From Prosthecobacter sp. (GTDB taxonomy: Bacteria; Verrucomicrobiota; Verrucomicrobiia; Verrucomicrobiales; Verrucomicrobiaceae): 64,000 nucleotides of DNA. The DNA lies in NCBI RefSeq assembly GCF_034366625.1, contig NZ_JAXMIH010000014.1, forward strand, positions 124,001 to 188,000. The letters are read 5' to 3'. Of this stretch, positions 1 through 64,000 are shown one piece after another (the stretch's first letter is position 1; every line of letters begins with the position of its first letter). A model generated the notes under the pieces. It was not told the DNA's origin and did no database searches. It saw only the letters and a program-made list of their open reading frames with translations. The position numbers were made by a program, and so were the translations under genes.

Positions 1-1615
1 AAAGACTCAGGTCCGATAAACAACCGGATGAAATGGCATGCTGACCATCAGGCAAAAATGAAACCAACGTTCCGCTACCACTCTCTCCAAAAATGAGTTC
101 GCACTCTCCAGATTCTGTTTCCCACAGTCGAATGGGGTCCGTCTTGGAACTGAAATCCCTCCCTGCGGACAGGATGTGGCGTCCATCAGGCGAGAACGAC
201 ACGGAATTAACACCGTCGTCAGTGTGCCCCTCGAAAATATTCAAACATTGCCCTGAACCAAATTGCGCTAATGCGCGAGTCTTTTCCAGAACCCCTTGAG
301 CAGTGTCACCACCACCTAGTTTGATGGCTTCGTCGAAATGATAGAGCGCTTTTGTAAAATCCGCATTTTCATTCCTAACCCAGCCCAAGGCGCATTCCAA
401 GTTTGTATTGTTGACGTCATCCCCTCTAATTTCTTCGAGATTCACCAACACTTCCTCATCAGTGAGCTTCCCTTCTCTCCAAAGCATGATGCTTCGGTTG
501 TAGGTCGATGCCAGGTGGTGTTTGTCTAGATTTAGGGCTTGGATAAAAAATTTCTCTGCATCGTCGAACTTGCCCAAGTCAATCAAGGAGAGCGCTCGAT
601 TGTTGAGAGCATCTGGGGTGTCGGCGGCGGCTATTGGCTCGTGGCGTGGGTGAGGAACACCAATTTCTGCGACATAAACTTCGCGGAAAGCTATGGCACA
701 ATCCAGGAGACTTCTGGGACGCAATGCCGAATTCTGTTGTAAGCACCGCCTTAGCAAGGCCACCACTCCATCAGGCATAGAGGGTATTCCTTCTTCCGTC
801 CCTCCATTTTCAATGAAAAACTCGAGCGCTGCACCCGCAACACTGCCTGAGTGCCATGTAACATCTCCTTGAAACATCTGGAGAACGCTGACAGCCCAAG
901 ACCAAATATCTGTGCGGCGGTCAAGCGTTTGTCCTTCGGACTGCTCTGGTGAGCAATAGGGTGGACTCATCCCGCCCGTCGAAGCCATTATGGAATTCTT
1001 GCCATATAGAGCAGCCGCAGCAGTGTTCAAAGAACCTACCGCGACCTTCGCGCCAGCAAGACCAAAATCACTTACTTTGACAGTTCCATCTTCCCACATC
1101 AATGCATTGAGTGGTTTCACGTCTTGGTGGATGACGCCTCTCTCGTGGGAATAGTGTAACCCCCAAGCGAACTGTATCGACACATCAAGAATTCGAGCCA
1201 AGGAGGTCAGCTCGTCGCCTTCATAAAGTCGTCTAGCTCGTATCCATTCTTCAAGTGTGCCTGCGTCCGCGTATTCCGAAAACACTCGCGGCAGCCCGCC
1301 GAGTTCGCGCACATAATGACAGGCGGCTATGTGTTGGTGCAGTCCCAAGTTAATCCAAGTTTGGCATTCTTTTGAGAATGAATCCTTCTGCTCTTGTGTG
1401 TTAAAAACGTGCGCACGGGGTGTTTTAACAGCCAGCTCGCGCCGCCAGGTTCTGTGGTAGACTTTGTAAACTCGGCCAAAACCTCCCTCGTGGTAGTTCT
1501 TCTGATGTGCCTCAGCGCCGAAACCCTCGGTGACGGGACACACCTCATAGAGGTCGAGAATCACATCTCCAAGCTGCCATTCTGATGGGACTTCATCTGG
1601 ATCAAGGTAATTCAT
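1..1615 (-). CDS. Ser/Thr protein kinase with TPR and WD40 repeats, 3' part outside the window
   Basis: The frame is open from ATG at 1615 to the window edge (about 538 codons seen). Residues ~1-300 form a Hanks-type kinase: a Gly-rich loop (HEGGFGRVY), the lysine in LAVKTPR, a catalytic loop reading HQDVKPLN, SDFG, and an activation-loop end SPEQ. A TPR-like stretch (ALNNRALSLIDLGKFDDAEK) follows, then WD40-type repeats from ~residue 410 (EGHTDDGVNSVSFSPDGR, IRLWE). The usual HRD arginine is glutamine, so it is a non-RD kinase. The gene starts 15 bp after the stop of the FHA kinase, so the two are probably cotranscribed. Sampled GC is near 48%, below most neighbours. Start context has no strong Shine-Dalgarno. 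The substrate cannot be told. Confidence 0.85.
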   Translation of the reverse strand, partial: MNYLDPDEVPSEWQLGDVILDLYEVCPVTEGFGAEAHQKNYHEGGFGRVYKVYHRTWRRELAVKTPRAHVFNTQEQKDSFSKECQTWINLGLHQHIAACHYVRELGGLPRVFSEYADAGTLEEWIRARRLYEGDELTSLARILDVSIQFAWGLHYSHERGVIHQDVKPLNALMWEDGTVKVSDFGLAGAKVAVGSLNTAAAALYGKNSIMASTGGMSPPYCSPEQSEGQTLDRRTDIWSWAVSVLQMFQGDVTWHSGSVAGAALEFFIENGGTEEGIPSMPDGVVALLRRCLQQNSALRPRSLLDCAIAFREVYVAEIGVPHPRHEPIAAADTPDALNNRALSLIDLGKFDDAEKFFIQALNLDKHHLASTYNRSIMLWREGKLTDEEVLVNLEEIRGDDVNNTNLECALGWVRNENADFTKALYHFDEAIKLGGGDTAQGVLEKTRALAQFGSGQCLNIFEGHTDDGVNSVSFSPDGRHILSAGRDFSSKTDPIRLWETESGECELIFGESGSGTLVSFLPDGQHAISSGCLSDLSL

Positions 1616-1630
1616 GGAGGCCGGATGCGG

Positions 1631-2914
1631 TTACAAAACTGAGCGAGCGGCTGCCAACATTTCACCCGCCGACTGACTACGCCTCTTGAGATCGACTGAA
1701 AGGGTTGCATTCAGCCACGCAGCTAATTTCGGCGAGATCGTTTTGTCACGCTTCTCAAGAGGAACGATCTCCTCGTTCAGGATGACATCAATCGGGTCGC
1801 GCTTCTCTGTAAACGGATACGGGAAAGTGCCAGTGAGCATGAAGTAGAACGTCGCTGCCATGCTCCAGACATCGGAGACGGGTTTGAGATGCTTGAAATT
1901 GATGAGCTGTTCGCGTGGCATGAACAGTGGGGTGCCAGCGTAGTTGCCGGTGACGCTGAGACCGCTGAGACCGGCCTGCTGGAAGTTCTTGGCGAGGCCG
2001 AAGTCGGAGATGCGGGCCACGCCGCAGTCGAGGAGGATGTTATGCGGCTTGAGGTCGCGGTGCACGATTCCCTGCTGATGCGCGTGGGCGAGGCCCTCCA
2101 ACGCGGCGAGCATGATGGGCTGGGCGACCTTGAGCGGGAGCTTGCCGCCGTGTTTCATGATCAAGTCCCACAGGCTGCCGCCCTCGCAGTATTCCATGAT
2201 GAACCATGGGATGCCGTTGCAATGGCCCTGGTCGAACAACTTGACGATGTTCGCATGGCGTAGCTGCGCAGTGATGGTCATCTCCCGCAGAAATTTTTCG
2301 ATCTCGACTGGAGGAACAGCAACTCGAGGAAGCATCACCTTGATGGCGACGGTGACGCCATCAGCGATGCGCCGCGCACGGAAGACGACGCCAAAACCGC
2401 CACGGCCAAGTTCCTTCTCGATCTGATAGCCGGGGACGTCGAGCCGGGGTGCTTCGCCTTTCTTCGCGGCCTTGAGCAGGAGATCGGCAAGCTGTTTGGG
2501 ATTGAGTTCATCAAAGCTGGGCACGGGAACGGCGGGCGGTGGCCCAGCCTGCTTCTCCGCCTGCGTGACGTGGACTTCGAGAGCAGTGTCGCCCACCTGG
2601 ATGCGGTCACCGTGCTTGAGGGTGACTTCGGGATAGGCGCGGCGTGCGCCTTCTTCGGGTGATTCGCCTTCCTTGCGTCCGCCGACCTTGCGCCCGTTGA
2701 CGTAAGTGCCATTGCGGCTGCCGAGATCGCGCACGCAGGCCTGTGGCGGGCAGGCTTCCAGAATGAAATGGTGGCGCGAGACGCAGGTGTCATCCGGCAG
2801 ATGCATATGGCAGTCAGGATGCCGCCCGAGGAAGAAAGTGTCGTGCGCGGCGAAGGTGAAGACCTTGCCCTTGGCAGTGCCTTCGGTGATGCGGAGCTGG
2901 ACGGAGGCGGACAT
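1631..2914 (-). CDS. FHA domain Ser/Thr protein kinase
   Basis: The 427-residue protein has an N-terminal FHA phosphothreonine-binding domain (residues ~1-115: FLGRHPDCHMHL, VSRHHF, LGSRNGTYVNG) and a C-terminal Hanks kinase from ~150. Kinase motifs are GRGGFGVVF, VAIKVML, HRDLKPHNILL, SDFGLAK and APE-like TPLFMPREQ, so all catalytic residues appear present. No membrane segment is seen, so it should be cytoplasmic. The ATG at 2914 (MSASVQL) is chosen because it lies 7 bp after the upstream stop and opens directly into the FHA fold; the frame continues upstream without FHA-like sequence. It sits between a TPR-like gene and a second kinase in one apparent operon. Confidence 0.9.
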   Translation of the reverse strand: MSASVQLRITEGTAKGKVFTFAAHDTFFLGRHPDCHMHLPDDTCVSRHHFILEACPPQACVRDLGSRNGTYVNGRKVGGRKEGESPEEGARRAYPEVTLKHGDRIQVGDTALEVHVTQAEKQAGPPPAVPVPSFDELNPKQLADLLLKAAKKGEAPRLDVPGYQIEKELGRGGFGVVFRARRIADGVTVAIKVMLPRVAVPPVEIEKFLREMTITAQLRHANIVKLFDQGHCNGIPWFIMEYCEGGSLWDLIMKHGGKLPLKVAQPIMLAALEGLAHAHQQGIVHRDLKPHNILLDCGVARISDFGLAKNFQQAGLSGLSVTGNYAGTPLFMPREQLINFKHLKPVSDVWSMAATFYFMLTGTFPYPFTEKRDPIDVILNEEIVPLEKRDKTISPKLAAWLNATLSVDLKRRSQSAGEMLAAARSVL

Positions 2915-2921
2915 GATGAAT

Positions 2922-3758
2922 TCAGGCGCATTCTCCGCTGGTGGCAGTGTGGATGGCAAGAGCTTTGCCCACGGCATGCTCAAAAGATTGCCAAGCCTCC
3001 TGTCGCACGGCATCGTACCATGTCTGAAAGGTGGCCTGCTGTGCTGGCGTGGCATCAGGGCGTGGCACCCAGGTCATGGTGGCAAGGTTGAGGCACAGGA
3101 ACCGGCGCAAGCCGGGAGGCACATGGCCGATGCTCTCGAAGCTGAGCGGGCAGCGCAGCCCGGCAACGAGCGAACGATGATGGTGCGTCGCCAGTGTCCG
3201 CAGCGCAGCGATCTCCTCGTCAGTCGGCGCTTCGCACCGCAAATGCTCCCAGAGTGGTGCAAAATCGAGGTCGCTGAACAGATCACCGCCGAAGGACTCG
3301 TCGCAGCAGTCGAAGAAACCTCTCAGGTAGCGGAGGCTGCGGCCAAACTGGTGGCACTGCGAGGCAAAGGCAGCGGCTGAGAACCACACATGCGGACTCT
3401 GCTGAAATGTCGCATGCCTGAGTGCCTGGCGGCACAGGTTCAACGCAGACAGCGGCCCCTGCACCACATTCAACGCTCGCGAGGTCTGCACGACAAGCGA
3501 CACCGAATAGAACCGCATACGCTTCAAAGCCTGCATCCCCACGACGACGGCCTCTTCCGCCCGGTTCATAGCGATCAGCAAGGCGATCCTGCCCGCCGAA
3601 GCCCGGATATCCCAGCGGCCACCGGTCGGTTTGACGTCGGCATACCATTCGAGCGCAGTGACATGACGGCCGGCATTCTGAAAAGAGATGCCGTTCTCGA
3701 AGGCAATCTGGTCGTCGCCTTTGGCGGCGGATTCACGGGAGTGTTTGGCGGTTTGCAT
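2922..3758 (-). CDS. TPR-like helical protein of unknown function
   Basis: The 278-residue predicted protein is Ala-, Leu- and Arg-rich with helical repeats reminiscent of TPRs (ISFQNAGRHVTALEWYADV, GRIALLIAMNRAEEAVVVG, SALNLCRQALRH). There is no signal peptide or membrane segment. I do not recognise a specific family. The ATG at 3758 (MQTAKHS) is preferred over one nine codons upstream; neither has a clear ribosome-binding site. It is the first gene of an apparent operon with two Ser/Thr kinases, so a role as scaffold or kinase substrate is an inference from position. Confidence 0.7.
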   Translation of the reverse strand: MQTAKHSRESAAKGDDQIAFENGISFQNAGRHVTALEWYADVKPTGGRWDIRASAGRIALLIAMNRAEEAVVVGMQALKRMRFYSVSLVVQTSRALNVVQGPLSALNLCRQALRHATFQQSPHVWFSAAAFASQCHQFGRSLRYLRGFFDCCDESFGGDLFSDLDFAPLWEHLRCEAPTDEEIAALRTLATHHHRSLVAGLRCPLSFESIGHVPPGLRRFLCLNLATMTWVPRPDATPAQQATFQTWYDAVRQEAWQSFEHAVGKALAIHTATSGECA

Positions 3759-3900
3759 GGTGATGAAGGGTGGTTTCACCAGCACCTACGGAGTTCGTCA
3801 AAAATCGTCAACCTGCCCACGGGAAACCGGCAGCTTCAACATCTATGGCGGCACGGGAGCCAAACGCGGCGTGCCGATTGCTCCCTTCGTCTGAAGCAAC
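3759..3900. other. 142-bp spacer before the kinase operon
   Basis: This spacer lies between the stop of the MntR-like gene and the start of the TPR-like gene, both on the minus strand. A short plus-strand open frame crosses it but has no ribosome-binding site and overlaps the TPR gene. The spacer presumably carries the kinase-operon promoter. I see no clear terminator hairpin or operator in it. Confidence 0.4.
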
Positions 3901-4353
3901 TCAGTCGCTGTTTTTCGCCAGTTTTCGCTTCAGTTTGCGCAGCAGGTCGGAGTTGCCCTCCAGTTCCTCCATCAGGAGTGTCAGAACCTCCAAAGTCTGG
4001 CGGCTGATGTGATGCTCCATGCCCTCCACATCTTCGTGAACGGTTTTGGGATCGAGACCGAAACTGGCGAGCAGACGCGTGAGCACCTCATGACGGCGGG
4101 CGATCTCGGCACCGACCTTGCGGCCCTCCTCGGTCAGTACCACGCCGCGGTAGCGCTCATAGACGACAAAGCCCTCGGCATCGAGCTTCTGGATCATGTT
4201 CGTCACGCTGGCCTGCGAAATGCCGAGGTTCTGCGCGATGTCCACCACGCGCGCATAGCCCTTTCCGGCGATGAGATTATGAATCTGTTCGAGGTAGTCC
4301 TCGATGGCAGGCGAGCCGAGATGGCTGGTATGTTCCTTGCGTTTGGCGGGCAT
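3901..4353 (-). CDS. mntR: MntR-type manganese-responsive transcriptional regulator (DtxR family)
   Basis: This 150-residue DtxR-family regulator is close in pattern to Bacillus MntR: an N-terminal winged helix (GYARVVDIAQ, ASVTNMIQKLDAEGFV, YERYRGVVLTEEG) and a dimerisation/metal domain. The six MntR metal ligands all have counterparts: D19, E22, H88, E110, E113 and H114 (IEDYLEQI, RRHEV, DVEGMEHHI). There is no SH3-like third domain, as in MntR and unlike DtxR/IdeR. It likely represses the divergent manganese-uptake operon when Mn(II) is plentiful. An alternative ATG at 4368 would add five residues; neither has a strong Shine-Dalgarno. Confidence 0.92.
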   Translation of the reverse strand: MPAKRKEHTSHLGSPAIEDYLEQIHNLIAGKGYARVVDIAQNLGISQASVTNMIQKLDAEGFVVYERYRGVVLTEEGRKVGAEIARRHEVLTRLLASFGLDPKTVHEDVEGMEHHISRQTLEVLTLLMEELEGNSDLLRKLKRKLAKNSD

Positions 4354-4382
4354 GAAGGCTGATGCCATAGCAGGAGCGCGGC

Positions 4383-4408
4383 ACTTCTGAAAATGTTTTT
4401 TCAGAAGT
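4383..4408. promoter_or_regulatory. Perfect 11-bp inverted repeat in the mntR leader
   Basis: ACTTCTGAAAA (4383-4393) is followed by a 4-nt loop and its exact complement (4398-4408). It lies 15-30 bases upstream of the possible mntR starts. Its sequence differs from the TTAG-type palindromes next door, so it may be an RNA hairpin in the mntR leader or a site for another regulator. No U-run follows in either direction strong enough to call a terminator. Confidence 0.5.
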
Positions 4409-4415
4409 GAAAAAT

Positions 4416-4439
4416 AAAAGTTAGCCACGGCTAACTTTT
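4416..4439. promoter_or_regulatory. Probable MntR operator 1 (TTAG-N6-CTAA)
   Basis: This is a perfect 24-bp palindrome with 11-bp arms (AAAAGTTAGCC, centre AC/GG side, then complement). Its core TTAG-CCACGG-CTAA resembles DtxR/IdeR-family boxes, which carry TTAG...CTAA half-sites. It lies in the divergent spacer about 50-60 bp from the mntR start, where it could autoregulate mntR. Binding by MntR is inferred. Confidence 0.65.
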
Positions 4440-4465
4440 TAAGTTGCGGATATGGCATTCCGATG

Positions 4466-4485
4466 AAATTAGGCCAGACTAATTT
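4466..4485. promoter_or_regulatory. Probable MntR operator 2 (TTAG-N6-CTAA)
   Basis: AAATTAG at 4466-4472 and CTAATTT at 4479-4485 form an inverted repeat with exactly the same TTAG-N6-CTAA geometry as the site at 4416-4439. It lies 28 bp before the start of the outer-membrane gene that opens the manganese operon, a position suited to repression. Confidence 0.65.
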
Positions 4486-4512
4486 TAATAACCCAAGCAA
4501 TAGTTCAACCTC

Positions 4513-5373
4513 ATGCACCTCCGACCACCACCCCGCCTCGCATTCACGACGCTCATCCCCCTTTTCCTCGGCGTCATCAGTCTTCCCGCCGCGACCGAAG
4601 ACAAGAGCTCCTGGCACCTGTTCAATCCCACTCCGGTCGATCAGATGCGGGAGATGGTCACAGACCGGCCTGACACGACGGAGGCCCCCTACACGGTGCC
4701 CGCCGGACATTTTCAGCTTGAGATGAGCTTCTTCGACTACAGCCGTGATCTCAGTCCTGACCTCACAAGCAGCATCCGCAACCAGGCGTGGATCTACGGT
4801 CAGATGAACTTCAAGGCAGGCCTGTCGCACGATGTGGATCTCCAGATCATGTTCGACACCTACACGCAGGGACGGTCCACGACCGACGAAGTCACGGACA
4901 AGCTGTCCGGTTTCAGCGATGTCACCCTGCGCTTGAAGATGAACGTCTGGGGAAACGACGAGGGCATCACGGCCCTGGCCATCATGCCGTATGTGAAAAT
5001 TCCCACCGGCACACGCCTGAGCAACAACGAATGGGAGGGCGGCTTGATCGTTCCTTTGTCGGTCACGCTCAGTGATCGTGTGAGCCTGGGATTGATGACT
5101 CAAATGGATCTGGTGAGCGATGCAAACACAGGCGGCTACGACCTGGAGTGGCTGCATTCCGTCACCATCGGCGTCAGCCTCACCGAAAAGCTGGGCATGT
5201 ATGTGGAACTGGTCGGCGTCGCGGGTGCCTCGACGGACTTCCGGGCGCTGCTGGACGGCGGCCTGACTTTCGCTGTCACGGACAATCTGGTATTCGACGC
5301 CGGGGTGCGCATTGGCCTGAACCGCGCCGCCGAGGACATCGGCGTCTTCAGCGGCATGAGTTTTCGTTATTAA
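4513..5373 (+). CDS. Outer-membrane beta-barrel protein (Phenol_MetA_deg-type) opening the Mn-uptake operon
   Basis: The 286-residue protein has an N-terminal signal segment (LAFTTLIPLFLGVISLPAA), then alternating amphipathic strands and a C-terminal Phe/Tyr end (GMSFRY) typical of outer-membrane barrels. The motif TDRPDTTEAPYTVPAGHFQLE is characteristic of the MetA-pathway/transporter barrel family (PF13557). It is 21 bp upstream of the metal-binding lipoprotein and downstream of two MntR-type palindromes, so it probably lets Mn(II) or a Mn chelate across the outer membrane. That substrate is inferred from context. Confidence 0.78.
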   Translation: MHLRPPPRLAFTTLIPLFLGVISLPAATEDKSSWHLFNPTPVDQMREMVTDRPDTTEAPYTVPAGHFQLEMSFFDYSRDLSPDLTSSIRNQAWIYGQMNFKAGLSHDVDLQIMFDTYTQGRSTTDEVTDKLSGFSDVTLRLKMNVWGNDEGITALAIMPYVKIPTGTRLSNNEWEGGLIVPLSVTLSDRVSLGLMTQMDLVSDANTGGYDLEWLHSVTIGVSLTEKLGMYVELVGVAGASTDFRALLDGGLTFAVTDNLVFDAGVRIGLNRAAEDIGVFSGMSFRY

Positions 5374-5394
5374 AAATCACCAAGACCACACACG

Positions 5395-6294
5395 ATGAAA
5401 ACACGTCTTTCCCTCGCCATTCTATGCGTCGCATTGGTCGCATGCGGCCCGTCGGCTGAAAAATCCAAAACAGGCCCGAAGCGCATTCTGACCACCTTCA
5501 CCATCATCCAGGACATTGCGCAGAATGTCGCGGGCACAGCGGCCATCGTGGAATCCATCACGAAGCCGGGTGCAGAGATTCACGACTATGAGCCGACGCC
5601 ACTCGATCTCGTGAAGGCGCAGGACGCCGATCTCGTGCTCTGGAACGGCCTGGGGCTGGAGCGCTGGTTTGAAAAATTCCTCCAGCAGGTGAAGGACGTG
5701 CCCAGCGTGGTGCTGACCGAAGGCGTCGAGCCAATGGGCATCGGCGAGGGGCCTTACACGGGCAAGCCGAACCCGCATTCCTGGATGTCTCCCGCAAATG
5801 CGATCATCTACGTGGAAAACATCCGCAAAGCGCTGGTGAAACTGGACCCCGCCAACGAGGCCACCTACACGAAGAACGCCGCCGCCTACACCGCCGAACT
5901 CCGCGCTGTGGATGAACCCGTGCGCAAGGCGCTGGAGGCCATTCCTGCGGACCAGCGCTGGCTCGTGAGCTGCGAAGGCGCGTTTTCCTATCTGACACGC
6001 AACTACGCCATGAAGGAGCTTTATCTCTGGCCCATCAACGCGGACCAGGAGGGCACGCCGCAGCAGGTGCAGAAGGTCGTGGACACCGTGCGCTCAAACA
6101 AAATCCCGGTCGTGTTCTCGGAAAGCACGATCAGCGACAAGGCCATGCTGCAAGTGGCGAAGGAAACCGGTGCGCGTTACGGCGGTGTGCTGTATGTGGA
6201 CTCGCTCACCAGCGACGACGGCCCCGCGCCGACGTATCTGAAGCTGCTGCAATACAACGCCGACACCATCGTGAAGGCGTTCGCCAATCCCTGA
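5395..6294 (+). CDS. Metal (Mn/Zn) ABC transporter substrate-binding lipoprotein
   Basis: This 299-residue cluster A-I (TroA/MntC/PsaA) binding protein has a lipoprotein signal with lipobox LVAC. The four metal ligands are recognisable: His in EIHDYEPTP, His in NPHSWMS, Glu in CEGAFSYL and Asp in VDSLTSDDG. There is no His-rich loop as in ZnuA. That, together with the MntR gene next door, favours manganese. It is followed 2 bp later by the ATPase, so it is tightly coupled to it. It should be anchored in the periplasm and deliver the metal to the permeases. Confidence 0.92.
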
Positions 6295-6296
6295 CA

Positions 6297-7205
6297 ATGC
6301 ACGACACCGCCCCGCCGCTCTCCATTGAAGTCGCCGATGTCACCGTGGCGTACACCAACGGTCACATCGCGCTGCGGGACGCCTCATTCACGCTCGGAGC
6401 TGGCACCATCTGCGCCCTGGTCGGCGTGAACGGCAGCGGCAAGAGCACGCTTTTCAAAGCCATCATGGGCTTCCTCCGCCCGGCGAAAGGCAGTGTGAGC
6501 ATTGCGGGGCTCACAGTCGAAGCTTCACGGAAACGCAAACTCGTCGCCTATGTGCCGCAAAGCGAGGAGGTGGACTGGACTTTCCCCGTCAGCGTCTGGG
6601 ACGTGGTGATGATGGGCCGCTACGGCCACATGAGCTTCATGCGGATCCCGCGTGTCGAGGACAAACGCATCGCGCAAGAGTGCCTCGAACGTGTGGGCAT
6701 GAGCGACTTCACCGACCGCCAGATCGGCGAACTCTCCGGCGGGCAGAAGAAACGCGTCTTCCTCGCCCGAGCCCTGGCTCAACGTGGCCGCATCATGCTG
6801 CTAGACGAGCCTTTCACCGGCGTGGATGTGCAGACGGAGTCCGCCATCATCGAACTGCTGCGCGACTTGCGCGAGGAAGGCCACATCATCCTCGTTTCAA
6901 CCCACAACCTCGGCAGCGTGCCCGAGTTCTGCGACCAAGTCGTGCTCGTGAACCGCACCGTGCTCGCCTTCGGGCCCACGGAGCAGGTGTTCACGGAGGA
7001 CAACCTCTCCCGCGCCTTCGGCGGCGTGCTGCGGCAGTTCCGCTTCGAGCAATCGACCATCCAGGAGCACGATGGCAGAACCGTGAAGCTGCTCACCGAC
7101 GATGAACGCCCGCTGGTCTTCGGCAAAGACGGACATTTGGAGTACACGGATCGCCACGGCAGGGAGAAACTGGTGAAGGAGCGGGAGAAGGAGGTGGGCG
7201 AGTGA
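6297..7205 (+). CDS. Metal ABC transporter ATP-binding protein
   Basis: This 302-residue ABC ATPase has Walker [10 protein letters not shown], signature LSGGQKKR, Walker B IMLLDEP and H-loop STHNL. The [18 protein letters not shown] region is typical of manganese/zinc/iron-chelate (MntB/SitB/TroB) ATPases. A ~55-residue charged tail after the core ([16 protein letters not shown]) is longer than usual. It lies in the operon between the binding protein and the permeases, and should energise uptake at the inner membrane. Confidence 0.93.
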
Positions 7206-7206
7206 A

Positions 7207-7335
7207 CAATGACGAAATCCGAATGACGAATGACGAATGTCCAGACAAAGGCATTCAGGCACTTCAATGCTTTAGAACATCGTCATTCGGACTTCATCAT
7301 TCTTTCGTCATTCGTCATTCGTCATTCGTCATTCC
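7207..7335. repeat. Inverted arrays of the ATTCGTC heptamer within the Mn operon
   Basis: The spacer between the ATPase and first permease holds GAATGAC-type copies at ~7207-7239 and an opposing array of CGTCATT copies at ~7279-7335, so it can fold into a long hairpin. The permease Shine-Dalgarno AAGGAGG (7336-7342) follows directly. The same words recur at 13243, 16671 and 27912. Effects on differential expression within the operon are possible but unproven. Confidence 0.75.
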
Positions 7336-7347
7336 AAGGAGGTTCTC

Positions 7348-8199
7348 ATGTCCAGCCTCCTGACACCCTTTGAATACGAATACATGCTCAAGGCCATCGT
7401 CGTGAGCGGCCTCATCGGCGGCGTGTGCGCGTTCTTGTCGTGTTTCATCACGCTGAAAGGCTGGTCGCTGATGGGCGATGCGCTGTCTCATGCAGTGGTA
7501 CCCGGCGTCTCGCTGGCGTGGCTTCTGGGGCTGCCGTTTTCCGTGGGGGCCTTCGTCGCAGGCATTTTGGCGGCGCTGAGCATGGGCTGGGTGAAGAACC
7601 ACTCACGTCTGCGCGAGGACGCGGTGATCGGCGTGGTTTTCACCAGCTTTTTTGCGCTCGGCCTGCTGTTACTCTCGCTGTTTCCGAGCAATCTCAACCT
7701 GCGCACGATCATCTTTGGCAACATCCTCGCCATCTCCGACCCGGACATCCTGCAGGTGCTCATCATCTCCGCGCTGTCCATCCTCGTGCTCAGCGTGAAG
7801 TGGCGCGACCTGCTGCTCTACTGCTTCGATGAAAGTCACGCGCGCAGCCTTGGCCTGAACACACGCTTCCTGCACTTCCTGCTGCTCGCGCTGCTCTCCG
7901 CCACGGCGGTCGCGGCCTTGCAAACCGTGGGCGCATGCTTGGTGGTGGCCATGCTCGTCACACCGGGTGCCACAGCCTACCTGCTCACGGATCGTTTTGG
8001 CAAAATGCTCGTCATCGCCACCGTCACCGGTGTGGTGTGTGGTGTGGTGGGCGCGTATGCCAGCTACTTCCTGAACGGCTCCACCGGCGGCTGCATCGTG
8101 GTTTTACAAACACTCGTCTTCCTCGTCGCACTCGTGCTCGCCCCGAAACACGGCCTTCTCGCCGCACGCACTCAGCGCCGCGCCGCCGCCATGTCATGA
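7348..8199 (+). CDS. Metal ABC transporter permease 1 (ABC-3 family)
   Basis: The 283-residue protein has about eight hydrophobic segments and ABC-3 (ZnuB/MntC/SitC) landmarks: KGWSLMGDALSHAVVPGV, FGNILAISDPD, SLGLNTRF and PGATAYLLTDRF. It has a near-perfect Shine-Dalgarno AAGGAGG six bases before ATG. Its stop overlaps the start of the second permease (ATGA). It probably pairs with permease 2 in the inner membrane as a heterodimer, as in SitCD or MntCD systems. Confidence 0.93.
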   Translation: MSSLLTPFEYEYMLKAIVVSGLIGGVCAFLSCFITLKGWSLMGDALSHAVVPGVSLAWLLGLPFSVGAFVAGILAALSMGWVKNHSRLREDAVIGVVFTSFFALGLLLLSLFPSNLNLRTIIFGNILAISDPDILQVLIISALSILVLSVKWRDLLLYCFDESHARSLGLNTRFLHFLLLALLSATAVAALQTVGACLVVAMLVTPGATAYLLTDRFGKMLVIATVTGVVCGVVGAYASYFLNGSTGGCIVVLQTLVFLVALVLAPKHGLLAARTQRRAAAMS

Positions 8200-9029
8200 A
8201 CCTGCTCGCCCCCTTCCAATACAGCTTCATGATCGAAGCGCTGCTCGTCGGCGCTCTCGTCGGAGCCGTGTGCGCGGTGCTGTCTTGCTATTTGGTTCTC
8301 AAAGGCTGGTCGCTGATGGGTGACGCCATCTCCCACGCTGTGCTGCCCGGCGTGGTCGGCGCCTACATGCTCGGTCTGCCACTGGCCGTGGGCGCGTTTG
8401 CCTCCGGCCTGTTCTGCGCCACGGCCACCGGTTGGATCAAATCCAACACCCGCATCAAAGAAGACACCGTCATGGGCATCGTCTTCACCGGACTGTTCGC
8501 CTTCGGCCTCGTGCTCTTCACGAAAGTAGAGACCGAGGCACACCTCAACCACATCCTGTTCGGCAACATCCTCGGCATTGAGCGTGCTGACATGATCCAG
8601 ACCATCACGGCCTCGCTGCTGACACTGGTGGTCATCCTGTTCATGCGCAAAGACCTGCTGCTGTTCTGCTTCGACGCCGCCCATGCGCGCGCCATCGGCC
8701 TGAACACCAATCTGCTCTACTATGTGCTGCTCGCCCTGCTCGCGGCTACCATCGTTGCCTCGCTCCAGGCCGTCGGCATCATCCTCGTCGTGGCCATGCT
8801 CATCACCCCCGGCTGCACCGCCCGGCTGCTCACCGACCGCTTCGACCACATGCTCATAATCGCCGCCAGTTCCTCCGTGCTGGCAAGCTGCCTCGGCGTC
8901 TATGTCAGCTTCTTCATCAACGGCGCCACCGGCGCCTGCATCGTCCTCGCGCAGGCCGCATTGTTCGTGCTGGCCTTTATTTTTGGCCCGAAACACGGGC
9001 TGATCGCGGCCCGCAAACGGCTGGCTTGA
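8196..9029 (+). CDS. Metal ABC transporter permease 2 (ABC-3 family)
   Basis: This 277-residue paralogue of permease 1 shares KGWSLMGDAISHAVLPGV, FGNILGIERAD, AIGLNTNL, PGCTARLLTDRF and the C-terminal GPKHGLIAARKRLA. The start at 8196 overlaps the previous stop by 4 bp, indicating translational coupling; the frame is open further upstream but that lies inside permease 1. It is the last gene of the Mn operon. A diverged copy of its last 19 codons recurs at 13150-13206. Confidence 0.93.
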   Translation: MNLLAPFQYSFMIEALLVGALVGAVCAVLSCYLVLKGWSLMGDAISHAVLPGVVGAYMLGLPLAVGAFASGLFCATATGWIKSNTRIKEDTVMGIVFTGLFAFGLVLFTKVETEAHLNHILFGNILGIERADMIQTITASLLTLVVILFMRKDLLLFCFDAAHARAIGLNTNLLYYVLLALLAATIVASLQAVGIILVVAMLITPGCTARLLTDRFDHMLIIAASSSVLASCLGVYVSFFINGATGACIVLAQAALFVLAFIFGPKHGLIAARKRLA

Positions 9030-9093
9030 AGACTCGTCTTTGCCGCCTTTTCGATTGCCAGAAACACGCGCCATGCCCTAAAAGCATGCGCGT

Positions 9094-12000
9094 ATGATTT
9101 TTAACACACTCGCGGACGCCAGTTCGGACGCCTACCAGTCGGGACAAGCCGTTGGACTTTTCATCATCGTGCTTCCCACGCTGATCGGCATCGTCAAATG
9201 CCTCAGCATGCTCAAGCGCCCGACCACCAGCAAACTCTGCGTCATCGCGCTGACACTCATGCTGGCCGGCTGGCTCGGCGCGGCTCTCGGTCAAGGTGTG
9301 GGTCTCTTTATGCCTGCTTGGGCAGGCATCGCGGGAACCATCGCGGGACTGATCGCCGCATTCTTGTTTCTCGGCGCCTTCGTGCTCGCGATTGTCGGCC
9401 TGGCCTGCTATGACCGCACCCGTCTCACACAAGGACGTGCCCAGGCCGTCTGGACGCTGGTCATCGGCGGCATTTTTTTGCTGATCGCCGGCGCTGGTGC
9501 CGTGGTGGCGCTGCGCACCCGGATCCTGGCTGAAGAACTGGCGGCCCAAAATTCACCGGACAAAACCGCCACCAGCGAAGAGTTCAACTGCTCGCTGACC
9601 TGTCCGCCGCGCTGGGTGAAGATGAACGCCACCTCGCTCAACAAACTCGCCTGCATCGCTTTCCGTCGTTCCGCGCCCGAAGGCTACGTCATGGTGCTCG
9701 GCGAGCATCTGGAGTCGGACATGACCGTCGAGGATCTGATGGACGCAGTGAAGGCAAACCTCGCCTCCGCCGCCACCAGCGTTGAGGATGACAAGACGGA
9801 AAAACTCACCCTCAACGGGACCGACTTCATGCGCCGCACCTGCATCGTGCGCACGGCGGAATCACTGGGCATTCCGATGTATTTCGACCAGTGGGTCACA
9901 ACACGTCCCGGCTTTTCCTGGCAGATCACCTGCTGGGGGCCGTCCGCAGGCCGGGAACGGCTCGCGCCGGAGTTCCGCACGTTGATGGAATCATTCAAGG
10001 TGCTCGATGAAAAGCGCATCGGTTCGCCCAGTGCGGTCATTGCGAATGTGACGCGGCCCGCCTGGGGTTACCGCACGCAGCTTCCGGTCAACGACTGGAA
10101 ACAATGGCCCGCCCATGGCCAGGCGCTCGCCGATTTCGCCGCGCTGCGCCCGCTGGAGGCACTGCTGGTCATTCCCTTCGACCTCGGTGAGAAAGCCCCG
10201 GACCTCGAATCCGTCGCCACCGCTCTGCTGGATCGCCTGGACATTCCGTATCCTTCTGATGAAGGCTGGGTCGCCAAACCCTGGCCTTGCGCCTGGGGTG
10301 ACGGGTTGGAAATCACCGGCAGCCGAACCGTTGACGATGCCGAGTACGACTATGTCCTGCGTGTGGCCGTGAAGGATCGTTTGGCTCACCTGCATGCCGG
10401 CTGGGCGACAAAAAAGAAAGGTGACATCACCCGCGTACGCACTGCGCTTGATGCCATTGAGCTGCTGCCTCCCCAGGGCCAGCCGCCCACGCTACAGTCA
10501 TCCCAGCGTCAGGATGCTGGACTCGTCCTCAATGACATCGGCATCGCCCTCTACCAGCGTGACCAGTTCAAGGAAGCTGCGCCGTGGTTCAAACGCAGCT
10601 TTCAGCAGACCTCCAAGGACGCCGCCATTCTCGGCAACGTCGCCGACGCCATGGAGCAGGCCGGGCAGTTTAAGGAGGCACTGCAATTCCTCACCCCGCA
10701 CCTGCCGGCCTTTCCCAAGAGTCCCACCCTGCACCTGCGCCACGCCTACATTCTCTCAGGCAACAACGACGACGATGCCGCCAACACCGCCTTCCAGCAG
10801 GCCGTCAGCACCGGTCTCAAAGATGAAAACAAAGTCCTCGAATGGCTCCAGCACCTCAATACGAAGGAAAAGTACCAGCTTGCGATGCAGGCCGCCGAAG
10901 CGTGGATGAAAAAGTTTCCCGGCGTCACCTCCCGCCGCTGGCACGCACAGACCGTCTCCTCCGCCGGGGATGCCAAGCGCGGCATCCAGTTGTTCGAAGA
11001 ACTCGCCGCCGAGTTCCCCGACGACCGTCGCGTCAGCTACGACTTCGGCGAAGCGCTCAACGACGCCGACGAGCATGCGCGTGCCGCCGCCGTGGCTGAA
11101 AAACTCCTCGCAGATGGCAAAGATGCGCCACGCGCCCTCATGATCCTCGGCTGGAGCCAGATGGGGCGGAAATGGTACCGCGAAGCCAAGCTCACCTTTG
11201 AAAAAGTCGCCAAGAAAGACCCCGACAACGAAACCGTGCAGGACGCCGTGCGCCGCGCCTCCGCCATGCTCGGCCAGGGCAACAACTCTGACATCAAGAC
11301 GCCTGTCGAGGCCGTCGCCCTGCCCGCTGCCGTGCAGCAGGCGCTCACGGCGCATCCCGCCGCCAAAGATTACGGCAGTGATCAGCCCTGCGCGTGGCTG
11401 CTCACCACCAAAGGCTACCACTTCGACCCCGCCAAACCTATGCGCCGCACCTGGCACCGCCGGGCGCGCATCTACACCACCGAAGGTGCCAACGACCTCA
11501 GCAGCATCGAGTTTACCTTCGATCCTCTCAACGAGCGCATCTTCATCAACCGCGTCGAGGTGCGCGATGAGAACGGCAAGATCATTGGTTCCGTGCCCGG
11601 TGACTCCTATGTGATGGACATCGACAATGGCAGCGCCTCTCACCGCAAGAAGCTCCATTTCCAGATTCCCGGCCTGCGTCCCGGCTGCACTGTCGAATAC
11701 CAGGTGAGCATCGAGGATTTCGGCAAAACCGAGGAGTTCACCTTTGAACGAAAGCTCTTTGGCGACAGCGCGGCGGACATCGTCTTCGTCACGGGTGCCA
11801 TCGACAAAGTACAAACCGCCACCGCTCGAACCGAAACGCTGCAAACCGTGCGGGAGAAAAACCTGCTCGCCTGGATGGGCTTCAACCTGCCCTTCGACCC
11901 CGATGAATCCATGAGCGGATTCTACGAGGATCGTGTCCCCGGAGTGTGCCTTGGGGGCATGGAAGGCACTTGGGCCGAGGTTGGCGAGAAGTTTCTCAAA

Positions 12001-13131
12001 GACCTTCAGGAACGCTTCAAACCAGAACCCCAAGTCGCTGCGCTCGCCGCGCAGCTCACCGGCGGCATGAAAACACCGCGCGAAAAAATCGCCGTCCTCG
12101 CGGGCCATGTGCAGAAAGAGATTAGTTACACCGCCATCGAGTTCGGCACTCGCGCCCGCCGTCCAAACCCCGCCGCCCAGACGCTTCAGCAGCAGTATGG
12201 AGACTGCAAAGACCAGGCGCTGCTCCTGCATCAACTTCTCGCTGCCGCCGGCATCGAAAGCCATCTCGCCCTCGTGAACACCAACTGGCGCACCCAGCCC
12301 GCGCTGCCCACACTCGACCAGTTCAACCACATGGTCGTGCATGTGCCCTCCCTCGGTTCCGGATGGTTGATCGACACCACCAACAAAAACCTCCCCTCTG
12401 ACGCCTGGCATGCCGACGACCTGTGGCATTCGCACGCCCTGATCCTGCAGCCCGGCAAGGTGCGTCTCGGCGCGCCGCAGGCAGAACCTGCGGCGGACAG
12501 TTGCCACGTGGCCAGCCGCCGCATCATCCGCCCGGAAGGCGACGCATGGCATGTCGAGGAAACGCTCACGTTGCACGGCTACTACGCTGCCGGGATGCGC
12601 AGCGCCTTTACCGGCCTGGATGCCGCGGCGCAGTTGCGCAAGGCACAGAGCATTCTCGAAAAAAATGCGCGCGTGCAGGTGCACGGCTTCACCTTCGACA
12701 CCCTGGCCAACAACGCCGACCCGGCCCGCCTTACAATCAGCTACGATGTGCCAGACCGCTTGCATGATGAAGGGGGTCTTCACCGGGCCGTACTGCCCGC
12801 CCTATGGGAAAACGACTACCTCGTCACCACTTTCGTCAAAGCACGCCAGACGCCCTTCCTTGTGCGTTATCCATTCCGTTTTCGCTCGGAAGTCATTGTT
12901 GAAAACATCCAGGGTATCACTTCCGCTTCCTTGCAAGCCATGAACCAATCCGCCACCGGCTCTCACACGCGATGGCAGCTTAGCACCGCCGCTGACAGCA
13001 AAACCGCCACCATCCGTTTTGAGTTTGATTCCACTCCCGGCACGCATCCCGCTGCCAGCTACCAGAAATGGCACAATGAGTGGAACGCCGCTCTCAAAGC
13101 CTGGGATCGCCCACTGGTCTGGAAACCGTAG
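9094..13131 (+). CDS. Large membrane protein with TPRs, DUF3857 and a transglutaminase-like domain
   Basis: The 1345-residue protein has four hydrophobic segments at ~15-150, a globular stretch at ~180-310, TPR-like repeats at ~470-720, and from ~770 a DUF3857-type domain (RRARIYTTEGANDLSSIEF, GSASHRKKLHFQIPGL). A transglutaminase-like core follows with a Cys-His-Asp triad: C~1038 in QYGDCKDQALLL, H~1079 in FNHMVV and D~1094 in WLIDTT. DUF3857/transglutaminase proteins are common in Bacteroidetes and Verrucomicrobia but no reaction is established. It lies 64 bp after the Mn permease, on the same strand. The fusion of TM, TPR and protease-like parts is unusual. Confidence 0.75.
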   Translation: MIFNTLADASSDAYQSGQAVGLFIIVLPTLIGIVKCLSMLKRPTTSKLCVIALTLMLAGWLGAALGQGVGLFMPAWAGIAGTIAGLIAAFLFLGAFVLAIVGLACYDRTRLTQGRAQAVWTLVIGGIFLLIAGAGAVVALRTRILAEELAAQNSPDKTATSEEFNCSLTCPPRWVKMNATSLNKLACIAFRRSAPEGYVMVLGEHLESDMTVEDLMDAVKANLASAATSVEDDKTEKLTLNGTDFMRRTCIVRTAESLGIPMYFDQWVTTRPGFSWQITCWGPSAGRERLAPEFRTLMESFKVLDEKRIGSPSAVIANVTRPAWGYRTQLPVNDWKQWPAHGQALADFAALRPLEALLVIPFDLGEKAPDLESVATALLDRLDIPYPSDEGWVAKPWPCAWGDGLEITGSRTVDDAEYDYVLRVAVKDRLAHLHAGWATKKKGDITRVRTALDAIELLPPQGQPPTLQSSQRQDAGLVLNDIGIALYQRDQFKEAAPWFKRSFQQTSKDAAILGNVADAMEQAGQFKEALQFLTPHLPAFPKSPTLHLRHAYILSGNNDDDAANTAFQQAVSTGLKDENKVLEWLQHLNTKEKYQLAMQAAEAWMKKFPGVTSRRWHAQTVSSAGDAKRGIQLFEELAAEFPDDRRVSYDFGEALNDADEHARAAAVAEKLLADGKDAPRALMILGWSQMGRKWYREAKLTFEKVAKKDPDNETVQDAVRRASAMLGQGNNSDIKTPVEAVALPAAVQQALTAHPAAKDYGSDQPCAWLLTTKGYHFDPAKPMRRTWHRRARIYTTEGANDLSSIEFTFDPLNERIFINRVEVRDENGKIIGSVPGDSYVMDIDNGSASHRKKLHFQIPGLRPGCTVEYQVSIEDFGKTEEFTFERKLFGDSAADIVFVTGAIDKVQTATARTETLQTVREKNLLAWMGFNLPFDPDESMSGFYEDRVPGVCLGGMEGTWAEVGEKFLKDLQERFKPEPQVAALAAQLTGGMKTPREKIAVLAGHVQKEISYTAIEFGTRARRPNPAAQTLQQQYGDCKDQALLLHQLLAAAGIESHLALVNTNWRTQPALPTLDQFNHMVVHVPSLGSGWLIDTTNKNLPSDAWHADDLWHSHALILQPGKVRLGAPQAEPAADSCHVASRRIIRPEGDAWHVEETLTLHGYYAAGMRSAFTGLDAAAQLRKAQSILEKNARVQVHGFTFDTLANNADPARLTISYDVPDRLHDEGGLHRAVLPALWENDYLVTTFVKARQTPFLVRYPFRFRSEVIVENIQGITSASLQAMNQSATGSHTRWQLSTAADSKTATIRFEFDSTPGTHPAASYQKWHNEWNAALKAWDRPLVWKP

Positions 13132-13149
13132 ACACATACATGCACGCAG

Positions 13150-13206
13150 GCATTTATCCTTGGCCTCAAGCACGGCCTGATCGCCGCGCGCTGACGACTG
13201 GCGTGA
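13150..13206 (+). pseudogene. Remnant of an ABC-3 permease 3' end
   Basis: These 57 bp align without gaps to the last 19 codons of permease 2 (8973-9029), with about 44 of 57 bases equal by hand count. Translation reads AFILGLKHGLIAAR, stop, RLA, stop, against AFIFGPKHGLIAARKRLA. No permease sequence lies upstream, since the 1345-codon gene ends at 13131. It is therefore a decayed fragment of a paralogous permease. Confidence 0.6.
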
Positions 13207-13242
13207 CCCGTAACGCGGGAAAAGGACTGGAAGCCGGCCTCT

Positions 13243-13275
13243 CATTCGGCATTCGACATTCCGCATTCGTCATTC
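13243..13275 (+). repeat. CATTCG(T/A/G)CATTC repeat cluster before trpS
   Basis: Tandem imperfect copies of CATTCGNCATTC lie 38-70 bases before the trpS start in the sense orientation. This is the same word family as at 7207-7335 and 27912-27946. Confidence 0.65.
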
Positions 13276-13312
13276 AAACTCCGCCTCCATCTTCAAGCCT
13301 TTTTTCACGACC

Positions 13313-14278
13313 ATGCGCATCCTTTCCGGCCTTCAACCCAGCGGCAGACTCCACATCGGCAATTACTTCGGCATGATGGAGCCGGCGCTCAAATTGCAGC
13401 ACGAGGGCGACGCCTACTACTTCATCGCCGACTACCATTCCCTCACCTCCGTCCACGATGGCAAGGCGCTGCGTGGCTATGTGCGCGAACTCGCCGTCGA
13501 TTTCCTCGCCTGCGGCCTTGATCCTAGCAAATGCGTGTTCTTCCGCCAAAGCGATGTGCCGGAGCACACCGAGCTGGCCTGGATTCTCAGCACCGTCACG
13601 CCGATGGGCCTGCTGGAGCGCTGCCACAGCTACAAGGACAAGATCGCCAACGGCATCAGCGCCTCGCACGGCCTGTTCGCCTATCCCGTGCTCATGGCAG
13701 CGGACATCCTGCTGTATGAGAGCGATGTCGTTCCCGTCGGCCGCGATCAGAAGCAGCATGTCGAGGTCACGCGCGACATCGCCATCAAGATGAACGAGAC
13801 CTTTGGTGCCGGCCTGTTCAAGCTGCCCAATCCGCGCATCCAGGAATCCACCGCCGTCGTCCCCGGCCTCGACGGCCAGAAGATGAGCAAGAGCTACGAC
13901 AACACCATCCCGCTGTTTGAAGAGCCGGGACCGCTAAAAAAGAAGATCATGGGCATCAAGACCGACTCCACGCCCGTCGAAGCCCCGAAACCCGTCGAAG
14001 GCAGCAACATCCTCGCCCTCTACAAGCTCGTCGCCTCGCAGGCCGACTATGACACCATGGTCGCCGATCATCTCAACGGTGGTGTCGGCTACGGCGACTT
14101 CAAAAAACGCCTCCTGCAAGGCGTCACCGACTACTTCGCCCCCTACCGCACCCGCCGCGATGAAATCCTCGCCGACAAGGGCTACGTGGACCAAGTCCTC
14201 GCCGAAGGAGCCGAGAAAGCCCGCGCCGTCGCTCGCAAGACGCTCAACCGTGTGCGTGAGGCCGTGGGTCTGGGTTGA
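13313..14278 (+). CDS. trpS: Tryptophan-tRNA ligase
   Basis: This 321-residue class Ic synthetase charges tRNA-Trp. It shows the HIGH-type motif GRLHIGNYFG near residue 15, the KMSKSYDNTIPLF motif at ~190, the TrpRS stretch YPVLMAADILLYESDVVPVG and the AIIDOTOPE-region DQKQHVEVTRDIA. Length and start (MRILSGLQPSG) match the bacterial family. It is preceded by an ATTCGTC-type repeat and stands alone on the plus strand, with RNase R convergent downstream. Confidence 0.97.
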   Translation: MRILSGLQPSGRLHIGNYFGMMEPALKLQHEGDAYYFIADYHSLTSVHDGKALRGYVRELAVDFLACGLDPSKCVFFRQSDVPEHTELAWILSTVTPMGLLERCHSYKDKIANGISASHGLFAYPVLMAADILLYESDVVPVGRDQKQHVEVTRDIAIKMNETFGAGLFKLPNPRIQESTAVVPGLDGQKMSKSYDNTIPLFEEPGPLKKKIMGIKTDSTPVEAPKPVEGSNILALYKLVASQADYDTMVADHLNGGVGYGDFKKRLLQGVTDYFAPYRTRRDEILADKGYVDQVLAEGAEKARAVARKTLNRVREAVGLG

Positions 14279-14303
14279 ACGGAGCGCGAGTATGGCGAAC
14301 GTG

Positions 14304-14340
14304 TCCGCCGTAGCCTTGGCGAAGGTGGAAGCCTACTCGC
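14304..14340. repeat. REP-like palindromic intergenic element
   Basis: TCCGCC at 14304-14309 pairs with GGTGGA at 14324-14329 across TAGCCTTGGCGA. Related GGCGAGT/ACTCGCC words follow through the spacer (to ~14400). This resembles the dispersed REP elements of verrucomicrobial genomes. It lies between convergent trpS and rnr and might act in termination. Confidence 0.5.
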
Positions 14341-14419
14341 CATTTTGAAAGGTGATTCGTGAACGCTGGGCCAGAAAAGTGGCGAGTGGTCTGCGACACA
14401 CTCGCGTTCCACCAAAGCG

Positions 14420-16642
14420 CTACTTCCGCCGCTTCTGCGCCTGCTTATGCCCGTGACCCGGCTTGCGCGGAGCCGGTGCCGGACGGGATTCGCGATGGGG
14501 CGGGCCGCGGCGTTCCGGCCGCTCCGAGCGATCCTGGCGTGTCGGACGGTCGCGTGAGGGCACGAGCATGAAATCCACCTGCTTTTTGAAGCTGTCCACC
14601 TTGTAGATCTGCACGACGAGGTTGTCGCCGAGACGGATCACGCGGCGTGTGTGGCGGCCGGTGAGTTCGCGGGTGGCGGGATCGAAGATGAAGAAGTCAT
14701 CGGGGATTGCGGAGAGCGGCACGACGCCGCTGAGGCCGAGATCGGGCACATCGACGAAGAAGCCGAAGTTCCGCACGTCGGTGACGAGCGCGGCATAAGG
14801 TTGCGGTTTTTTCGAGGTAATCTGCGCTTTGAGGTAGGCATAGAGCTTCACCTCCTTGCTGTCGCGTTCGGCATCGGACGAGTTCTTTTCCGTGGTGCTG
14901 ATGTGATCGGCGATCTGCTTCGCGATGCCTACCTGCAGCTCCACTTTGTCGAATAACGAGCGATGCACGACGAGATCGGCGTAACGACGAATCGGTGACG
15001 TGAAGTGCGTGTACTTCGTCTTGGCGAGGCCGTAATGGCCGAGTGGTTCCACGGCGTAACGCGCGCGCATCAGCGAGCGCAGGAAGCCTATCTTCAACGC
15101 CGGGCCAATCGGCAGCGTGCCGAGCTTGCTGAGCAGTTTCTGCACCTCGGGCCGATGATTGAGGTTCCCGCACGGCACCCGATGGCTCAGCACGCTCTCA
15201 CGGTAGTCGTTGAGCCGCTGTTCTTTCGGTGATTCATGAATGCGATACACAGAGGGCCGGTCCAGGCCCATGAGACGGCCTGCGACGGCTTCATTGGCCA
15301 GCAGCATGAATTCTTCGATCAACTGATGCGAGACATCGTTCTCGATGCGTTCGATGCGCAGCACTTTGCCCTGCTCATCAAGCCGGATCTTGTTCTCTGG
15401 GAAATCGAGATCAAGCGAGCCGTTCTTGAAGCGATGATGCCGTACCTTCTGAGCCATGGCATGCGCATCGTGCAGCATCTGCTCGGTTTCATTCGCTGGC
15501 GGCACCTGAATGGCCGCAAACGCTTCCTTGTAGGTGAAACGGCGTTTCGACCGGATCACGGCGGCATAAAACTTCGAGCTGATCACCTTCCCGTCCTTCG
15601 ACATCACGAACTCCACGCACTTCGTTAAACGATCCACGTTCGGCTTCAGCGAACACAGCTCATTGCTCAGCGCCTCCGGCAGCATCGGGATCACGCGATC
15701 CACGAGGTAGGTGGAATTGCCTCGCTTCCTGGCCTCGACATCCAACGCGCTGCCCGGCAGCACGTAATGCGACACATCGGCGATGTGAACCCATAACTGC
15801 CACTGATCGCCGTGCTTTTGAATGCAGATCGCATCATCGAAGTCCTTCGCGTCATCAGGATCAATCGTGATGACGTTGTGTGGCCGGCAATCGACGCGGT
15901 TGGCGCATTCCTGCGCGCTCGGCTGGTTGTCGGGCCGCGATTTGGCGATCGTCTGCGCCTCATGCAGCACGTTCTTCGGAAAATGCAGCGGCAGATCATA
16001 ATGCCGCAGTACCGAGAGCATATCGACCCCTTCCTCATCCGGCGGACCGAGCACTTCGATGATCTCGCCCTCCGGCGCGGTCTGCTTGGATTCCCACTGC
16101 GTGATTTCCACGACCACCTTGTCCCCCACGTTCGGCTTGCGGCCCACATCGCGTGGCTCTGACACATAAATCGCGCCCGGCAATCGTGGATCATCCGGCG
16201 TGACATGCAGGAACTGCTTCGAGCGCTGCAAGGTGCCGACAAACTGCGTGCGCTTGCGTTCCAGCACGCGCACCACGCTGCCGCTGTTGTCCGTCTGCCC
16301 GGGTTTCACATCCAGACGCACCAGCACACGGTCGCCATGCATCGCGGTGCCAGTGTCTCTATCCGAAATGCTGATCTCCGTGATGCCCGCCTCGTCCGGC
16401 TGCACAAAACCGCGCCCGCCGCGTGTGATCTGGATCACGCCGGGGACCAAGTCCGCCTCTTTCGCCACGATGTAGCGGTTGCCCTTCGTGCGGATGATTT
16501 TGCCCTGTTTCTCCAGGGTTTTGAGCAGGCTTTGCAGCACCTGCTGTTGATTGGGCTTCATGCCCAGTTGAGAAAGCAGCTCCGGCACATTCGAGGGCAC
16601 ATAGTCCTCACTGCCGAGCAGCTTCAATATTTTCAGTTCCAT
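14420..16642 (-). CDS. rnr: Ribonuclease R (RNase II family 3'-5' exoribonuclease)
   Basis: The 740-residue protein has an N-terminal winged helix, cold-shock domains (GRGGRGFVQPDE; MHGDRVLVRL), the RNB catalytic core with the DPDDAKDFDDAIC aspartate cluster, and a C-terminal S1 domain ending in a basic Arg/Pro/Lys tail. This is the RNase R layout. It degrades structured RNA and rRNA in the cytoplasm. ATG at 16642 (MELKILKLLG) is preferred; an in-frame ATG at 16687 lies inside an ATTCGTC repeat and would overlap the upstream gene. It is downstream of and probably cotranscribed with the cysteine-cluster gene. Confidence 0.95.
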   Translation of the reverse strand: MELKILKLLGSEDYVPSNVPELLSQLGMKPNQQQVLQSLLKTLEKQGKIIRTKGNRYIVAKEADLVPGVIQITRGGRGFVQPDEAGITEISISDRDTGTAMHGDRVLVRLDVKPGQTDNSGSVVRVLERKRTQFVGTLQRSKQFLHVTPDDPRLPGAIYVSEPRDVGRKPNVGDKVVVEITQWESKQTAPEGEIIEVLGPPDEEGVDMLSVLRHYDLPLHFPKNVLHEAQTIAKSRPDNQPSAQECANRVDCRPHNVITIDPDDAKDFDDAICIQKHGDQWQLWVHIADVSHYVLPGSALDVEARKRGNSTYLVDRVIPMLPEALSNELCSLKPNVDRLTKCVEFVMSKDGKVISSKFYAAVIRSKRRFTYKEAFAAIQVPPANETEQMLHDAHAMAQKVRHHRFKNGSLDLDFPENKIRLDEQGKVLRIERIENDVSHQLIEEFMLLANEAVAGRLMGLDRPSVYRIHESPKEQRLNDYRESVLSHRVPCGNLNHRPEVQKLLSKLGTLPIGPALKIGFLRSLMRARYAVEPLGHYGLAKTKYTHFTSPIRRYADLVVHRSLFDKVELQVGIAKQIADHISTTEKNSSDAERDSKEVKLYAYLKAQITSKKPQPYAALVTDVRNFGFFVDVPDLGLSGVVPLSAIPDDFFIFDPATRELTGRHTRRVIRLGDNLVVQIYKVDSFKKQVDFMLVPSRDRPTRQDRSERPERRGPPHRESRPAPAPRKPGHGHKQAQKRRK

Positions 16643-16670
16643 CCTCCAGCATGGCACCAAACGGCCAAAA

Positions 16671-16690
16671 GACGAATCATTCGTCATTCC
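16671..16690. repeat. Short ATTCGTC-type repeat before rnr
   Basis: GACGAAT/CATTCGTC with an extra CATTCC forms a small inverted repeat. It overlaps the stop of the cysteine-cluster gene and lies ~30 bp before the rnr start. It belongs to the same dispersed family as the other ATTCGTC arrays in the window. Confidence 0.55.
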
Positions 16691-17220
16691 GCCCCCGGTG
16701 GCGGCCGGAACTCGCGGTTGATCCGCATGCGCAGTTTTTGCATCGCATTTCCCAGATCCTCACGCACCGCCGCCATCTCCGGTTCCAGCTTCACATCCAC
16801 CGGAGTCGCCATCACACGCTCGAACCGCTCCGGCAGCGCCTGCCCGTCCTCCCTCAACCCGCTTTGCTCGATCAAACCGCGCACACACTCCACCAGCTCA
16901 CGCGTTTCCACGATCATCGCCGTGGCCTCCGATTCCGTGGCATCGCCGGTCTCCACACGCCGCAGTTGCTGGCAGTGAAACAACCGGCAACGCGTCGGGC
17001 GCTTCTCATAAATCGTGCATTTCATTTCTTTGAGCGCAGAGCACGGCTGCTCCATGAAAAATTCTCCGTCCCGGCAGCGAATCTTCAAACCCAGCCTGCC
17101 CAGTTCCGCCGCCGAATCCCCCGGCTGCATGCGCACGATCTGAAACATCGTCCCGTCACAGCACATCCCGCACGCCGCGCACAGACGTGAGGCGATGGCG
17201 GTGCTGTCTTCCACGTTCAT
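16684..17220 (-). CDS. YkgJ-type cysteine cluster protein
   Basis: This 178-residue protein of the YkgJ/UPF0153 CxxCxxCC family has CAACGMCCDGTMF at the N-terminus and further cysteines (PCSALKEMKCTIYEKRPTRCRLFHC), a pattern thought to bind zinc or an Fe-S cluster. The reaction is unknown. It starts 6 bp after the glycosyltransferase stop and precedes rnr, so it sits in the middle of a three-gene minus-strand operon. Confidence 0.85.
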   Translation of the reverse strand: MNVEDSTAIASRLCAACGMCCDGTMFQIVRMQPGDSAAELGRLGLKIRCRDGEFFMEQPCSALKEMKCTIYEKRPTRCRLFHCQQLRRVETGDATESEATAMIVETRELVECVRGLIEQSGLREDGQALPERFERVMATPVDVKLEPEMAAVREDLGNAMQKLRMRINREFRPPPGAE

Positions 17221-17226
17221 GGTCAG

Positions 17227-18312
17227 TCACGAGTTTTGGGCTGCCAGTTCCAGCACCCGCAGCGTATGCCGCACGTTGAGGTCCAGATCCAACGGCTGTT
17301 GTGTTTTGACCGGGCCTGCGTTGCCACGCACGCGCCAGTGGTTGATGCACATGCCCAGCGTGGCAAAGTCACGCGGATCATCAAGGACGTGACCATTGAC
17401 GCCAGGGTCGATCAGTTCACTGGCACCGTTGAAGGCGGTGGTGATGACGGGAATACCCGCAGCCAGCGCCTCGCTCACCACATTGGAGCATGGCTCGTAA
17501 ATCGGTAAAAAGGTGAGCACGTCGGCCGCGGCGTAGGCAGCTTCGACATCGGGCAGTGGCCCGGCCAGAATGACGTTCGGCGGCACCTTGCCGCGCATGC
17601 GATCCCGGGTGACGACGAGCAGTTTGAGCTTCGGGTCATCGCTGCGACCGGCCATGAACTTGAGCAGCCATGGCAGTCCTTTTCGATCCCAGCCGGAACC
17701 GACGAAGACGAGGACGAAATCATCGTCAGCGAGGCCGAAACGGCGACGTGCGCCGCCTCGATCCGCGTTTTGAAAACGCTTCACCTCCACACCATTGCGC
17801 ACGAGATGAACACGCTCCTGTGGAAAGGCGGGAAAGTGCTGCTCGATCTCACCGCGAACCATCTCTGAGTTCACGATGACATGCCTGGTGTTCGCTGAGT
17901 CAAAGGTGCGCGCTTCTAGCGCCATCATGTTGCGATGGAAGGCCCCCAGGCCGATGAGCGGCCGCTTCCACCACGGCGCGAACTGTTTGCGGCGCTCCAG
18001 CCATACACGATGCAGTCCATCGCCCGCGCGATACACGTCCTGCTTCAGCGTGCGCTCCAGGCTGAACACGCAGTCGAACTTCTCTTGCAGTAACGCTGCA
18101 TTCACACCTGCGGCGAAGCGTAACGGGCGTTCAGATCGTGATGCATCGACATTGATAGTGTGAAACTGCACACCCGCAGCCTGGCCCTGCCACTTTTCGG
18201 CAAACAGATGAGTCTCATGCCCCGCAGCGGTCAAAGCACCCAACAGGCGCTGCACATACAACTCCGCGCCTCCGGTGGCGGAGAACTGGCGGCGGATGAG
18301 AGCGAGCTTCAT
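17227..18312 (-). CDS. Family 4 glycosyltransferase (WaaG-like)
   Basis: The 361-residue GT-B fold enzyme has N-terminal RRQFSATGGAELYVQRLL and the C-terminal nucleotide-sugar site (VFVGSGWDRKGLPWLL, FLPIYEPCSNVVSEALAAGIPVITT). The E-x7-E motif is readable as EPCSNVVSE. It resembles lipopolysaccharide core glucosyltransferases such as WaaG, so it likely works on the inner face of the cytoplasmic membrane. The start at 18312 (MKLALIRR) is chosen because the longer frame runs through a palindromic repeat. The acceptor is unknown. Confidence 0.88.
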   Translation of the reverse strand: MKLALIRRQFSATGGAELYVQRLLGALTAAGHETHLFAEKWQGQAAGVQFHTINVDASRSERPLRFAAGVNAALLQEKFDCVFSLERTLKQDVYRAGDGLHRVWLERRKQFAPWWKRPLIGLGAFHRNMMALEARTFDSANTRHVIVNSEMVRGEIEQHFPAFPQERVHLVRNGVEVKRFQNADRGGARRRFGLADDDFVLVFVGSGWDRKGLPWLLKFMAGRSDDPKLKLLVVTRDRMRGKVPPNVILAGPLPDVEAAYAAADVLTFLPIYEPCSNVVSEALAAGIPVITTAFNGASELIDPGVNGHVLDDPRDFATLGMCINHWRVRGNAGPVKTQQPLDLDLNVRHTLRVLELAAQNS

Positions 18313-18320
18313 GCGGGAAA

Positions 18321-18371
18321 GTAGTGCAAGCGTCCCGCTTGCCAAGGGAGCAAGCGGGACGTTTGCGCTAC
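18321..18371. repeat. REP-like palindrome between hslO and the glycosyltransferase gene
   Basis: Two 22-base arms (18321-18342 and 18350-18371) match in 20 of 22 positions around a 7-base loop. The arms begin GTAGTGCAAGCG and end GTTTGCGCTAC. One end includes the hslO stop codon. It could be a transcript-stabilising or attenuating hairpin, or a transposed REP element. Confidence 0.7.
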
Positions 18372-19165
18372 GACTGTTTCTGCCGCCACTCTTCAAAACT
18401 TGTCTTCGCGGTGCGATAGACCGAACCACAACGCGGACAGGTGATCTGGGCGACGCCGTCTTCGAAAATATGATCAAGATCGTCCTTCGGCAGGCGCATG
18501 ATGATGGGCATCAGGCGCTCGATGGAGCAGCCGCAGTCAAAAACGTAGCCGCGGGTCTCCAGCAGCGTCAGATGCTCGGTCGTTTCGATTTCGAGCACAT
18601 TCTCCAGTGCCAGTTCGGAAAGCCAGATTTCGTCGCAGTCGGGTTCAGCGGAGATTTGTACGAACTCCTCATCGTCCAGGCGGAAAAAGCGGGTGAGACG
18701 CTGCTCGCTGGTGGTATAAAACTGCTCCACGGCCTTTAGCATGTCGCTGCCTTGGAATTCAATCATGCTCTGGCGCGGCTGATGATCCGGGCGCGTGGTT
18801 TGCGCTATGAACATCGCCTCGCCCTCCTGGCGCACGTCCTCGGTGAAAACGCGGCCTGTCACACGACCGGGCCGCGTGCTGCCGGTGACGAAGACATTCG
18901 CCCGCTGCGGTTCCTTCACATGGATCGTCCAGGCGCAGCTTTCATCTTGCGGTCGCGAGCAGAGATGCAGCGCCAGCGCGGCCAGGGCATCCTTGAGCAT
19001 CTGATCCAGCGGTTCGGCATTCTGCAAGGCATGCTGCATCAGATGCAGGTAGTAATCGAGATACAACGGGCTGAAACGGCCACGCACGAGCAAGGCGTTA
19101 CGCTTCCGCACAAAGTAGGAGCGGAGGTCCACCACGGAAAGGTCCGGTTCAAGCATCTGACTCAT
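18368..19165 (-). CDS. hslO: Hsp33-family redox-regulated chaperone
   Basis: This 265-residue protein carries the Hsp33 C-terminal zinc/redox switch: FDCGCSIER (CxC) and CPRCGSVYR (CxxC). Upstream is the Hsp33 fold (VFTEDVRQEGEA, YTTSEQ followed by FFRLDDEEFV). In the family, oxidation releases zinc and turns the protein into a cytoplasmic holdase. The gene stands upstream of the glycosyltransferase on the same strand, separated by a palindrome. Confidence 0.92.
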   Translation of the reverse strand: MSQMLEPDLSVVDLRSYFVRKRNALLVRGRFSPLYLDYYLHLMQHALQNAEPLDQMLKDALAALALHLCSRPQDESCAWTIHVKEPQRANVFVTGSTRPGRVTGRVFTEDVRQEGEAMFIAQTTRPDHQPRQSMIEFQGSDMLKAVEQFYTTSEQRLTRFFRLDDEEFVQISAEPDCDEIWLSELALENVLEIETTEHLTLLETRGYVFDCGCSIERLMPIIMRLPKDDLDHIFEDGVAQITCPRCGSVYRTAKTSFEEWRQKQS

Positions 19166-19212
19166 GGCACTGCTATCTCATTGGAAGCAGCCGCGTGCAA
19201 GTGGCTGGGGCG

Positions 19213-20079
19213 TCACTTCCCGGCCATGCCGCGAAACTTCTGCCGATAGGCGCTGGGCGTGGTGTCCATGACTTCGCGGAAGCGGCGGTTGAAGTTCGCG
19301 AGATTGCGATAGCCGCAGTCCATCGCGATGTCGGTGATGTTCGACACATCCTCCGCCAGCATGCCGCAGGCACGGCCAATGCGCACCTCGTTCACATACT
19401 GCGGCACCGTTTTGCCGGTGCGTGAATGGAAGAAGCGACTGAAGGCCCCAAGACTGAGATGGGCGAGCTTGGCGAGGCGTTCGCGGTCGATTTCCTCGGT
19501 CAAATGGGTGTGGATGAAGTCACACACACGTTCCATGCGCCCTTGGTCGGCGGATTCGAGCTTCGGCTCGAAGTTGGCGCTCGCCAACGGCTTCAAATCT
19601 TCCGACTTCGCCAGCACATCGAGAATCGCGAGCAGTTCGATCACACGCGCGAGACCGTCGCTCTGTGCGAGACGTTTCATGTGCTCGGCGATGATGTCAT
19701 GCGATGCTCCGCGCACCTCCAGACCGCGTGCAGCGCGTTGCAGCAGCCGTTTCACCGGTTCCATCTCCGGCAGCGCCATGAAATCGCGACCAAGGAAGGC
19801 TTCATCAAACCGCACGATGATCGCATGCACCTGCCGCGTTTTCGCCCCCGTGTCCTGATGCCACACATGCGGCAGATTGGAGCCAATGAGTACGATATCG
19901 CCATCGATGAGTGGTTTGATGCTGTCTCCCACCACTCGATGACCGCGACTCTCAATCGCCAGCGTGAGCTGATACTCGGGATGGAAATGCCAGCGCGTAC
20001 CGTAGTCCGGCCCACGCACCACCTCGCAGTGGAACGACTCCCACTGGCGTTTGGGTACTTTCTCGAAGACAGGCTTCAT
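19213..20079 (-). CDS. AraC-family transcriptional regulator with cupin sensor
   Basis: The 288-residue protein has an N-terminal cupin (GTRWHFHPEYQLTLAIES, LPHVWHQD) and a C-terminal AraC DNA-binding domain with two helix-turn-helices (LAHLSLGAFSRFFHSRTGKTVPQYV; NITDIAMDCGYRNLANFNRRFREVMDTTPSAYRQ). It probably responds to a sugar or related ligand. It lies downstream of prfB with a complex inverted repeat between, so cotranscription is uncertain. The target genes are not evident. Confidence 0.92.
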   Translation of the reverse strand: MKPVFEKVPKRQWESFHCEVVRGPDYGTRWHFHPEYQLTLAIESRGHRVVGDSIKPLIDGDIVLIGSNLPHVWHQDTGAKTRQVHAIIVRFDEAFLGRDFMALPEMEPVKRLLQRAARGLEVRGASHDIIAEHMKRLAQSDGLARVIELLAILDVLAKSEDLKPLASANFEPKLESADQGRMERVCDFIHTHLTEEIDRERLAKLAHLSLGAFSRFFHSRTGKTVPQYVNEVRIGRACGMLAEDVSNITDIAMDCGYRNLANFNRRFREVMDTTPSAYRQKFRGMAGK

Positions 20080-20085
20080 GGGGAA

Positions 20086-20172
20086 GTTTGCGCTGGTTGG
20101 CGGTTGTTGGCAGTGGTTTGCGATTGTTCAACCATTGCCAACGATAGCAAACAATCGCCAGCAACGGCAAAC
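20086..20172. repeat. Complex inverted repeat between prfB and the araC-type gene
   Basis: GTTTGC at 20086-20091 pairs with GCAAAC at 20167-20172. Inside, GCGATTGTT (20120-20128) pairs perfectly with AACAATCGC (20150-20158), with further GGTTGTTGGC-like internal copies. It is an intergenic palindrome unlike the others in the window. Confidence 0.65.
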
Positions 20173-20177
20173 CTCTT

Positions 20178-21327
20178 CTACACGTCTTCATCCTTGTCAT
20201 TGTCGCCGGCCTTCCGGCCGCGCAGCTTGGCTTCCATGAAGGCGTCGAGGTCGCCGTCCATCACGGCCTGGACGCTGCTGGTTTTTTCGCCAGTGCGGTG
20301 GTCTTTGACCATCTGGTAGGGCTGGAAGACATAGCTGCGAATCTGGCTGCCCCAGCCGATGTCGCTTTTCTCGCCGTACTGGCGGTCGATTTCGGCCTGA
20401 CGCTTGTCTTCCTCAATCTGGAAGAGCTTCGCCTTCAACATCGCCATCGCCTTGGCGCGGTTCTTGGGCTGGCTGCGTTCGATCTGGCAGGCGACGATGA
20501 CGCCGCTGGGAATGTGCGTGAGGCGCACGGCAGTTTCGACCTTGTTCACGTTCTGACCGCCTTTGCCGCCGGCACGGTAAGTATCCACGCGCAGGTCTTC
20601 ATCCCGCACGACGATGTCGATCTCTTCCTCGGAGTCCGGCGTGACATCAATCGAGGCAAAACTCGTGTGACGCTTCTTCGCCGCGTCGAAGGGCGAAATG
20701 CGCACGAGGCGATGCACGCCGCGCTCGGTTTGCAGGAATCCGAAGGCGTTTTCGCCGATGATTTCGAGCGTGGCGGAGCGTGTGCCGACATCGTCACCCG
20801 ATTCGTGGTCGATCAGCTCGACCTTGTAGCCACGGCGTTGGCACCAGCGTTGATACATGCGCATCAGCATGTCCGCCCAGTCACAGGCCTCCGTGCCACC
20901 GGCGCCAGAGTGGATGGTGATGAAGGCATTGCCACGATCAAACGGCCCGCTGAGAAGCTGGCTGAGTTCAAAGGCGCTCACATCGTCTTCGAGCTTCGTG
21001 TGCTCCTGATCAACTTCGCGCCAGGTGTCCATGTCGCCTGCTTCTTTCGCAAGGTCGATGAGCCCGTCGAAATCGGCGGCACGCAGCTCCAGTTCCTGAA
21101 GAGGTCCGATTTTCTTTTTGATGACATTCGTGCGGTCGATCGTCTTCCGCGCCGCATTCGCATCATCCCAGAAGCCGGGAGCGCCCATGCGGTCCTCCAG
21201 CATGGCCAGCTCGTCTTTTAATTTCGGGACGTCAAAGATACCTCCGGAGCTCGCCAAGACGGGCCTTCAGAGCGGCGGTGTCGAGGGATTGGAGGTCGGT
21301 GAGGATGGTCTTGCTGGTCTTTTCCAT
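20178..21327 (-). CDS. prfB: Peptide chain release factor 2 with programmed +1 frameshift
   Basis: The ATG at 21327 opens a 31-codon frame ([12 protein letters not shown]...ELRRYL) that ends at an in-frame TGA (21234-21232). A +1 shift at CTT continues as DVPKLKDEL for 351 more residues, giving 382 in all. The RF2 body has the UGA-reading SPF tripeptide ([16 protein letters not shown]) and the catalytic GGQ ([15 protein letters not shown]). The C-terminus has an acidic tail (GDNDKDEDV). It is divergent from recO with a 47-bp spacer. Confidence 0.96.
21231..21246 (-). promoter_or_regulatory. prfB: RF2 autoregulatory frameshift site
   Basis: Read on the minus strand, the site is CGGAGG-TAT-CTT-TGA-C: an internal Shine-Dalgarno, 3-nt spacer, CUU slippery codon, UGA stop and following C. 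This is the same arrangement as the Escherichia coli prfB site. When RF2 is scarce the ribosome shifts +1 and makes more RF2. Confidence 0.95.
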
Positions 21328-21374
21328 GCAGCGTAGATAGCGGCTGGGCGCGCGAGTTCAACGCCTTTGTCATC

Positions 21375-21920
21375 ATGGAAAAAACCGAGGCCATCCTCAT
21401 CGGACGCACGCGTTACGCGGAGTCGAGCCTCATCGTGCAGTGGTGCTCGCCCGAGATCGGTCTGTTCAGAACGATGGCCAAGGGCGCACTGCGGCCCAAA
21501 TCGCCGCTCAATGGCGTGCTGGACCTCTTCGTCTCCGCCGAACTGCGCTTCGTGCGCAGCAAGTCCGGCGACCTGCACACGCTGGCCGAGGCACGCTGGA
21601 CGAATCCACGCCTCGGCCTGCGCGAAAGCTACGGGCGCGTGCTCGCCGCCACCTACGTCGTCAAATTGATCACCCTCGTCGCCGAAACCGGCTCACCAAT
21701 CCCGGAGATTCACGAACTGCTCGTCAAAGCGCTCGACTACCTCGCGGCGAAAGACCCCGTGCCCGCCCTGATCACACGCTTCGAACAACGCCTCGGCGAA
21801 ATCCTCGGCATCATCCCCGAAGGTGAAACCGGCATGGCCGCCGCAGCGATTGAAGACAGTTTTCATCGCAAACTGCCCGTGCAGCGACGGCAGTTGGTGG
21901 ATTGGATGGCGAAGCATTGA
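21375..21920 (+). CDS. recO: DNA repair protein RecO (short form)
   Basis: The 181-residue protein has the RecO N-terminal OB fold (EKTEAILIGRTRYAESSLIV, GLFRTMAKGALRPKSPLNGVLDLF) and the helical domain. It is shorter than the usual ~240-residue RecO and shows no Cys4 zinc finger; the C-terminal part after the helical core seems missing. It helps RecR load RecA on SSB-coated DNA. The gene is divergent from prfB and convergent with glutathione peroxidase, with a REP-like element at its 3' side. Confidence 0.88.
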   Translation: MEKTEAILIGRTRYAESSLIVQWCSPEIGLFRTMAKGALRPKSPLNGVLDLFVSAELRFVRSKSGDLHTLAEARWTNPRLGLRESYGRVLAATYVVKLITLVAETGSPIPEIHELLVKALDYLAAKDPVPALITRFEQRLGEILGIIPEGETGMAAAAIEDSFHRKLPVQRRQLVDWMAKH

Positions 21921-21923
21921 GCC

Positions 21924-21997
21924 GTAGCCGCATTCGCCAGAATGCGAAAGCCGCTCCCGCAAATACGCGCCATCCACGCTCTGGCGAGCGTGGCTAC
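21924..21997. repeat. Nested REP-like element between recO and the peroxidase gene
   Basis: Outer GTAGCC (21924-21929) and GGCTAC (21992-21997) enclose two perfect hairpins: GCATTC-GCCA-GAATGC (21930-21945) and CCACGCTC-TGGC-GAGCGTGG (21974-21993). The peroxidase stop codon lies in the last arm. Lying between convergent genes, it may terminate transcription in both directions. Confidence 0.75.
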
Positions 21998-22518
21998 TTC
22001 AGCGCCGCCTCAATCGCCGCCAGCAACTCCGGCGAATCCGGCTCCACATCGGAACCGAAGCGCTTCAAGACCTTGCCATCCTTGCCGACAAGGAACTTTT
22101 CAAAGTTCCAACCCACCTCGGCACCAGCACCGGATTGCAGGGCGGCGTAGAGCGGGTGCTTGGCATCGCCTTTGATGGCGACCTTGGAGAACATCGGGAA
22201 GGTCACCTTGTAGTTCTCGGTGCAGAAGGTCTTGATGACCGCCTCGCTGCCGGGCTCCTGGCCGCCGAAGTCGTTGCAGGGGAAACCGAGCACGGCCACG
22301 CCCTTCTCTGCCATCTTCTCATGCAAGGCCTGCAAACCAGCATACTGCCCGGTGTAACCGCACTCGGAAGCGACATTGACGATGAGCATTACCTTGCCGG
22401 CATAAGCTTTGAGCGTGGTGTCCTTGCCTTCGATGTCTTTGACCGCGATGTCGTGAACGTTGGAATCGGCGGCGAAGGCGACGAAAGTCATCAGGAGCGA
22501 GAGGAGAAGGTGTTTCAT
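21994..22518 (-). CDS. Glutathione peroxidase family protein, exported
   Basis: The 174-residue protein begins with a signal peptide (MKHLLLSLLMTFVAFAA). The thioredoxin-fold GPx motifs are NVASECGYTGQY (peroxidatic Cys, codon TGC, not selenocysteine), GFPCNDFGGQEPG and WNFEKFLV, giving the usual Cys-Gln-Trp-Asn set. The second conserved cysteine suggests thioredoxin as reductant. It likely acts in the periplasm on peroxides. Confidence 0.93.
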   Translation of the reverse strand: MKHLLLSLLMTFVAFAADSNVHDIAVKDIEGKDTTLKAYAGKVMLIVNVASECGYTGQYAGLQALHEKMAEKGVAVLGFPCNDFGGQEPGSEAVIKTFCTENYKVTFPMFSKVAIKGDAKHPLYAALQSGAGAEVGWNFEKFLVGKDGKVLKRFGSDVEPDSPELLAAIEAALK

Positions 22519-22558
22519 GGCGGTGAAGGAACGCGTAAGCGCCCGGCTTGGTTTCAGC

Positions 22559-23281
22559 TCATTCTTCCACCATGCTCAGGAAGATGTCCTCCAGGCGCTG
22601 GCCACGCTGCTCATGCTGCGCACGCAGTTCCGCCAAGGTGCCGAGGGCGATGAGTTTGCCGTGGTGGATGATGCCAATGCGGTCGGCGAGTTCCTCTGCG
22701 ATGTTGAGCAGATGCGTGCTCATGAGCACCGTCGTGCCGCTCTGGCTGCGTTCCTTGATCTCGCGCTTCACGGTGCGGGCATGGATGGGATCAAGGCCGA
22801 CCATCGGCTCGTCGATCACAAAGACCTTCGGGTCATGCAGCAACGCGCTGGCGATGGCGAGACGCTGGCGCGTGCCGTGGCTGAGGTTCTCGATGCGCTG
22901 CCGGGTGTGCTCGTGGAGGGCGAACTTGGTGAACAACGCGTTCGTTTGTGCCGCCGCATGCGCGTGGTCCATCTCAAACAACTCGGCGATGAACTCCATG
23001 AACTCGACGGGCGTGAGCTTCTCATAAAACACCGCCACGTCCGGCACATAACCGAGCAGCGTCTTCGCCTGCATCGCCTCCAGTTGCACATCGTGCCCGC
23101 AGAGCCGCACACGGCCGGCATCGGGCTTCACCAGGCCAGTGAGCAGTTTCATGGCGGTGGTTTTTCCAGCGCCATTCGGACCGAGGAAGGCAAACAGCTC
23201 GCCTGGCTGGATCGTAAGGTTCAAACCGTCGAGCGCCCGCAGGTCGCCGTAGTTCATCGTGAGGTTCTCGATCTCGATCAT
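22559..23281 (-). CDS. ABC transporter ATP-binding protein
   Basis: This 240-residue ATPase has GPNGAGKTTAMKLLTG (Walker A), LSHGTRQRLAIA (signature), VFVIDEPMVGLDP (Walker B) and MSTHLL (H-loop). It groups by eye with exporter-type CcmA/NatA ATPases. Its permease is not in the window; the neighbour upstream is a membrane-anchored protein ending 18 bp before this start, so the two probably form an operon with an unknown substrate. Confidence 0.92.
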   Translation of the reverse strand: MIEIENLTMNYGDLRALDGLNLTIQPGELFAFLGPNGAGKTTAMKLLTGLVKPDAGRVRLCGHDVQLEAMQAKTLLGYVPDVAVFYEKLTPVEFMEFIAELFEMDHAHAAAQTNALFTKFALHEHTRQRIENLSHGTRQRLAIASALLHDPKVFVIDEPMVGLDPIHARTVKREIKERSQSGTTVLMSTHLLNIAEELADRIGIIHHGKLIALGTLAELRAQHEQRGQRLEDIFLSMVEE

Positions 23282-23299
23282 GGTAAAAACAGGTTCAAA

Positions 23300-24082
23300 T
23301 CAGCGCGCTCCATCCTGCAGACCATGGATCGTCGGTTCCAGCAGCGAATAACCGTCCGGCAGGTCGATGCGTGCCAGTTCACCGGCCTCGGTGAAGATCA
23401 TTTTCATCTCATGCTGGCCAAAAATCGCCAGCGTGAGCACAAAGCACTTCCGCTCCCGGCCTGCGAGCATCATCAGCCCCTCACGTGCCTGCAACTGTGT
23501 CGCGCCCGGTTGCGTGGCAGTTTTCGGCACACCGGCCCCGAGCAGCGAGAGCATGGACAGCGCGCCGTCTGTGCCGGAACCGAGGAGCAGCTTCACGTCC
23601 TGCGAATTGATGACCACGCGCTTCCCCTGCTTCACGACAACTTCGGGCGCGGACTCGTTTTCATTCCAAACCATCTTCAAGCTGGCCTCGCGCTGCGGAA
23701 ACTGCGCTTCGAGCTTCAGATGCTGCCAGCGCTCGGCATCGGCGAGAATGCAGCCCACGGCCCACACCGCCACGATGCGAGGGCGATCCAGTTCATCCGG
23801 CTGTTCCACCACACCACGGGCGAGCAAGTCATAGACAGTCGCATGGTTGGGTTTGACGCGGCGGTCGATCTGAAAACTGGCGTGGCCGATCCTCTCGCGA
23901 TGATGGTAGAGATGCAGGTTGCTGCCGAAGGACTCCGACTGCCGCAAAAACAGATCCACCACCATGCGCGGCGGCACGATGGCAAAACGGGACGCCTCAG
24001 GAAAATAGACGTCACGCACCAGCAGTCCGGACATCACCGCCCAGAAAAGCACCGCGAGAATTGCCGCCGCACGCCAGATCAT
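23300..24082 (-). CDS. Membrane-anchored protein of unknown function
   Basis: The 260-residue protein has one N-terminal membrane segment (AAAILAVLFWAVMSGLLV) followed by a periplasmic domain with mixed strands (LHLYHHRERIGHASFQIDRR, FVLTLAIFGQHEMKMIFTEAG). I do not recognise a family. ATG at 24082 is preferred because the frame further upstream overlaps the divergent sulfatase gene. It lies just upstream of an ABC ATPase gene and may be part of that transport system. Confidence 0.7.
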   Translation of the reverse strand: MIWRAAAILAVLFWAVMSGLLVRDVYFPEASRFAIVPPRMVVDLFLRQSESFGSNLHLYHHRERIGHASFQIDRRVKPNHATVYDLLARGVVEQPDELDRPRIVAVWAVGCILADAERWQHLKLEAQFPQREASLKMVWNENESAPEVVVKQGKRVVINSQDVKLLLGSGTDGALSMLSLLGAGVPKTATQPGATQLQAREGLMMLAGRERKCFVLTLAIFGQHEMKMIFTEAGELARIDLPDGYSLLEPTIHGLQDGAR

Positions 24083-24182
24083 TGCCGGATTCTTGTCAGG
24101 AAACGCCTGTCGTGGCAAGCACTGCGGCATTTCGGTGCAAAACTTTCTCGCCAGCATGCGCTGGCTTTGCCACGATGCGGGC

Positions 24183-25640
24183 ATGCGCCTGCTGTTTGCC
24201 CTGATTCTCGTCACACTCACCATTTCCGCCGCCGGACAACGGCCGCCGAATGTCGTGCTCATTCTCGCTGACGATCTCGGTTACGCCGATCTCGGCTGCT
24301 TCGGCGCTGAGAAGATCAAGACGCCTCATCTGGATCGACTGGCGGCGGAGGGGACGAAGTTCACGAGTTTTTATGTGGCGCAGGCCGTGTGCAGCGCGTC
24401 ACGCGCGGCGTTGATGACGGGATGCTACGCAAACCGGGTCGGCATGCAGGGTGCTTTGAACCACACGAGCAAGGAGGGCATCCATCCCGATGAGCTGCTG
24501 CTGCCTGAGATGTGCAAAGCAGCGGGCTACACCACCGGCATGTTCGGCAAATGGCACCTTGGCACGTATCCGATGTTCAACCCGCTGCGGCATGGCTTCG
24601 ATGAATTTCTCGGCATCCCGTATTCGAACGACAACAGCAAGTTCCACCCCTCGCTGGCCAAGGAGATGCCGCCCCTGCCCTTTTACGACGGCCTGAAGGT
24701 CATCGAGACTGATCCTGATCAAAGCCAGTTCACCCGCCGCTTCACCGAGCGGGCGACGAGTTTCATCGAGCGCAACAAAGGCCGCCCCTTCTTCCTCTAC
24801 CTGCCGCACGTCATGCCGCATGTGCCGATCTTTGCCTCCGACGCGTTTCGCGGGAAATCCGCCGCTGGTTTGTATGGCGATGTCGTGGAGGAGCTCGACT
24901 GGTCGGTGGGCCAGATTCTGGATGCGATCAAACGTTGCGGCATCGAGCGCGACACACTGGTGATCTTCTTTTCCGACAACGGCCCCTTCCTCAGCTACGG
25001 CAATCACGCTGGCAGCGCGAAGCCGTTGCGCGAGGGCAAGCTGACGACGTTCGAGGGTGGTGTGCGCGTTCCCTTCATCGCCCGCTGGCCGGACCGGGTG
25101 CCGAAAGGCGGCACGTGCGATGAGCCGGTCATGGAAATCGACCTGCTGCCCACTTTGGCGGCTCTGACCGGCGCGAAGCTGCCGGAGAAGAAGATCGACG
25201 GCCAGAACGTGCTTGATCTGCTCGAAGGCAAAGCAGGCGCGAAATCACCGCATGAAGCGCTGGTGTTTTACGGCGGCAGCGAGCTGCAGGCGGTGCGCAG
25301 CGGCGAGTGGAAGCTGCATTTCCCGCATCCTTACATCACCGTCGATGGTGAACCAGGCCGCGATGGCAAACCCGCGAAATTTGGACAGATGAAACCGAAG
25401 TCGATCACGCAAAGCGGCGTCGAGGGCATCGCGTCACGGCATGGCTATCGCGTGGAAAAGATTGGCTTGTCGTTGTTCAATTTGAAGGGCGATCCGGGCG
25501 AGACACGCGATGTGGCGAAGGAGCAGCCGGAGATCGTGGAGCGATTGCAAAAACTGGCGGAGCCGATGCGGAAGGAGCTGGGAGATGCGCTGCTGAAAGT
25601 GAAGGGCACCGAAAACCGACCGCTGGGGATGGCTCCGTGA
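24183..25640 (+). CDS. Secreted sulfatase 1 (formylglycine type)
   Basis: This 485-residue sulfatase has a signal peptide (MRLLFALILVTLTISAAG), metal-site NVVLILADDLGYADLG, and the modification signature CSASR within AVCSASRAALMTGCYANRVG, whose Cys is converted to formylglycine. GKWHLG and SDNGPF are also present. It should hydrolyse sulfate esters on polysaccharides or lipids outside the cytoplasm. The start at 24183 is set by the signal peptide. It is divergent from the unknown membrane protein with a 100-bp spacer. Confidence 0.94.
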   Translation: MRLLFALILVTLTISAAGQRPPNVVLILADDLGYADLGCFGAEKIKTPHLDRLAAEGTKFTSFYVAQAVCSASRAALMTGCYANRVGMQGALNHTSKEGIHPDELLLPEMCKAAGYTTGMFGKWHLGTYPMFNPLRHGFDEFLGIPYSNDNSKFHPSLAKEMPPLPFYDGLKVIETDPDQSQFTRRFTERATSFIERNKGRPFFLYLPHVMPHVPIFASDAFRGKSAAGLYGDVVEELDWSVGQILDAIKRCGIERDTLVIFFSDNGPFLSYGNHAGSAKPLREGKLTTFEGGVRVPFIARWPDRVPKGGTCDEPVMEIDLLPTLAALTGAKLPEKKIDGQNVLDLLEGKAGAKSPHEALVFYGGSELQAVRSGEWKLHFPHPYITVDGEPGRDGKPAKFGQMKPKSITQSGVEGIASRHGYRVEKIGLSLFNLKGDPGETRDVAKEQPEIVERLQKLAEPMRKELGDALLKVKGTENRPLGMAP

Positions 25641-25664
25641 GCCTGAACGAGCCAAAGCTCGGGA

Positions 25665-26522
25665 CTACTTTCTTTCGCGGGCAATCGCCTCGCGAATCTT
25701 CTCGATGCGGTTGTCGGGACTCGGATGCGAACTCATGAAATCCGAACCGCTGGAGCCGCCGCTGGCCTCGGCGAGGATTTCCATCACACCGATGAGCGCT
25801 TCGGGATTGTAGCCGGCCTGGAGCATGAAGCGCACGCCGAGGGCATCGGATTCGAGCTCGTCATCGCGGCTGAACTTCATCACTTTGTACTGCGCGACCA
25901 TGTGCGCGATGTGAGCACCGGTGTTGTTGTAGCCATCGGAGGTGAGCACACCGATGCCTTGCGCCAGGCCGCTCCAGAGCCGCGAATTCGCCATCTGCTC
26001 GTTGGAATGACGCCCCACGACATGCCCCATCTCATGGCCGAGGACGCCCGCGAGCTGATCCTCCGACTTGAAGCGGCGGAACAACGCCTCGGTGATGAAA
26101 ATCTGGCCGCCAGGCAGTGCAAAGGCGTTCACCGTCCGCGCGTCGGCCAGCAGGTGGAATTTGAACTGATACGTGGTCTGCTTTGCCGCCGTGGAGGCGA
26201 TCAAACGCGCGCCCACCGCATCGACTTTGGCACGAGCGGCAGGATCGCGGGAAAGACCGCCCATCTCGCGAATCATCTGCGGCGCGGACTGCAAGCCGAG
26301 GGCGATCTCCTCCTGCGGCGTCGCCAACGCAAGCTTCTGCTCACGTCCGGTGAACTCGTTCTGATAAGTTGTCGTCCCAAACCAATGATAAACCAAGGTG
26401 CCGCCGATGATGAGCAGCGCCAGCATCACGCGTGGATGGAAGGCGCAGCCGCGGCGTCCACGCGAATCGCCATAGATGAAAACATGCCCTGCATGCACCA
26501 GTCGTTGAAGCGTTGGGATCAT
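25665..26522 (-). CDS. M48 family metalloprotease
   Basis: The 285-residue protein has an N-terminal membrane anchor (VMLALLIIGGTLVYHWFG) and the zinc motif HEMGH in LAGVLGHEMGHVVGRHSNEQ, with the third ligand in DDELESDALG. It resembles BepA/LoiP-like M48 proteases of the envelope. ATG at 26522 keeps a spacer to the divergent permease gene; a longer frame exists. It is convergent with the sulfatase, leaving 24 bp. Confidence 0.9.
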   Translation of the reverse strand: MIPTLQRLVHAGHVFIYGDSRGRRGCAFHPRVMLALLIIGGTLVYHWFGTTTYQNEFTGREQKLALATPQEEIALGLQSAPQMIREMGGLSRDPAARAKVDAVGARLIASTAAKQTTYQFKFHLLADARTVNAFALPGGQIFITEALFRRFKSEDQLAGVLGHEMGHVVGRHSNEQMANSRLWSGLAQGIGVLTSDGYNNTGAHIAHMVAQYKVMKFSRDDELESDALGVRFMLQAGYNPEALIGVMEILAEASGGSSGSDFMSSHPSPDNRIEKIREAIARERK

Positions 26523-26584
26523 GCTTCGCCCTATACCGCATGGAAAAATCTTGAGCCAGCGGGTATTTTGCGGCATTGCAGACC

Positions 26585-27772
26585 ATGTCGATGTTTCAGG
26601 AGCATGATCGGACGGTGGACTGGGGGCGCAAAGGCTCCCAGGCGGTCGTGACGCTGGCGTGCCTGTTCATCGTGCTCACGGGCATGAAGGTCGCCGCCGG
26701 GGTGCTGGTGCCGGTGGTGTATGCGTTTTTCCTCGCGGTGCTCAGTTATCCGCTGGTGAGCTGGATGCGGCGGCACCGCGTGCCCGCCGGTCTGGCGCTG
26801 GGCATCACGATGCTCATGAATCTGGGCGTGCTGGCCGGGTTGATCACTGTGGGCGTGCGCTTGCTGGTCAGTTTCTGGGCGGACCTGCCGCGTTACTTGC
26901 GCGGGCTGGAAAAGTACTCGAACGATGTCGGTGCCTGGCTGGAAACGAAAGGTGTCGAGGGCGCCAAGGAAACACTGGGCGGTGTGTTCGACTGGAACAC
27001 CCTGGTCGGCTACGCCACCCAGCAGGACGTGATGAGCAACCTCGGCGGACTGGTGGGCAGCACCTTCGGCACGCTGGCAACGTTGTTCGGCAGCTTGGTG
27101 ATGGTGCTGATTTTGATGCTCTTCATCCTGCTGGAGGCACGCGGCACGCGGAGCCGCCTTCAGGCCGTGAATCTCTCCGGCGGGCCGGACTTCAGCGGCC
27201 TGATGCGCAGCGCGAGCGACATCCAGAAGTATCTCGGCGTGAAAACACTCATCAGCGCGCTGACCGGACTGCTGGCCGGTTTCTGGTGCTGGTTCTTCGA
27301 TCTGCATTACCCGCTGCTATGGGCGCTGCTGGCCTTCCTGTTCAATTTCATCCCTGCCGTGGGGTCAGCCGCCGCCTGCATTCCTGCGGTGATCGAAGCC
27401 CTCGTGCAGCACGGCCCGGGAACGGCGATCTTCGTCGCCATCGGTTACGGCGGCATCAATTTCTGCCTCGATACCTTCGTGCAGCCCACGATGCTCGGAA
27501 ACCGCTTCGGCATCTCGCCGCTGGTGGTCATTCTCTCCGTCATCTTCTGGGGCTGGCTGTGGGGGCCGCTGGGCATGTTTCTGGCTGTGCCGCTCACGAT
27601 GGTGCTCAAGGTGCTGCTCGACAACAGCGCTGAGTTCAAATGGATCTCCGTCGCCATGGCGAAAAAGAAAGTGCGCCGCGGCGAAGTGGCGGTGGCAGGC
27701 TATGACCTGCACCTCAACGAGGGCGAAACCATCGGCAGCGGGGCCAGCACGGAAATTCCGGGGCGGGAGTGA
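26585..27772 (+). CDS. AI-2E family transporter
   Basis: The 395-residue protein has about eight membrane segments and the family motifs FNFIPAVGSAAACIPAV and IQKYLGVKTLISALTGLLAG. The family (PF01594) includes TqsA and sodium/proton antiporters, so autoinducer export should not be assumed. ATG at 26585 (MSMFQEHD) is preferred over an upstream TTG. It is divergent from the M48 gene. Confidence 0.9.
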   Translation: MSMFQEHDRTVDWGRKGSQAVVTLACLFIVLTGMKVAAGVLVPVVYAFFLAVLSYPLVSWMRRHRVPAGLALGITMLMNLGVLAGLITVGVRLLVSFWADLPRYLRGLEKYSNDVGAWLETKGVEGAKETLGGVFDWNTLVGYATQQDVMSNLGGLVGSTFGTLATLFGSLVMVLILMLFILLEARGTRSRLQAVNLSGGPDFSGLMRSASDIQKYLGVKTLISALTGLLAGFWCWFFDLHYPLLWALLAFLFNFIPAVGSAAACIPAVIEALVQHGPGTAIFVAIGYGGINFCLDTFVQPTMLGNRFGISPLVVILSVIFWGWLWGPLGMFLAVPLTMVLKVLLDNSAEFKWISVAMAKKKVRRGEVAVAGYDLHLNEGETIGSGASTEIPGRE

Positions 27773-27856
27773 CGCAACTGCTCAGAGCGGCAGCACATTT
27801 GTGCCATCACGCCACTTCGCAGCGTGACCTGCCAGACCTTCAAAACACGCCCCAGC

Positions 27857-27875
27857 CTACGCAAATCAAGCGTAG
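27857..27875. promoter_or_regulatory. Small inverted repeat upstream of clpB
   Basis: CTACGC (27857-27862) and GCGTAG (27870-27875) flank AAATCAA. It lies ~90 bp before clpB and ~85 bp after the AI-2E stop. It is too short for a CIRCE element and has no U-run, so its role is unclear. Confidence 0.3.
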
Positions 27876-27911
27876 CGGCGCAGGGCAGACCTGTGGCATG
27901 GTTTGAGCAGA

Positions 27912-27946
27912 GACATTCGTCATTCTGATTTCATCATTCGTCATTT
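27912..27946 (+). repeat. ATTCGTCATT repeats in the clpB leader
   Basis: CATTCGTCATTC and CATTCGTCATTT occur as two direct copies 15-50 bases before the clpB start, in sense orientation. This is the same family as before permease 1 and trpS. Confidence 0.65.
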
Positions 27947-27961
27947 CTTTCCCCAACCACC

Positions 27962-30547
27962 ATGTCCCCCGAAAAATTCACCGTCAAACTCCAGGAAGCC
28001 TTCAACGCCTCCCAGTCCATCGCCACGCGGCACGGGCATCAGGAGCTGAAGCCCTCGCATCTTCTCCTCGCCTTGCTTGAGCAGGAAGGCGGCATAGCGG
28101 TGCCGTTGTTTGAGAAGGCCGCTGTTAATCCAGCCGCAGCCCAAGGCCTGAAGTCTGGCATTGAGGCATTGCTCGCCAAGCAGCCAAAGGTCAGCGGCGG
28201 CACCAGCGGACTGCATCTGTCCAATGAGCTGCGTGAACTCATGACGAAGGCCGAGGACGAGCAGAAGAAGCTCAAGGACGAGTATCTCAGCGTCGAGCAC
28301 ATCATCCTGGCACTCTTCAAAACGAAGACAGAGCTGTCCGATGTGCTGAAACAGGCTGGGCTGAGCTACGACACCGTTTCCAAAGGCCTCACCGCCGTGC
28401 GTGGCTCGCAGCGTGTGGTGGATCAGGATCCTGAGGGCAAATACCAGACGCTGGAGAAATACGGCACCGATCTCACCGCCCGCGCGAAGCAGGGCAAGAT
28501 CGACCCCGTCATCGGTCGTGATGAGGAGATCCGCCGCGTCATGCAGGTGCTCAGCCGCCGCACGAAAAACAACCCCGTGCTCATCGGCGAGCCCGGCGTA
28601 GGCAAGACCGCCATCGCAGAAGGACTCGCGCGACGCATCGTCGCCGGAGACGTGCCGGATTCGCTCAAAGGCAAAAAGCTCATCAGCATGGACCTCGGCG
28701 GCATGATGGCTGGGGCGAAGTTTCGTGGCGAGTTTGAGGAGCGCCTCAAGGCCTTCCTCAAAGAGGTCACCAGCAGCGAGGGCGAGATCATTCTCTTCAT
28801 CGACGAACTGCACACCATCGTCGGCGCGGGCAAAGGCGAGGGCGCGATGGATGCGGGCAATCTTTTGAAGCCGCAGCTCGCACGCGGTGAGCTGCGCTGC
28901 ATCGGCGCGACCACGCTGGATGAGTATCGCAAGCACATCGAAAAAGATCCCGCGTTGGAGCGTCGCTTCCAACCGGTGAAAGTCGGCGAGCCGAGTGTGG
29001 AGGATACCATCGCCATCCTGCGTGGCCTCAAAGAACGCTACGAAGTCCATCACGGCGTGCGCATTCAAGACAACGCCATCATTGCCGCCGCCACGCTGAG
29101 CAATCGCTACATCACCGACCGCTTCCTGCCGGACAAAGCCATCGACCTCGTCGATGAAGCCGCCAGCCGCATCAAGATCGAGCTCGACTCCATGCCCACG
29201 GAGATCGACGTCATTGAGCGCCAAGTCATGATGGGCGAGATGGAGCGTCAGGCTTTGAAGAAAGAAAAGGACGCGGCTTCCAAAGCCCGCATTGAAAAGC
29301 TCGACAAAGAGATCGCTGACCTCAAAGAAAGCTCCTCCGCATTGAAAGCGCAGTGGATGAAGGAAAAGGAATCCGTCCAAGCCGGTCGCAAGATGAAGGA
29401 GGAACTCGAACGCCTCCGCACTGAGCAGGAGCAGGCGCAGCGCCGTGGCGACTTCGGTCGTGCCGGTGAGATTCAATACGGTCTCATCCCTGATCTCGAA
29501 AAGAAACTCGCGGCCTCGTCCTCAGAAAACAAAGAACCACGCGCCGCACACACCTTGCTGCGCGAAGAAGTCACCGAAGAAGACATCGCCCGCGTCGTGG
29601 CGAACTGGACAGGCATTCCCGTTTCACGCCTGCAAGAAGGCGAGCGCTCGAAGCTCGTGAAGATGGAGGAGCGCCTCGGCAAACGCGTCATCGGCCAGAA
29701 GGACGCTATCACCGCCGTCAGCAATGCCGTGCGCCGTGCGCGTGCGGGCATTCAGGATGAGAACCGCCCGATTGGCAGCTTCCTCTTCCTCGGCCCCACC
29801 GGCGTCGGCAAGACGGAGCTTTGCAAAGCCCTCGCCGAGTTCCTTTTCGACGACGACAGCGCCATGACGCGCATCGACATGAGCGAATACATGGAGAAGC
29901 ACAGCGTCAGCCGCCTCATCGGAGCGCCTCCCGGCTACGTCGGTTATGAAGAAGGCGGCCAGCTCAGCGAAACCGTGCGTCGGCGGCCTTACAGCGTCGT
30001 CTTGTTCGACGAAGTCGAAAAAGCGCACCCCGACGTCTTCAACGTCCTGCTCCAGGTGCTCGATGATGGCCGCATCACCGACGGCCAGGGCCGCACGGTC
30101 GATTTCAAGAACACGGTCCTCATCATGACCAGCAACATCGGCAGCAACGTCATCCAGGACGTGTCCAACGCCGAGCAGCGCGACGCTTTGGTGCGCGACA
30201 GCCTGAAGCAGTTCTTCCGCCCCGAGTTCCTCAACCGCATCGACGAGATCGTCATCTTCGACCGTCTCGACGCCGCGCAGCTCGACCAGATCGTCAAAAT
30301 TCAGCTCCAGCGCGTCATCGACCGCCTCGCCAAGCAGAACATCCACCTCACCGTCACCGACGACACCACCCGCTACCTCGCCGACGCCGGCTTCGATCCC
30401 GTCTTCGGCGCCCGCCCCCTCAAACGCGCCATCCAGAAACACCTCCTCGATCCGCTCAGCTTGGCGGTCCTCGAAGGCGGCTTCAAAGACGGCGATCACA
30501 TCACGGCGGTGATGAAAGGCGGGAAGCCGGTGTTTGAGAAGAGGTAA
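27962..30547 (+). CDS. clpB: ClpB disaggregase
   Basis: This 861-residue AAA+ chaperone has an N-domain ([18 protein letters not shown]), AAA-1 with [15 protein letters not shown] and LFIDELHT, a coiled-coil M-domain at ~410-525, and AAA-2 with [16 protein letters not shown] and LFDEVEKAH. With DnaK it resolves protein aggregates in the cytoplasm. It has no IGF/LGF ClpP loop that I can see, consistent with ClpB rather than ClpA/C. I find no CIRCE element upstream. Confidence 0.97.
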
Positions 30548-30592
30548 CGGAGCGAGGAATTTAGTCTGGAGCAGGTCGTCGAAGCCGATACC

Positions 30593-31927
30593 TCAAGCGA
30601 GTATCATGTTCATATTTGTCGTGGTAATTCCCGACTTAAAATAAACATCGCCATTTTTGCTCCACACCAAACTGACGCCACCATCTTGTGAGACAACGAA
30701 GGTTGCAAGATTCGGTTCCGCCCCGCAGAGGCGTATAGCAGAACGATGTCGCATGCCCATTTGTTCAGTATCAAGCTCGCATAATCCTTCGCACTGCATG
30801 GGATTGTCTACCTCGAAAGCCTTGGCTGGCTTTACTTTGTCGAGAACGATTTCGGCACCGAAACCTTCGACACTCAAATCGGTTCTCAGAACGATAGCCC
30901 CATCAGTTCCCGCGAAGCCTCCAATAAATGTGCATGCTTGAGCGACCTTCTGCTGAAGGCCTTGAAGGGGAAATGAAGCCAAGGCCATTTCCTGTTCGCT
31001 AGGTGCCGCATTTTTCTTCCACTCAGATAACCAAACCATGTCCCCGTGGCGATGCCGCGCATTCATAAAGTTGACGAAATGGTCCTTTAAACTATCTGCC
31101 CCTGCCGCCAGCCCATACTTGATCCTCACACAACCTGATCCAACAAGGTCACAAGAATGTTTCTTCAAAATCAGAGCCCCACCGTGACCGGCAAGTTGCA
31201 TCCCGTTAAGGACGGCCAGAATGCAGTTCACATATGCAAGCCACTCGAACTCATGCCACTCACTCGCATGCTCATGAGTCGGCGTGGTTATTAACTCTCG
31301 GAGCGCGGCGTGACCCTCCTTAAACAAAGGATATGCGCCAAGCAAATCCAACGAGGCAATTCTCGTGCTCGCCACTTCAAGTCTTCCACTCGACAATGAG
31401 GCCATGCGGTAACCGCTCTGATAAACGGCCATTCGCCCTGGCGCAGTAACGCGCACCATTAAAGCATGAGGCAGCGATTCGTAATGATAAGAGAATGCAT
31501 TCCTGGCAACAGACCAAGATCTTCCAAGATTCACCAGTCCACGAATCATCAGCTTTCCGGATTCTTCGCTAGAAGATCGAACCCAAATAGCTGACGAATC
31601 GATATCAGTGACCGCCGCAAGTCGTCGGATCTCTTGGGTATTGAATGGTCGCTCTGAAGCAAATTCCAAGGGCTTGATTGGCTCTGCTCCCTCCCGATGG
31701 GGTATGTCATTGGAGCCGCAAGAACAGCAGAGCATAAATCGCAATGGTCGTGCCTCGTCAGTTTCCATTCCGGCCAAATAAGCCACTTCCAAGAGTTCTT
31801 TTAGCTGAATGGGCGATGGTAGTGGGGGTGGAAAATAGTCCCCACCTATTAGGTAGCCCCACCCTTCGCTAACCATTGCAGCTAGATCGGCGGCGAATGC
31901 CCGCTGTGGCTGTATTTCAGTCGTCAT
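30593..31927 (-). CDS. Protein with C-terminal DisA/CdaA-like diadenylate cyclase domain
   Basis: The 444-residue protein has no signal or membrane segment. Its C-terminus (~330-440) reads TDGAIVLRTDL (D342-G-A) and MGMRHRSAIRL (R393-H-R), followed by ATFVVSQDGGVSLVW. These are the DGA and RHR active-site motifs of diadenylate cyclases, in the same order and with the same following strands. The DGA-RHR gap (~51 residues) is about 20 longer than in DisA or CdaA. The N-terminal ~320 residues are unrecognised and Cys/His-rich in places. It may synthesise c-di-AMP or be a DAC-derived nucleotide sensor (the DACN-type sensor families). Sampled GC is near 48%, against ~65% in clpB, suggesting transfer. 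Confidence 0.7.
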   Translation of the reverse strand: MTTEIQPQRAFAADLAAMVSEGWGYLIGGDYFPPPLPSPIQLKELLEVAYLAGMETDEARPLRFMLCCSCGSNDIPHREGAEPIKPLEFASERPFNTQEIRRLAAVTDIDSSAIWVRSSSEESGKLMIRGLVNLGRSWSVARNAFSYHYESLPHALMVRVTAPGRMAVYQSGYRMASLSSGRLEVASTRIASLDLLGAYPLFKEGHAALRELITTPTHEHASEWHEFEWLAYVNCILAVLNGMQLAGHGGALILKKHSCDLVGSGCVRIKYGLAAGADSLKDHFVNFMNARHRHGDMVWLSEWKKNAAPSEQEMALASFPLQGLQQKVAQACTFIGGFAGTDGAIVLRTDLSVEGFGAEIVLDKVKPAKAFEVDNPMQCEGLCELDTEQMGMRHRSAIRLCGAEPNLATFVVSQDGGVSLVWSKNGDVYFKSGITTTNMNMILA

Positions 31928-31986
31928 AATCTAATCTCTACTTCAATCACACACATTACCTGCCTCGCCTTGTCGGGTCGCCCTGC

Positions 31987-32235
31987 CTACCTCCAGCGTT
32001 TCAGAAAATCCCAAATGCGGATGATCACGTAGATCCCGCCGTAGAACACCACGCCCATCACGATGAACGCGATGACGGTCTCGCCGAAAGACCCGCCTCC
32101 CGACCCACCGGGCGGAGGATACGGATAAGCCGGTCCTGATCCCCCAGAGGGGCGTGAAGGCGGCACCACCTGGGCGTGGGCCATGCGGCTTAACAGGAGC
32201 AGTCCGGCAGTGAGGCATGGGGAGATCTTCATCAT
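31987..32235 (-). CDS. Small exported membrane protein, Gly/Pro-rich
   Basis: The 82-residue protein has a signal peptide (CLTAGLLLLSRMAHA), a Pro/Gly/Ser linker (PPSRPSGGSGPAYPYPPPGG) and one C-terminal membrane segment (IAFIVMGVVFYGGIYVIIRI) with a basic end. ATG at 32232 is an alternative start. The function is unknown. It lies downstream of the acetyltransferase gene. Confidence 0.6.
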   Translation of the reverse strand: MMKISPCLTAGLLLLSRMAHAQVVPPSRPSGGSGPAYPYPPPGGSGGGSFGETVIAFIVMGVVFYGGIYVIIRIWDFLKRWR

Positions 32236-32335
32236 GGGGGTGCCTGGTGTTTCTTACGTGGATCAAGGATGGGGCATGATCGGCCCTGAGTCCCGCTGAT
32301 TTTTCGGGAGCAGCGGGCTTTCATCTCTTCGCGAT

Positions 32336-32776
32336 TCACAACCTCTTGATGAAGGCCACCGCACGCTCCACCTCCGTGAAGCCGCAAGCCTGATGAAGCG
32401 AGATGCTCGCTTCATTGGACAGTTCGGTGTCGCTGGCCAGTTCCGCACAGCCCTGCTCCATCGCCCAAACCTCCGCTGCCTCGATCAACTGGCGCGCAAC
32501 ACCCTTCTTGCGGAGTGACGGCAGCACGAACAATCCCTCAAGATAGGCCACTGGAGTGGTGGTGGCACCCTCGACGTATTCACGCCGGACGGACAGTTCG
32601 GCAAAACCACCGAGCATTCCTCCGGGTGATTCGGCCACGAGAGTGATGCCGGGCACGGGCATCCCCTTCTGGAAGTAACGCGTCACGTCAGCCGAGCTGG
32701 AGGCCTCAGGCCACAAGAGGCAACGCAGCTCGATCCACTGTTCGCTGTCGGATATGGTTACAGGGCGCACCAGCAT
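32336..32776 (-). CDS. Aminoglycoside 6'-N-acetyltransferase type I-like GNAT
   Basis: This 146-residue GNAT resembles the AAC(6')-I group by its motifs WIELRCLLWP, REYVEG...PVAYLEGLFVLP, RKKGVARQLIEAAEVWA (acetyl-CoA pyrophosphate loop), ELASDTELSN and GFTEVERAV. Members acetylate the 6'-amino group of aminoglycosides. In an environmental bacterium the native substrate may differ. The start at 32776 (MLVRPVTISD) matches the family length. It lies downstream of the nitrilase gene on the same strand. Confidence 0.82.
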   Translation of the reverse strand: MLVRPVTISDSEQWIELRCLLWPEASSSADVTRYFQKGMPVPGITLVAESPGGMLGGFAELSVRREYVEGATTTPVAYLEGLFVLPSLRKKGVARQLIEAAEVWAMEQGCAELASDTELSNEASISLHQACGFTEVERAVAFIKRL

Positions 32777-32861
32777 GATGATTGGCTCCTTGGGCAACGT
32801 TGAAGCCGGCGAACACATTTCAAGGCTTGCCAGCAGCGCAGAGACTTTCATGGCAACCTCA

Positions 32862-33695
32862 TCAGGCAAGTTCGCGAACCTGTGCTGTGCAGCTTCCATC
32901 TCCACGCAATGGTTGCGCGCTCAGTTCGATGTCCACAAGCAGCAAACCGTCGGCATCAACGCCATAGGGGCCGCTCAACGCCGGTTTGCCATCGGGAGCC
33001 ATCACCAGCGAGCAGCCGATGCACTTGTGGCCGGACCATTCACCTTCACTGACCAGACCGACATTGCTCGCTCCGGCGATCCACAGGCCGAACTCCTTCG
33101 CCACCACGCCGTAGTGGTCGAGCCAGAGCTGGCCGTAGGGTTCTTTAACATTGTCGTGATCCGGCGGCACGGCCCAGGCACACGGAGACAGAATGATCTG
33201 CGCGCCCATCATGCCAAGCGCGCGGCTGATGGACTGCCCGGGCGCAAAACCATCGGCGCAAATCATGAGGCCGAGAGTGCCGAGCGGTGTGTGCGCGACA
33301 GCGAGGCAATCACCACAGGCATACAAGTGATGCGCCATGGCGAGTTCGTTGAGTTTGCGATGATGCAGCAACACCTCGCCTTCCGGGGAGATGAGCACGG
33401 CGCTGTTGAAGAGCTGATCGTCCGCGCGCTCGATCAATCCTGCGCATACATGGATGTGATGGCTCTTTGCAGCTTCGCGGAGGCGCAGGCAGGCATTGCC
33501 ATCGGGAATGGAACCGGCAGCAGCGAGCGCTGATGAATGACACCAGCCGCAATCCAGCGCCTCGGGCAGCAGAACGATGGCAGCACCTGCGGCAGCGGCT
33601 TGCGCGATGGATTGCGACGCGCAGCGCAGATTCTCCTCCACCCGGCCGCCGATGACGGGCATCTGCGCGAGCGCGAGCTTGAAGGGCATGCTCAT
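32862..33695 (-). CDS. Carbon-nitrogen hydrolase (nitrilase superfamily)
   Basis: The 277-residue protein has the Glu-Lys-Cys triad: Glu in VLLPEALDCG, Lys in HHRKLNELA and Cys in LMICADGFAPG. It is probably an amidase-type hydrolase; the substrate is unknown. The start overlaps the stop of the upstream SGNH-like gene by 4 bp (ATGA), so the two are translationally coupled. Confidence 0.9.
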   Translation of the reverse strand: MSMPFKLALAQMPVIGGRVEENLRCASQSIAQAAAAGAAIVLLPEALDCGWCHSSALAAAGSIPDGNACLRLREAAKSHHIHVCAGLIERADDQLFNSAVLISPEGEVLLHHRKLNELAMAHHLYACGDCLAVAHTPLGTLGLMICADGFAPGQSISRALGMMGAQIILSPCAWAVPPDHDNVKEPYGQLWLDHYGVVAKEFGLWIAGASNVGLVSEGEWSGHKCIGCSLVMAPDGKPALSGPYGVDADGLLLVDIELSAQPLRGDGSCTAQVRELA

Positions 33696-34555
33696 CTGGC
33701 CTTCACACCGCTGAGGGGATGCTGTGTGACGGCGTCCCAGGAGAGTTTTTGGAGAAGCGCGTTGAGTTTTTCCGCCTCAGGCAGTTTGGCGATGGCAGCA
33801 GGCATGGGCAGTCCGACGGGGCTGCGACCATAAATGACGGCGAAGTGGCAGTAGGTGGCGATGGCTTTGACGTGATCGCGCGGATGGCCGATGGCGTCGG
33901 TGAAGAGATCGCTCTGCTTCGCGATGCCGGGTGCCTTGCCTTCGATGATGAGGCGGCGCAGTTCCATCACGGCCTGGCCGATGGGGACGACGAAGACGGC
34001 GGGCTTGTCCTTGGCGTACTTTGCATTCAGCTCGCGCACGTGGTCGTCCATGCTCTTGAAGTAGTCATCATGCGCCACGTGGAGGTCGGCCATCGTCTTG
34101 CTGTCGCGGTCAACCGGTCCACGCTGCTTCCCCGGGCCCCAGAGCGCCTGATCATCGTAGGTCATCCAGAACTCCTGCACGGTGATGCGCATCTTCGGAT
34201 TGTGCTCCAGGCCGAGCTTCACGAAGTTTTCGATGCCCGCGTCAGGCAGGAAGATGGGCGAAAGCGTGAGCACGTCCGCCTTTCCTTCCATGAGCACCGG
34301 TTTGATCTTCTGCTTGTCGCCTTGCGCGTCCCAATGCTGGATCGTGCGCGAGCCGCCGATGGAGGAGAGGCCGACTTGAGTGTGGCCGGTGATGCCAGCG
34401 TTCTTCGTCGCCTCAATGAGCAGTCCGGGCAGCCACACATGGAAGCTGTGGCCGGCAGTGAGGATGCGGAGTCCGGCGGGTGGCGCTTCCGCCCGAAGCA
34501 TGGTGGAGAGGCAAAGGAGAGCGAGGATGGCCCGACGGGTGGATTTTGGTTTCAT
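33692..34555 (-). CDS. Secreted SGNH-like protein
   Basis: The 287-residue protein has a signal peptide (RAILALLCLSTMLRA). It begins with LRILTAGHSFHVWLPGLL, a GHS version of the SGNH/GDSL block I; later HPRDHVKAIATYCHFAVIYG could be the Asp/His block. Esterase or acetylesterase activity is only a suggestion. It is the first gene of a pair with the nitrilase and is divergent from the DUF1501 gene. Confidence 0.65.
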   Translation of the reverse strand: MKPKSTRRAILALLCLSTMLRAEAPPAGLRILTAGHSFHVWLPGLLIEATKNAGITGHTQVGLSSIGGSRTIQHWDAQGDKQKIKPVLMEGKADVLTLSPIFLPDAGIENFVKLGLEHNPKMRITVQEFWMTYDDQALWGPGKQRGPVDRDSKTMADLHVAHDDYFKSMDDHVRELNAKYAKDKPAVFVVPIGQAVMELRRLIIEGKAPGIAKQSDLFTDAIGHPRDHVKAIATYCHFAVIYGRSPVGLPMPAAIAKLPEAEKLNALLQKLSWDAVTQHPLSGVKAR

Positions 34556-34630
34556 GTTGTGTGAATACGCCCTTCGTGGCGTTGCTTTGGCTTCTTGCGC
34601 AGATAAACCTGAACAAGCATCGTCTTTCCC

Positions 34631-36040
34631 ATGCATCCCCTCACCCGCCGACAGATTCTCCAGCACAGCGGAGCCGGTTTCGGCTCGCTGGCGCTGCAAT
34701 CGCTGCTCGACGCTGATGGCGTGCTGTCATCGACGAACCCGCTGGCGCCACGCGCGCCGCATTTCGCGCCGAAGGCAAAGTCGGTGATCTTCCTCTTCAT
34801 GTATGGCGGCCCGTCGCATGTGGATTTGCTCGATCCGAAGCCGGAGTTGGAGAAATGGCACGGCAAGGCCATCCCGGTGTGGAAGCCGGAGGATGCGTTC
34901 ATGGGCCGGAAGACGAAAAACGTGGCGATGCAGAGCTACTACCGCTTTGCGAAGCACGGACAGGCTGGCATCGACATGGCGGAGACGTTTCCGAATCTCG
35001 CCCGGCATGCGGATGACCTCTGCGTGATCCGCAGCATGCACGCGGAGAGCAACAATCACGGCCCCGCGATCTTCCAGATGAACACGGGCTTCATCCTGCC
35101 CGGCAGGCCGTGCATGGGCTCGTGGGTGACGTATGGTCTCGGCTCCGAGAGTGAGAATCTGCCGGCCTTCGTCGTGCTACTGGATCATCAGGGCGCACCG
35201 GTGAACGGTGCGCTCAACTGGTCGAACGGTTTCATGCCCGCCTCATATCAGGGCGTGCCGTTCCGCAGCAGCGGCGAGCCGATTGCGTATCTGACGCCGC
35301 CGAAAAGCGTGTCGCAAAGCCAGCAGCGCGCGCGGCTTGACCTGCTGAAGCAATGGAACACCGAATTCGCCGCCGCGAACCCGGCGGAGACGCAGCTCGC
35401 CGCCCGCATCAACACCTACGAGCTGGCCTACCGTATGCAGATGAGCGCCAGCGAATGCACCGACTTCAGCCGCGAGCCGGAGTGTGTGCGGAAGATGTAC
35501 GGCCTCGACAACAAGGTCACCGCGCACTTTGGCAAAAATTGCCTGCTCGCACGTCGCCTCGTTGAGCGCGGCGTGCGCTTCGTGCAGGTGTACAGCGGTG
35601 GCAATGAAGGCCCGAAGGCCTGGGACGCTCACGACGACCTCAAAAAGAACCACGACCTCCACTGCGCGGAGACGGATGGTCCCATCGCCGCGCTGCTCGA
35701 TGATTTGAAGATCAGCGGCATGCTCGACAGCACGCTCGTTGTGTGGGGCGGCGAGTTTGGCCGCTCGCCTGTCGCCGAGAACGGCAAGGGCCGAGATCAT
35801 CATCCCAAAGGCTTCACCATGTGGATGGCCGGCGGCGGCATCAAAGGCGGCCAGATTTACGGCGCGACGGATGAATTCGGTTACAGCGCCATCGAGAACA
35901 AAGTCTCCGTGCCCGATCTGCACGCAACGATGCTGCATCAGCTCGGCCTCGATCACGAACAGCTCACCTATCGCTTCACAGGGCGGGATTATCGGCTGAC
36001 GGATGTGAGCGGCGAGGTGGTGAAGGCGCTGCTGGCCTGA
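34631..36040 (+). CDS. DUF1501 secreted protein (alkaline-phosphatase-like fold)
   Basis: The 469-residue protein has a Tat-like leader (LTRRQILQHSGAGFGSLALQ) and the DUF1501 signatures FLFMYGGPSHVDLLDPKP, GLGSESENLPAFVVLLD, VVWGGEFGRSP and GRDHHPKGFTMWMAGGG. The family is abundant in Planctomycetes and Verrucomicrobia, usually next to DUF1549/DUF1553 proteins, which are absent here. It is related to sulfatases but its reaction is unknown. Confidence 0.92.
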   Translation: MHPLTRRQILQHSGAGFGSLALQSLLDADGVLSSTNPLAPRAPHFAPKAKSVIFLFMYGGPSHVDLLDPKPELEKWHGKAIPVWKPEDAFMGRKTKNVAMQSYYRFAKHGQAGIDMAETFPNLARHADDLCVIRSMHAESNNHGPAIFQMNTGFILPGRPCMGSWVTYGLGSESENLPAFVVLLDHQGAPVNGALNWSNGFMPASYQGVPFRSSGEPIAYLTPPKSVSQSQQRARLDLLKQWNTEFAAANPAETQLAARINTYELAYRMQMSASECTDFSREPECVRKMYGLDNKVTAHFGKNCLLARRLVERGVRFVQVYSGGNEGPKAWDAHDDLKKNHDLHCAETDGPIAALLDDLKISGMLDSTLVVWGGEFGRSPVAENGKGRDHHPKGFTMWMAGGGIKGGQIYGATDEFGYSAIENKVSVPDLHATMLHQLGLDHEQLTYRFTGRDYRLTDVSGEVVKALLA

Positions 36041-36072
36041 CAATCAGCCAAATTTGATCACCCCTAGCTGTG

Positions 36073-36504
36073 ATGATAATCCGATCCCTCATACTGCCGG
36101 AACACTTTGTAGATTGCATCAAGCGCGAGACATTGCGTCGTAGAATGGGTTCGTGGAAACTATTATCCAATTTCGATGGATACGGTAACCCGATCGAGAC
36201 GGAAATCGGCGAGATCTACCATACGGCCACAGAAATCGAGGCAGAATCTGCACTCTTGCCTCAATATTTTCCTCCGACTGTCTCAACAGCAGTTGATGAC
36301 CTTTTTGTGGAACCTGGATTCATTCCATACATCAATTATTTTGATTTGATTCTTACGTTCGGCATCTCGAGCGACGGAGCGCCATTCTGTTTCGACTATC
36401 GTGACGGAGATGCACCGTCGGTAATTTGGTGGGACGATGTTTATTGGCGAAGAGTCGCTCCAAATTTCACAAGCTTCGTGGAACTTTTCGACATGACTCA
36501 ATAA
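36073..36504 (+). CDS. SUKH (SMI1/KNR4) domain protein, orphan immunity-like
   Basis: The 143-residue protein has the SUKH pattern: GRxGxx-like start region, FGISSDGAPFCFDYRDGDAPSVIWWDD and the closing FTSFVELFDM. SUKH proteins often act as immunity proteins for polymorphic toxins, but no toxin gene is adjacent. Sampled GC is ~47%, lower than the flanking DUF1501 and sulfatase genes. A GTG three bases upstream (36070) is an alternative start. Confidence 0.75.
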   Translation: MIIRSLILPEHFVDCIKRETLRRRMGSWKLLSNFDGYGNPIETEIGEIYHTATEIEAESALLPQYFPPTVSTAVDDLFVEPGFIPYINYFDLILTFGISSDGAPFCFDYRDGDAPSVIWWDDVYWRRVAPNFTSFVELFDMTQ

Positions 36505-36556
36505 ACTGGTTTTGTTTTCATGAAGCAAGACGCGAGTTGCTGCGTTTCGTTCGACC

Positions 36557-37990
36557 ATGAAGTCACTTTTCATTCTCACCCTGGTTTTTATCGGCACTTT
36601 GGCTTGCGCGGCGGACAAGCCGAACATCATTTACATTCTCGTCGATGATCTGGGCTACGGCGATCTGGGCTGCTACGGGCAGAAGATGCTCACGACGCCG
36701 AATCTCGACCGCATGGCGGCGGAGGGGATGAAGTTCACGCGGCATTACTCGGGCAGCACGGTGTGCGCACCGTCGCGCTGTGTGCTGATGACGGGTCTGC
36801 ACACGGGGCACTGCCGGGTGCGTGGGAATGATCCGTGGATCATCCCGGATGGCGATGTGACGGTGCCATCGCTGCTGAAGACGGCGGGCTATCACACGGC
36901 GTGCATCGGCAAATTCGGTCTCGGCAAGCCGCTGCCACTGGATGATCCGCAGCGGAAGGGGTTCGATGAGTTCTTTGGTTATGTGGGCACGAGCCACGCG
37001 CACAATTTCTACACGAAGGCGCTGATTCGAAACGGAGCGGTCGTGGAACTGCCGAACATGGTAATCGAAGGCTCGTTCAAGAACGCGCAGGACTACAAGG
37101 ACAGTGATCTCGTGGGCACGGGCGTGGCGCCGCTGGACGGACGCAAGGCCTGGGTGCCGCAACTGCTGGCGGACGATGTGCAGCGCTATCTTGGCGAGCG
37201 TGCGAAGGCAAAGGCCCCCTTCTTTCTCTACTACGCTATGAACGTGCCGCACACGAACAACGAGGCGGGCAAGAACTCGCCGCTTGGCCATGGCATGGAG
37301 TGCCCGGACTACGGCGAGTTCAAAGACAAGGACTGGCCGGACGCAGAGAAAGGTTTTGCGGCGTTGATCCGCTTTCTGGACAACGAGGTGGGCCGCATCA
37401 CGACGCGGTTGAAGGAACTCGGTATCGACAAGAACACACTGGTGATGTTCTCCAGCGACAACGGGCCTCATCACGAGGGCGGGCATGACAGCGATTTCTT
37501 CAACAGCAACGGTGACTTCAAAGGCACGAAGCGCGACATGACTGACGGCGGCATTCGTGTGCCGCTCATTGCATGGTGGCCTGGAAAGGTGAAATCAGGT
37601 GAGGTGAGCGAGCATGTGAGCGGATTTCAGGATCTGCTGCCCACCGTGGCCGAATTGAGCGGTGCGAAGCTGACGGCAGAAACGGACGGTATCTCGTTTG
37701 TGCCGACGCTGCTGGGCAACGACGGTCAGAAGCAGCACACGCATCTGTTTTGGGACTTCAACGAGCAAGGCGGGAAACGCGCGGTGCTGAAATGGCCGTG
37801 GAAGCTGATTCACCTCAACACGGGCACGGCTCAGAAAGCGCCGAAAGGCAAGGCAAAGGGCAAAGCGCTCGAAAAGCTGCTCCACAATCTCGAAACGGAC
37901 ATTGGCGAGGAGAAGAATCTGGCGGCGGAGAAGCCGGAGATCGTGGCGGAGCTGGAAAAGCTCATGCAGCAATCATGGCGCACGCCGTAA
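36557..37990 (+). CDS. Secreted sulfatase 2 (formylglycine type)
   Basis: This 477-residue arylsulfatase-like protein has a signal peptide (LFILTLVFIGTLACAA), NIIYILVDDLGYGDLGCYG, and the signature CAPSR in STVCAPSRCVLMTGLHTGH. GKFGLG and SSDNGPHHEGG are also present. Its Lys/Ala-rich insertion (KAPKGKAKGKALEK) near the C-terminus is odd. Its 3' end overlaps the convergent DUF3592 gene by 18 bp. Confidence 0.94.
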   Translation: MKSLFILTLVFIGTLACAADKPNIIYILVDDLGYGDLGCYGQKMLTTPNLDRMAAEGMKFTRHYSGSTVCAPSRCVLMTGLHTGHCRVRGNDPWIIPDGDVTVPSLLKTAGYHTACIGKFGLGKPLPLDDPQRKGFDEFFGYVGTSHAHNFYTKALIRNGAVVELPNMVIEGSFKNAQDYKDSDLVGTGVAPLDGRKAWVPQLLADDVQRYLGERAKAKAPFFLYYAMNVPHTNNEAGKNSPLGHGMECPDYGEFKDKDWPDAEKGFAALIRFLDNEVGRITTRLKELGIDKNTLVMFSSDNGPHHEGGHDSDFFNSNGDFKGTKRDMTDGGIRVPLIAWWPGKVKSGEVSEHVSGFQDLLPTVAELSGAKLTAETDGISFVPTLLGNDGQKQHTHLFWDFNEQGGKRAVLKWPWKLIHLNTGTAQKAPKGKAKGKALEKLLHNLETDIGEEKNLAAEKPEIVAELEKLMQQSWRTP

Positions 37991-38470
37991 GGCTCCGCAC
38001 AGCATGCCGCCGCCGCCGACAACAAAGAGCAGCGGGAACCAGATCGAATACAACGCCGCGCGTGAAGCATGCTCCAGCACGGCTTCATCGGGAACAGCGG
38101 GATTCACCAAGCAGGTTTGCGATGATCCCGGCGGATAGTTGAGCTGCTTTTCGAGTGCTTTGTCGAGATGCTGGGTCGGTGCGGCCTCCACCCGGCGGAT
38201 GCGCGTGCCTGCATGCTTCACGCCGTTGATCTCATACTCGTAGCGCACTTCAACGCGATGAGCGGGCGATGAGTTCGGTGTTGGCCGTTCGCTGACGACG
38301 CGTGATGAGATGATGCGGCATGGCACCTGCGTCCAGCTTCGCGTGATCTGCGCTTTTTCATACGAGAGCCACATGCGCCAGGCAAAGAACGATCCGACAA
38401 GCATGAGCAGAACACCCAGCGAACAAAGCCACCAGCGGCCTGATTGAGATGCAACTTGATTCTGCGACAT
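37973..38470 (-). CDS. DUF3592 membrane protein
   Basis: The 165-residue protein has two membrane segments (LGVLLMLVGSFFAWRMWL; WFPLLFVVGGGGMLCGAL) around an extracytoplasmic domain with the DUF3592 look (WTQVPCRIISSRV, VRYEYEINGVKHAGTRI). The function is unknown. It is divergent from recJ and overlaps the sulfatase 3' end. Confidence 0.8.
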   Translation of the reverse strand: MSQNQVASQSGRWWLCSLGVLLMLVGSFFAWRMWLSYEKAQITRSWTQVPCRIISSRVVSERPTPNSSPAHRVEVRYEYEINGVKHAGTRIRRVEAAPTQHLDKALEKQLNYPPGSSQTCLVNPAVPDEAVLEHASRAALYSIWFPLLFVVGGGGMLCGALRRAP

Positions 38471-38548
38471 GGACGAGGGGGAAGCAGGCTTTGACTACGC
38501 TTCACATGTGTTCCATACAAGAGATGCCGCGCTCGCGCAAACCTCCTC

Positions 38549-40264
38549 ATGTCCGAACCCTCTTCCATCTCGATACGTCCACCACGCTGGCTGCTGAAGC
38601 CCGCCGTGGAGGGCGCGGCCGAGCTGGCGGCGGACATGAGCGTGTCTCCGCTCATGGCGCAGCTTCTGGTGCAGCGCGGCATCACCACGGTGGAGCAGGC
38701 GCGTGATTTCCTGGTGCCGAAACTCGCCACGCTCGGCGATCCCACGGTGCTGCCGGAGATGAACCTCGCGGTGGAGCGCATCCTGAGCGCGGTGGACCAC
38801 AAGGAGAGCGTCGTGCTCTACGGCGACTACGATGTCGATGGCGTGACCTCGATGGCGCTGATGCACCTCATCTTGAAGGCCTACGGCCTCGACACGCATC
38901 TGTTCCTGCCCACCCGCATGGAGGAAGGCTACGGATTGAGCCGTGACGGCATCGCCAAGTGCTACGAGCAGTTTGGAAAACCGAATCTGCTCATCGCGCT
39001 CGACTGCGGCACGACCTCGCTGGCTGAAGTGGCGAAACTGAAAGCGGATGGCGTGGACTGCGTGATCATCGACCACCACGAGCTGTCGCCGCATGGCCGG
39101 CCAGACTGTCTGGCGCTGGTGAATCCGAAGCTCAGTGACCATCATCATTACTTCTGCACGGCGGGCCTCATGTTCAAAGTCTCGCATGCGCTGCTGAAAG
39201 CGCGGATGATCGAGAGCTATGATTTGAAGGAGACGCTCGATCTGGTGGCGCTCGGCACCGTCGCCGATCTGGTGCCGCTCATTGATGAAAACCGGCTGCT
39301 GGTGCGGCGCGGACTCGAAGCACTGGCACAGACAGCGCGTCATGGATTGAAGGCCCTGAAACAAATCGCCGGAGTCGAGGGCCTGGTGCAGACGCATCAT
39401 GTCGGCTACCGCCTGGGACCGCGTTTGAACGCCGCCGGCCGCCTGGACACTGCGGCGACGGCATTGCAGCTTCTGCTTTCAACCGATCCTGAGGAAGGCG
39501 CGGAACTCGCGACGCTGCTCGAAGCGCACAACAAGGACCGGCAGAACGTCGAACAGCAGGTGCATGTGGAGGCCGAGGCGATGCTCGCCGGCATCGGCGA
39601 CATTGAAAAAGTCTCCGCCATCGTGCTCGGATCACGCAATTGGCATCCGGGCGTGATCGGCATCGTGGCCTCGCGCATCTCGCGGCTGTGCCATCGCCCG
39701 ACGATTCTGGTGTCGATTGACGAAAACGGCATCGGCAAAGGCAGCGGACGCAGCATTCCCGGGTTTTCACTCGTCGCGGCCATTGAGACGTGCAGCAAGC
39801 ATCTGCTCGGTGGCGGCGGGCATGCGATGGCGGCGGGCATTTCCGTCAAAGAAGAAAACCTGGATGCTTTCCGCACCGCCTTCCAAAACGCGGCACGCGA
39901 GGCCTTGAGCAAAGAAGAGATGACCGCCGTGCTCGAACTCGATGCCGAGGTGCGGCTGCGCGATCTGTCGTTGAACTTCTTCGAGAGCTACAAGCTGCTG
40001 GAGCCCTTTGGGCAAAAGAACACCGAGCCTTTGTTCCTCTGCCGCAGTGTGAACCCGCGCCTGCCAGGGCGCACGATGAAGGAAAAACATCTGCGCATCA
40101 TGCTCACGCAGGACGGCGCGTCGATGGAGGCACGCTGGTTCAACGCGCCCATTGGAAAGCTGCCCCCTGCCCCGTGGGATGTGGCGATGCGCATCCAGCG
40201 CGGCTGGTTCCGTGGCACGGAGCAATGGCAGCTCACATTGGAAGCGGTGCGCACAGCGGAGTGA
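38549..40264 (+). CDS. recJ: Single-stranded-DNA exonuclease RecJ
   Basis: This 571-residue DHH exonuclease has GDYDVDGVTSMALM (motif I), ALDCGTTS (II), IDHHELS (DHH, III), VALGTVADLVPL (IV), the DHHA1 GSGRSIPGF and GGGGHAMAAG, and a C-terminal OB domain. It degrades 5' ssDNA ends in RecF-pathway and mismatch repair in the cytoplasm. It is convergent with the DUF1287 gene. Confidence 0.96.
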   Translation: MSEPSSISIRPPRWLLKPAVEGAAELAADMSVSPLMAQLLVQRGITTVEQARDFLVPKLATLGDPTVLPEMNLAVERILSAVDHKESVVLYGDYDVDGVTSMALMHLILKAYGLDTHLFLPTRMEEGYGLSRDGIAKCYEQFGKPNLLIALDCGTTSLAEVAKLKADGVDCVIIDHHELSPHGRPDCLALVNPKLSDHHHYFCTAGLMFKVSHALLKARMIESYDLKETLDLVALGTVADLVPLIDENRLLVRRGLEALAQTARHGLKALKQIAGVEGLVQTHHVGYRLGPRLNAAGRLDTAATALQLLLSTDPEEGAELATLLEAHNKDRQNVEQQVHVEAEAMLAGIGDIEKVSAIVLGSRNWHPGVIGIVASRISRLCHRPTILVSIDENGIGKGSGRSIPGFSLVAAIETCSKHLLGGGGHAMAAGISVKEENLDAFRTAFQNAAREALSKEEMTAVLELDAEVRLRDLSLNFFESYKLLEPFGQKNTEPLFLCRSVNPRLPGRTMKEKHLRIMLTQDGASMEARWFNAPIGKLPPAPWDVAMRIQRGWFRGTEQWQLTLEAVRTAE

Positions 40265-40274
40265 TCTCCCGCAC

Positions 40275-40865
40275 CTAGTCCGTGCGCGGATGAAACCGGT
40301 AGTGGCCGGTGAGAGGGAACTCGAAGAGTCGGTTCTCGCATTTCGGCCCCTGACCGATGTTGTGAACAATCCAGGGCGTGGCACCGCCATCGGGCGCGGG
40401 AACGACAATCGCAATGTGCGGAAGATTGACGGGAACGGTGCAGGTGATGAGATCGCCCGGGCGATAGTCGGCGGCGTTTTGTGTGACCGGCAATGAAGCA
40501 CCGCGCCGCTTGAAAAAGGTCTGCAAATTTGGTACACGGCGGTGGTCGATATTCTTGTCGGTGGAGCTGAGGCCCCAGCGCTTCGGATAGGCGGCAAAGG
40601 CGCGCTTCATGTCCTCATGGACGAGTTTTTGCAGGTCGATGCCCAGCTTGCGGTAGCTGCGGATGATTTCATCGGTGCAGACGCCAGTGTCAGCGGGAAC
40701 ATCGCCACCAGGATAATCCAGCCGCACATAGGCGGGATCGTAGCGCACCGTGTGCCTGGTGCGCTCCATCGCGGCCTGCACGAGGCGCTCCGCAAAGGAC
40801 GGCGCGCTCGTTTGCGCATAACCGACGCCGATGAAGGCGAGAAGAAGGCAGCAGCGGCGGAGCAT
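40275..40865 (-). CDS. DUF1287 secreted protein
   Basis: This 196-residue protein has a signal peptide (MLRRCCLLLAFIGVGYA) and DUF1287 motifs: YDPAYVRLDYPGGDVPADTGVCTDEIIRSYR, DHRRVPNL and HIAIVV near the end. The conserved Cys/His suggest an NlpC/P60-like hydrolase fold, but no reaction is known. It starts 1 bp after the stop of the NagA-like gene and so completes that three-gene operon. Confidence 0.88.
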   Translation of the reverse strand: MLRRCCLLLAFIGVGYAQTSAPSFAERLVQAAMERTRHTVRYDPAYVRLDYPGGDVPADTGVCTDEIIRSYRKLGIDLQKLVHEDMKRAFAAYPKRWGLSSTDKNIDHRRVPNLQTFFKRRGASLPVTQNAADYRPGDLITCTVPVNLPHIAIVVPAPDGGATPWIVHNIGQGPKCENRLFEFPLTGHYRFHPRTD

Positions 40866-40866
40866 G

Positions 40867-42075
40867 TCAGTCACGCGGAACTTCGACACCGGAGATGAAG
40901 GTGCGTTGAACTTCCAGACGGCGGTTGAGCACGAGCACGTCGGCCTGCTTGCCTTTTTCGAGGCTGCCGCAGGTTTTGGCGATGCCGGCGCGTTCGGCGG
41001 GCGTAAGGCTGGCCATGCGAACGGCCTGTGGCAGCGTGGCAGAGGTGCTTTTTTTCATGTGACGCATCATGTGGTCCATGCCGACGACGGAACTGGCAAG
41101 CCCTTGACCGGGCACGAAGCCGACCAGGCCGTCGCTCTCGAAAAAGGAGCCGTCATCGTCGGAACCGAAGCGGTAGCGGCCCGGCGGCATGTCGAGCGCA
41201 CGGTTGCAGTCGGTGACGAGGCACAAGCGCTCCGCGCCTTTCATGCGGAAGGCGAAATCGAGCAGCTCAGGCGCGAGATGCATGCCATCGGCGATGACCT
41301 CGGTGCTCATCTCAGCGGTGGCGAGCACGAACTGCTCCATGGAAGCCTGCATGGGCGTGCCGAAACGCGTGCGCAGCGAAGTGACGGAGCTCATGGCGCA
41401 CCAGAAGTGATCGACATGGCGCATGCCGGCCTTGAAGGCGCGCTCCATCTCCGTCCAGTTCGCGTTTGAGTGGCCGCAGGTGATGAGGCAGCGGTGTTTG
41501 CGCGCGGTTTGGTAAAATTCCTCCGCGCCGGGCAGTTCGGCCGCGCAGGTGGCGATGCGGACAAGATCATCGCGGAACCATCTCGCGTATTCGATGGCAT
41601 CAGGAGCACGACGGCCGGTGCGGGAATGGCAGCCGACCTTGTCGGCGGCGAAGTAAGGACCATACACATGCACTCCGGCGATGCGTGAGCCATGCTCGAC
41701 CTCCCAGGTGCGTTTTGCCTCGCGGCAGGCCATCAACATGCCCATGATCTGTGGCGGCGAGCCGGTCGTGGTGGTGGGAAAGATCGTCGTCGTGCCATGC
41801 AGCGCATGCGCTTTCAAGACGGTGCGCACCGCAGGCACCGTGGCATCCATGAAATCGGCTCCAGCACCGCCATGAACGTGAATGTCGATGAACCCAGGGC
41901 TGATGTAACCGCCCTTGGCATCGACCACGACCGTGTTCTTCGGCGTGGTGACGTGTTTGCCAATGGCGGTGATTTTGCCGCGTTCACACAGCACCGAGCT
42001 TTCCTCAATCAATTTGTCCGGCAGGATGAGCGTGCCGTTTTGAATGAGGAGCGGCGGAACGGGCGGTGTTTTCAT
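40867..42075 (-). CDS. NagA-like amidohydrolase
   Basis: This 402-residue amidohydrolase-superfamily protein resembles N-acetylglucosamine-6-phosphate deacetylase: PGFIDIHVHGG, GHSNANWTEMERAFKAG, CLVTDCNRALDMPPGRYRFG and LEKGKQADVLVL. However, the metal-ligand motif HLEGP of NagA reads HVYGP (GVHVYGPYFAADKVG), and HLFNAM reads HFWCAM, so the glutamate ligand is lost and the substrate pocket changed. It may act on a different acylated sugar. The start overlaps the upstream oxidoreductase stop by 4 bp. Confidence 0.8.
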   Translation of the reverse strand: MKTPPVPPLLIQNGTLILPDKLIEESSVLCERGKITAIGKHVTTPKNTVVVDAKGGYISPGFIDIHVHGGAGADFMDATVPAVRTVLKAHALHGTTTIFPTTTTGSPPQIMGMLMACREAKRTWEVEHGSRIAGVHVYGPYFAADKVGCHSRTGRRAPDAIEYARWFRDDLVRIATCAAELPGAEEFYQTARKHRCLITCGHSNANWTEMERAFKAGMRHVDHFWCAMSSVTSLRTRFGTPMQASMEQFVLATAEMSTEVIADGMHLAPELLDFAFRMKGAERLCLVTDCNRALDMPPGRYRFGSDDDGSFFESDGLVGFVPGQGLASSVVGMDHMMRHMKKSTSATLPQAVRMASLTPAERAGIAKTCGSLEKGKQADVLVLNRRLEVQRTFISGVEVPRD

Positions 42076-43220
42076 AGCATGGTGAGCGGATTGACGCGGG
42101 TTTGCAGCGGGAAGGTGACGCGCTGACTGCTGAGGCGATGCGATTCGAAGACGGCGGCGATCATTTCGGTGATCTGGCGGCCGTGCGCGGCATCGCAGAG
42201 CGGTGCGCGGTTTTCCTGGATGGCGGCAATGAGGTCGAGGCCGGGGATTTCGTGGCTGGAGACTTTTTTGGCGATGACTTTGTCCTCCAGCACGGGTCTG
42301 CGCGCTTCCTTGCCAGTTTGAATCCACGCGAAGGGCTCCTGATCCATGCGAAAGTCGATCACGCCCTCGTTGCCGAAGATTTGGAGGCCAAACGAAGCTG
42401 GATCGTCATAGGCGGGCTTTTTCAGGCGGCCGTCCTTGATGCTGTCGAAGAAGAACGGGATGCCGTTTTCCATCTCGAAGCGCGCGTGGACTTCATCGCC
42501 CGCGAGCGGGCCGATTCCCTCGTCGCCGTCCTTCACATCGGCCTTGGTGACGGGCTTTCCATCCTGGTAAACGCCCGCGGTGCAGGCACGCGGCGCGCCA
42601 GCGAGCGCGATGGCGACGCCCATGACGTGCGAGCCGAGCACCCACATGTCGAGGCTGCCGCCGCGCGGGTCTTCCTTGCCGCGTCCGCGCATTTCCAACA
42701 CGCGGCCGATGACTCCATCGGCGATCAATTTGGCCACGATGGGCAAGACAGGGTGGTAGCGGTTGCGGTGAGCGATGGCGATTTTCGTGCCGGATTTTTC
42801 GGCGGCGGCGATGACTTCATCGGCCTCGGCAGGGCTGCGGACGAAGGGTTTTTCGATGTAGATGCCCTTCACGCCATTTTGAATCGCGGCAAGCATCATG
42901 TCGCGATGCTGGTCGATCTGCCGGGGGCCGATGGCGACGATGTCGGGCTTCACTTCGGCGAGCATAGCCTTGTAATCAGCGAAGCCTTTGCCAGTGCCGA
43001 GCTTTTTGAGCTCATCGGCGAGACCTTTGGCATCCGCATCGGCCACAGCGACGATTTCGGTGGTGGGGATGGCCTTCCACATGGTGTCGAGACCATGACC
43101 ATAGTTGCCGCGTCCGGTGTGACCGATGATGGCGACGCGGAATTTTTGATCCGTCCCGGCGGCGAAACTGGAAGCGGCGAAGGCGGCGGGCAGCGAGGCA
43201 AGGAGTCGGCGGCGGTTCAT
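42072..43220 (-). CDS. Gfo/Idh/MocA oxidoreductase with secretion signal
   Basis: The 382-residue protein starts with a Tat/Sec-like leader (MNRRRLLASLPAAFAASSFAAG). A Rossmann NAD(P) site follows (FRVAIIGHTGRGNYGHG) with GIYIEKPF, the EKP lysine motif. Family members oxidise or isomerise sugars and inositols. It is the first gene of a coupled operon with the NagA-like enzyme and DUF1287. Long intergenic sequence is absent; the promoter lies in the divergent 181-bp spacer with the histidine kinase. Confidence 0.88.
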   Translation of the reverse strand: MNRRRLLASLPAAFAASSFAAGTDQKFRVAIIGHTGRGNYGHGLDTMWKAIPTTEIVAVADADAKGLADELKKLGTGKGFADYKAMLAEVKPDIVAIGPRQIDQHRDMMLAAIQNGVKGIYIEKPFVRSPAEADEVIAAAEKSGTKIAIAHRNRYHPVLPIVAKLIADGVIGRVLEMRGRGKEDPRGGSLDMWVLGSHVMGVAIALAGAPRACTAGVYQDGKPVTKADVKDGDEGIGPLAGDEVHARFEMENGIPFFFDSIKDGRLKKPAYDDPASFGLQIFGNEGVIDFRMDQEPFAWIQTGKEARRPVLEDKVIAKKVSSHEIPGLDLIAAIQENRAPLCDAAHGRQITEMIAAVFESHRLSSQRVTFPLQTRVNPLTML

Positions 43221-43401
43221 GGCAGGAGTATGAACGCATCCACGCTCTCCAAACAAGCATTCAGATCGTGTTTGAGGCAATTCACATGCCAATGAATCCC
43301 TCACTTTGATGCTCTGAATCAACCTTTTGAGTTTGTTTACGCCAAATTGTGTCTATTCATCTCCGCCGTCCGCTCCCAACCGCCCGAGGACGCCCCAACC
43401 C

Positions 43402-46329
43402 ATGTCAGAAACCCATGAGCACGCCGCAGGCGACTCCGTGCCGGAGTTGAAGCAGCGCATCCAGGAATTGGAGAGCCAGCTACAGGCCTGCCGCGAGTGT
43501 CTGCCAAATGCCTCTCCAGACGCAGGACGAGGACTGACGGAAGGCGAGGAACGTTTCGCATTGGAACGGCAGTTGATCGAGACAGCGCGTCTGCAACGAG
43601 CGATCCTGGACAGCGCGAACTTCACCATCATTTCAACCCGGCCTGACGGGATCATTCAAACACTCAACGCCGGCGCCCTGCGGGAACTCGGCTACAAGCC
43701 CGAGGAGGTGATTGGCAAGACGACCCCCGCTCTCATCCATGATCCGAAGGAAGTGGCGCGACGCGCGAAAGAGCTGAGCGAGGAACTGGGCAGGCCTGTG
43801 GAGCCGGGTTTCGAGGCGTTTGTGGCGAAAGCCCGCCTCGGCCAGGCGGATGAGAACGAGTGGACCTACATCCGCAAGGACGGCACGCGGTACCCCGTCC
43901 TGCTGTCTGTCACGGCGCTCCGTGATGAACGCGGCGACATCACCGGCTTCCTTGGAGTCGGCAGCAACATATCCGAGCGCAAGCAGATTGAGCGCGCCCG
44001 CGCGGAGACCGAGGCGCGGCTGAAGGCCATTCTCGACAACACCACGGCGGTTGTTTTCATGAAGGATCTGAAGGGCCGCTACCTTCTGGTCAACAAACGC
44101 TGGGCGAAACTGTTCCACACCACGCCGGAAGAAACAGTCGGCAAGTTTGACCACGACATTTTCCCGCCGGACATGGCGAGTGCGTTCCGCGAGAACGACA
44201 CGAGGGTGATCGCAGCCGGCGAGCCCCTGCAACTGGAGGAGGTGGCACCGCACGACGACGGGCCGCACACGTATCTCAGCGTGAAGTTCCCGCTGCGTGA
44301 TGCCGCTGGCCGGGTCCACGCCGTGGGAGGCATCGCCACGGACATCACCGAGCAAAAGGCATCCATCCGCGCCCTGGAACAAAGTGAGGAGCGCTTTGCG
44401 CTGGCGGTGCGCGGCACGAACGACGGCATCTGGGACTGGGACATCCGCACGAATGAAGTGTACTTTTCTCCTCGATGGAAGAGCATGGTCGGCTACGAGG
44501 AGAACGAGCTGCCGGATGATTTCTCCGCCTTCGAGAAACTGCTGCATCCTGATGACCACGACCGCGTGATGAGCGAGCTGGATGATTATCTGAACAGCCG
44601 CATCCAGCGCTATTCCGTGGAGTTCCGCTTCCGCCACAAGGACGGCTCCTGGCGGTGGATCCTCGCCCGTGGCCGTGCGTTGCGCGATGGCGAGGGCAAA
44701 CCCTATCGCATGGCCGGCTCACACACCGACGTGACCGAGCGCAAGCATGACGAAGAGGAGCTGCACAAGGCACGGCAGGCCGCCGAGGCCGCGAACAGCG
44801 CCAAGAGCGTCTTCCTGGCGAACATGAGCCATGAGATCCGCACGCCGATGAACGGCGTCATCGGCATGGGCGAGCTGTTGCTCGGCACGACGCTCGACGA
44901 CACGCAGCGTGAGTACCTGGAAATGCTCAAGCATTCCGCCGACTCGCTGCTCGAACTGCTCAACGACATCCTCGACTTCTCCAAGATCGAGGCCGGGAAG
45001 ATGGAGCTGGACTCCCATGAGTTCGACCTGAACGAGATCGTCACCGAAATCGCCCAGGCCATGGACATCCGCGCCTTCCAGAAGCGGCTCGTGCTTCTGC
45101 ATCACATCAGTCCGGACATTCCTGCACGCCTGCTCGGCGACGACGGCAGACTGCGGCAGATTCTCATCAACCTCATCGGCAACGCGATCAAATTCACCCA
45201 CAAGGGCGGCGTCACCATCGAAGTGGGCGTGGAGTCCGAAACGGCGGACCTGATCACGCTGCACTTCAAAATCAACGACACCGGCATCGGCATCGCCAGG
45301 AACATGCACGAGAGCATCTTCGAGGCATTCACCCAGGCGGAAAGCTCCACCACGCGGCGTTACGGCGGCACCGGTCTCGGTCTCGCCATCTGCCGTGATC
45401 TGGTCGCGCTCATGCACGGCCGCATCTGGGTGGAGAGCAGGCCTGACGTCGGCAGCACCTTCCACTTCACCGCCGCCTTCGGGCGCACCAGCGGCATCTC
45501 GATCAAACCCAGGTCGCCGCGGACCGAACCCGTCGTCACCGCTCATGCCTCCATGAAGGTGCTGGTCGCTGAAGACGGCCATGTCAACCAGCTCGTCAGT
45601 TCCCGCATGCTCGAAAAACGCGGCCACATCGTCACGCTGGCCTCCAACGGCCAGGAGGCCATCGACTTCTTCAAGAGCGAGTCTTTTGACGCCATTCTCA
45701 TGGACGTGCACATGCCTGGCATCAATGGCTACGAAGCCACCATCGCCATCCGGGAAATCGAGCAGACCACTGGCGGACATGTTCCCATCATCGCCATGAC
45801 GGCCAACGCCATGAAAGGCGACCGCGAACGCTGTCTCTCCGCTGGCATGGATGACTACATCGCCAAACCACTGCGCTCCGCTGAGCTGTTTCAGATCGTG
45901 GAGCAATTCGCTCTCCGCCCAGCGGCCCAGGGGCCTGCCAGGGCTGCCGGCACGTCAGAACCAGCGGCACCACATCCGCCCGTCGAGGCTGCTCCGTTCG
46001 ACCTCGCCTTGTTCCGCGAATCCACAGGCGATGAAAAGCTCATCCGCAAGCTCATCGCCATCTTCCCCGAAGACACGCAAAAATACCTGCGCAAAGCCGA
46101 AAAGGCCCTCGCCGGCGGCAAAACCAAGCCGTTGTATGAAGCCGCGCACTCGCTCAAGGGCATGATCGGTGTTTACGCCGCCCCAAAAGCCTTCCGCCTC
46201 GCCTCCGAACTCTGCGAATACGCCCACGCTGGAGACCTGAAGGGTGCGCGACTCATGCTCGACCAATTGAAAAAAGAATGCGACTTGCTGGGCGAGGCCC
46301 TGGCGGGTGCTTTCGCCCCCAGCATCTGA
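43402..46329 (+). CDS. Tripartite hybrid sensor histidine kinase (PAS3-HisKA-HATPase-REC-Hpt)
   Basis: The 975-residue soluble kinase has a short N-terminal coiled coil (~15-55), three PAS/PAC modules (~75-215, ~220-345, ~345-475), HisKA with FLANMSHEIRTPMNG, HATPase with NDTGIGIA and GGTGLGLAIC, a REC domain (ILMDVHMPGINGYEA, receiver Asp) and a C-terminal Hpt (AAHSLKGMIGV). No membrane segment is seen, so the signal is probably cytoplasmic. ATG at 43402 is chosen over TTG at 43327. Stop is 1 bp from that of the convergent response regulator. Confidence 0.93.
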   Translation: MSETHEHAAGDSVPELKQRIQELESQLQACRECLPNASPDAGRGLTEGEERFALERQLIETARLQRAILDSANFTIISTRPDGIIQTLNAGALRELGYKPEEVIGKTTPALIHDPKEVARRAKELSEELGRPVEPGFEAFVAKARLGQADENEWTYIRKDGTRYPVLLSVTALRDERGDITGFLGVGSNISERKQIERARAETEARLKAILDNTTAVVFMKDLKGRYLLVNKRWAKLFHTTPEETVGKFDHDIFPPDMASAFRENDTRVIAAGEPLQLEEVAPHDDGPHTYLSVKFPLRDAAGRVHAVGGIATDITEQKASIRALEQSEERFALAVRGTNDGIWDWDIRTNEVYFSPRWKSMVGYEENELPDDFSAFEKLLHPDDHDRVMSELDDYLNSRIQRYSVEFRFRHKDGSWRWILARGRALRDGEGKPYRMAGSHTDVTERKHDEEELHKARQAAEAANSAKSVFLANMSHEIRTPMNGVIGMGELLLGTTLDDTQREYLEMLKHSADSLLELLNDILDFSKIEAGKMELDSHEFDLNEIVTEIAQAMDIRAFQKRLVLLHHISPDIPARLLGDDGRLRQILINLIGNAIKFTHKGGVTIEVGVESETADLITLHFKINDTGIGIARNMHESIFEAFTQAESSTTRRYGGTGLGLAICRDLVALMHGRIWVESRPDVGSTFHFTAAFGRTSGISIKPRSPRTEPVVTAHASMKVLVAEDGHVNQLVSSRMLEKRGHIVTLASNGQEAIDFFKSESFDAILMDVHMPGINGYEATIAIREIEQTTGGHVPIIAMTANAMKGDRERCLSAGMDDYIAKPLRSAELFQIVEQFALRPAAQGPARAAGTSEPAAPHPPVEAAPFDLALFRESTGDEKLIRKLIAIFPEDTQKYLRKAEKALAGGKTKPLYEAAHSLKGMIGVYAAPKAFRLASELCEYAHAGDLKGARLMLDQLKKECDLLGEALAGAFAPSI

Positions 46330-46330
46330 G

Positions 46331-47665
46331 TCAGCGGTACTCGGCCAGGCCGTCGTAAGCGTGAACGAGATCAATCGGGTGGCCGATTTCACGCAAAATC
46401 TGGCGGGTCAGGTTCAGCTTCGATTGCAGCGCCAGGTCGTCGTGATCGGGATCGTGATGCACCACGATCCATTTCTTTGCACCGACCAGCTTGGTCAGCG
46501 CACAGGCGGTGGCGAGGTTGGAATGCCCCCAGCCGATGCGTTTCGGATAATCGGCCGGCAAATACTGTGCCTCGTGAACCAACAGATCCACGCCGTCGAG
46601 GAATTTCAGGATCGGTTCATATGGCACCACCAGATTCGCGTCACGCGTCAACAACGCCGGCGAGCCGGTGTAACCCTGGAGGAATTCATTGTCGGGAATG
46701 AGCGCCACGCTCCAGCCGTCATGCGTCACCTTGAAGCCTACCGTCGCCCCCGGATGCTGGGTGAACTCACGCGTCACCGTCACCTCGCCGATCTTCACTG
46801 GCTCATCGTCCAGAAACACAAAATTGATCTTCGCACGCAGGTCCTCGCGCTGGATCGGGAAATAGTCCCGGTCCATCTGGCCGCAGAGCAGGGATTCGAT
46901 GTTCTTGCCGAAGCCACGCTCGCCGTAAACCGTGATCTCAAAACCCGGCACATAGATCGGCGTGAAAAACGGGAAGCCCTGGATGTGATCCCAGTGCGTG
47001 TGCGTGATGAACAGATGAATGTGGCACGGACCACCGGCCAGAAACGACTGCCCCGCATCCCGCAGGCCGGAACCCGCATCAAACATGATGCGCTCCTTGC
47101 CGGTGTTGTATTCGAAGCATGTCGTGTTCCCGCCATGCTGCGCGTAACGCGCACCACAGACCGGAATCGAACCACGGGTGCCCCATAGCTTCACATGCGG
47201 ACGCTTCGTGTCCAAAATTGGCGCGTACTGCTCCGCTGCGGCCGGAATGTGGTCACGATGCGTCACCCCCTTCGCGGAAGGCAGCTCATGGAAATGCTGC
47301 CGCAACTTTTCCAGCAGCAGTTCAGGGTCGAAAGGCTTGATCAGCACGTCCACCGGCCCGGTCTGCTGGATGTGCTTCAGTTCAGTGGAGTAATCCTTCG
47401 CCGTGCAGACAATCACCGGTAGCTGCTGCGTCGCCTGCTGCGCCCGCAGATGTCGCAGCACCTCCAGACCGTTCATCTTCGGCATGATCAGGTCCAGCAC
47501 CAGCAGGTCCGGCTTGAACACCTCGATTTGCTCCAGACACTCCTCCCCGTCCTCCGCCACGCGCACCGTGTAACCGTGCTGCTCCAGTGCATGGGACATC
47601 CGCAGTGAGATGGCGCGCACATCCTCGGCCAGAAGGATTCTTTTCGGTTGGGTTGGTATCGCCAT
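46331..47665 (-). CDS. Response regulator-metallo-beta-lactamase fusion
   Basis: This 444-residue protein has an N-terminal REC domain (ILLAEDVRAIS, phospho-acceptor Asp in LLVLDLIMPKMNG, KPF Lys) and, from ~165, a metallo-beta-lactamase hydrolase (LWGTRGSIPVCG, GGNTTCFEY, FITHTHWDHIQGF, IVVHHDPDHDD). This resembles phosphodiesterase-like MBL proteins with the TRGSIPV start. Its output may be nucleotide or RNA hydrolysis controlled by phosphorylation. It is convergent with and likely partner of the hybrid kinase. Confidence 0.9.
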   Translation of the reverse strand: MAIPTQPKRILLAEDVRAISLRMSHALEQHGYTVRVAEDGEECLEQIEVFKPDLLVLDLIMPKMNGLEVLRHLRAQQATQQLPVIVCTAKDYSTELKHIQQTGPVDVLIKPFDPELLLEKLRQHFHELPSAKGVTHRDHIPAAAEQYAPILDTKRPHVKLWGTRGSIPVCGARYAQHGGNTTCFEYNTGKERIMFDAGSGLRDAGQSFLAGGPCHIHLFITHTHWDHIQGFPFFTPIYVPGFEITVYGERGFGKNIESLLCGQMDRDYFPIQREDLRAKINFVFLDDEPVKIGEVTVTREFTQHPGATVGFKVTHDGWSVALIPDNEFLQGYTGSPALLTRDANLVVPYEPILKFLDGVDLLVHEAQYLPADYPKRIGWGHSNLATACALTKLVGAKKWIVVHHDPDHDDLALQSKLNLTRQILREIGHPIDLVHAYDGLAEYR

Positions 47666-47698
47666 GTCTTGCCTCTGTACTAATACGCGCATGGTCCT

Positions 47699-47775
47699 TG
47701 GTCGGGCTGGCGGGATTCGAACCCACGACCTCTTCGTCCCGAACGAAGCGCTCTACCAGGCTGAGCCACAGCCCG
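47699..47775 (-). tRNA. tRNA-Pro (anticodon CGG)
   Basis: Read on the minus strand it begins CGGGCTG and ends CAGCCCG-A-CCA, so the acceptor stem pairs fully and CCA is encoded. The D-arm has AGCCTGGTAGAGC, the anticodon arm CTTCG-TTCGGGA-CGAAG gives CGG with G37, and the T-arm contains GGGTTCGAATCC. It reads CCG codons. Confidence 0.97.
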
Positions 47776-47861
47776 CCGTTGTCATCGCTGACAGTTGCGG
47801 AAACTCACAGGCGAACCCGCGAGCGGGACGGATTGGTAGCCTCTCAAAAGAATGACGCAAG

Positions 47862-49604
47862 TTAGAAGATGTCTGGTTCAGGCACCGCTGGCCCATGCTG
47901 GAGGAAGTCGAAGTCGGCTCCCTGATCCGCCTGGGTGACGTGCTCGACGAACAGCTTCGCGTAGCCGCGATGGTAGCGCTGTGGAGCGGGTTTCCAGTCG
48001 GCTCGGCGCTTTTCCAGCTCCTCATCACTCACATGCAGGTGCAGTTTGCGGTTCGGCACGTCGAGTTCGATGAGGTCTCCGGTCTTCACGAGCGCCAGCG
48101 GACCGCCGACGGCGCTCTCCGGGGCGATGTGGAGCACGCAGGCACCGTAGCTGGTGCCGCTCATGCGGCAGTCGGTCAGGCGCACCATGTCGCGGATACC
48201 TTGCATGATGAGTTTCTTCGGAATGGGGAGCTGACCCCACTCAGGCATGCCGGGAGCACCCACGGGGCCCGCACCGCGCAGGATGAGCACGGTATCCTTC
48301 GTCACGTCGAGATTCATGTCGTCGATACAGGCCTTCATGGCCGGATAGCTGTCAAAAACGAGCGCGGGGCCGGTGTGCGTGCAGAGTTCCTTCGTGGCGG
48401 CGGCGTGTTTGATCACCGCGCCGTTTGGGCAAAGATTGCCGCGCAGGATAGCGGTGCCGCCATCGGGCTGGAGCGGGTTTTTCGGCGTGCGGATGACGTC
48501 TTCGTTGTGGATGATCGCCTCGGCGATGTCTTCGCCGAGCGTTTTGCCCGTGATGGTGGGCACGTCGGTGTGCAAAAGCTCGCGCATGCCGTTGAGCAGC
48601 GCCTGGAGGCCGCCAGCCAGATAAAACTCCTCCATCAAGTATTTGCCCGCAGGCCGCATATTCGCCAACAGCGGTACTTTGCGGCTGATTTCATCGAATT
48701 TCTCCAGCGGCAGCTTGATGCCGAGTCGTCCCGCCATCGCCACGAGATGCACGATGGCGTTCGTGCTGCCGCCGAGGGCCATATCGACCGCGATGGCGTT
48801 TTCAAACGAGCGCTCGCTGACGATGCCGGACGGCTTGCGGTCCAGCCACACGTTCTCGATGATCTGTCGGCCCGCAGCCGCCGCGATGCGCGTGTGAGCA
48901 CTGTCCACGGCCGGAATCGAAGACGCGCCTGGCATGCAAAGGCCAAGCGTCTCCGCCAGAGCGGTCAGCGTGCTCGCGGTGCCCATCGTCATGCAGTGGC
49001 CGGGGCTGCGGGCGATGCCGTCCTCGATCTCGCACCATTGTTCCCAGCTCAGATTGCCTGCGCGTTTTTCGTCCCAATATTTCCACACATCGCTGCCGCT
49101 GCCCAGCGTCTCGCCGCGCCAGTTGCCCTTCATCATCGGGCCGCAGGGCATGTAAATGACCGGGATGTCCATACTGAACGCGCCCATGAGCAGCCCCGGC
49201 GTGGATTTGTCGCAACCACCGAGCAGCACCGCGCCGTCGATGGGATTCGCGCGCAGCATTTCCTCCGTCTCCATCGCCAAAAAATTGCGATGAAACATCG
49301 CCGTCGGCTTCGTGAGCATCTCGCCAGCCGACATGACGGGGATTTCCATCGGATGCCCGCCTGCCTGCAAAATGCCGCGCTTCACCGCATCCGCCGTGAG
49401 CCGCAAATGCATGTGGCAGGAGTTCAGATCGCTCCAGGTGTTCAGGATGCCGATCACCGGTTTGCCCACGATGTCCTCGCTGCCCCAGCCGTTCTGTTTC
49501 GCCCGTGAGCGATGACCAAAGGAGCGCAGTTCATCCCGGCCATACCAGCGCCAGGATCGGAGTTGTTCGGGAGTTTTTGGGGTTGGTGTGTTTGCGGAGG
49601 CCAT
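47862..49604 (-). CDS. IlvD/Edd-family sugar-acid dehydratase
   Basis: The 580-residue Fe-S dehydratase has the cluster cysteines in NTWSDLNSCH, LLGGCDKSTPG and PGHCMTMGTAS, and the catalytic-serine loop CRMSGTSYGACVLH. GTSYG and length point to the L-arabinonate/D-xylonate dehydratase branch rather than dihydroxyacid dehydratase. It would turn a sugar acid into a 2-keto-3-deoxy acid. It stands alone, divergent from the PVC cytochrome protein. Confidence 0.9.
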   Translation of the reverse strand: MASANTPTPKTPEQLRSWRWYGRDELRSFGHRSRAKQNGWGSEDIVGKPVIGILNTWSDLNSCHMHLRLTADAVKRGILQAGGHPMEIPVMSAGEMLTKPTAMFHRNFLAMETEEMLRANPIDGAVLLGGCDKSTPGLLMGAFSMDIPVIYMPCGPMMKGNWRGETLGSGSDVWKYWDEKRAGNLSWEQWCEIEDGIARSPGHCMTMGTASTLTALAETLGLCMPGASSIPAVDSAHTRIAAAAGRQIIENVWLDRKPSGIVSERSFENAIAVDMALGGSTNAIVHLVAMAGRLGIKLPLEKFDEISRKVPLLANMRPAGKYLMEEFYLAGGLQALLNGMRELLHTDVPTITGKTLGEDIAEAIIHNEDVIRTPKNPLQPDGGTAILRGNLCPNGAVIKHAAATKELCTHTGPALVFDSYPAMKACIDDMNLDVTKDTVLILRGAGPVGAPGMPEWGQLPIPKKLIMQGIRDMVRLTDCRMSGTSYGACVLHIAPESAVGGPLALVKTGDLIELDVPNRKLHLHVSDEELEKRRADWKPAPQRYHRGYAKLFVEHVTQADQGADFDFLQHGPAVPEPDIF

Positions 49605-49648
49605 TGTGACAGGAATAACAGGATTCAGCCGGGATTAACAGGAGAAGT

Positions 49649-49741
49649 GTCAAGGCTTCGCCTGTCAAGTTGGGTCAAGGTGTCGTCAAGCATCGTGCAG
49701 AGGATTTCTTGACCGCCTTGACCATCTTGACGAGTCTTGAC
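49649..49741. repeat. Symmetric 4+4 array of GTCAAG and CTTGAC
   Basis: Four GTCAAG copies (at 49649, 49664, 49674, 49685) are followed by four inverted CTTGAC copies (49708, 49717, 49726, 49736) spaced 9-10 bp apart. The array lies directly before the PVC cytochrome start at 49757, in the 152-bp divergent spacer. It could fold into a hairpin or bind a multimeric regulator with helical-turn spacing; CTTGAC also resembles -35 elements. Confidence 0.7.
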
Positions 49742-49756
49742 CGTTTCACTCAGATC

Positions 49757-52700
49757 ATGCGCCCTCTCGTTTTCCTCTCCTGCTGCCTCCTCACCGCCGA
49801 TCTGCTTGCCGCTGGCAAAGAAATCGAGGGCGAGCGCAAAGCCGCCCAGACCGCCTGCCCCACGCCCGAGGAAGCCCGCGCCAAAATGAGCGTGCCGGAG
49901 GGCTATGAGGTCCGCTGCTTCGCGCATGAGCCGATGGTGCAGAATCCCGTCGCGATGACCTGGGATCATCGCGGTCGTTTATGGGTCGTGGAGGCTTACG
50001 AATATCCCGAGGGTTCGAAACACCCCGCCCCCTTTGGCGGCGAAGCCAAGGACGATCAATACCAACCGATGCCGAAAACCGGCGACAAGATCCCCCGCGA
50101 CCGCGTCATCATCCTCGAAGACACAGACAACAACGGCGAGGCCGACAAGCGCACCGTCTTCGTCGAGGGTCTCAATCTCGCCAGCGCGATCATCTGCGGC
50201 GACAACGGCATCTACGTCGGCCAGCAGCCACACCTCATCCACTTCCGCGATGACGATGGCGACGACAAACCCGACGCGTGGCGCGTCGTGCTCACCGGTT
50301 TCGGCCGCGAGGACACGCACGAACTCGTGAACAGCTTCACCTGGGGCCCCGACGGCTGGCTTTACATGACCCACGGCGTCTTCACCAACAGCAAAGTCCG
50401 CCGCCCCGGCCAACCGGAGAGCGAAGGCTTCAAGTTTGATGCGGGGATTGGACGCGCGAGGCCGATTGTGAAACAGGCTGCCAGCCTGTCCGATCCCACA
50501 GGCAAGCTGCCTGTTACACCTTGGGAATTCGAAGTCTTCGCCGACGGCACCAGCAATCCTTGGGGCTGCGATTTCGACGCCGCGGGCAATTTCTTCGTCA
50601 GCGCTTGCGTCATCGACCACTTCTTCCACATGGCCCCCGGCGGCATCTACGTCCGCCAGGGCGGTGCGCCGGAGAATCCGTATGCCTACGAGCTGCTGCC
50701 CAGCATCGTGAAGCACAAGCACTTCCGCGCCGCGTATGCCGGCGTGCAGATTTATCAGGGCGGTCGCTATCCCGCCGACACCCACGGCCACGCCTTTATC
50801 GGCAACATTCACGACAACGCCATCCACGAGGAAGTGCCCACCCCCGTCGGTGCCACCTTCAAATGCGAGCCGCGTCGCGACTTTCTTCGCGCCAACGACG
50901 GCTGGTTCCGCCCCGTCAGCACCCAGACCGGCCCCGACGGCTTCCTCTGGATCATGGACTGGTGCGACAAATATCCCTGCTACCAAAACGCCAAGGCCAA
51001 TCCCGAAGGCGTGGATCGTGAGCGCGGACGAATCTGGCGTGTCGTCGTTAAAGGCGATAAATCAACCAACACCCGCGACCGCAACGACCTCGACCTCAAG
51101 AAATTCTCCACTGACGAACTGGTGGACACGCTCGAGCATCCCAACAACTGGATGCGCCGCATGGCGCGCAGAGTCCTCGTCGAAAAAAGCGAGCATGACG
51201 ACGACATCGCCGCCATCGCCACGCTGGCAAGTTCCGTCGCCAACACGCCCGCCATGCGCCTGGAGGCGCTGTGGGCGTTGCTGCAAATTGATCACGGCGC
51301 GCGCAGCTCGTCCGTGCTGGAGCGCACGGCGCAGGAGAGATTCGCCTCGCTGCGTGTGTGGGCCGCACGGCATGTCGGCGAAGCAGTCGCAGGCACCGCC
51401 TTCCGCGAGGGCATGAATGTCGGTATTCCGTCTTACCTGGCCAAACTGGCCGCTGATTCAGATCCCACGGTGCGTCTCGCCGTGGCCATCGCGCTGCGTC
51501 AATGCAGCGCACGCCGGTTGACGGTGGATGGCCGGAAAAGCGACAGCTTCAGGCTCGCATGGCCGGAAACATTCGAGGCACTCATGCGCAGCTCGGCGCA
51601 GAATGCCGATAGCACGCTCACGCTGGCCATCTGGCAAAGCTTTGAGCCCGTGCTGGCCTCCAACACTATGTTTTGGACCAATTGGTTCTCCGAAACCGCG
51701 CCCGAGACACAGCCGCTTTCGCAATCGCTGACTTACAAAGCCATTCGTCGTCTCTGCGATTCGCGGAAGGCCGGAAACCTTGATCTTGCGATCGACTTCT
51801 GCGAGAAGATCGAGCTCCACGACATCCTGCTTGCCCATGCTTTGGATGGACTCGTCAAAGGTCAGGAAGGCGGTGTCATCAAGCCGGTGAAGGATGTTTC
51901 GGCCAGCCTGGCGAAGTGGCGTGCGTCGGAGAATGCGGACGTGCGCAAGCACGCGCAGACGCTCGCGGTGCTGTGGGGCGATGAGGCAGCAGTGAAGGAA
52001 ATGATCATGGTGCTACACGATGCGACGAAGCCGGAGAAAGATCGCATCACCGTGTTGCAGTCGCTGCGGAAGGTGCGGACGGATGCGGTGAAAGAAGGGC
52101 TGAAGCCGTTGCTGGCTCCCGACACATCTACCACGCTCGGCGTGGCGGCGATTCGCGCGGCGGCGGATCTCGGGGGCGATGACTTCATCGGGCCGCTGCT
52201 CACGCAGGCCGCTTCGAAGGATTTCAATCTGCGCATCGCCGCGCTGGAGGCGCTTTCAAGTCGTGCGACATGGACGCAGGCCATGCTCGAAGCCATTTCG
52301 GCAGAAAAAGTCAGCGCCAGCGGCTTTCCGGCTCCGGTGCGACGTGCGCTAGCGACGAGCAAGGACAAAGCCATCCGCGATCTCGCTTTCAAGGTGCTCG
52401 GCGCTTGGCAGGATTCGTCGGAGGACGTGAAATCCCTCATCGCGCAGAAGAAACAGGTTTGTTTGACCGGCGAGCCGGACCTCGCCAACGGCAAGCTCAT
52501 CTTCACCGCCACCTGCATGGTCTGCCACGAATTCCACGGCGGCGGGCAGAAGGTGGGACCGGATTTGATCGGCAGCGGACGCAGCAATCTCGATGCGATC
52601 CTCGCCAACGTGATCGATCCGAACCAGATCATCGGCAACGGCTACGAGAACTTCACGGTGAGCACGAAGGATGGTCGCACGCTGGCCGGACGCGTCGTGG

Positions 52701-53383
52701 AGGACACGCCGGGGCATGTAAAACTGCTCGGTGCCGGTGGAGCGGCGCAGGTCGTGCCGCGCGATCAAATCGCCACGCTCACGAACACGAAACAGAGCCT
52801 CATGCCGATGGGATTCGGCAATCTGCCCGACACCGCCTTCCGCGACATGGTTTGGTACATTCTCGCCCCGCCGGAAGAAGGCCCGCTGACGCCGGAAAAG
52901 AAGAAACTGCTCATCCAGGGCGTCGAAGTGCCCGAAACAGCCGCAAAGCCGAAAACTCCAAGCTCGCGTGCCATCGACTGGGAAAGTGTGAGCCTGTGGA
53001 ATCCCGAGTGGAAGGTTTCCGCGCCCGACTTTGAGCGCACGCCCGTGAAACTCGGCGAATACTACGGCAAAACGAACGTGCTGCTCATGCACCCGTTCCC
53101 GGACAAGAAAACGCCCGCGAGCTTTGAGCGCAAAATGAAGGTGGAGAAGACGAAGCTGAAGTTCAGCGTCGCGGCAGATGATCGTGGCGATTGGATCGTC
53201 AAAGCCGTGGTCAACGGTCAAGTCGTCAAGGAGGTGGCCGTGGACCATGAGAAGCCGCGCTGGAAGACCGTGGAGGTCGATCTGGCGAAGTATGAGGGCC
53301 AGGAAGTCACCGTGCGGCTTGAGGCGCATGCCAGTGGCTGGAACATGGAGTTCGCCTACTGGGGTGGGATCACGCTGGAGTGA
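49757..53383 (+). CDS. PVC-type membrane-bound dehydrogenase, HEAT repeats and c-type cytochrome
   Basis: The 1208-residue secreted protein has a signal peptide (PLVFLSCCLLTADLLAAG), a beta-propeller-like dehydrogenase domain (~40-420; PEGYEVRCFAHEPMVQNPVAMTWDHRGRLWVVE, TIGR02604-like), HEAT-like repeats (~450-870), and a heme c domain with C920-M-V-C-H924 in TATCMVCHEFHGGG (TIGR02603-like). A C-terminal lectin-like strand region follows. These proteins are hallmarks of the PVC superphylum and presumably oxidise a sugar or alcohol in the periplasm. The substrate is unknown. Confidence 0.93.
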   Translation: MRPLVFLSCCLLTADLLAAGKEIEGERKAAQTACPTPEEARAKMSVPEGYEVRCFAHEPMVQNPVAMTWDHRGRLWVVEAYEYPEGSKHPAPFGGEAKDDQYQPMPKTGDKIPRDRVIILEDTDNNGEADKRTVFVEGLNLASAIICGDNGIYVGQQPHLIHFRDDDGDDKPDAWRVVLTGFGREDTHELVNSFTWGPDGWLYMTHGVFTNSKVRRPGQPESEGFKFDAGIGRARPIVKQAASLSDPTGKLPVTPWEFEVFADGTSNPWGCDFDAAGNFFVSACVIDHFFHMAPGGIYVRQGGAPENPYAYELLPSIVKHKHFRAAYAGVQIYQGGRYPADTHGHAFIGNIHDNAIHEEVPTPVGATFKCEPRRDFLRANDGWFRPVSTQTGPDGFLWIMDWCDKYPCYQNAKANPEGVDRERGRIWRVVVKGDKSTNTRDRNDLDLKKFSTDELVDTLEHPNNWMRRMARRVLVEKSEHDDDIAAIATLASSVANTPAMRLEALWALLQIDHGARSSSVLERTAQERFASLRVWAARHVGEAVAGTAFREGMNVGIPSYLAKLAADSDPTVRLAVAIALRQCSARRLTVDGRKSDSFRLAWPETFEALMRSSAQNADSTLTLAIWQSFEPVLASNTMFWTNWFSETAPETQPLSQSLTYKAIRRLCDSRKAGNLDLAIDFCEKIELHDILLAHALDGLVKGQEGGVIKPVKDVSASLAKWRASENADVRKHAQTLAVLWGDEAAVKEMIMVLHDATKPEKDRITVLQSLRKVRTDAVKEGLKPLLAPDTSTTLGVAAIRAAADLGGDDFIGPLLTQAASKDFNLRIAALEALSSRATWTQAMLEAISAEKVSASGFPAPVRRALATSKDKAIRDLAFKVLGAWQDSSEDVKSLIAQKKQVCLTGEPDLANGKLIFTATCMVCHEFHGGGQKVGPDLIGSGRSNLDAILANVIDPNQIIGNGYENFTVSTKDGRTLAGRVVEDTPGHVKLLGAGGAAQVVPRDQIATLTNTKQSLMPMGFGNLPDTAFRDMVWYILAPPEEGPLTPEKKKLLIQGVEVPETAAKPKTPSSRAIDWESVSLWNPEWKVSAPDFERTPVKLGEYYGKTNVLLMHPFPDKKTPASFERKMKVEKTKLKFSVAADDRGDWIVKAVVNGQVVKEVAVDHEKPRWKTVEVDLAKYEGQEVTVRLEAHASGWNMEFAYWGGITLE

Positions 53384-53395
53384 GGGTAGATCGAC

Positions 53396-53785
53396 TCAAA
53401 ACACCGCGTTGATCGGATAGGCGTCCACATCCACCACCACCTGTCCTTCGGGTGAATCGATCAGGTAGAGGAGGCCCACGCTGCCTCTACCATAGTTGTT
53501 GTAGCGCCAGACCGCGTATGCCTGCCCCAACGCGATGCCCTGCGGAGCACGGGGACCAAACCAATGCTGCGGGATGATGCGCCCGTCATGCTGACGCATG
53601 TAGCGCTGGCCGAGGCCGTCATCTTTGATGAACCATTTATCACCTGCGTGCTGACTGTCCGGCGCTCCAACCTCCTGCGTCACCCGTGTGGCGGACCAGC
53701 CGATGAGATCCCGCAGGTTCTTCGGAAATCGAGCCGCGCCTGGGTGCTCAGGCGGCAAAGGTCGCTCTGGGGGTGGAATGGGCAT
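53396..53785 (-). CDS. Protein of unknown function, Pro-rich N-terminus
   Basis: The 129-residue protein starts MPIPPPERPLPPEHPGAA and continues with a compact domain (GDKWFIKDDGLGQRYMRQHDGRIIPQHW, GLLYLIDSPEGQVVVDVDAYP). No signal peptide or membrane segment is seen. I do not recognise the family. It is convergent with the PVC cytochrome gene, leaving 12 bp, and divergent from the zinc-ribbon gene. Confidence 0.6.
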   Translation of the reverse strand: MPIPPPERPLPPEHPGAARFPKNLRDLIGWSATRVTQEVGAPDSQHAGDKWFIKDDGLGQRYMRQHDGRIIPQHWFGPRAPQGIALGQAYAVWRYNNYGRGSVGLLYLIDSPEGQVVVDVDAYPINAVF

Positions 53786-53887
53786 GGGACCAGTATTGCC
53801 ACACCACACGCATTTTCACGCTCAGGATTTTGCGTTGTCAGCGACGGTGCGGCGGCGTAGCCTCGCCACCAACTCAAACGTCGTTCC

Positions 53888-54976
53888 ATGCCAAACGTGC
53901 CATGCATTCATTGCGGCCAGGCCATCGAGGCTGGTGACAGGTTCTGCGAGCATTGCGGAGCGGATCAGACAGCTACAGCGCCTGCCACAGTGATCACACC
54001 GCCTGTCGATCCACCGACGCCACCACCACCCGTCGCTGCACCTGTGCGTTCGTCCGCGTGGATCTTGGGTTCCATCGTACTGGTTCTTCTGGGACTCGCC
54101 GCACTGGGCGGCGGAGCGTGGCTGTTCAAGCAATGGAAGCAAAAGTCCGCGCCGGTGACCCTGCCATCAGTTGCGTCCGTCCCGCCCACGGCCATCCCCG
54201 TGCCTTACGGGCACAGCGGCACCACTACACCTCCAGCGTCAGCTCCCGCTGCCGCCATCGCCGACCTGACGGTATCGCCTTGGTTTCAGGCGCTCGATGG
54301 CACCTTGGGCATCTACATCACGGCCAGGCCCGTCGGCCTGCCCGATGACGCAGGCACGCGTTTCAACGGCTGGGTGAAAGACAGCAATGGACAGGCTGTT
54401 GCCACGCTTGACCGCAATCAGCGTTCGCCCGATGGCGGCCTTGGTTTTCAGACCACGGTCGCGGATGGTGTGCTGCACGGTTTCATCCCCATGCGCTCCA
54501 TCGGCCTGCCGCCGGGCGAATACACGCTGCGCATGGAAGTCCAGGCCGTGAATGGCAGCACAGTGTCTCAGCCGAGCACCACTGACTTTGCGCTCCGCAT
54601 GATGGCCTGCCATCCCGACCGTGTGCAGGTCACAGGCAGCACGGACAAGTCCGGCCGCCGCATGGTGGAGTTTGTGTTCGACATCACTGCCATACCACTC
54701 CGGAGCCAGATGGGTACTTTCCTGCTGCGTTTCAAACGGGCCGACAACAAGCAGTTCATTCCCTGCAACGACCCTCAGTATTCAGGGGACGGCCTGCTGT
54801 CCGTTGGTTATCGCTTTCAAATGCCCGCGCAAGACACGATTCTCGACGGCCTGCGCGTGGTGATCCCCCTCGATCTCTTTCCCGATACCGACTGCCTGAT
54901 GGACATCGAGTTCTACGACTCGGCGAACCAGAAACTCAACTGGCTCAACGAGCTGCGCTTTCACCCGCGCGGATGA
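53888..54976 (+). CDS. Zinc-ribbon membrane protein of unknown function
   Basis: This 362-residue protein has an N-terminal zinc ribbon (CIHCGQAIEAGDRFCEHCG, two CxxC pairs), a Pro-rich linker, one membrane segment (WILGSIVLVLLGLAALGGGAWLF) and a C-terminal beta-rich extracytoplasmic domain (residues ~130-362). The layout resembles the zinc-ribbon proteins common in PVC bacteria. It lies 77 bp before the S41 protease gene on the same strand. Confidence 0.75.
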   Translation: MPNVPCIHCGQAIEAGDRFCEHCGADQTATAPATVITPPVDPPTPPPPVAAPVRSSAWILGSIVLVLLGLAALGGGAWLFKQWKQKSAPVTLPSVASVPPTAIPVPYGHSGTTTPPASAPAAAIADLTVSPWFQALDGTLGIYITARPVGLPDDAGTRFNGWVKDSNGQAVATLDRNQRSPDGGLGFQTTVADGVLHGFIPMRSIGLPPGEYTLRMEVQAVNGSTVSQPSTTDFALRMMACHPDRVQVTGSTDKSGRRMVEFVFDITAIPLRSQMGTFLLRFKRADNKQFIPCNDPQYSGDGLLSVGYRFQMPAQDTILDGLRVVIPLDLFPDTDCLMDIEFYDSANQKLNWLNELRFHPRG

Positions 54977-55053
54977 AACGATCCCCCTGCACCGCCTGAT
55001 CCGGGTGTGAATTTCCCCTGTCGCAGGCGCATGAAATCATGCAGGGTGTACCC

Positions 55054-56463
55054 ATGCGTTGCGCCCCCGCACTTCTTCTGATTTCGATTGTCAGCGTGAG
55101 TCTTCACGCGGCCCCGACAACTCCGGCTCCTGCTCCAGCAGCACCGGCTGCGATCCCCACGCCCAAACCCGCGGCGAAACCAGCCGAAGCCAAGCCCGCC
55201 ACGAAACCAGTTCCAGCGCCCACAACTCCACCCGTGAAGCCGCCGCCGGAGGATGCGTATGTGCAAATGGAGATGCTGACTCGGGCGATGGAGATGGTGC
55301 GGCAGAACTATGTGGATGAATCCAAGATCACCTATGAGGAGCTGGTGGAAGGGGCGCTGGAAGGAATGTTGCGCCGTTTGGACCCGCACTGCGAGTACAT
55401 GGGCAAGTCGCTGTTTGAAGACATGCAGCGCGAGCAGAGCGACACGTCGGAGGGCATAGGCATCACCATCGCACTGCGGCAAAACCAACTCACGATCATC
55501 ACCGTGCGCGAAGACGGGCCGGCAAATGCGGCGGGAGTGCTGGCGGGCGATCAGCTTGTGCGCATCAACGACGTGCTGACGGACTCCGTGGGCGTGGCGG
55601 AAGCGATGCAACTGCTCAAGGGCAAGGCAGGTGAGGAAGTGCGGCTCACCGTGCGGCGGCCGGGCACCAAGCAGTTTTTGGAGTTCAAAGTGAAGCACGA
55701 GACGCTGGCGGAGACCTCCATCCATGACCCGATGCTGCTGGCGGAGAAAATGGCGGGCGAGTACAAGATCGGTTACGCACGCATCTCGCAGTTCAATGCT
55801 CCGACAGTACGCGAGCTGAGCAAAGCCCTCGATGAACTGGAAAAAGAAGGCATGCAGGCCTTCGTGCTCGATCTGCGCAACAATCCCGGCGGTCTGGTGG
55901 ACAGTTCGGTGGCGATCTGCGGCGAGTTTTTGCCGGAAGGCACGGTGGTGGTGACCACGGAGGGCCGTGTGGCCTCCCAGAATCCGCCGCCATTCCGCAC
56001 CCCATCACGCGGGGGCAAAGAACCGCGCAAGTATCCCATCGCGGTGCTGATCAATCACGGCAGCGCCAGTGCTTCGGAGCTGACGGCGGGTGCGTTGCAG
56101 GACTTGAAGCGCGCGATCATCGTCGGCACGACGAGTTTTGGCAAAGGCAGCGTGCAGACGATTCTGCCGATGAAGAACGGCGCGGCGATGCGGCTGACGA
56201 CGGCGAAGTATTACACGCCCAGCCATCGCACGATCCACGAGAACGGTGTGGAGCCGAACATTGTCGCCGCGTTGACCACCGACGAAGAAAGCCGAATCGC
56301 CAAGTGGAGAGCCTCACACGGCACGGGTGAGGCGGCGGCACTGGAGCTGGCGAATCTCGGCGACAAGCAGCTCGAACGCGCGGTGGATGCCCTCAAAGGT
56401 GTGCTGGTGTTTGATGCGTTCGTGGCAAGGCCACTGGCGCCGGTTGCGAAGCCGTTGAAATAG
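55054..56463 (+). CDS. C-terminal processing protease (S41 family)
   Basis: The 469-residue protein has a signal peptide (LLLISIVSVSLHA), an Ala/Pro/Lys linker, a PDZ domain (~125-215; AGVLAGDQLVRINDVLT) and the S41 catalytic part with Ser in NHGSASASELTAGAL and Lys in GTTSFGKGSVQTIL. It should trim C-termini of envelope proteins in the periplasm. An upstream ATG at 55039 is possible. It is convergent with the spermidine-synthase-like gene. Confidence 0.94.
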   Translation: MRCAPALLLISIVSVSLHAAPTTPAPAPAAPAAIPTPKPAAKPAEAKPATKPVPAPTTPPVKPPPEDAYVQMEMLTRAMEMVRQNYVDESKITYEELVEGALEGMLRRLDPHCEYMGKSLFEDMQREQSDTSEGIGITIALRQNQLTIITVREDGPANAAGVLAGDQLVRINDVLTDSVGVAEAMQLLKGKAGEEVRLTVRRPGTKQFLEFKVKHETLAETSIHDPMLLAEKMAGEYKIGYARISQFNAPTVRELSKALDELEKEGMQAFVLDLRNNPGGLVDSSVAICGEFLPEGTVVVTTEGRVASQNPPPFRTPSRGGKEPRKYPIAVLINHGSASASELTAGALQDLKRAIIVGTTSFGKGSVQTILPMKNGAAMRLTTAKYYTPSHRTIHENGVEPNIVAALTTDEESRIAKWRASHGTGEAAALELANLGDKQLERAVDALKGVLVFDAFVARPLAPVAKPLK

Positions 56464-56472
56464 GAGGGGGAT

Positions 56473-56503
56473 CATCCTGATCCCTCAAGCCGGGGTCAGG
56501 ATG
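56473..56503. terminator. Hairpin between convergent genes, probable bidirectional terminator
   Basis: CATCCTGATCCC (56473-56484) pairs with GGGGTCAGGATG (56492-56503), 11 of 12 positions, with a 7-base loop. It lies 10 bp after the protease stop and 12 bp before the opposing stop. No U-run is present, so it may depend on other factors. Confidence 0.5.
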
Positions 56504-56515
56504 GCCCCGCTCCTG

Positions 56516-58072
56516 TTACTCCAGCAAACCGCGTGCGATGATGGCATCGACGGGATTGTGGTCGTCGGTGAAGACGTAGGCGGAACGTGGCACGGTCCCG
56601 GCGGGGACATGGGTGCGAATGAGGCGCTCCTGCCAGGAACCCGGCGTGACATAGCGATCAGCGATGAGCGGCTTCAAATCCTCACGCGAGCACATGAGAA
56701 TGACGTTTTGTGTTTCGTCACGACGGTAGCCGATGGAAAAGATCTCCACATGGGGAAACACCTGGCGCACGGTGGCAAGCATCCCGGAAGTCAGCTCCGA
56801 CTTCGGCCCGGTGACTGAGGCGATGAGGTTCATGATGAAAACACCCTTCGGTTCGAGGTGATCGGCGATCTGCTGGTAAAACTCGCGTGTGGCAAGGTGA
56901 GGCGGGATCTGGCGGATGCCGTTGTAGGCGTCACCAAAGATGAGATCCCATTTTTTGCCGTTGTTTTGCAGCAGGTAGCGACGCGCATCACCGGCGTGGG
57001 CCTTCACGCGCGGATGTTCATCGAGCTTGAAGAATCTGCGGCCGACTTCGATGACATGGGGGTCGATTTCGACGACATCGACGACGGCTTCAGGAAAATC
57101 ACGCGAGACGTTCTCCGGCATGCCAAAGGCTCCTGCACCAATGAAGAGCGCACTGCCCACCTTCGCCGGCTCACGCAGCAGGGCGAGCTTCCAGTATTCC
57201 TGATAGGGGAGGATGAGATCGCCGGTATTGGCGTCCATGCCGCCTTCCATGGTGGAATCGAGTTGGAGCACGCGGCGCGTGACTTTGCCTTCGGTCTGTT
57301 CGCTGACCTCGATGTGATGGTAAAACGACTCGTGCTCGTAAATAACACCAGGCTTCGGCTTCGGCACGGTCATCCAGCTCATCGCAAAGGCGAAGATGCC
57401 GCTCAGAATCACCGGGGCCTGCTGTTTGAGCGTGTTTTTGGCGAGGAAGAACGCCGCAACGGCCAGCACCAGCAGAAGTGACGCCGTTCCGAAGAAAATG
57501 CTGCGCACCCCAAAGGTGGAGAGCAGAAAGAAGCCGGAGAGGAAGGTGCCGACGAAACTGCCGAGCGAGCCAAGCATGCTGATGGTGCCTGCGGCAGCTC
57601 CAACGTGCGTGTCTTTGAGCGTGAGGCTGTAAAACCTGACCGCCGCCGGTGAAACCGCGCCGAGCAACACGCCAGGAATCGCGAAGAGCAGCAGCGAGAT
57701 CGTGACCGGCCCGGCGATGAGGCCGCTGGCGCTCAGGCTGACCGCAAAGACAGTGTGCAAGGCTGGAATGAAGAACGTGAGCACGGCGGAGCCTGCCAGC
57801 AGCCAGCCGAGCAGATCGAGCGCCATCTTGCGGTCGGCAAGATGCCCACCGAGATAACCACCGGCGCTGAAGGCAATGAGGATGACGCCAATCAAGGCGG
57901 TCCAGGTATAGACGCTATTGCCGAAAAAAGGCGCCAGCAGACGATACGCGCAGATTTCGATGACCATCATGGCCGCTCCAGCGAGAAAGCATGAGAGGCC
58001 AAGAAAGATGCGGGTGCCGCGTGCGGAAGCGGCGGAGTCCGCAGCGGGAGATTTGGATGAGGTGCGTGACAT
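56516..58072 (-). CDS. Membrane-fused spermidine-synthase-like protein
   Basis: The 518-residue protein has an N-terminal membrane part of about eight segments (IFLGLSCFLAGAAMMVIEICAYRL through ~residue 240) and a C-terminal SpeE-like methyltransferase fold with FIGAGAFGMPENVSRDFPEAVVDVVEIDP, GDARRYL and DLIFGDAYNG. Such MFS/SpeE fusions are common, but polyamine synthesis is not proved. The start at 58072 (MSRTSSKSP) is preferred. It is preceded by a DUF4440-like lipoprotein gene. Confidence 0.85.
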   Translation of the reverse strand: MSRTSSKSPAADSAASARGTRIFLGLSCFLAGAAMMVIEICAYRLLAPFFGNSVYTWTALIGVILIAFSAGGYLGGHLADRKMALDLLGWLLAGSAVLTFFIPALHTVFAVSLSASGLIAGPVTISLLLFAIPGVLLGAVSPAAVRFYSLTLKDTHVGAAAGTISMLGSLGSFVGTFLSGFFLLSTFGVRSIFFGTASLLLVLAVAAFFLAKNTLKQQAPVILSGIFAFAMSWMTVPKPKPGVIYEHESFYHHIEVSEQTEGKVTRRVLQLDSTMEGGMDANTGDLILPYQEYWKLALLREPAKVGSALFIGAGAFGMPENVSRDFPEAVVDVVEIDPHVIEVGRRFFKLDEHPRVKAHAGDARRYLLQNNGKKWDLIFGDAYNGIRQIPPHLATREFYQQIADHLEPKGVFIMNLIASVTGPKSELTSGMLATVRQVFPHVEIFSIGYRRDETQNVILMCSREDLKPLIADRYVTPGSWQERLIRTHVPAGTVPRSAYVFTDDHNPVDAIIARGLLE

Positions 58073-58092
58073 GCGTGATTCTCGGTTGCCGG

Positions 58093-58536
58093 TCAGTCGT
58101 TGTAGAAGACGAGACTCATGATCTTCCAACCTGTGGAAGTCTTGATGAGCGTGAAACAATCGGTGCCCGTGGTGATTTCGGCGCCTTTGGTGAGTTTCCA
58201 GCGCACGCTAGCCTGGGCGGTGCGGTCGTCGCGGAGGATTTTCATGTCCGTGGGCACTTCGGTCATCGGCACGGACGTGGTGGCGTGACTGAGCTTCTGG
58301 CCGTGGAGGAAATCGGTGAGGCCCTGAGTCTGCGGCGCACCTTGATGCACGAAGGTGATGCGGGCCTGCTCATGGAAACAGGTGCCATAGCCGTCCATGT
58401 CCTTGGCCGACCAGGCGGAGAAGTAGCGGGTGAGGAAGGCGCGGACATCGGCGTCATCGGCTGATTTGACCTCAGAATGACATGCCATCAAAAGGCAGGA
58501 CACGATGACGAGTAAAAAATCACGACGCGTGTTCAT
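58093..58536 (-). CDS. NTF2-like (DUF4440/SnoaL) lipoprotein
   Basis: The 147-residue protein has a lipoprotein signal (LLVIVSCLLMAC lipobox) and an NTF2-like cone (VRAFLTRYFSAWSAKDMDGYGTCF, ASVRWKLTKGAEITTGTDCFTLIKTSTGWKIM). No catalytic residues can be named. It lies 20 bp upstream of the SpeE-like gene and 18 bp downstream of parB, so all three may be cotranscribed. Confidence 0.8.
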   Translation of the reverse strand: MNTRRDFLLVIVSCLLMACHSEVKSADDADVRAFLTRYFSAWSAKDMDGYGTCFHEQARITFVHQGAPQTQGLTDFLHGQKLSHATTSVPMTEVPTDMKILRDDRTAQASVRWKLTKGAEITTGTDCFTLIKTSTGWKIMSLVFYND

Positions 58537-58554
58537 GATCGTCATCCAAGCGGG

Positions 58555-59466
58555 TTATTCTTCGGCGAATGCTTCTTCCTCGATTCCAAGCACCGTCAGA
58601 ATGCGGTTCAAATCTTCGACACCGTAGTAGTCGATTTCAATGCGGCCTTTTTTCTCGGCGTGGTGGATGCCGACGTTCGTGGTGAGATGCTGGATGAGCT
58701 TCTGCTCCACGGCTTCGATAGCGCGGGCGAAATCGGTTTCCGTCGGCTTGGGTTTCGGCGGCGGCGGCGGATGCAGGATGACATCAATCACCTTCTCCGT
58801 GGCACGGACGGTGAGTCCCTTGGCGACCACCTGCTGCGCCACACGCTCCTGCTCGTCGTGCTTTTTGAGCATGAGCAGCACCTTGGCGTGACCGGTGGAA
58901 ATTTTGCTCGATACGAGCATGTCGCGGATGCTGACGGGCAGTTCCAGCAGGCGCATGGTATTGGCCACGGTGGCGCGGTTCTTGCCGACACGCTGCGCAA
59001 TGTCCTCCTGGCGCATGTGGAAATCCTTCGCGAGGCGTGAGTAGGCCTGCGCTTCCTCGATGGCGTTCAACCCCTCGCGCTGGAGGTTTTCGATGAGCGC
59101 CATCTCCAGCACGTCCTTGTCGCTGGCTTCGCGGACGATGACGGGCAACTCCTTGAGGCCGAGTTCACGTGACGCACGGTAGCGGCGCTCGCCGGCGATG
59201 AGCTCCAGCTTGCCGTTCACGCGGCGGACGATCAACGGCTGGATGATGCCATGCTCGCGGATGGACTCCATTAGCTCAGTGAGCTGCTCGGTCTGGAATT
59301 CTTTGCGCGGTTGAAGCGGGCTGGGAACAATTTGATCCGGCGAAACCCGCTGCACCACATCTCCAGGTGCCGGCTGGGCGAGGGCAGGCAGGCGCGAAAC
59401 TCCCGTCACCGAAGTGGATGACGAAATGAGCGCGCCGAGACCTTTGCCAAGAGCCGTTTTTGCCAT
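58555..59466 (-). CDS. parB: Chromosome-partitioning protein ParB
   Basis: The 303-residue protein has MAKTALGKGLGALI, the ParB N-domain CTPase box (LELIAGERRYRASRELG), the helix-turn-helix (QEDIAQRVGKNRATVANTMRLLELP) and a C-terminal dimer region. Between lies a Pro-rich stretch (HPPPPPKPKPTE). It binds parS and segregates origins with ParA, which is not in the window. It is divergent from yicC by 113 bp. Confidence 0.96.
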   Translation of the reverse strand: MAKTALGKGLGALISSSTSVTGVSRLPALAQPAPGDVVQRVSPDQIVPSPLQPRKEFQTEQLTELMESIREHGIIQPLIVRRVNGKLELIAGERRYRASRELGLKELPVIVREASDKDVLEMALIENLQREGLNAIEEAQAYSRLAKDFHMRQEDIAQRVGKNRATVANTMRLLELPVSIRDMLVSSKISTGHAKVLLMLKKHDEQERVAQQVVAKGLTVRATEKVIDVILHPPPPPKPKPTETDFARAIEAVEQKLIQHLTTNVGIHHAEKKGRIEIDYYGVEDLNRILTVLGIEEEAFAEE

Positions 59467-59579
59467 AGGGAGGGCGAGACTAGGGAGCAGGCGCGGCGTT
59501 GCAAACCAGAATCTCGGCGAATGTGCGACACCTCCATCCAAGACTTTACCGGAAGCAAATTTCGCTCCATCTGATGTCT

Positions 59580-60455
59580 ATGAAAAGCATGACAGGATTT
59601 GGCCGGGGCGAAGCGCAGCGCGAAGGCGTGACGTGGAGCGTGGAATGCAGTTCCGTGAACCGCAAACAGCTCGAAGTGGCGGTGAATCTGCCGCGTGAGC
59701 TCGCGGAGCTCGAAAACGCGGTGCGCACCGATGTTTCCGCCACCGTTTCACGTGGACGAGTGAACATCGCCGTCCGCAAAGAAGCCGCCGCCATGGCAGC
59801 GGACACCATACGTGTCGATCATGTGCTGGCGGCGAATTATTTTCATGCGATGCACGCCCTGGCCTTGAAGTTGGATATTCCCTCAGAGGTGGCGCTGGTG
59901 GACATCACGCGGCTGCCGGGTGTGATGAATATGGCTCAAACCGAAATCGCGGCCGAGGAGGCCTGGCCGGTGATTAAGGAGGCGCTGGCTGCCGCTTTGA
60001 AGCAATTGAACATCATGCGCGCCGCGGAGGGTGCCAGCCTGCGTGCGGACATCGAATCCCGACTTGCCGCGATCGAATCGCTTCTGGTGTCGATTCGCGA
60101 AAAAGCCGCCACCGTCCCCGAGCATCAGCGCAAAGCATTGCGTCAGCGCCTGGAAGAGGCCGGACTGCCGCTGCCGCTTGATGATGAACGTCTGGTCAAA
60201 GAAATCGCCCTCTTTGCGGATCGCACCGACATCTCAGAGGAACTCACGCGCGCCGCGAGCCACATCAAACAATTCCGCACCTATCTCGATGGCGACACTC
60301 CTGCCGGGCGCAGCCTCGATTTCCTGCTGCAGGAATTCTTCCGCGAGTTCAACACCATGGGATCGAAGTGCAACAATGCCGAGATCGCCCATCACGTCGT
60401 CACCGCGAAGACCGAGCTCGAAAAGATCCGTGAGCAGGTGCAGAACGCGGAGTGA
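59580..60455 (+). CDS. yicC: YicC-family RNase-associated protein
   Basis: This 291-residue protein has the YicC N-terminal MKSMTGFGRGEAQREGVTWSVECSSVNRK and the C-terminal DUF1732 end (RSLDFLLQEFFREFNTMGSKCNNAEIAHHVVTAKTELEKIREQ). The family is reported to act in RNA degradation. An alternative ATG lies at 59574. It is convergent with an oxidoreductase gene, whose stop is adjacent. Confidence 0.94.
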   Translation: MKSMTGFGRGEAQREGVTWSVECSSVNRKQLEVAVNLPRELAELENAVRTDVSATVSRGRVNIAVRKEAAAMAADTIRVDHVLAANYFHAMHALALKLDIPSEVALVDITRLPGVMNMAQTEIAAEEAWPVIKEALAAALKQLNIMRAAEGASLRADIESRLAAIESLLVSIREKAATVPEHQRKALRQRLEEAGLPLPLDDERLVKEIALFADRTDISEELTRAASHIKQFRTYLDGDTPAGRSLDFLLQEFFREFNTMGSKCNNAEIAHHVVTAKTELEKIREQVQNAE

Positions 60456-61541
60456 TCACGAGCCGCCGGGCTGCGGCAGCCCCTTGGGCACCGATTTCGG
60501 CTGTGGCGGCCTGGCTTTGCCATCTTCGGGCAGCCAGGCTTCAGGAGCACCGGCCTTGACCATGACTTCGCGCAGCGTGATGCGCGCGCCGTCGCGGCGT
60601 TTGCTTTCTTCGGCGGCTTCCATGAAGGCGTAGATCTCCAGCGTCTGCTTGGGAGAGACGGGCGGCTGCTTGGTCTGGAAGAATTTGATGATCTCGCGCA
60701 GCATCGGGGTGTAATCCCCTTCGGATTTCTGCTCGGTGATCTGGGCGTCGCCGAAGCGGATGAGCTTGTAGCCTTTCGCCCCTTCGTGGATGGCGTGCAG
60801 CGTGCCGGTGCGATCACCTGACCACAGGCCGGTGACGATGGACTCGAAAGGTGTGGTCGTGCGGGTCACGGAAAGGCAGCCACCGCCCATGACGGTAAAC
60901 AGCGCCTCGGTGGGGTGGATGCCATAAAAGAAAAGATCGGGATGATGCGGCAGCACGTGCGCCGGGCCGTAGGAGATGGCACCACGCGCGGGCGTTTGTT
61001 CAGCGTTGGCGACTTCGAGCACGCCGGGATACCAGCGCACGGCGGAGGCACTGAATACAGGCACCTGGGCGGCGGCGGCGAGCTTGTAAATCTCCACGGC
61101 ATCCTTCAGCGTGGCGGCGACGGGCTTGTCCATGAACACCGGTTTGCCTGCGGCGATGACTTGTTTAATCAACTCCAGCCGCGGACGACCATCGAGGCTG
61201 AGCAACAGGATGGCGTCCACGTCCTTGCAGGCCTCCGGCACGCTGCCGACGATTCGCACACCAAACTTGTCACGCACCGTGGCGGTGAAGCCGTCGATGC
61301 GCGATTTGCTTTCCTCAATGTCAGGACTGCCGCCTGGGAAGGCGACGACAACGCGTGCGCCGGGGATGTGATTGGGATTGGCCGGATCGTTCAGGCGCAG
61401 CGTGAACTGCTCTGAATGCGAGGTGTCGAGGCCGATGATGCCGATGCGAAGATCTTCTGCCATGAGGTGTGTGCTCCACAGCGCCGACAGCCATCCCATG
61501 ACGAGGATGATCCGGGTCGTGAGGCTTCGTGGCGGTCGCAT
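60456..61541 (-). CDS. Exported Gfo/Idh/MocA-type oxidoreductase
   Basis: The 361-residue protein has an N-terminal membrane/signal segment (IILVMGWLSALWSTHLMA) and a Rossmann start LRIGIIGLDTSHSEQF. PVFMDKPVA is the DKP variant of the EKP motif. The C-terminus is Pro/Lys-rich. The GLDTSHS variant of the nucleotide loop is common in PVC paralogues, whose substrate is unknown. It is divergent from another Gfo/Idh/MocA gene. Confidence 0.82.
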   Translation of the reverse strand: MRPPRSLTTRIILVMGWLSALWSTHLMAEDLRIGIIGLDTSHSEQFTLRLNDPANPNHIPGARVVVAFPGGSPDIEESKSRIDGFTATVRDKFGVRIVGSVPEACKDVDAILLLSLDGRPRLELIKQVIAAGKPVFMDKPVAATLKDAVEIYKLAAAAQVPVFSASAVRWYPGVLEVANAEQTPARGAISYGPAHVLPHHPDLFFYGIHPTEALFTVMGGGCLSVTRTTTPFESIVTGLWSGDRTGTLHAIHEGAKGYKLIRFGDAQITEQKSEGDYTPMLREIIKFFQTKQPPVSPKQTLEIYAFMEAAEESKRRDGARITLREVMVKAGAPEAWLPEDGKARPPQPKSVPKGLPQPGGS

Positions 61542-61620
61542 GCTGGAAAATGCAGGCGTGCCACCCAATGCGCAACTGCGGAGTGCTTGACCGTCCCGAC
61601 CGGCCTGCTACCCTCGCGCC

Positions 61621-62778
61621 ATGGAAACCGTCAGAATTGGCATTGTTGGGCTGGGAAACATGGGCAAGGCGCACCTTGCGAACATTCGTGCAGGCAAGGT
61701 GCCCGGGCTGCGCGTCACCGCGCTCTGCGAAAGCGTCGGTACGCTGCCGAACCTGATCGAAGGCGAAAAAGCCTTCACTGACGTGAACTTGATGATCCGC
61801 AGCGGTCACTTGGACGCGATTCTCATCTGCACGCCGCATTTCAGCCACACCACCATCGGTATCGAGGCGCTCAAGGCGGGGCTGCATGTGCTGGTGGAGA
61901 AGCCGATTTCCGTGCATAAAGCCGACTGCGAGCGTCTGATCGCCGCGCACACGGACAAGAACAAGATTTTTGCCGCCATGTTCAACATGCGCACCAACGC
62001 CTGCTTCAAGAAGGTCAAAGAACTGATCGACTCCGGCGAGATCGGCGCGGTGCGCCGCGTGCATTGGGAGGTCACCAACTGGTTCCGCACCAACTACTAC
62101 TACGCCACCGGCGGCTGGCGCGGCACTTGGAAGGGCGAAGGCGGCGGTGTGCTGATGAATCAATGCCCGCACAACCTCGACCTGTTCCAATGGCTGTTCG
62201 GCATGCCGCAAAAGGTGCGCGGCTTCTGCCAGTTCGGCCGCTTCCATGAGATCGAGGTCGAGGACGATGTCACTGCGATCATGCAATACGACAACGGCAC
62301 CACGGCCACGTTTGTCACCAGCACCGGCGAAGCGCCGGGCATCAACAAGCTCGAAATTTCCGCCGAGCAGGGCCGCCTGACCGTGACCGACGGCACGCGC
62401 ATTCACTTCCAGCGCAACCGCCAGCCGATGAGCAAGTTCTGCATGGAAGCCGAGGCCGCCTTCGCCATGCCGGAAAGCTGGCACATGGACATCCCCGTCG
62501 AGCAGACTGGCGGACAGCACGTCGAGATTTTGCAAAACTTCACCAACGCCATTTTGAAGGGTGAGCTGCTCCTCTCACCCGCCGCAGAAGGCATCCGCAG
62601 TGTCGAACTGGCCAATGCCATCCTGCTTTCCACCTGGCAGGACAAAACGATCGAGCTGCCGATGTCCTCCGCCGACTACGAGCGCATCCTGATCGAGAAA
62701 GGCGAGGCCTCGACCTTCCAGAAGACCAAGGTCGTCGCGAAAGCGACCGCCGATGACTTCGCGAAGAGTTTCCGCTGA
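61621..62778 (+). CDS. Cytoplasmic Gfo/Idh/MocA oxidoreductase
   Basis: This 385-residue NAD(P) oxidoreductase has VRIGIVGLGNMGKAHLAN, HVLVEKPISVHKADC and the C-terminal part with ATGGWRGTWKGEGGGVLMNQCPHNLDL (the conserved His/Asp near the substrate). No signal peptide is present, so unlike its neighbours it acts in the cytoplasm. It ends at a strong terminator. Confidence 0.93.
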   Translation: METVRIGIVGLGNMGKAHLANIRAGKVPGLRVTALCESVGTLPNLIEGEKAFTDVNLMIRSGHLDAILICTPHFSHTTIGIEALKAGLHVLVEKPISVHKADCERLIAAHTDKNKIFAAMFNMRTNACFKKVKELIDSGEIGAVRRVHWEVTNWFRTNYYYATGGWRGTWKGEGGGVLMNQCPHNLDLFQWLFGMPQKVRGFCQFGRFHEIEVEDDVTAIMQYDNGTTATFVTSTGEAPGINKLEISAEQGRLTVTDGTRIHFQRNRQPMSKFCMEAEAAFAMPESWHMDIPVEQTGGQHVEILQNFTNAILKGELLLSPAAEGIRSVELANAILLSTWQDKTIELPMSSADYERILIEKGEASTFQKTKVVAKATADDFAKSFR

Positions 62779-62791
62779 TCTTCAAAACCAT

Positions 62792-62826
62792 GCCGCCACC
62801 CATCACTGGGTGGCGGCTTCTTGTTT
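62792..62826 (+). terminator. Rho-independent terminator after the Gfo/Idh/MocA gene
   Basis: A perfect 11-bp stem GCCGCCACCCA/TGGGTGGCGGC (62792-62802 and 62807-62817) with TCAC loop is followed by TTCTTGTTT. It starts 14 bp after the stop codon. Confidence 0.9.
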
Positions 62827-62849
62827 GAATGCTGTGCTGAAGACCCGAG

Positions 62850-63464
62850 TTACTCGTCCACCTTCAGCTTGTTGAACACAAAGGCCGCCGCACCGGCACC
62901 GGCGATGCAGAACACCCAGTAGGCCCAAAGCTGGCCGCCTTTGAGGATGTTCATCGCGACGGCACCCGTGGCGACCGCCGGATTGAAGGCCGCGCCCGAA
63001 ATGCCGCCCACGGCAAAGGCACCCATTGTCACCGTCAGGCCGATCGCCGCACCGTAGAAACTGTTGTTCGCGTTCGCCTTCGTGGTGGCGACATTCAGCA
63101 CCACCCATGCCAGCGCAAAGGTGCCGATGATCTCGGCCACGATCAGTTTGCTCAGTTCAAAATCCGCCGGAGCCGCCGCCTTGCCGCGCAGCCAGCTTAC
63201 CGCCACAGCGGCCAGCACCGCACCGACGACCTGGCAGAGGATGTAGGGCACCACGTCCTTTGTATCACACTTGCCGCGCAGCCAGACGGCCACGGTGACA
63301 GCAGGATTGAAATGGCCGCCGGAGATGTGTCCGCCGGCATAGATCATGACGGCCAGCGCCAGACCGATACCGATGGGAGCGAGCGGGTTTCCACCGATCA
63401 CGTTGTGACCGACGGCATAGACGAGGAAGAAGGTTCCGATAAGTTCAGTGATATATTTCTTCAT
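62850..63464 (-). CDS. Aquaporin-like MIP channel
   Basis: The 204-residue protein has six membrane segments and two NPA loops: SGGHFNPAVTVAVWLRGK and SGAAFNPAVATGAVAM. The arginine that normally follows the second NPA (NPAR, selectivity filter) is valine here, so the channel pore may be wider or different in specificity. It conducts water or small solutes across the inner membrane in known relatives. No operon partner is evident. Confidence 0.9.
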   Translation of the reverse strand: MKKYITELIGTFFLVYAVGHNVIGGNPLAPIGIGLALAVMIYAGGHISGGHFNPAVTVAVWLRGKCDTKDVVPYILCQVVGAVLAAVAVSWLRGKAAAPADFELSKLIVAEIIGTFALAWVVLNVATTKANANNSFYGAAIGLTVTMGAFAVGGISGAAFNPAVATGAVAMNILKGGQLWAYWVFCIAGAGAAAFVFNKLKVDE

Positions 63465-63538
63465 GGTGGCAGCATGAGACGAAATACGCGGGAGTTTGGC
63501 AAGAAAAACCCTTGAAAAGCTCCCATGCCGGTCACCCG

Positions 63539-63946
63539 CTATTTGGCGGCGTTTTGCTTCAATGCCTTCAAGGAAGGCGCTCCCTGAAGCCTCGCCAGCT
63601 CCGCAGTCACAATTTCCGCGCGCCGTGCCGCCTCCGCGCGGTCTTTCGTTTTCGCCTGCATCGCCGTGTTGAGTGCCGCGCGCAGCTTTTCAGCGGTGGC
63701 CGAGCTTTTGCCAGCCCCGCTGGCCGCCCAATCGTCCGCAAACGAGTTCAGGAGCCGGGTAAGTTCGGGATCGCTCTTTTCCAGCGTCACAATCACCTGC
63801 TGGATCTCTTCCGGCGTGGCCTCCGCCGCACCAGCGCTCGTGGCGGCGGTTTTCCGCGCTGTGGGCCAGAAAATCAACGCCAGCAGTGCCACCAGCACCA
63901 GTCCCACGAAGCCAAGCGTCAGTCCCATCTGCTGCTTTTGCGTCAT
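63539..63946 (-). CDS. Small membrane protein of unknown function
   Basis: The frame encodes at least 135 residues with one membrane segment (GLTLGFVGLVLVALLALIFW) and a helical Ala-rich domain. The frame stays open upstream to the window edge (PKGPPQKKAAA before the Met), so the start may lie outside the window. I do not recognise the family. Confidence 0.6.
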   Translation of the reverse strand: MTQKQQMGLTLGFVGLVLVALLALIFWPTARKTAATSAGAAEATPEEIQQVIVTLEKSDPELTRLLNSFADDWAASGAGKSSATAEKLRAALNTAMQAKTKDRAEAARRAEIVTAELARLQGAPSLKALKQNAAK

Positions 63947-64000
63947 TGCAGCGGCTTTCTTCTGCGGAGGGCCCTTCGGCCTGTGATCGGCAGTATCCGG

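Follow-up and report, generated by a model that had tools for sequence, protein, structure and literature searches.

The window analysed here is a stretch of 64,000 nucleotides from a Prosthecobacter sp. genome (contig NZ_JAXMIH010000014.1), in which a gene that we refer to as DACNV-DAC lies tail to tail with clpB (27962-30547), 45 bases apart. Its open reading frame of 444 codons is intact and contains the two motifs claimed for it in an earlier note on this DNA, DGA and RHRSA (the latter at residues 393-397). Positions of the gene and of the features of its product are given in Table 1. GC content of the gene is 50.6% (49.2% at third positions), as compared to 60.6% (78.9% at third positions) for clpB, and equally AT-rich stretches of 1335 bases make up 0.35% of the window, the gene itself included. 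The AT-richer island described earlier is therefore real in that the gene is AT-richer than its surroundings, although the GC values given for it (~48%, and ~65% for clpB) were slightly off.

Table 1. Features of the DACNV-DAC gene and its product (window coordinates)
Feature	Residues	Coordinates	Strand	Basis or remark
DACNV-DAC gene	444 aa	30593..31927	minus	ATG start, open reading frame without internal stop
Pfam PF21751 (DACNV)	35-132	31532..31825	minus	58.2 bits, cut-off 27
N-terminal domain, proposed degenerate DAC fold	~36-188	31364..31822	minus	model, pLDDT 85
C-terminal DAC domain	~219-436	30620..31273	minus	model, Foldseek, VIA, hhalign
Equivalent of the GALI motif (here GGAL)	249-252	31172..31183	minus	family register
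Long helical hairpin	279-340	30908..31093	minus	inside the DAC domain, precedes DGA
DGA motif	342-344	30896..30904	minus	sequence and alignment
Pre-RHR stretch, site of the longer spacing	361-390	30758..30847	minus	hhalign gap placement
GMRHRSA motif	391-397	30737..30757	minus	sequence and alignment
SQD replacing SEE	413-415	30683..30691	minus	hhalign aligns SQD to SEE

Upstream of the gene and on the same strand are an 82-residue open reading frame, a GNAT gene, a nitrilase gene and a 335-residue open reading frame that has no Pfam match, followed farther upstream by DUF1501, SUKH and sulfatase genes on the opposite strand. Pfam matches among the ten neighbours scanned were ClpB, GNAT, nitrilase, DUF1501, SUKH, sulfatase, AI-2E transporter and M48 peptidase, with two neighbours giving none. 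The 82-residue open reading frame (31987-32235, minus strand) is one without a Pfam match, and its product has a hydrophobic stretch at the C terminus and a part rich in glycine and proline. The SUKH-family gene (PF09346; 36070-36504) lies between clpB and the sulfatase gene and is also AT-rich, with a third-position GC of 48%.

The 3' flank of clpB was compared in ten relatives, and no DAC gene was found in the stretch fetched downstream of clpB in any of the ten. In L140, L141, L143 and L146, clpB is followed by 2.5-5.2 kb of other sequence and then by the sulfatase gene of the window (36515 on), and in L138, L139, L142 and L144 no sulfatase gene was found within 11-13 kb after clpB; the fetched flanks of L145 and L147 were shorter. 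Gene content thus differs between clpB 3' flanks, and in the window the DAC gene is part of it. BLAST searches with the protein matched 1 of 55 relatives of the host genome overall and none of the 34 other genomes of the genus. Among 387 genomes of the phylum, PF21751 found a match in 10, one of them the host's own. Taken together, the variable clpB flank, the low third-position GC and the sporadic presence suggest horizontal gain and indicate no source. We infer that the gene was probably acquired by horizontal transfer into a variable stretch beside clpB. The 3' end of clpB is also found repeated in one genome (G012), where a 228-base, 92.5% direct repeat lies ~0.7 kb downstream of clpB (L140 3269-3496), and shorter pieces of the clpB 3' end occur elsewhere in three more genomes of the genus (G007, G008 and G032); insertion may occur repeatedly in the clpB 3' flank.

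Relatives of the protein

A first scan of genome contigs (query P0001) gave no match. An alignment-based scan of genome contigs returned 220 relatives. The best 80 of these were analysed, and the counts on relatives given throughout describe these best 80 of 220 scan matches plus relatives that were found separately. The resulting set of 89 aligned sequences omits L029 and L050, which duplicate L017 and L016, as well as L015, which is frameshifted, and L024, which is truncated at a contig end. An alignment of 88 rows (A2), which also omits the plasmid protein L014, was used for structure modelling and for a Pfam scan. L173, L179, L181/L182 and L183 were found later and stand outside the 89-sequence counts and the tree.

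The family is conserved across at least nine phyla (89 sequences, the scan part being the best 80 of 220). By record title these include Verrucomicrobiota, Bacteroidota (Hymenobacter), Actinomycetota (Rubrobacter), Myxococcota, Thermodesulfobacteriota, Acidobacteriota, Planctomycetota, Nitrospirota, Cyanobacteriota, along with a small number of others. Neither two scans of viral contigs nor the phage records yielded a relative. Two Hymenobacter plasmid records bear the NCBI name 'putative sensor domain DACNV-containing protein', and on a plasmid of Hymenobacter volaticus the DACNV gene is split in two frames (L015 7875-9147). In the Pfam scan, DACNV was matched in all 88 members of A2 and DAC in 78 of 88 at E <= 0.01, and the window protein thus belongs with the DACNV-DAC family, with which it shares its whole length, both domains, the motif spacing and the motifs.

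Identity of the window protein to the remaining 87 rows of A2 is 19-31%. In a maximum-likelihood tree it groups with L026 (support 100/99), and a long branch separates the pair from the remaining 87 sequences; as both are long-branch rows, their exact place in the tree is unsure. The genome that carries L026 also encodes L179, which is 43% identical to the window protein, and a further relative in another genome is split over two contigs (L181/L182). The window protein and these three relatives seem to form a rare, deep subclade.

The C-terminal DAC domain

The PF02457 (DAC) profile matched residues 386-421 of the window protein at 19.6 bits, below the curated cut-off of 27. Nine relatives (L037, L042, L045, L056, L057, L076, L084, L099 and L179) scored 27.1-29.8, these scores being matched by position and in most cases including added neighbouring pieces. 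An AlphaFold2 model of the window protein was generated from 88 sequences with a mean pLDDT of 86. The best Foldseek matches to this model were CdaA structures (E 6e-5), and VIA re-alignment of the predicted model gave a Z of 12.3 to 2fb5 (143 residues, rmsd 2.6) and of 12.2 to DisA (9y9y) over 132 residues. The top 40 VIA entries were all DACs, after which Z drops to 4.0. Alignment of the family to 15 PF02457 domains using hhalign gave a probability of 95.5 and an E of 1.4e-8 over residues 339-419, pairing DGA with DGA, GxRHR with GxRHR and SQD with SEE. The weak PF02457 match, the hhalign alignment and the structural match bear out the DAC fold proposed in the earlier note, profile similarity to PF02457 included, and on the predicted model the reading of residues ~190-440 as a DAC domain holds.

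The start of the VIA alignments to DACs falls at residues 187-227, which places the beginning of the DAC domain there and not near residue 320. The earlier boundary assigned nearly half of a supposed 320-residue N-terminal module (~190-340) wrongly, as this part forms the first portion of the DAC fold. It includes the long hairpin, whose predicted helices span residues 279-305 and 311-340.

Comparison to characterized DACs shows both likeness and difference. With CdaA/DacA the window protein shares the DAC fold (Z 9.5-11.0 among the matches listed), DG, RHR and the conserved Ser. It differs from CdaA/DacA in lacking N-terminal membrane helices (no 19-residue stretch exceeds 1.6 on the Kyte-Doolittle scale), in the residue spacing from the Asp of DGA to the Arg of RHR (51 as compared to 32 in CdaA), in its helical hairpin and in having SQD for SEE. 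With DisA it shares the fold, although the DAC domain of DisA is N-terminal and is followed by a linker and a DNA-binding domain, whereas that of the window protein is C-terminal; the protein ends after it, and no Pfam match to any domain behind it was found.

The residues of the motifs are strongly conserved. All 89 aligned sequences share D342, G343, R393, H394, R395, S413 and D415, and 88 of them share A344, with the reservation that RHR was partly selected, since one of the two scan patterns held G[TM]RHR (78 scan-derived sequences); DGA was not selected. Ten full-length relatives were found independently of the RHR pattern (eight through the N-terminal Pfam model, one by genome BLAST and one by plasmid tblastn), and all ten have DG and RHR, with DGA in nine and DGV in one. 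DGL occurs in two relatives found later (L173 and L183). Of the alignment columns, twelve do not vary among the 89 sequences (G130, G249, D342, G343, G357, G391, R393, H394, R395, R399, S413 and D415), of which nine are residues of DAC motifs, or eight if G249 is left out. As judged from the sequences, the pairing of DGA with RHR exceeds chance, and the DAC motifs are retained in the window protein's own subclade at 33-43% identity.

According to a review, the CdaA site consists of the Leu of GALI, the Asp of DGA, the Thr-Arg-His of GTRHR, a conserved Ser, the Glu of SEE and main-chain atoms (PMC7288161). At these places the window protein has D342, M392-R393-H394, S413 and D415. The (V/I)SEE motif is replaced by VSQD, in which an acidic residue is retained. 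Met at the Thr place of GTRHR is found in 4 of the 89 sequences, and other DAC domains have Leu or Ser there, with Leu in eight of 15 (L148-L153, L001 and L158). The assignment of GALI is less certain. The string itself occurs at residues 250-253, although the family register sets the motif at 249-252, with A251 at the place of the Leu. This register is based on G249, which is present in 89 of 89 sequences, and on one member whose GALI occupies 249-252; the 2fb5 sequence, aligned weakly by HMMER, falls into the same register.

The larger gap between the motifs, which had been noted as unlike DisA, is real and constant in the family: the spacing is 45-51 residues in 89 of 89 sequences and 32-37 in 15 of 15 other DAC domains, the latter being PF02457 domains from carrier genomes, one of which (L164) has RHI for RHR. 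The extra residues precede RHR and replace a stretch with an LP or FP pair, and a GFGxEI stretch is found there. The backbone of Leu88 of CdaA contacts adenine, and Leu88 would fall within the replaced stretch. Replacement of the adenine-contacting stretch by a longer, different one makes the base used uncertain. An active enzyme that uses this longer, family-specific stretch to make a product other than c-di-AMP, such as another cyclic or a linear dinucleotide, would account for both the spacing and the exchange of the LP-containing segment for GFGxEI, and we rate this as quite unlikely.

SQD, M392, A251, the replaced adenine-contacting stretch and the PF02457 score below cut-off are points against an active DAC. 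The first four also favor a DAC-derived nucleotide sensor, the pocket of which would bind ATP or c-di-AMP and alter protein contacts with no cyclase activity. Such a sensor is unlikely, though less so than a different product, as D342, R393, H394, R395, S413 and D415 are present in 89 of 89 sequences, which is seemingly beyond what mere binding would need, and no output domain is fused to the DAC domain.

The N-terminal DACNV domain

The N-terminal module is not new, as the earlier note had supposed; residues 35-132 match the known Pfam family PF21751 (DACNV) well above its cut-off, and the module is already named in databases, including the NCBI name cited above. Neither NCBIfam nor PADLOC gave a match for the window protein. 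The DACNV name was reportedly defined, probably, by Galperin in 2023 (J Bacteriol). No experiments on DACNV were found in the limited literature collection searched, and a claim to a categorically new system is not supported.

Residues 1-204 were folded alone from 79 sequences, with a pLDDT of 85. VIA alignment of this model gave Z values of 6.2-7.8 to DAC structures, with 7dfx as the best match (120 residues, rmsd 3.7). All of the top 20 entries were DACs, and the next row had a Z of 2.7. These values come from the 954 highest Foldseek chains, of which 948 were aligned, so that the list was chosen by Foldseek and is not a fair sample of folds. The tool itself cautions that a Z of 7-8 may reflect a common arrangement, although only DACs reach such values here. 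By our reading of the DSSP lines, the order of elements in the N-terminal model is helix, two strands, helix, two strands, helix and three strands, and that in the C-terminal domain is the same except for the extra hairpin helix and short elements. Good alignment to DACs only, together with the matching order of elements, suggests that DACNV is a degenerate DAC, and it is likely, on these predicted models, that the two folds are related.

Searches other than VIA gave no such signal. Foldseek alone returned no match to the N-terminal model better than an E of 0.7, and hhalign of the N-terminal domain against other DACs gave a probability of 0.7%. For the N-terminal against the C-terminal domain, hhalign gave a probability of 0.2% and a score of 14.3, as compared to 13.7 +/- 2.5 in 60 shuffles and 18.4 for the reversed C-terminal domain. 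Inclusion of secondary structure brought no gain, the shuffles having been run without it. The best local match pairs residues 150-170 with 402-422, which is compatible with the fold, but does not score significantly. Proof of a tandem DAC from sequence was rejected, as the real comparison lies within the shuffled controls and below the reversed domain.

We tentatively suggest that DACNV is a DAC minus its catalytic residues and not a sensor of a separate kind, that each chain is a built-in asymmetric pair in which one DAC is dead and the other live, and that the live half, its adenine pocket being reshaped, might produce some nucleotide besides c-di-AMP in place of it; we regard this as somewhat less likely than not. 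By analogy, such a pair might be compared to enzymes whose active domain is under the control of a pseudo-domain twin. Intramolecular pairing of the N-terminal and C-terminal DAC-like domains is a guess. The tandem-DAC idea is nevertheless the part worth following up: should the N-terminal domain prove to be a degenerate DAC, it would become directly testable how DACNV-DAC cyclases are switched, and a whole set of 'putative sensor domain' annotations would gain a structural meaning.

Companion DAC genes, neighbors and the likely role

The host genome has one other DAC gene, which encodes hydrophobic N-terminal stretches. PF02457 was searched in 24 carrier genomes, of which 23 are distinct (G305 = G445), and another PF02457 gene above cut-off was found in 20 of the 23. 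Within those 20, the copy in G168 and in G183 has RHS for RHR, and the best match in G439 is interrupted by a stop. No other PF02457 gene was found in the draft genomes G049, G305/G445 and G444. DACNV-DAC proteins occur in many environmental bacteria, and the family is mostly an extra DAC. Possession of another DAC by most carriers favors the sensor considered above, whereas the three of 23 carriers that show no other DAC (drafts) count against it.

Two features of these companion genes were observed in passing. The RHS domain of G168 and G183, which are of the same class, stands at the end of a longer protein (L154 and L155), the start of which looks like what we take to be a PTS IIA domain. 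The other DACs of these Verrucomicrobiota (L001 and L148-L153) have DGG and GLRHR, not DGA and GTRHR.

We consider it probable, by a modest margin of confidence, that the window protein is an accessory diadenylate cyclase of the DACNV-DAC family. The likeliest role is that of an accessory cytoplasmic DAC making c-di-AMP under control of its N-terminal domain, where activity, product and regulation are read from the predicted fold and motifs. The C-terminal domain would bind ATP via DGA, GxRHR and S-x-D, and two facing DAC domains would join two ATP into c-di-AMP. The N-terminal domain (~36-188) would most likely control the cyclase and, if it is a degenerate DAC, may pack on the catalytic domain and switch it upon ligand binding. 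The protein would work beside the one other, membrane-type DAC of the host genome.

In order to look for partner genes, we collected 138 nearest neighbors from 80 loci (those left of the 89 once loci with at least 90% likeness and the window itself were set aside). Neighboring open reading frames were kept if they were 100-900 aa long, complete within the contig and no more than 1000 bases away, and tiling by length will include some spurious frames in GC-rich DNA. Of the 138, 38 lie on the same strand within 60 bases. No Pfam family was found in more than three of the 138 and no PADLOC model matched more than one, and among the 25 PADLOC matches listed none was a CD-NTase; single matches include RecD-like, PglZ, ShosA and PsyrA models. 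A conserved operon was rejected as a candidate, there being no partner gene recurrent across phyla, which also weighs against a sensor. The absence of recurrence among nearest-neighbor genes indicates that DACNV-DAC most likely acts as a single gene.

These data also bear on anti-phage defense, with the protein as the DAC of a CBASS-like unit. DS-2 is a CBASS with a phospholipase, a cGAS and a DAC, in which the DAC was shown to be needed (PMC13092281). The DS-2 DAC and the window protein would be alike in being DAC-type and in that neither is the housekeeping membrane DAC. Compared by gene setting, they differ, as no CD-NTase or phospholipase gene was found among the ten scanned neighbors in the window. 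The precedent of DS-2, the position of two Hymenobacter relatives (L014 and L057) directly behind a patatin gene, and the AT-richness of the gene in a variable stretch speak for defense. It is nonetheless very improbable: the window protein has no PADLOC match, the 138 neighbors show no recurrent PADLOC model or Pfam family, the patatin neighbors carry an Omp85 domain (L057; 2 of 138 nearest neighbors), and relatives are absent from the phage records and viral contigs scanned. The suggestion of a defense system made in the earlier note thus found no support, and a defense island was rejected because PADLOC scans of the protein and of the 138 neighbors show no pattern.

Ten neighbor clusters within 6 kb were identified by one representative each. 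The largest is a PAS/histidine-kinase family present at 16 of 89 loci, in all orientations and at a median distance of 2.9 kb. Other clusters are dehydrogenases, an ABC transporter, a metallo-hydrolase, a protein kinase, patatin and glutathione peroxidase, and those remaining are sets confined to near relatives. In our reading, the clusters are probably common families or local synteny.

Some local arrangements were observed. The Hymenobacter DACNV gene of L102 lies 3.7 kb from a patatin gene, in addition to the two that directly follow one. In L026 the DACNV gene is preceded by a glutathione peroxidase gene that ends one base ahead of it, and in L014 and L057 such a gene is found at a distance of 2-2.6 kb. 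In five Verrucomicrobiota (L032, L036, L038, L039 and L069), a gene for an AlkZ-like DNA glycosylase, identified from one representative, is found directly behind the DACNV gene, which it overlaps in four of the five.
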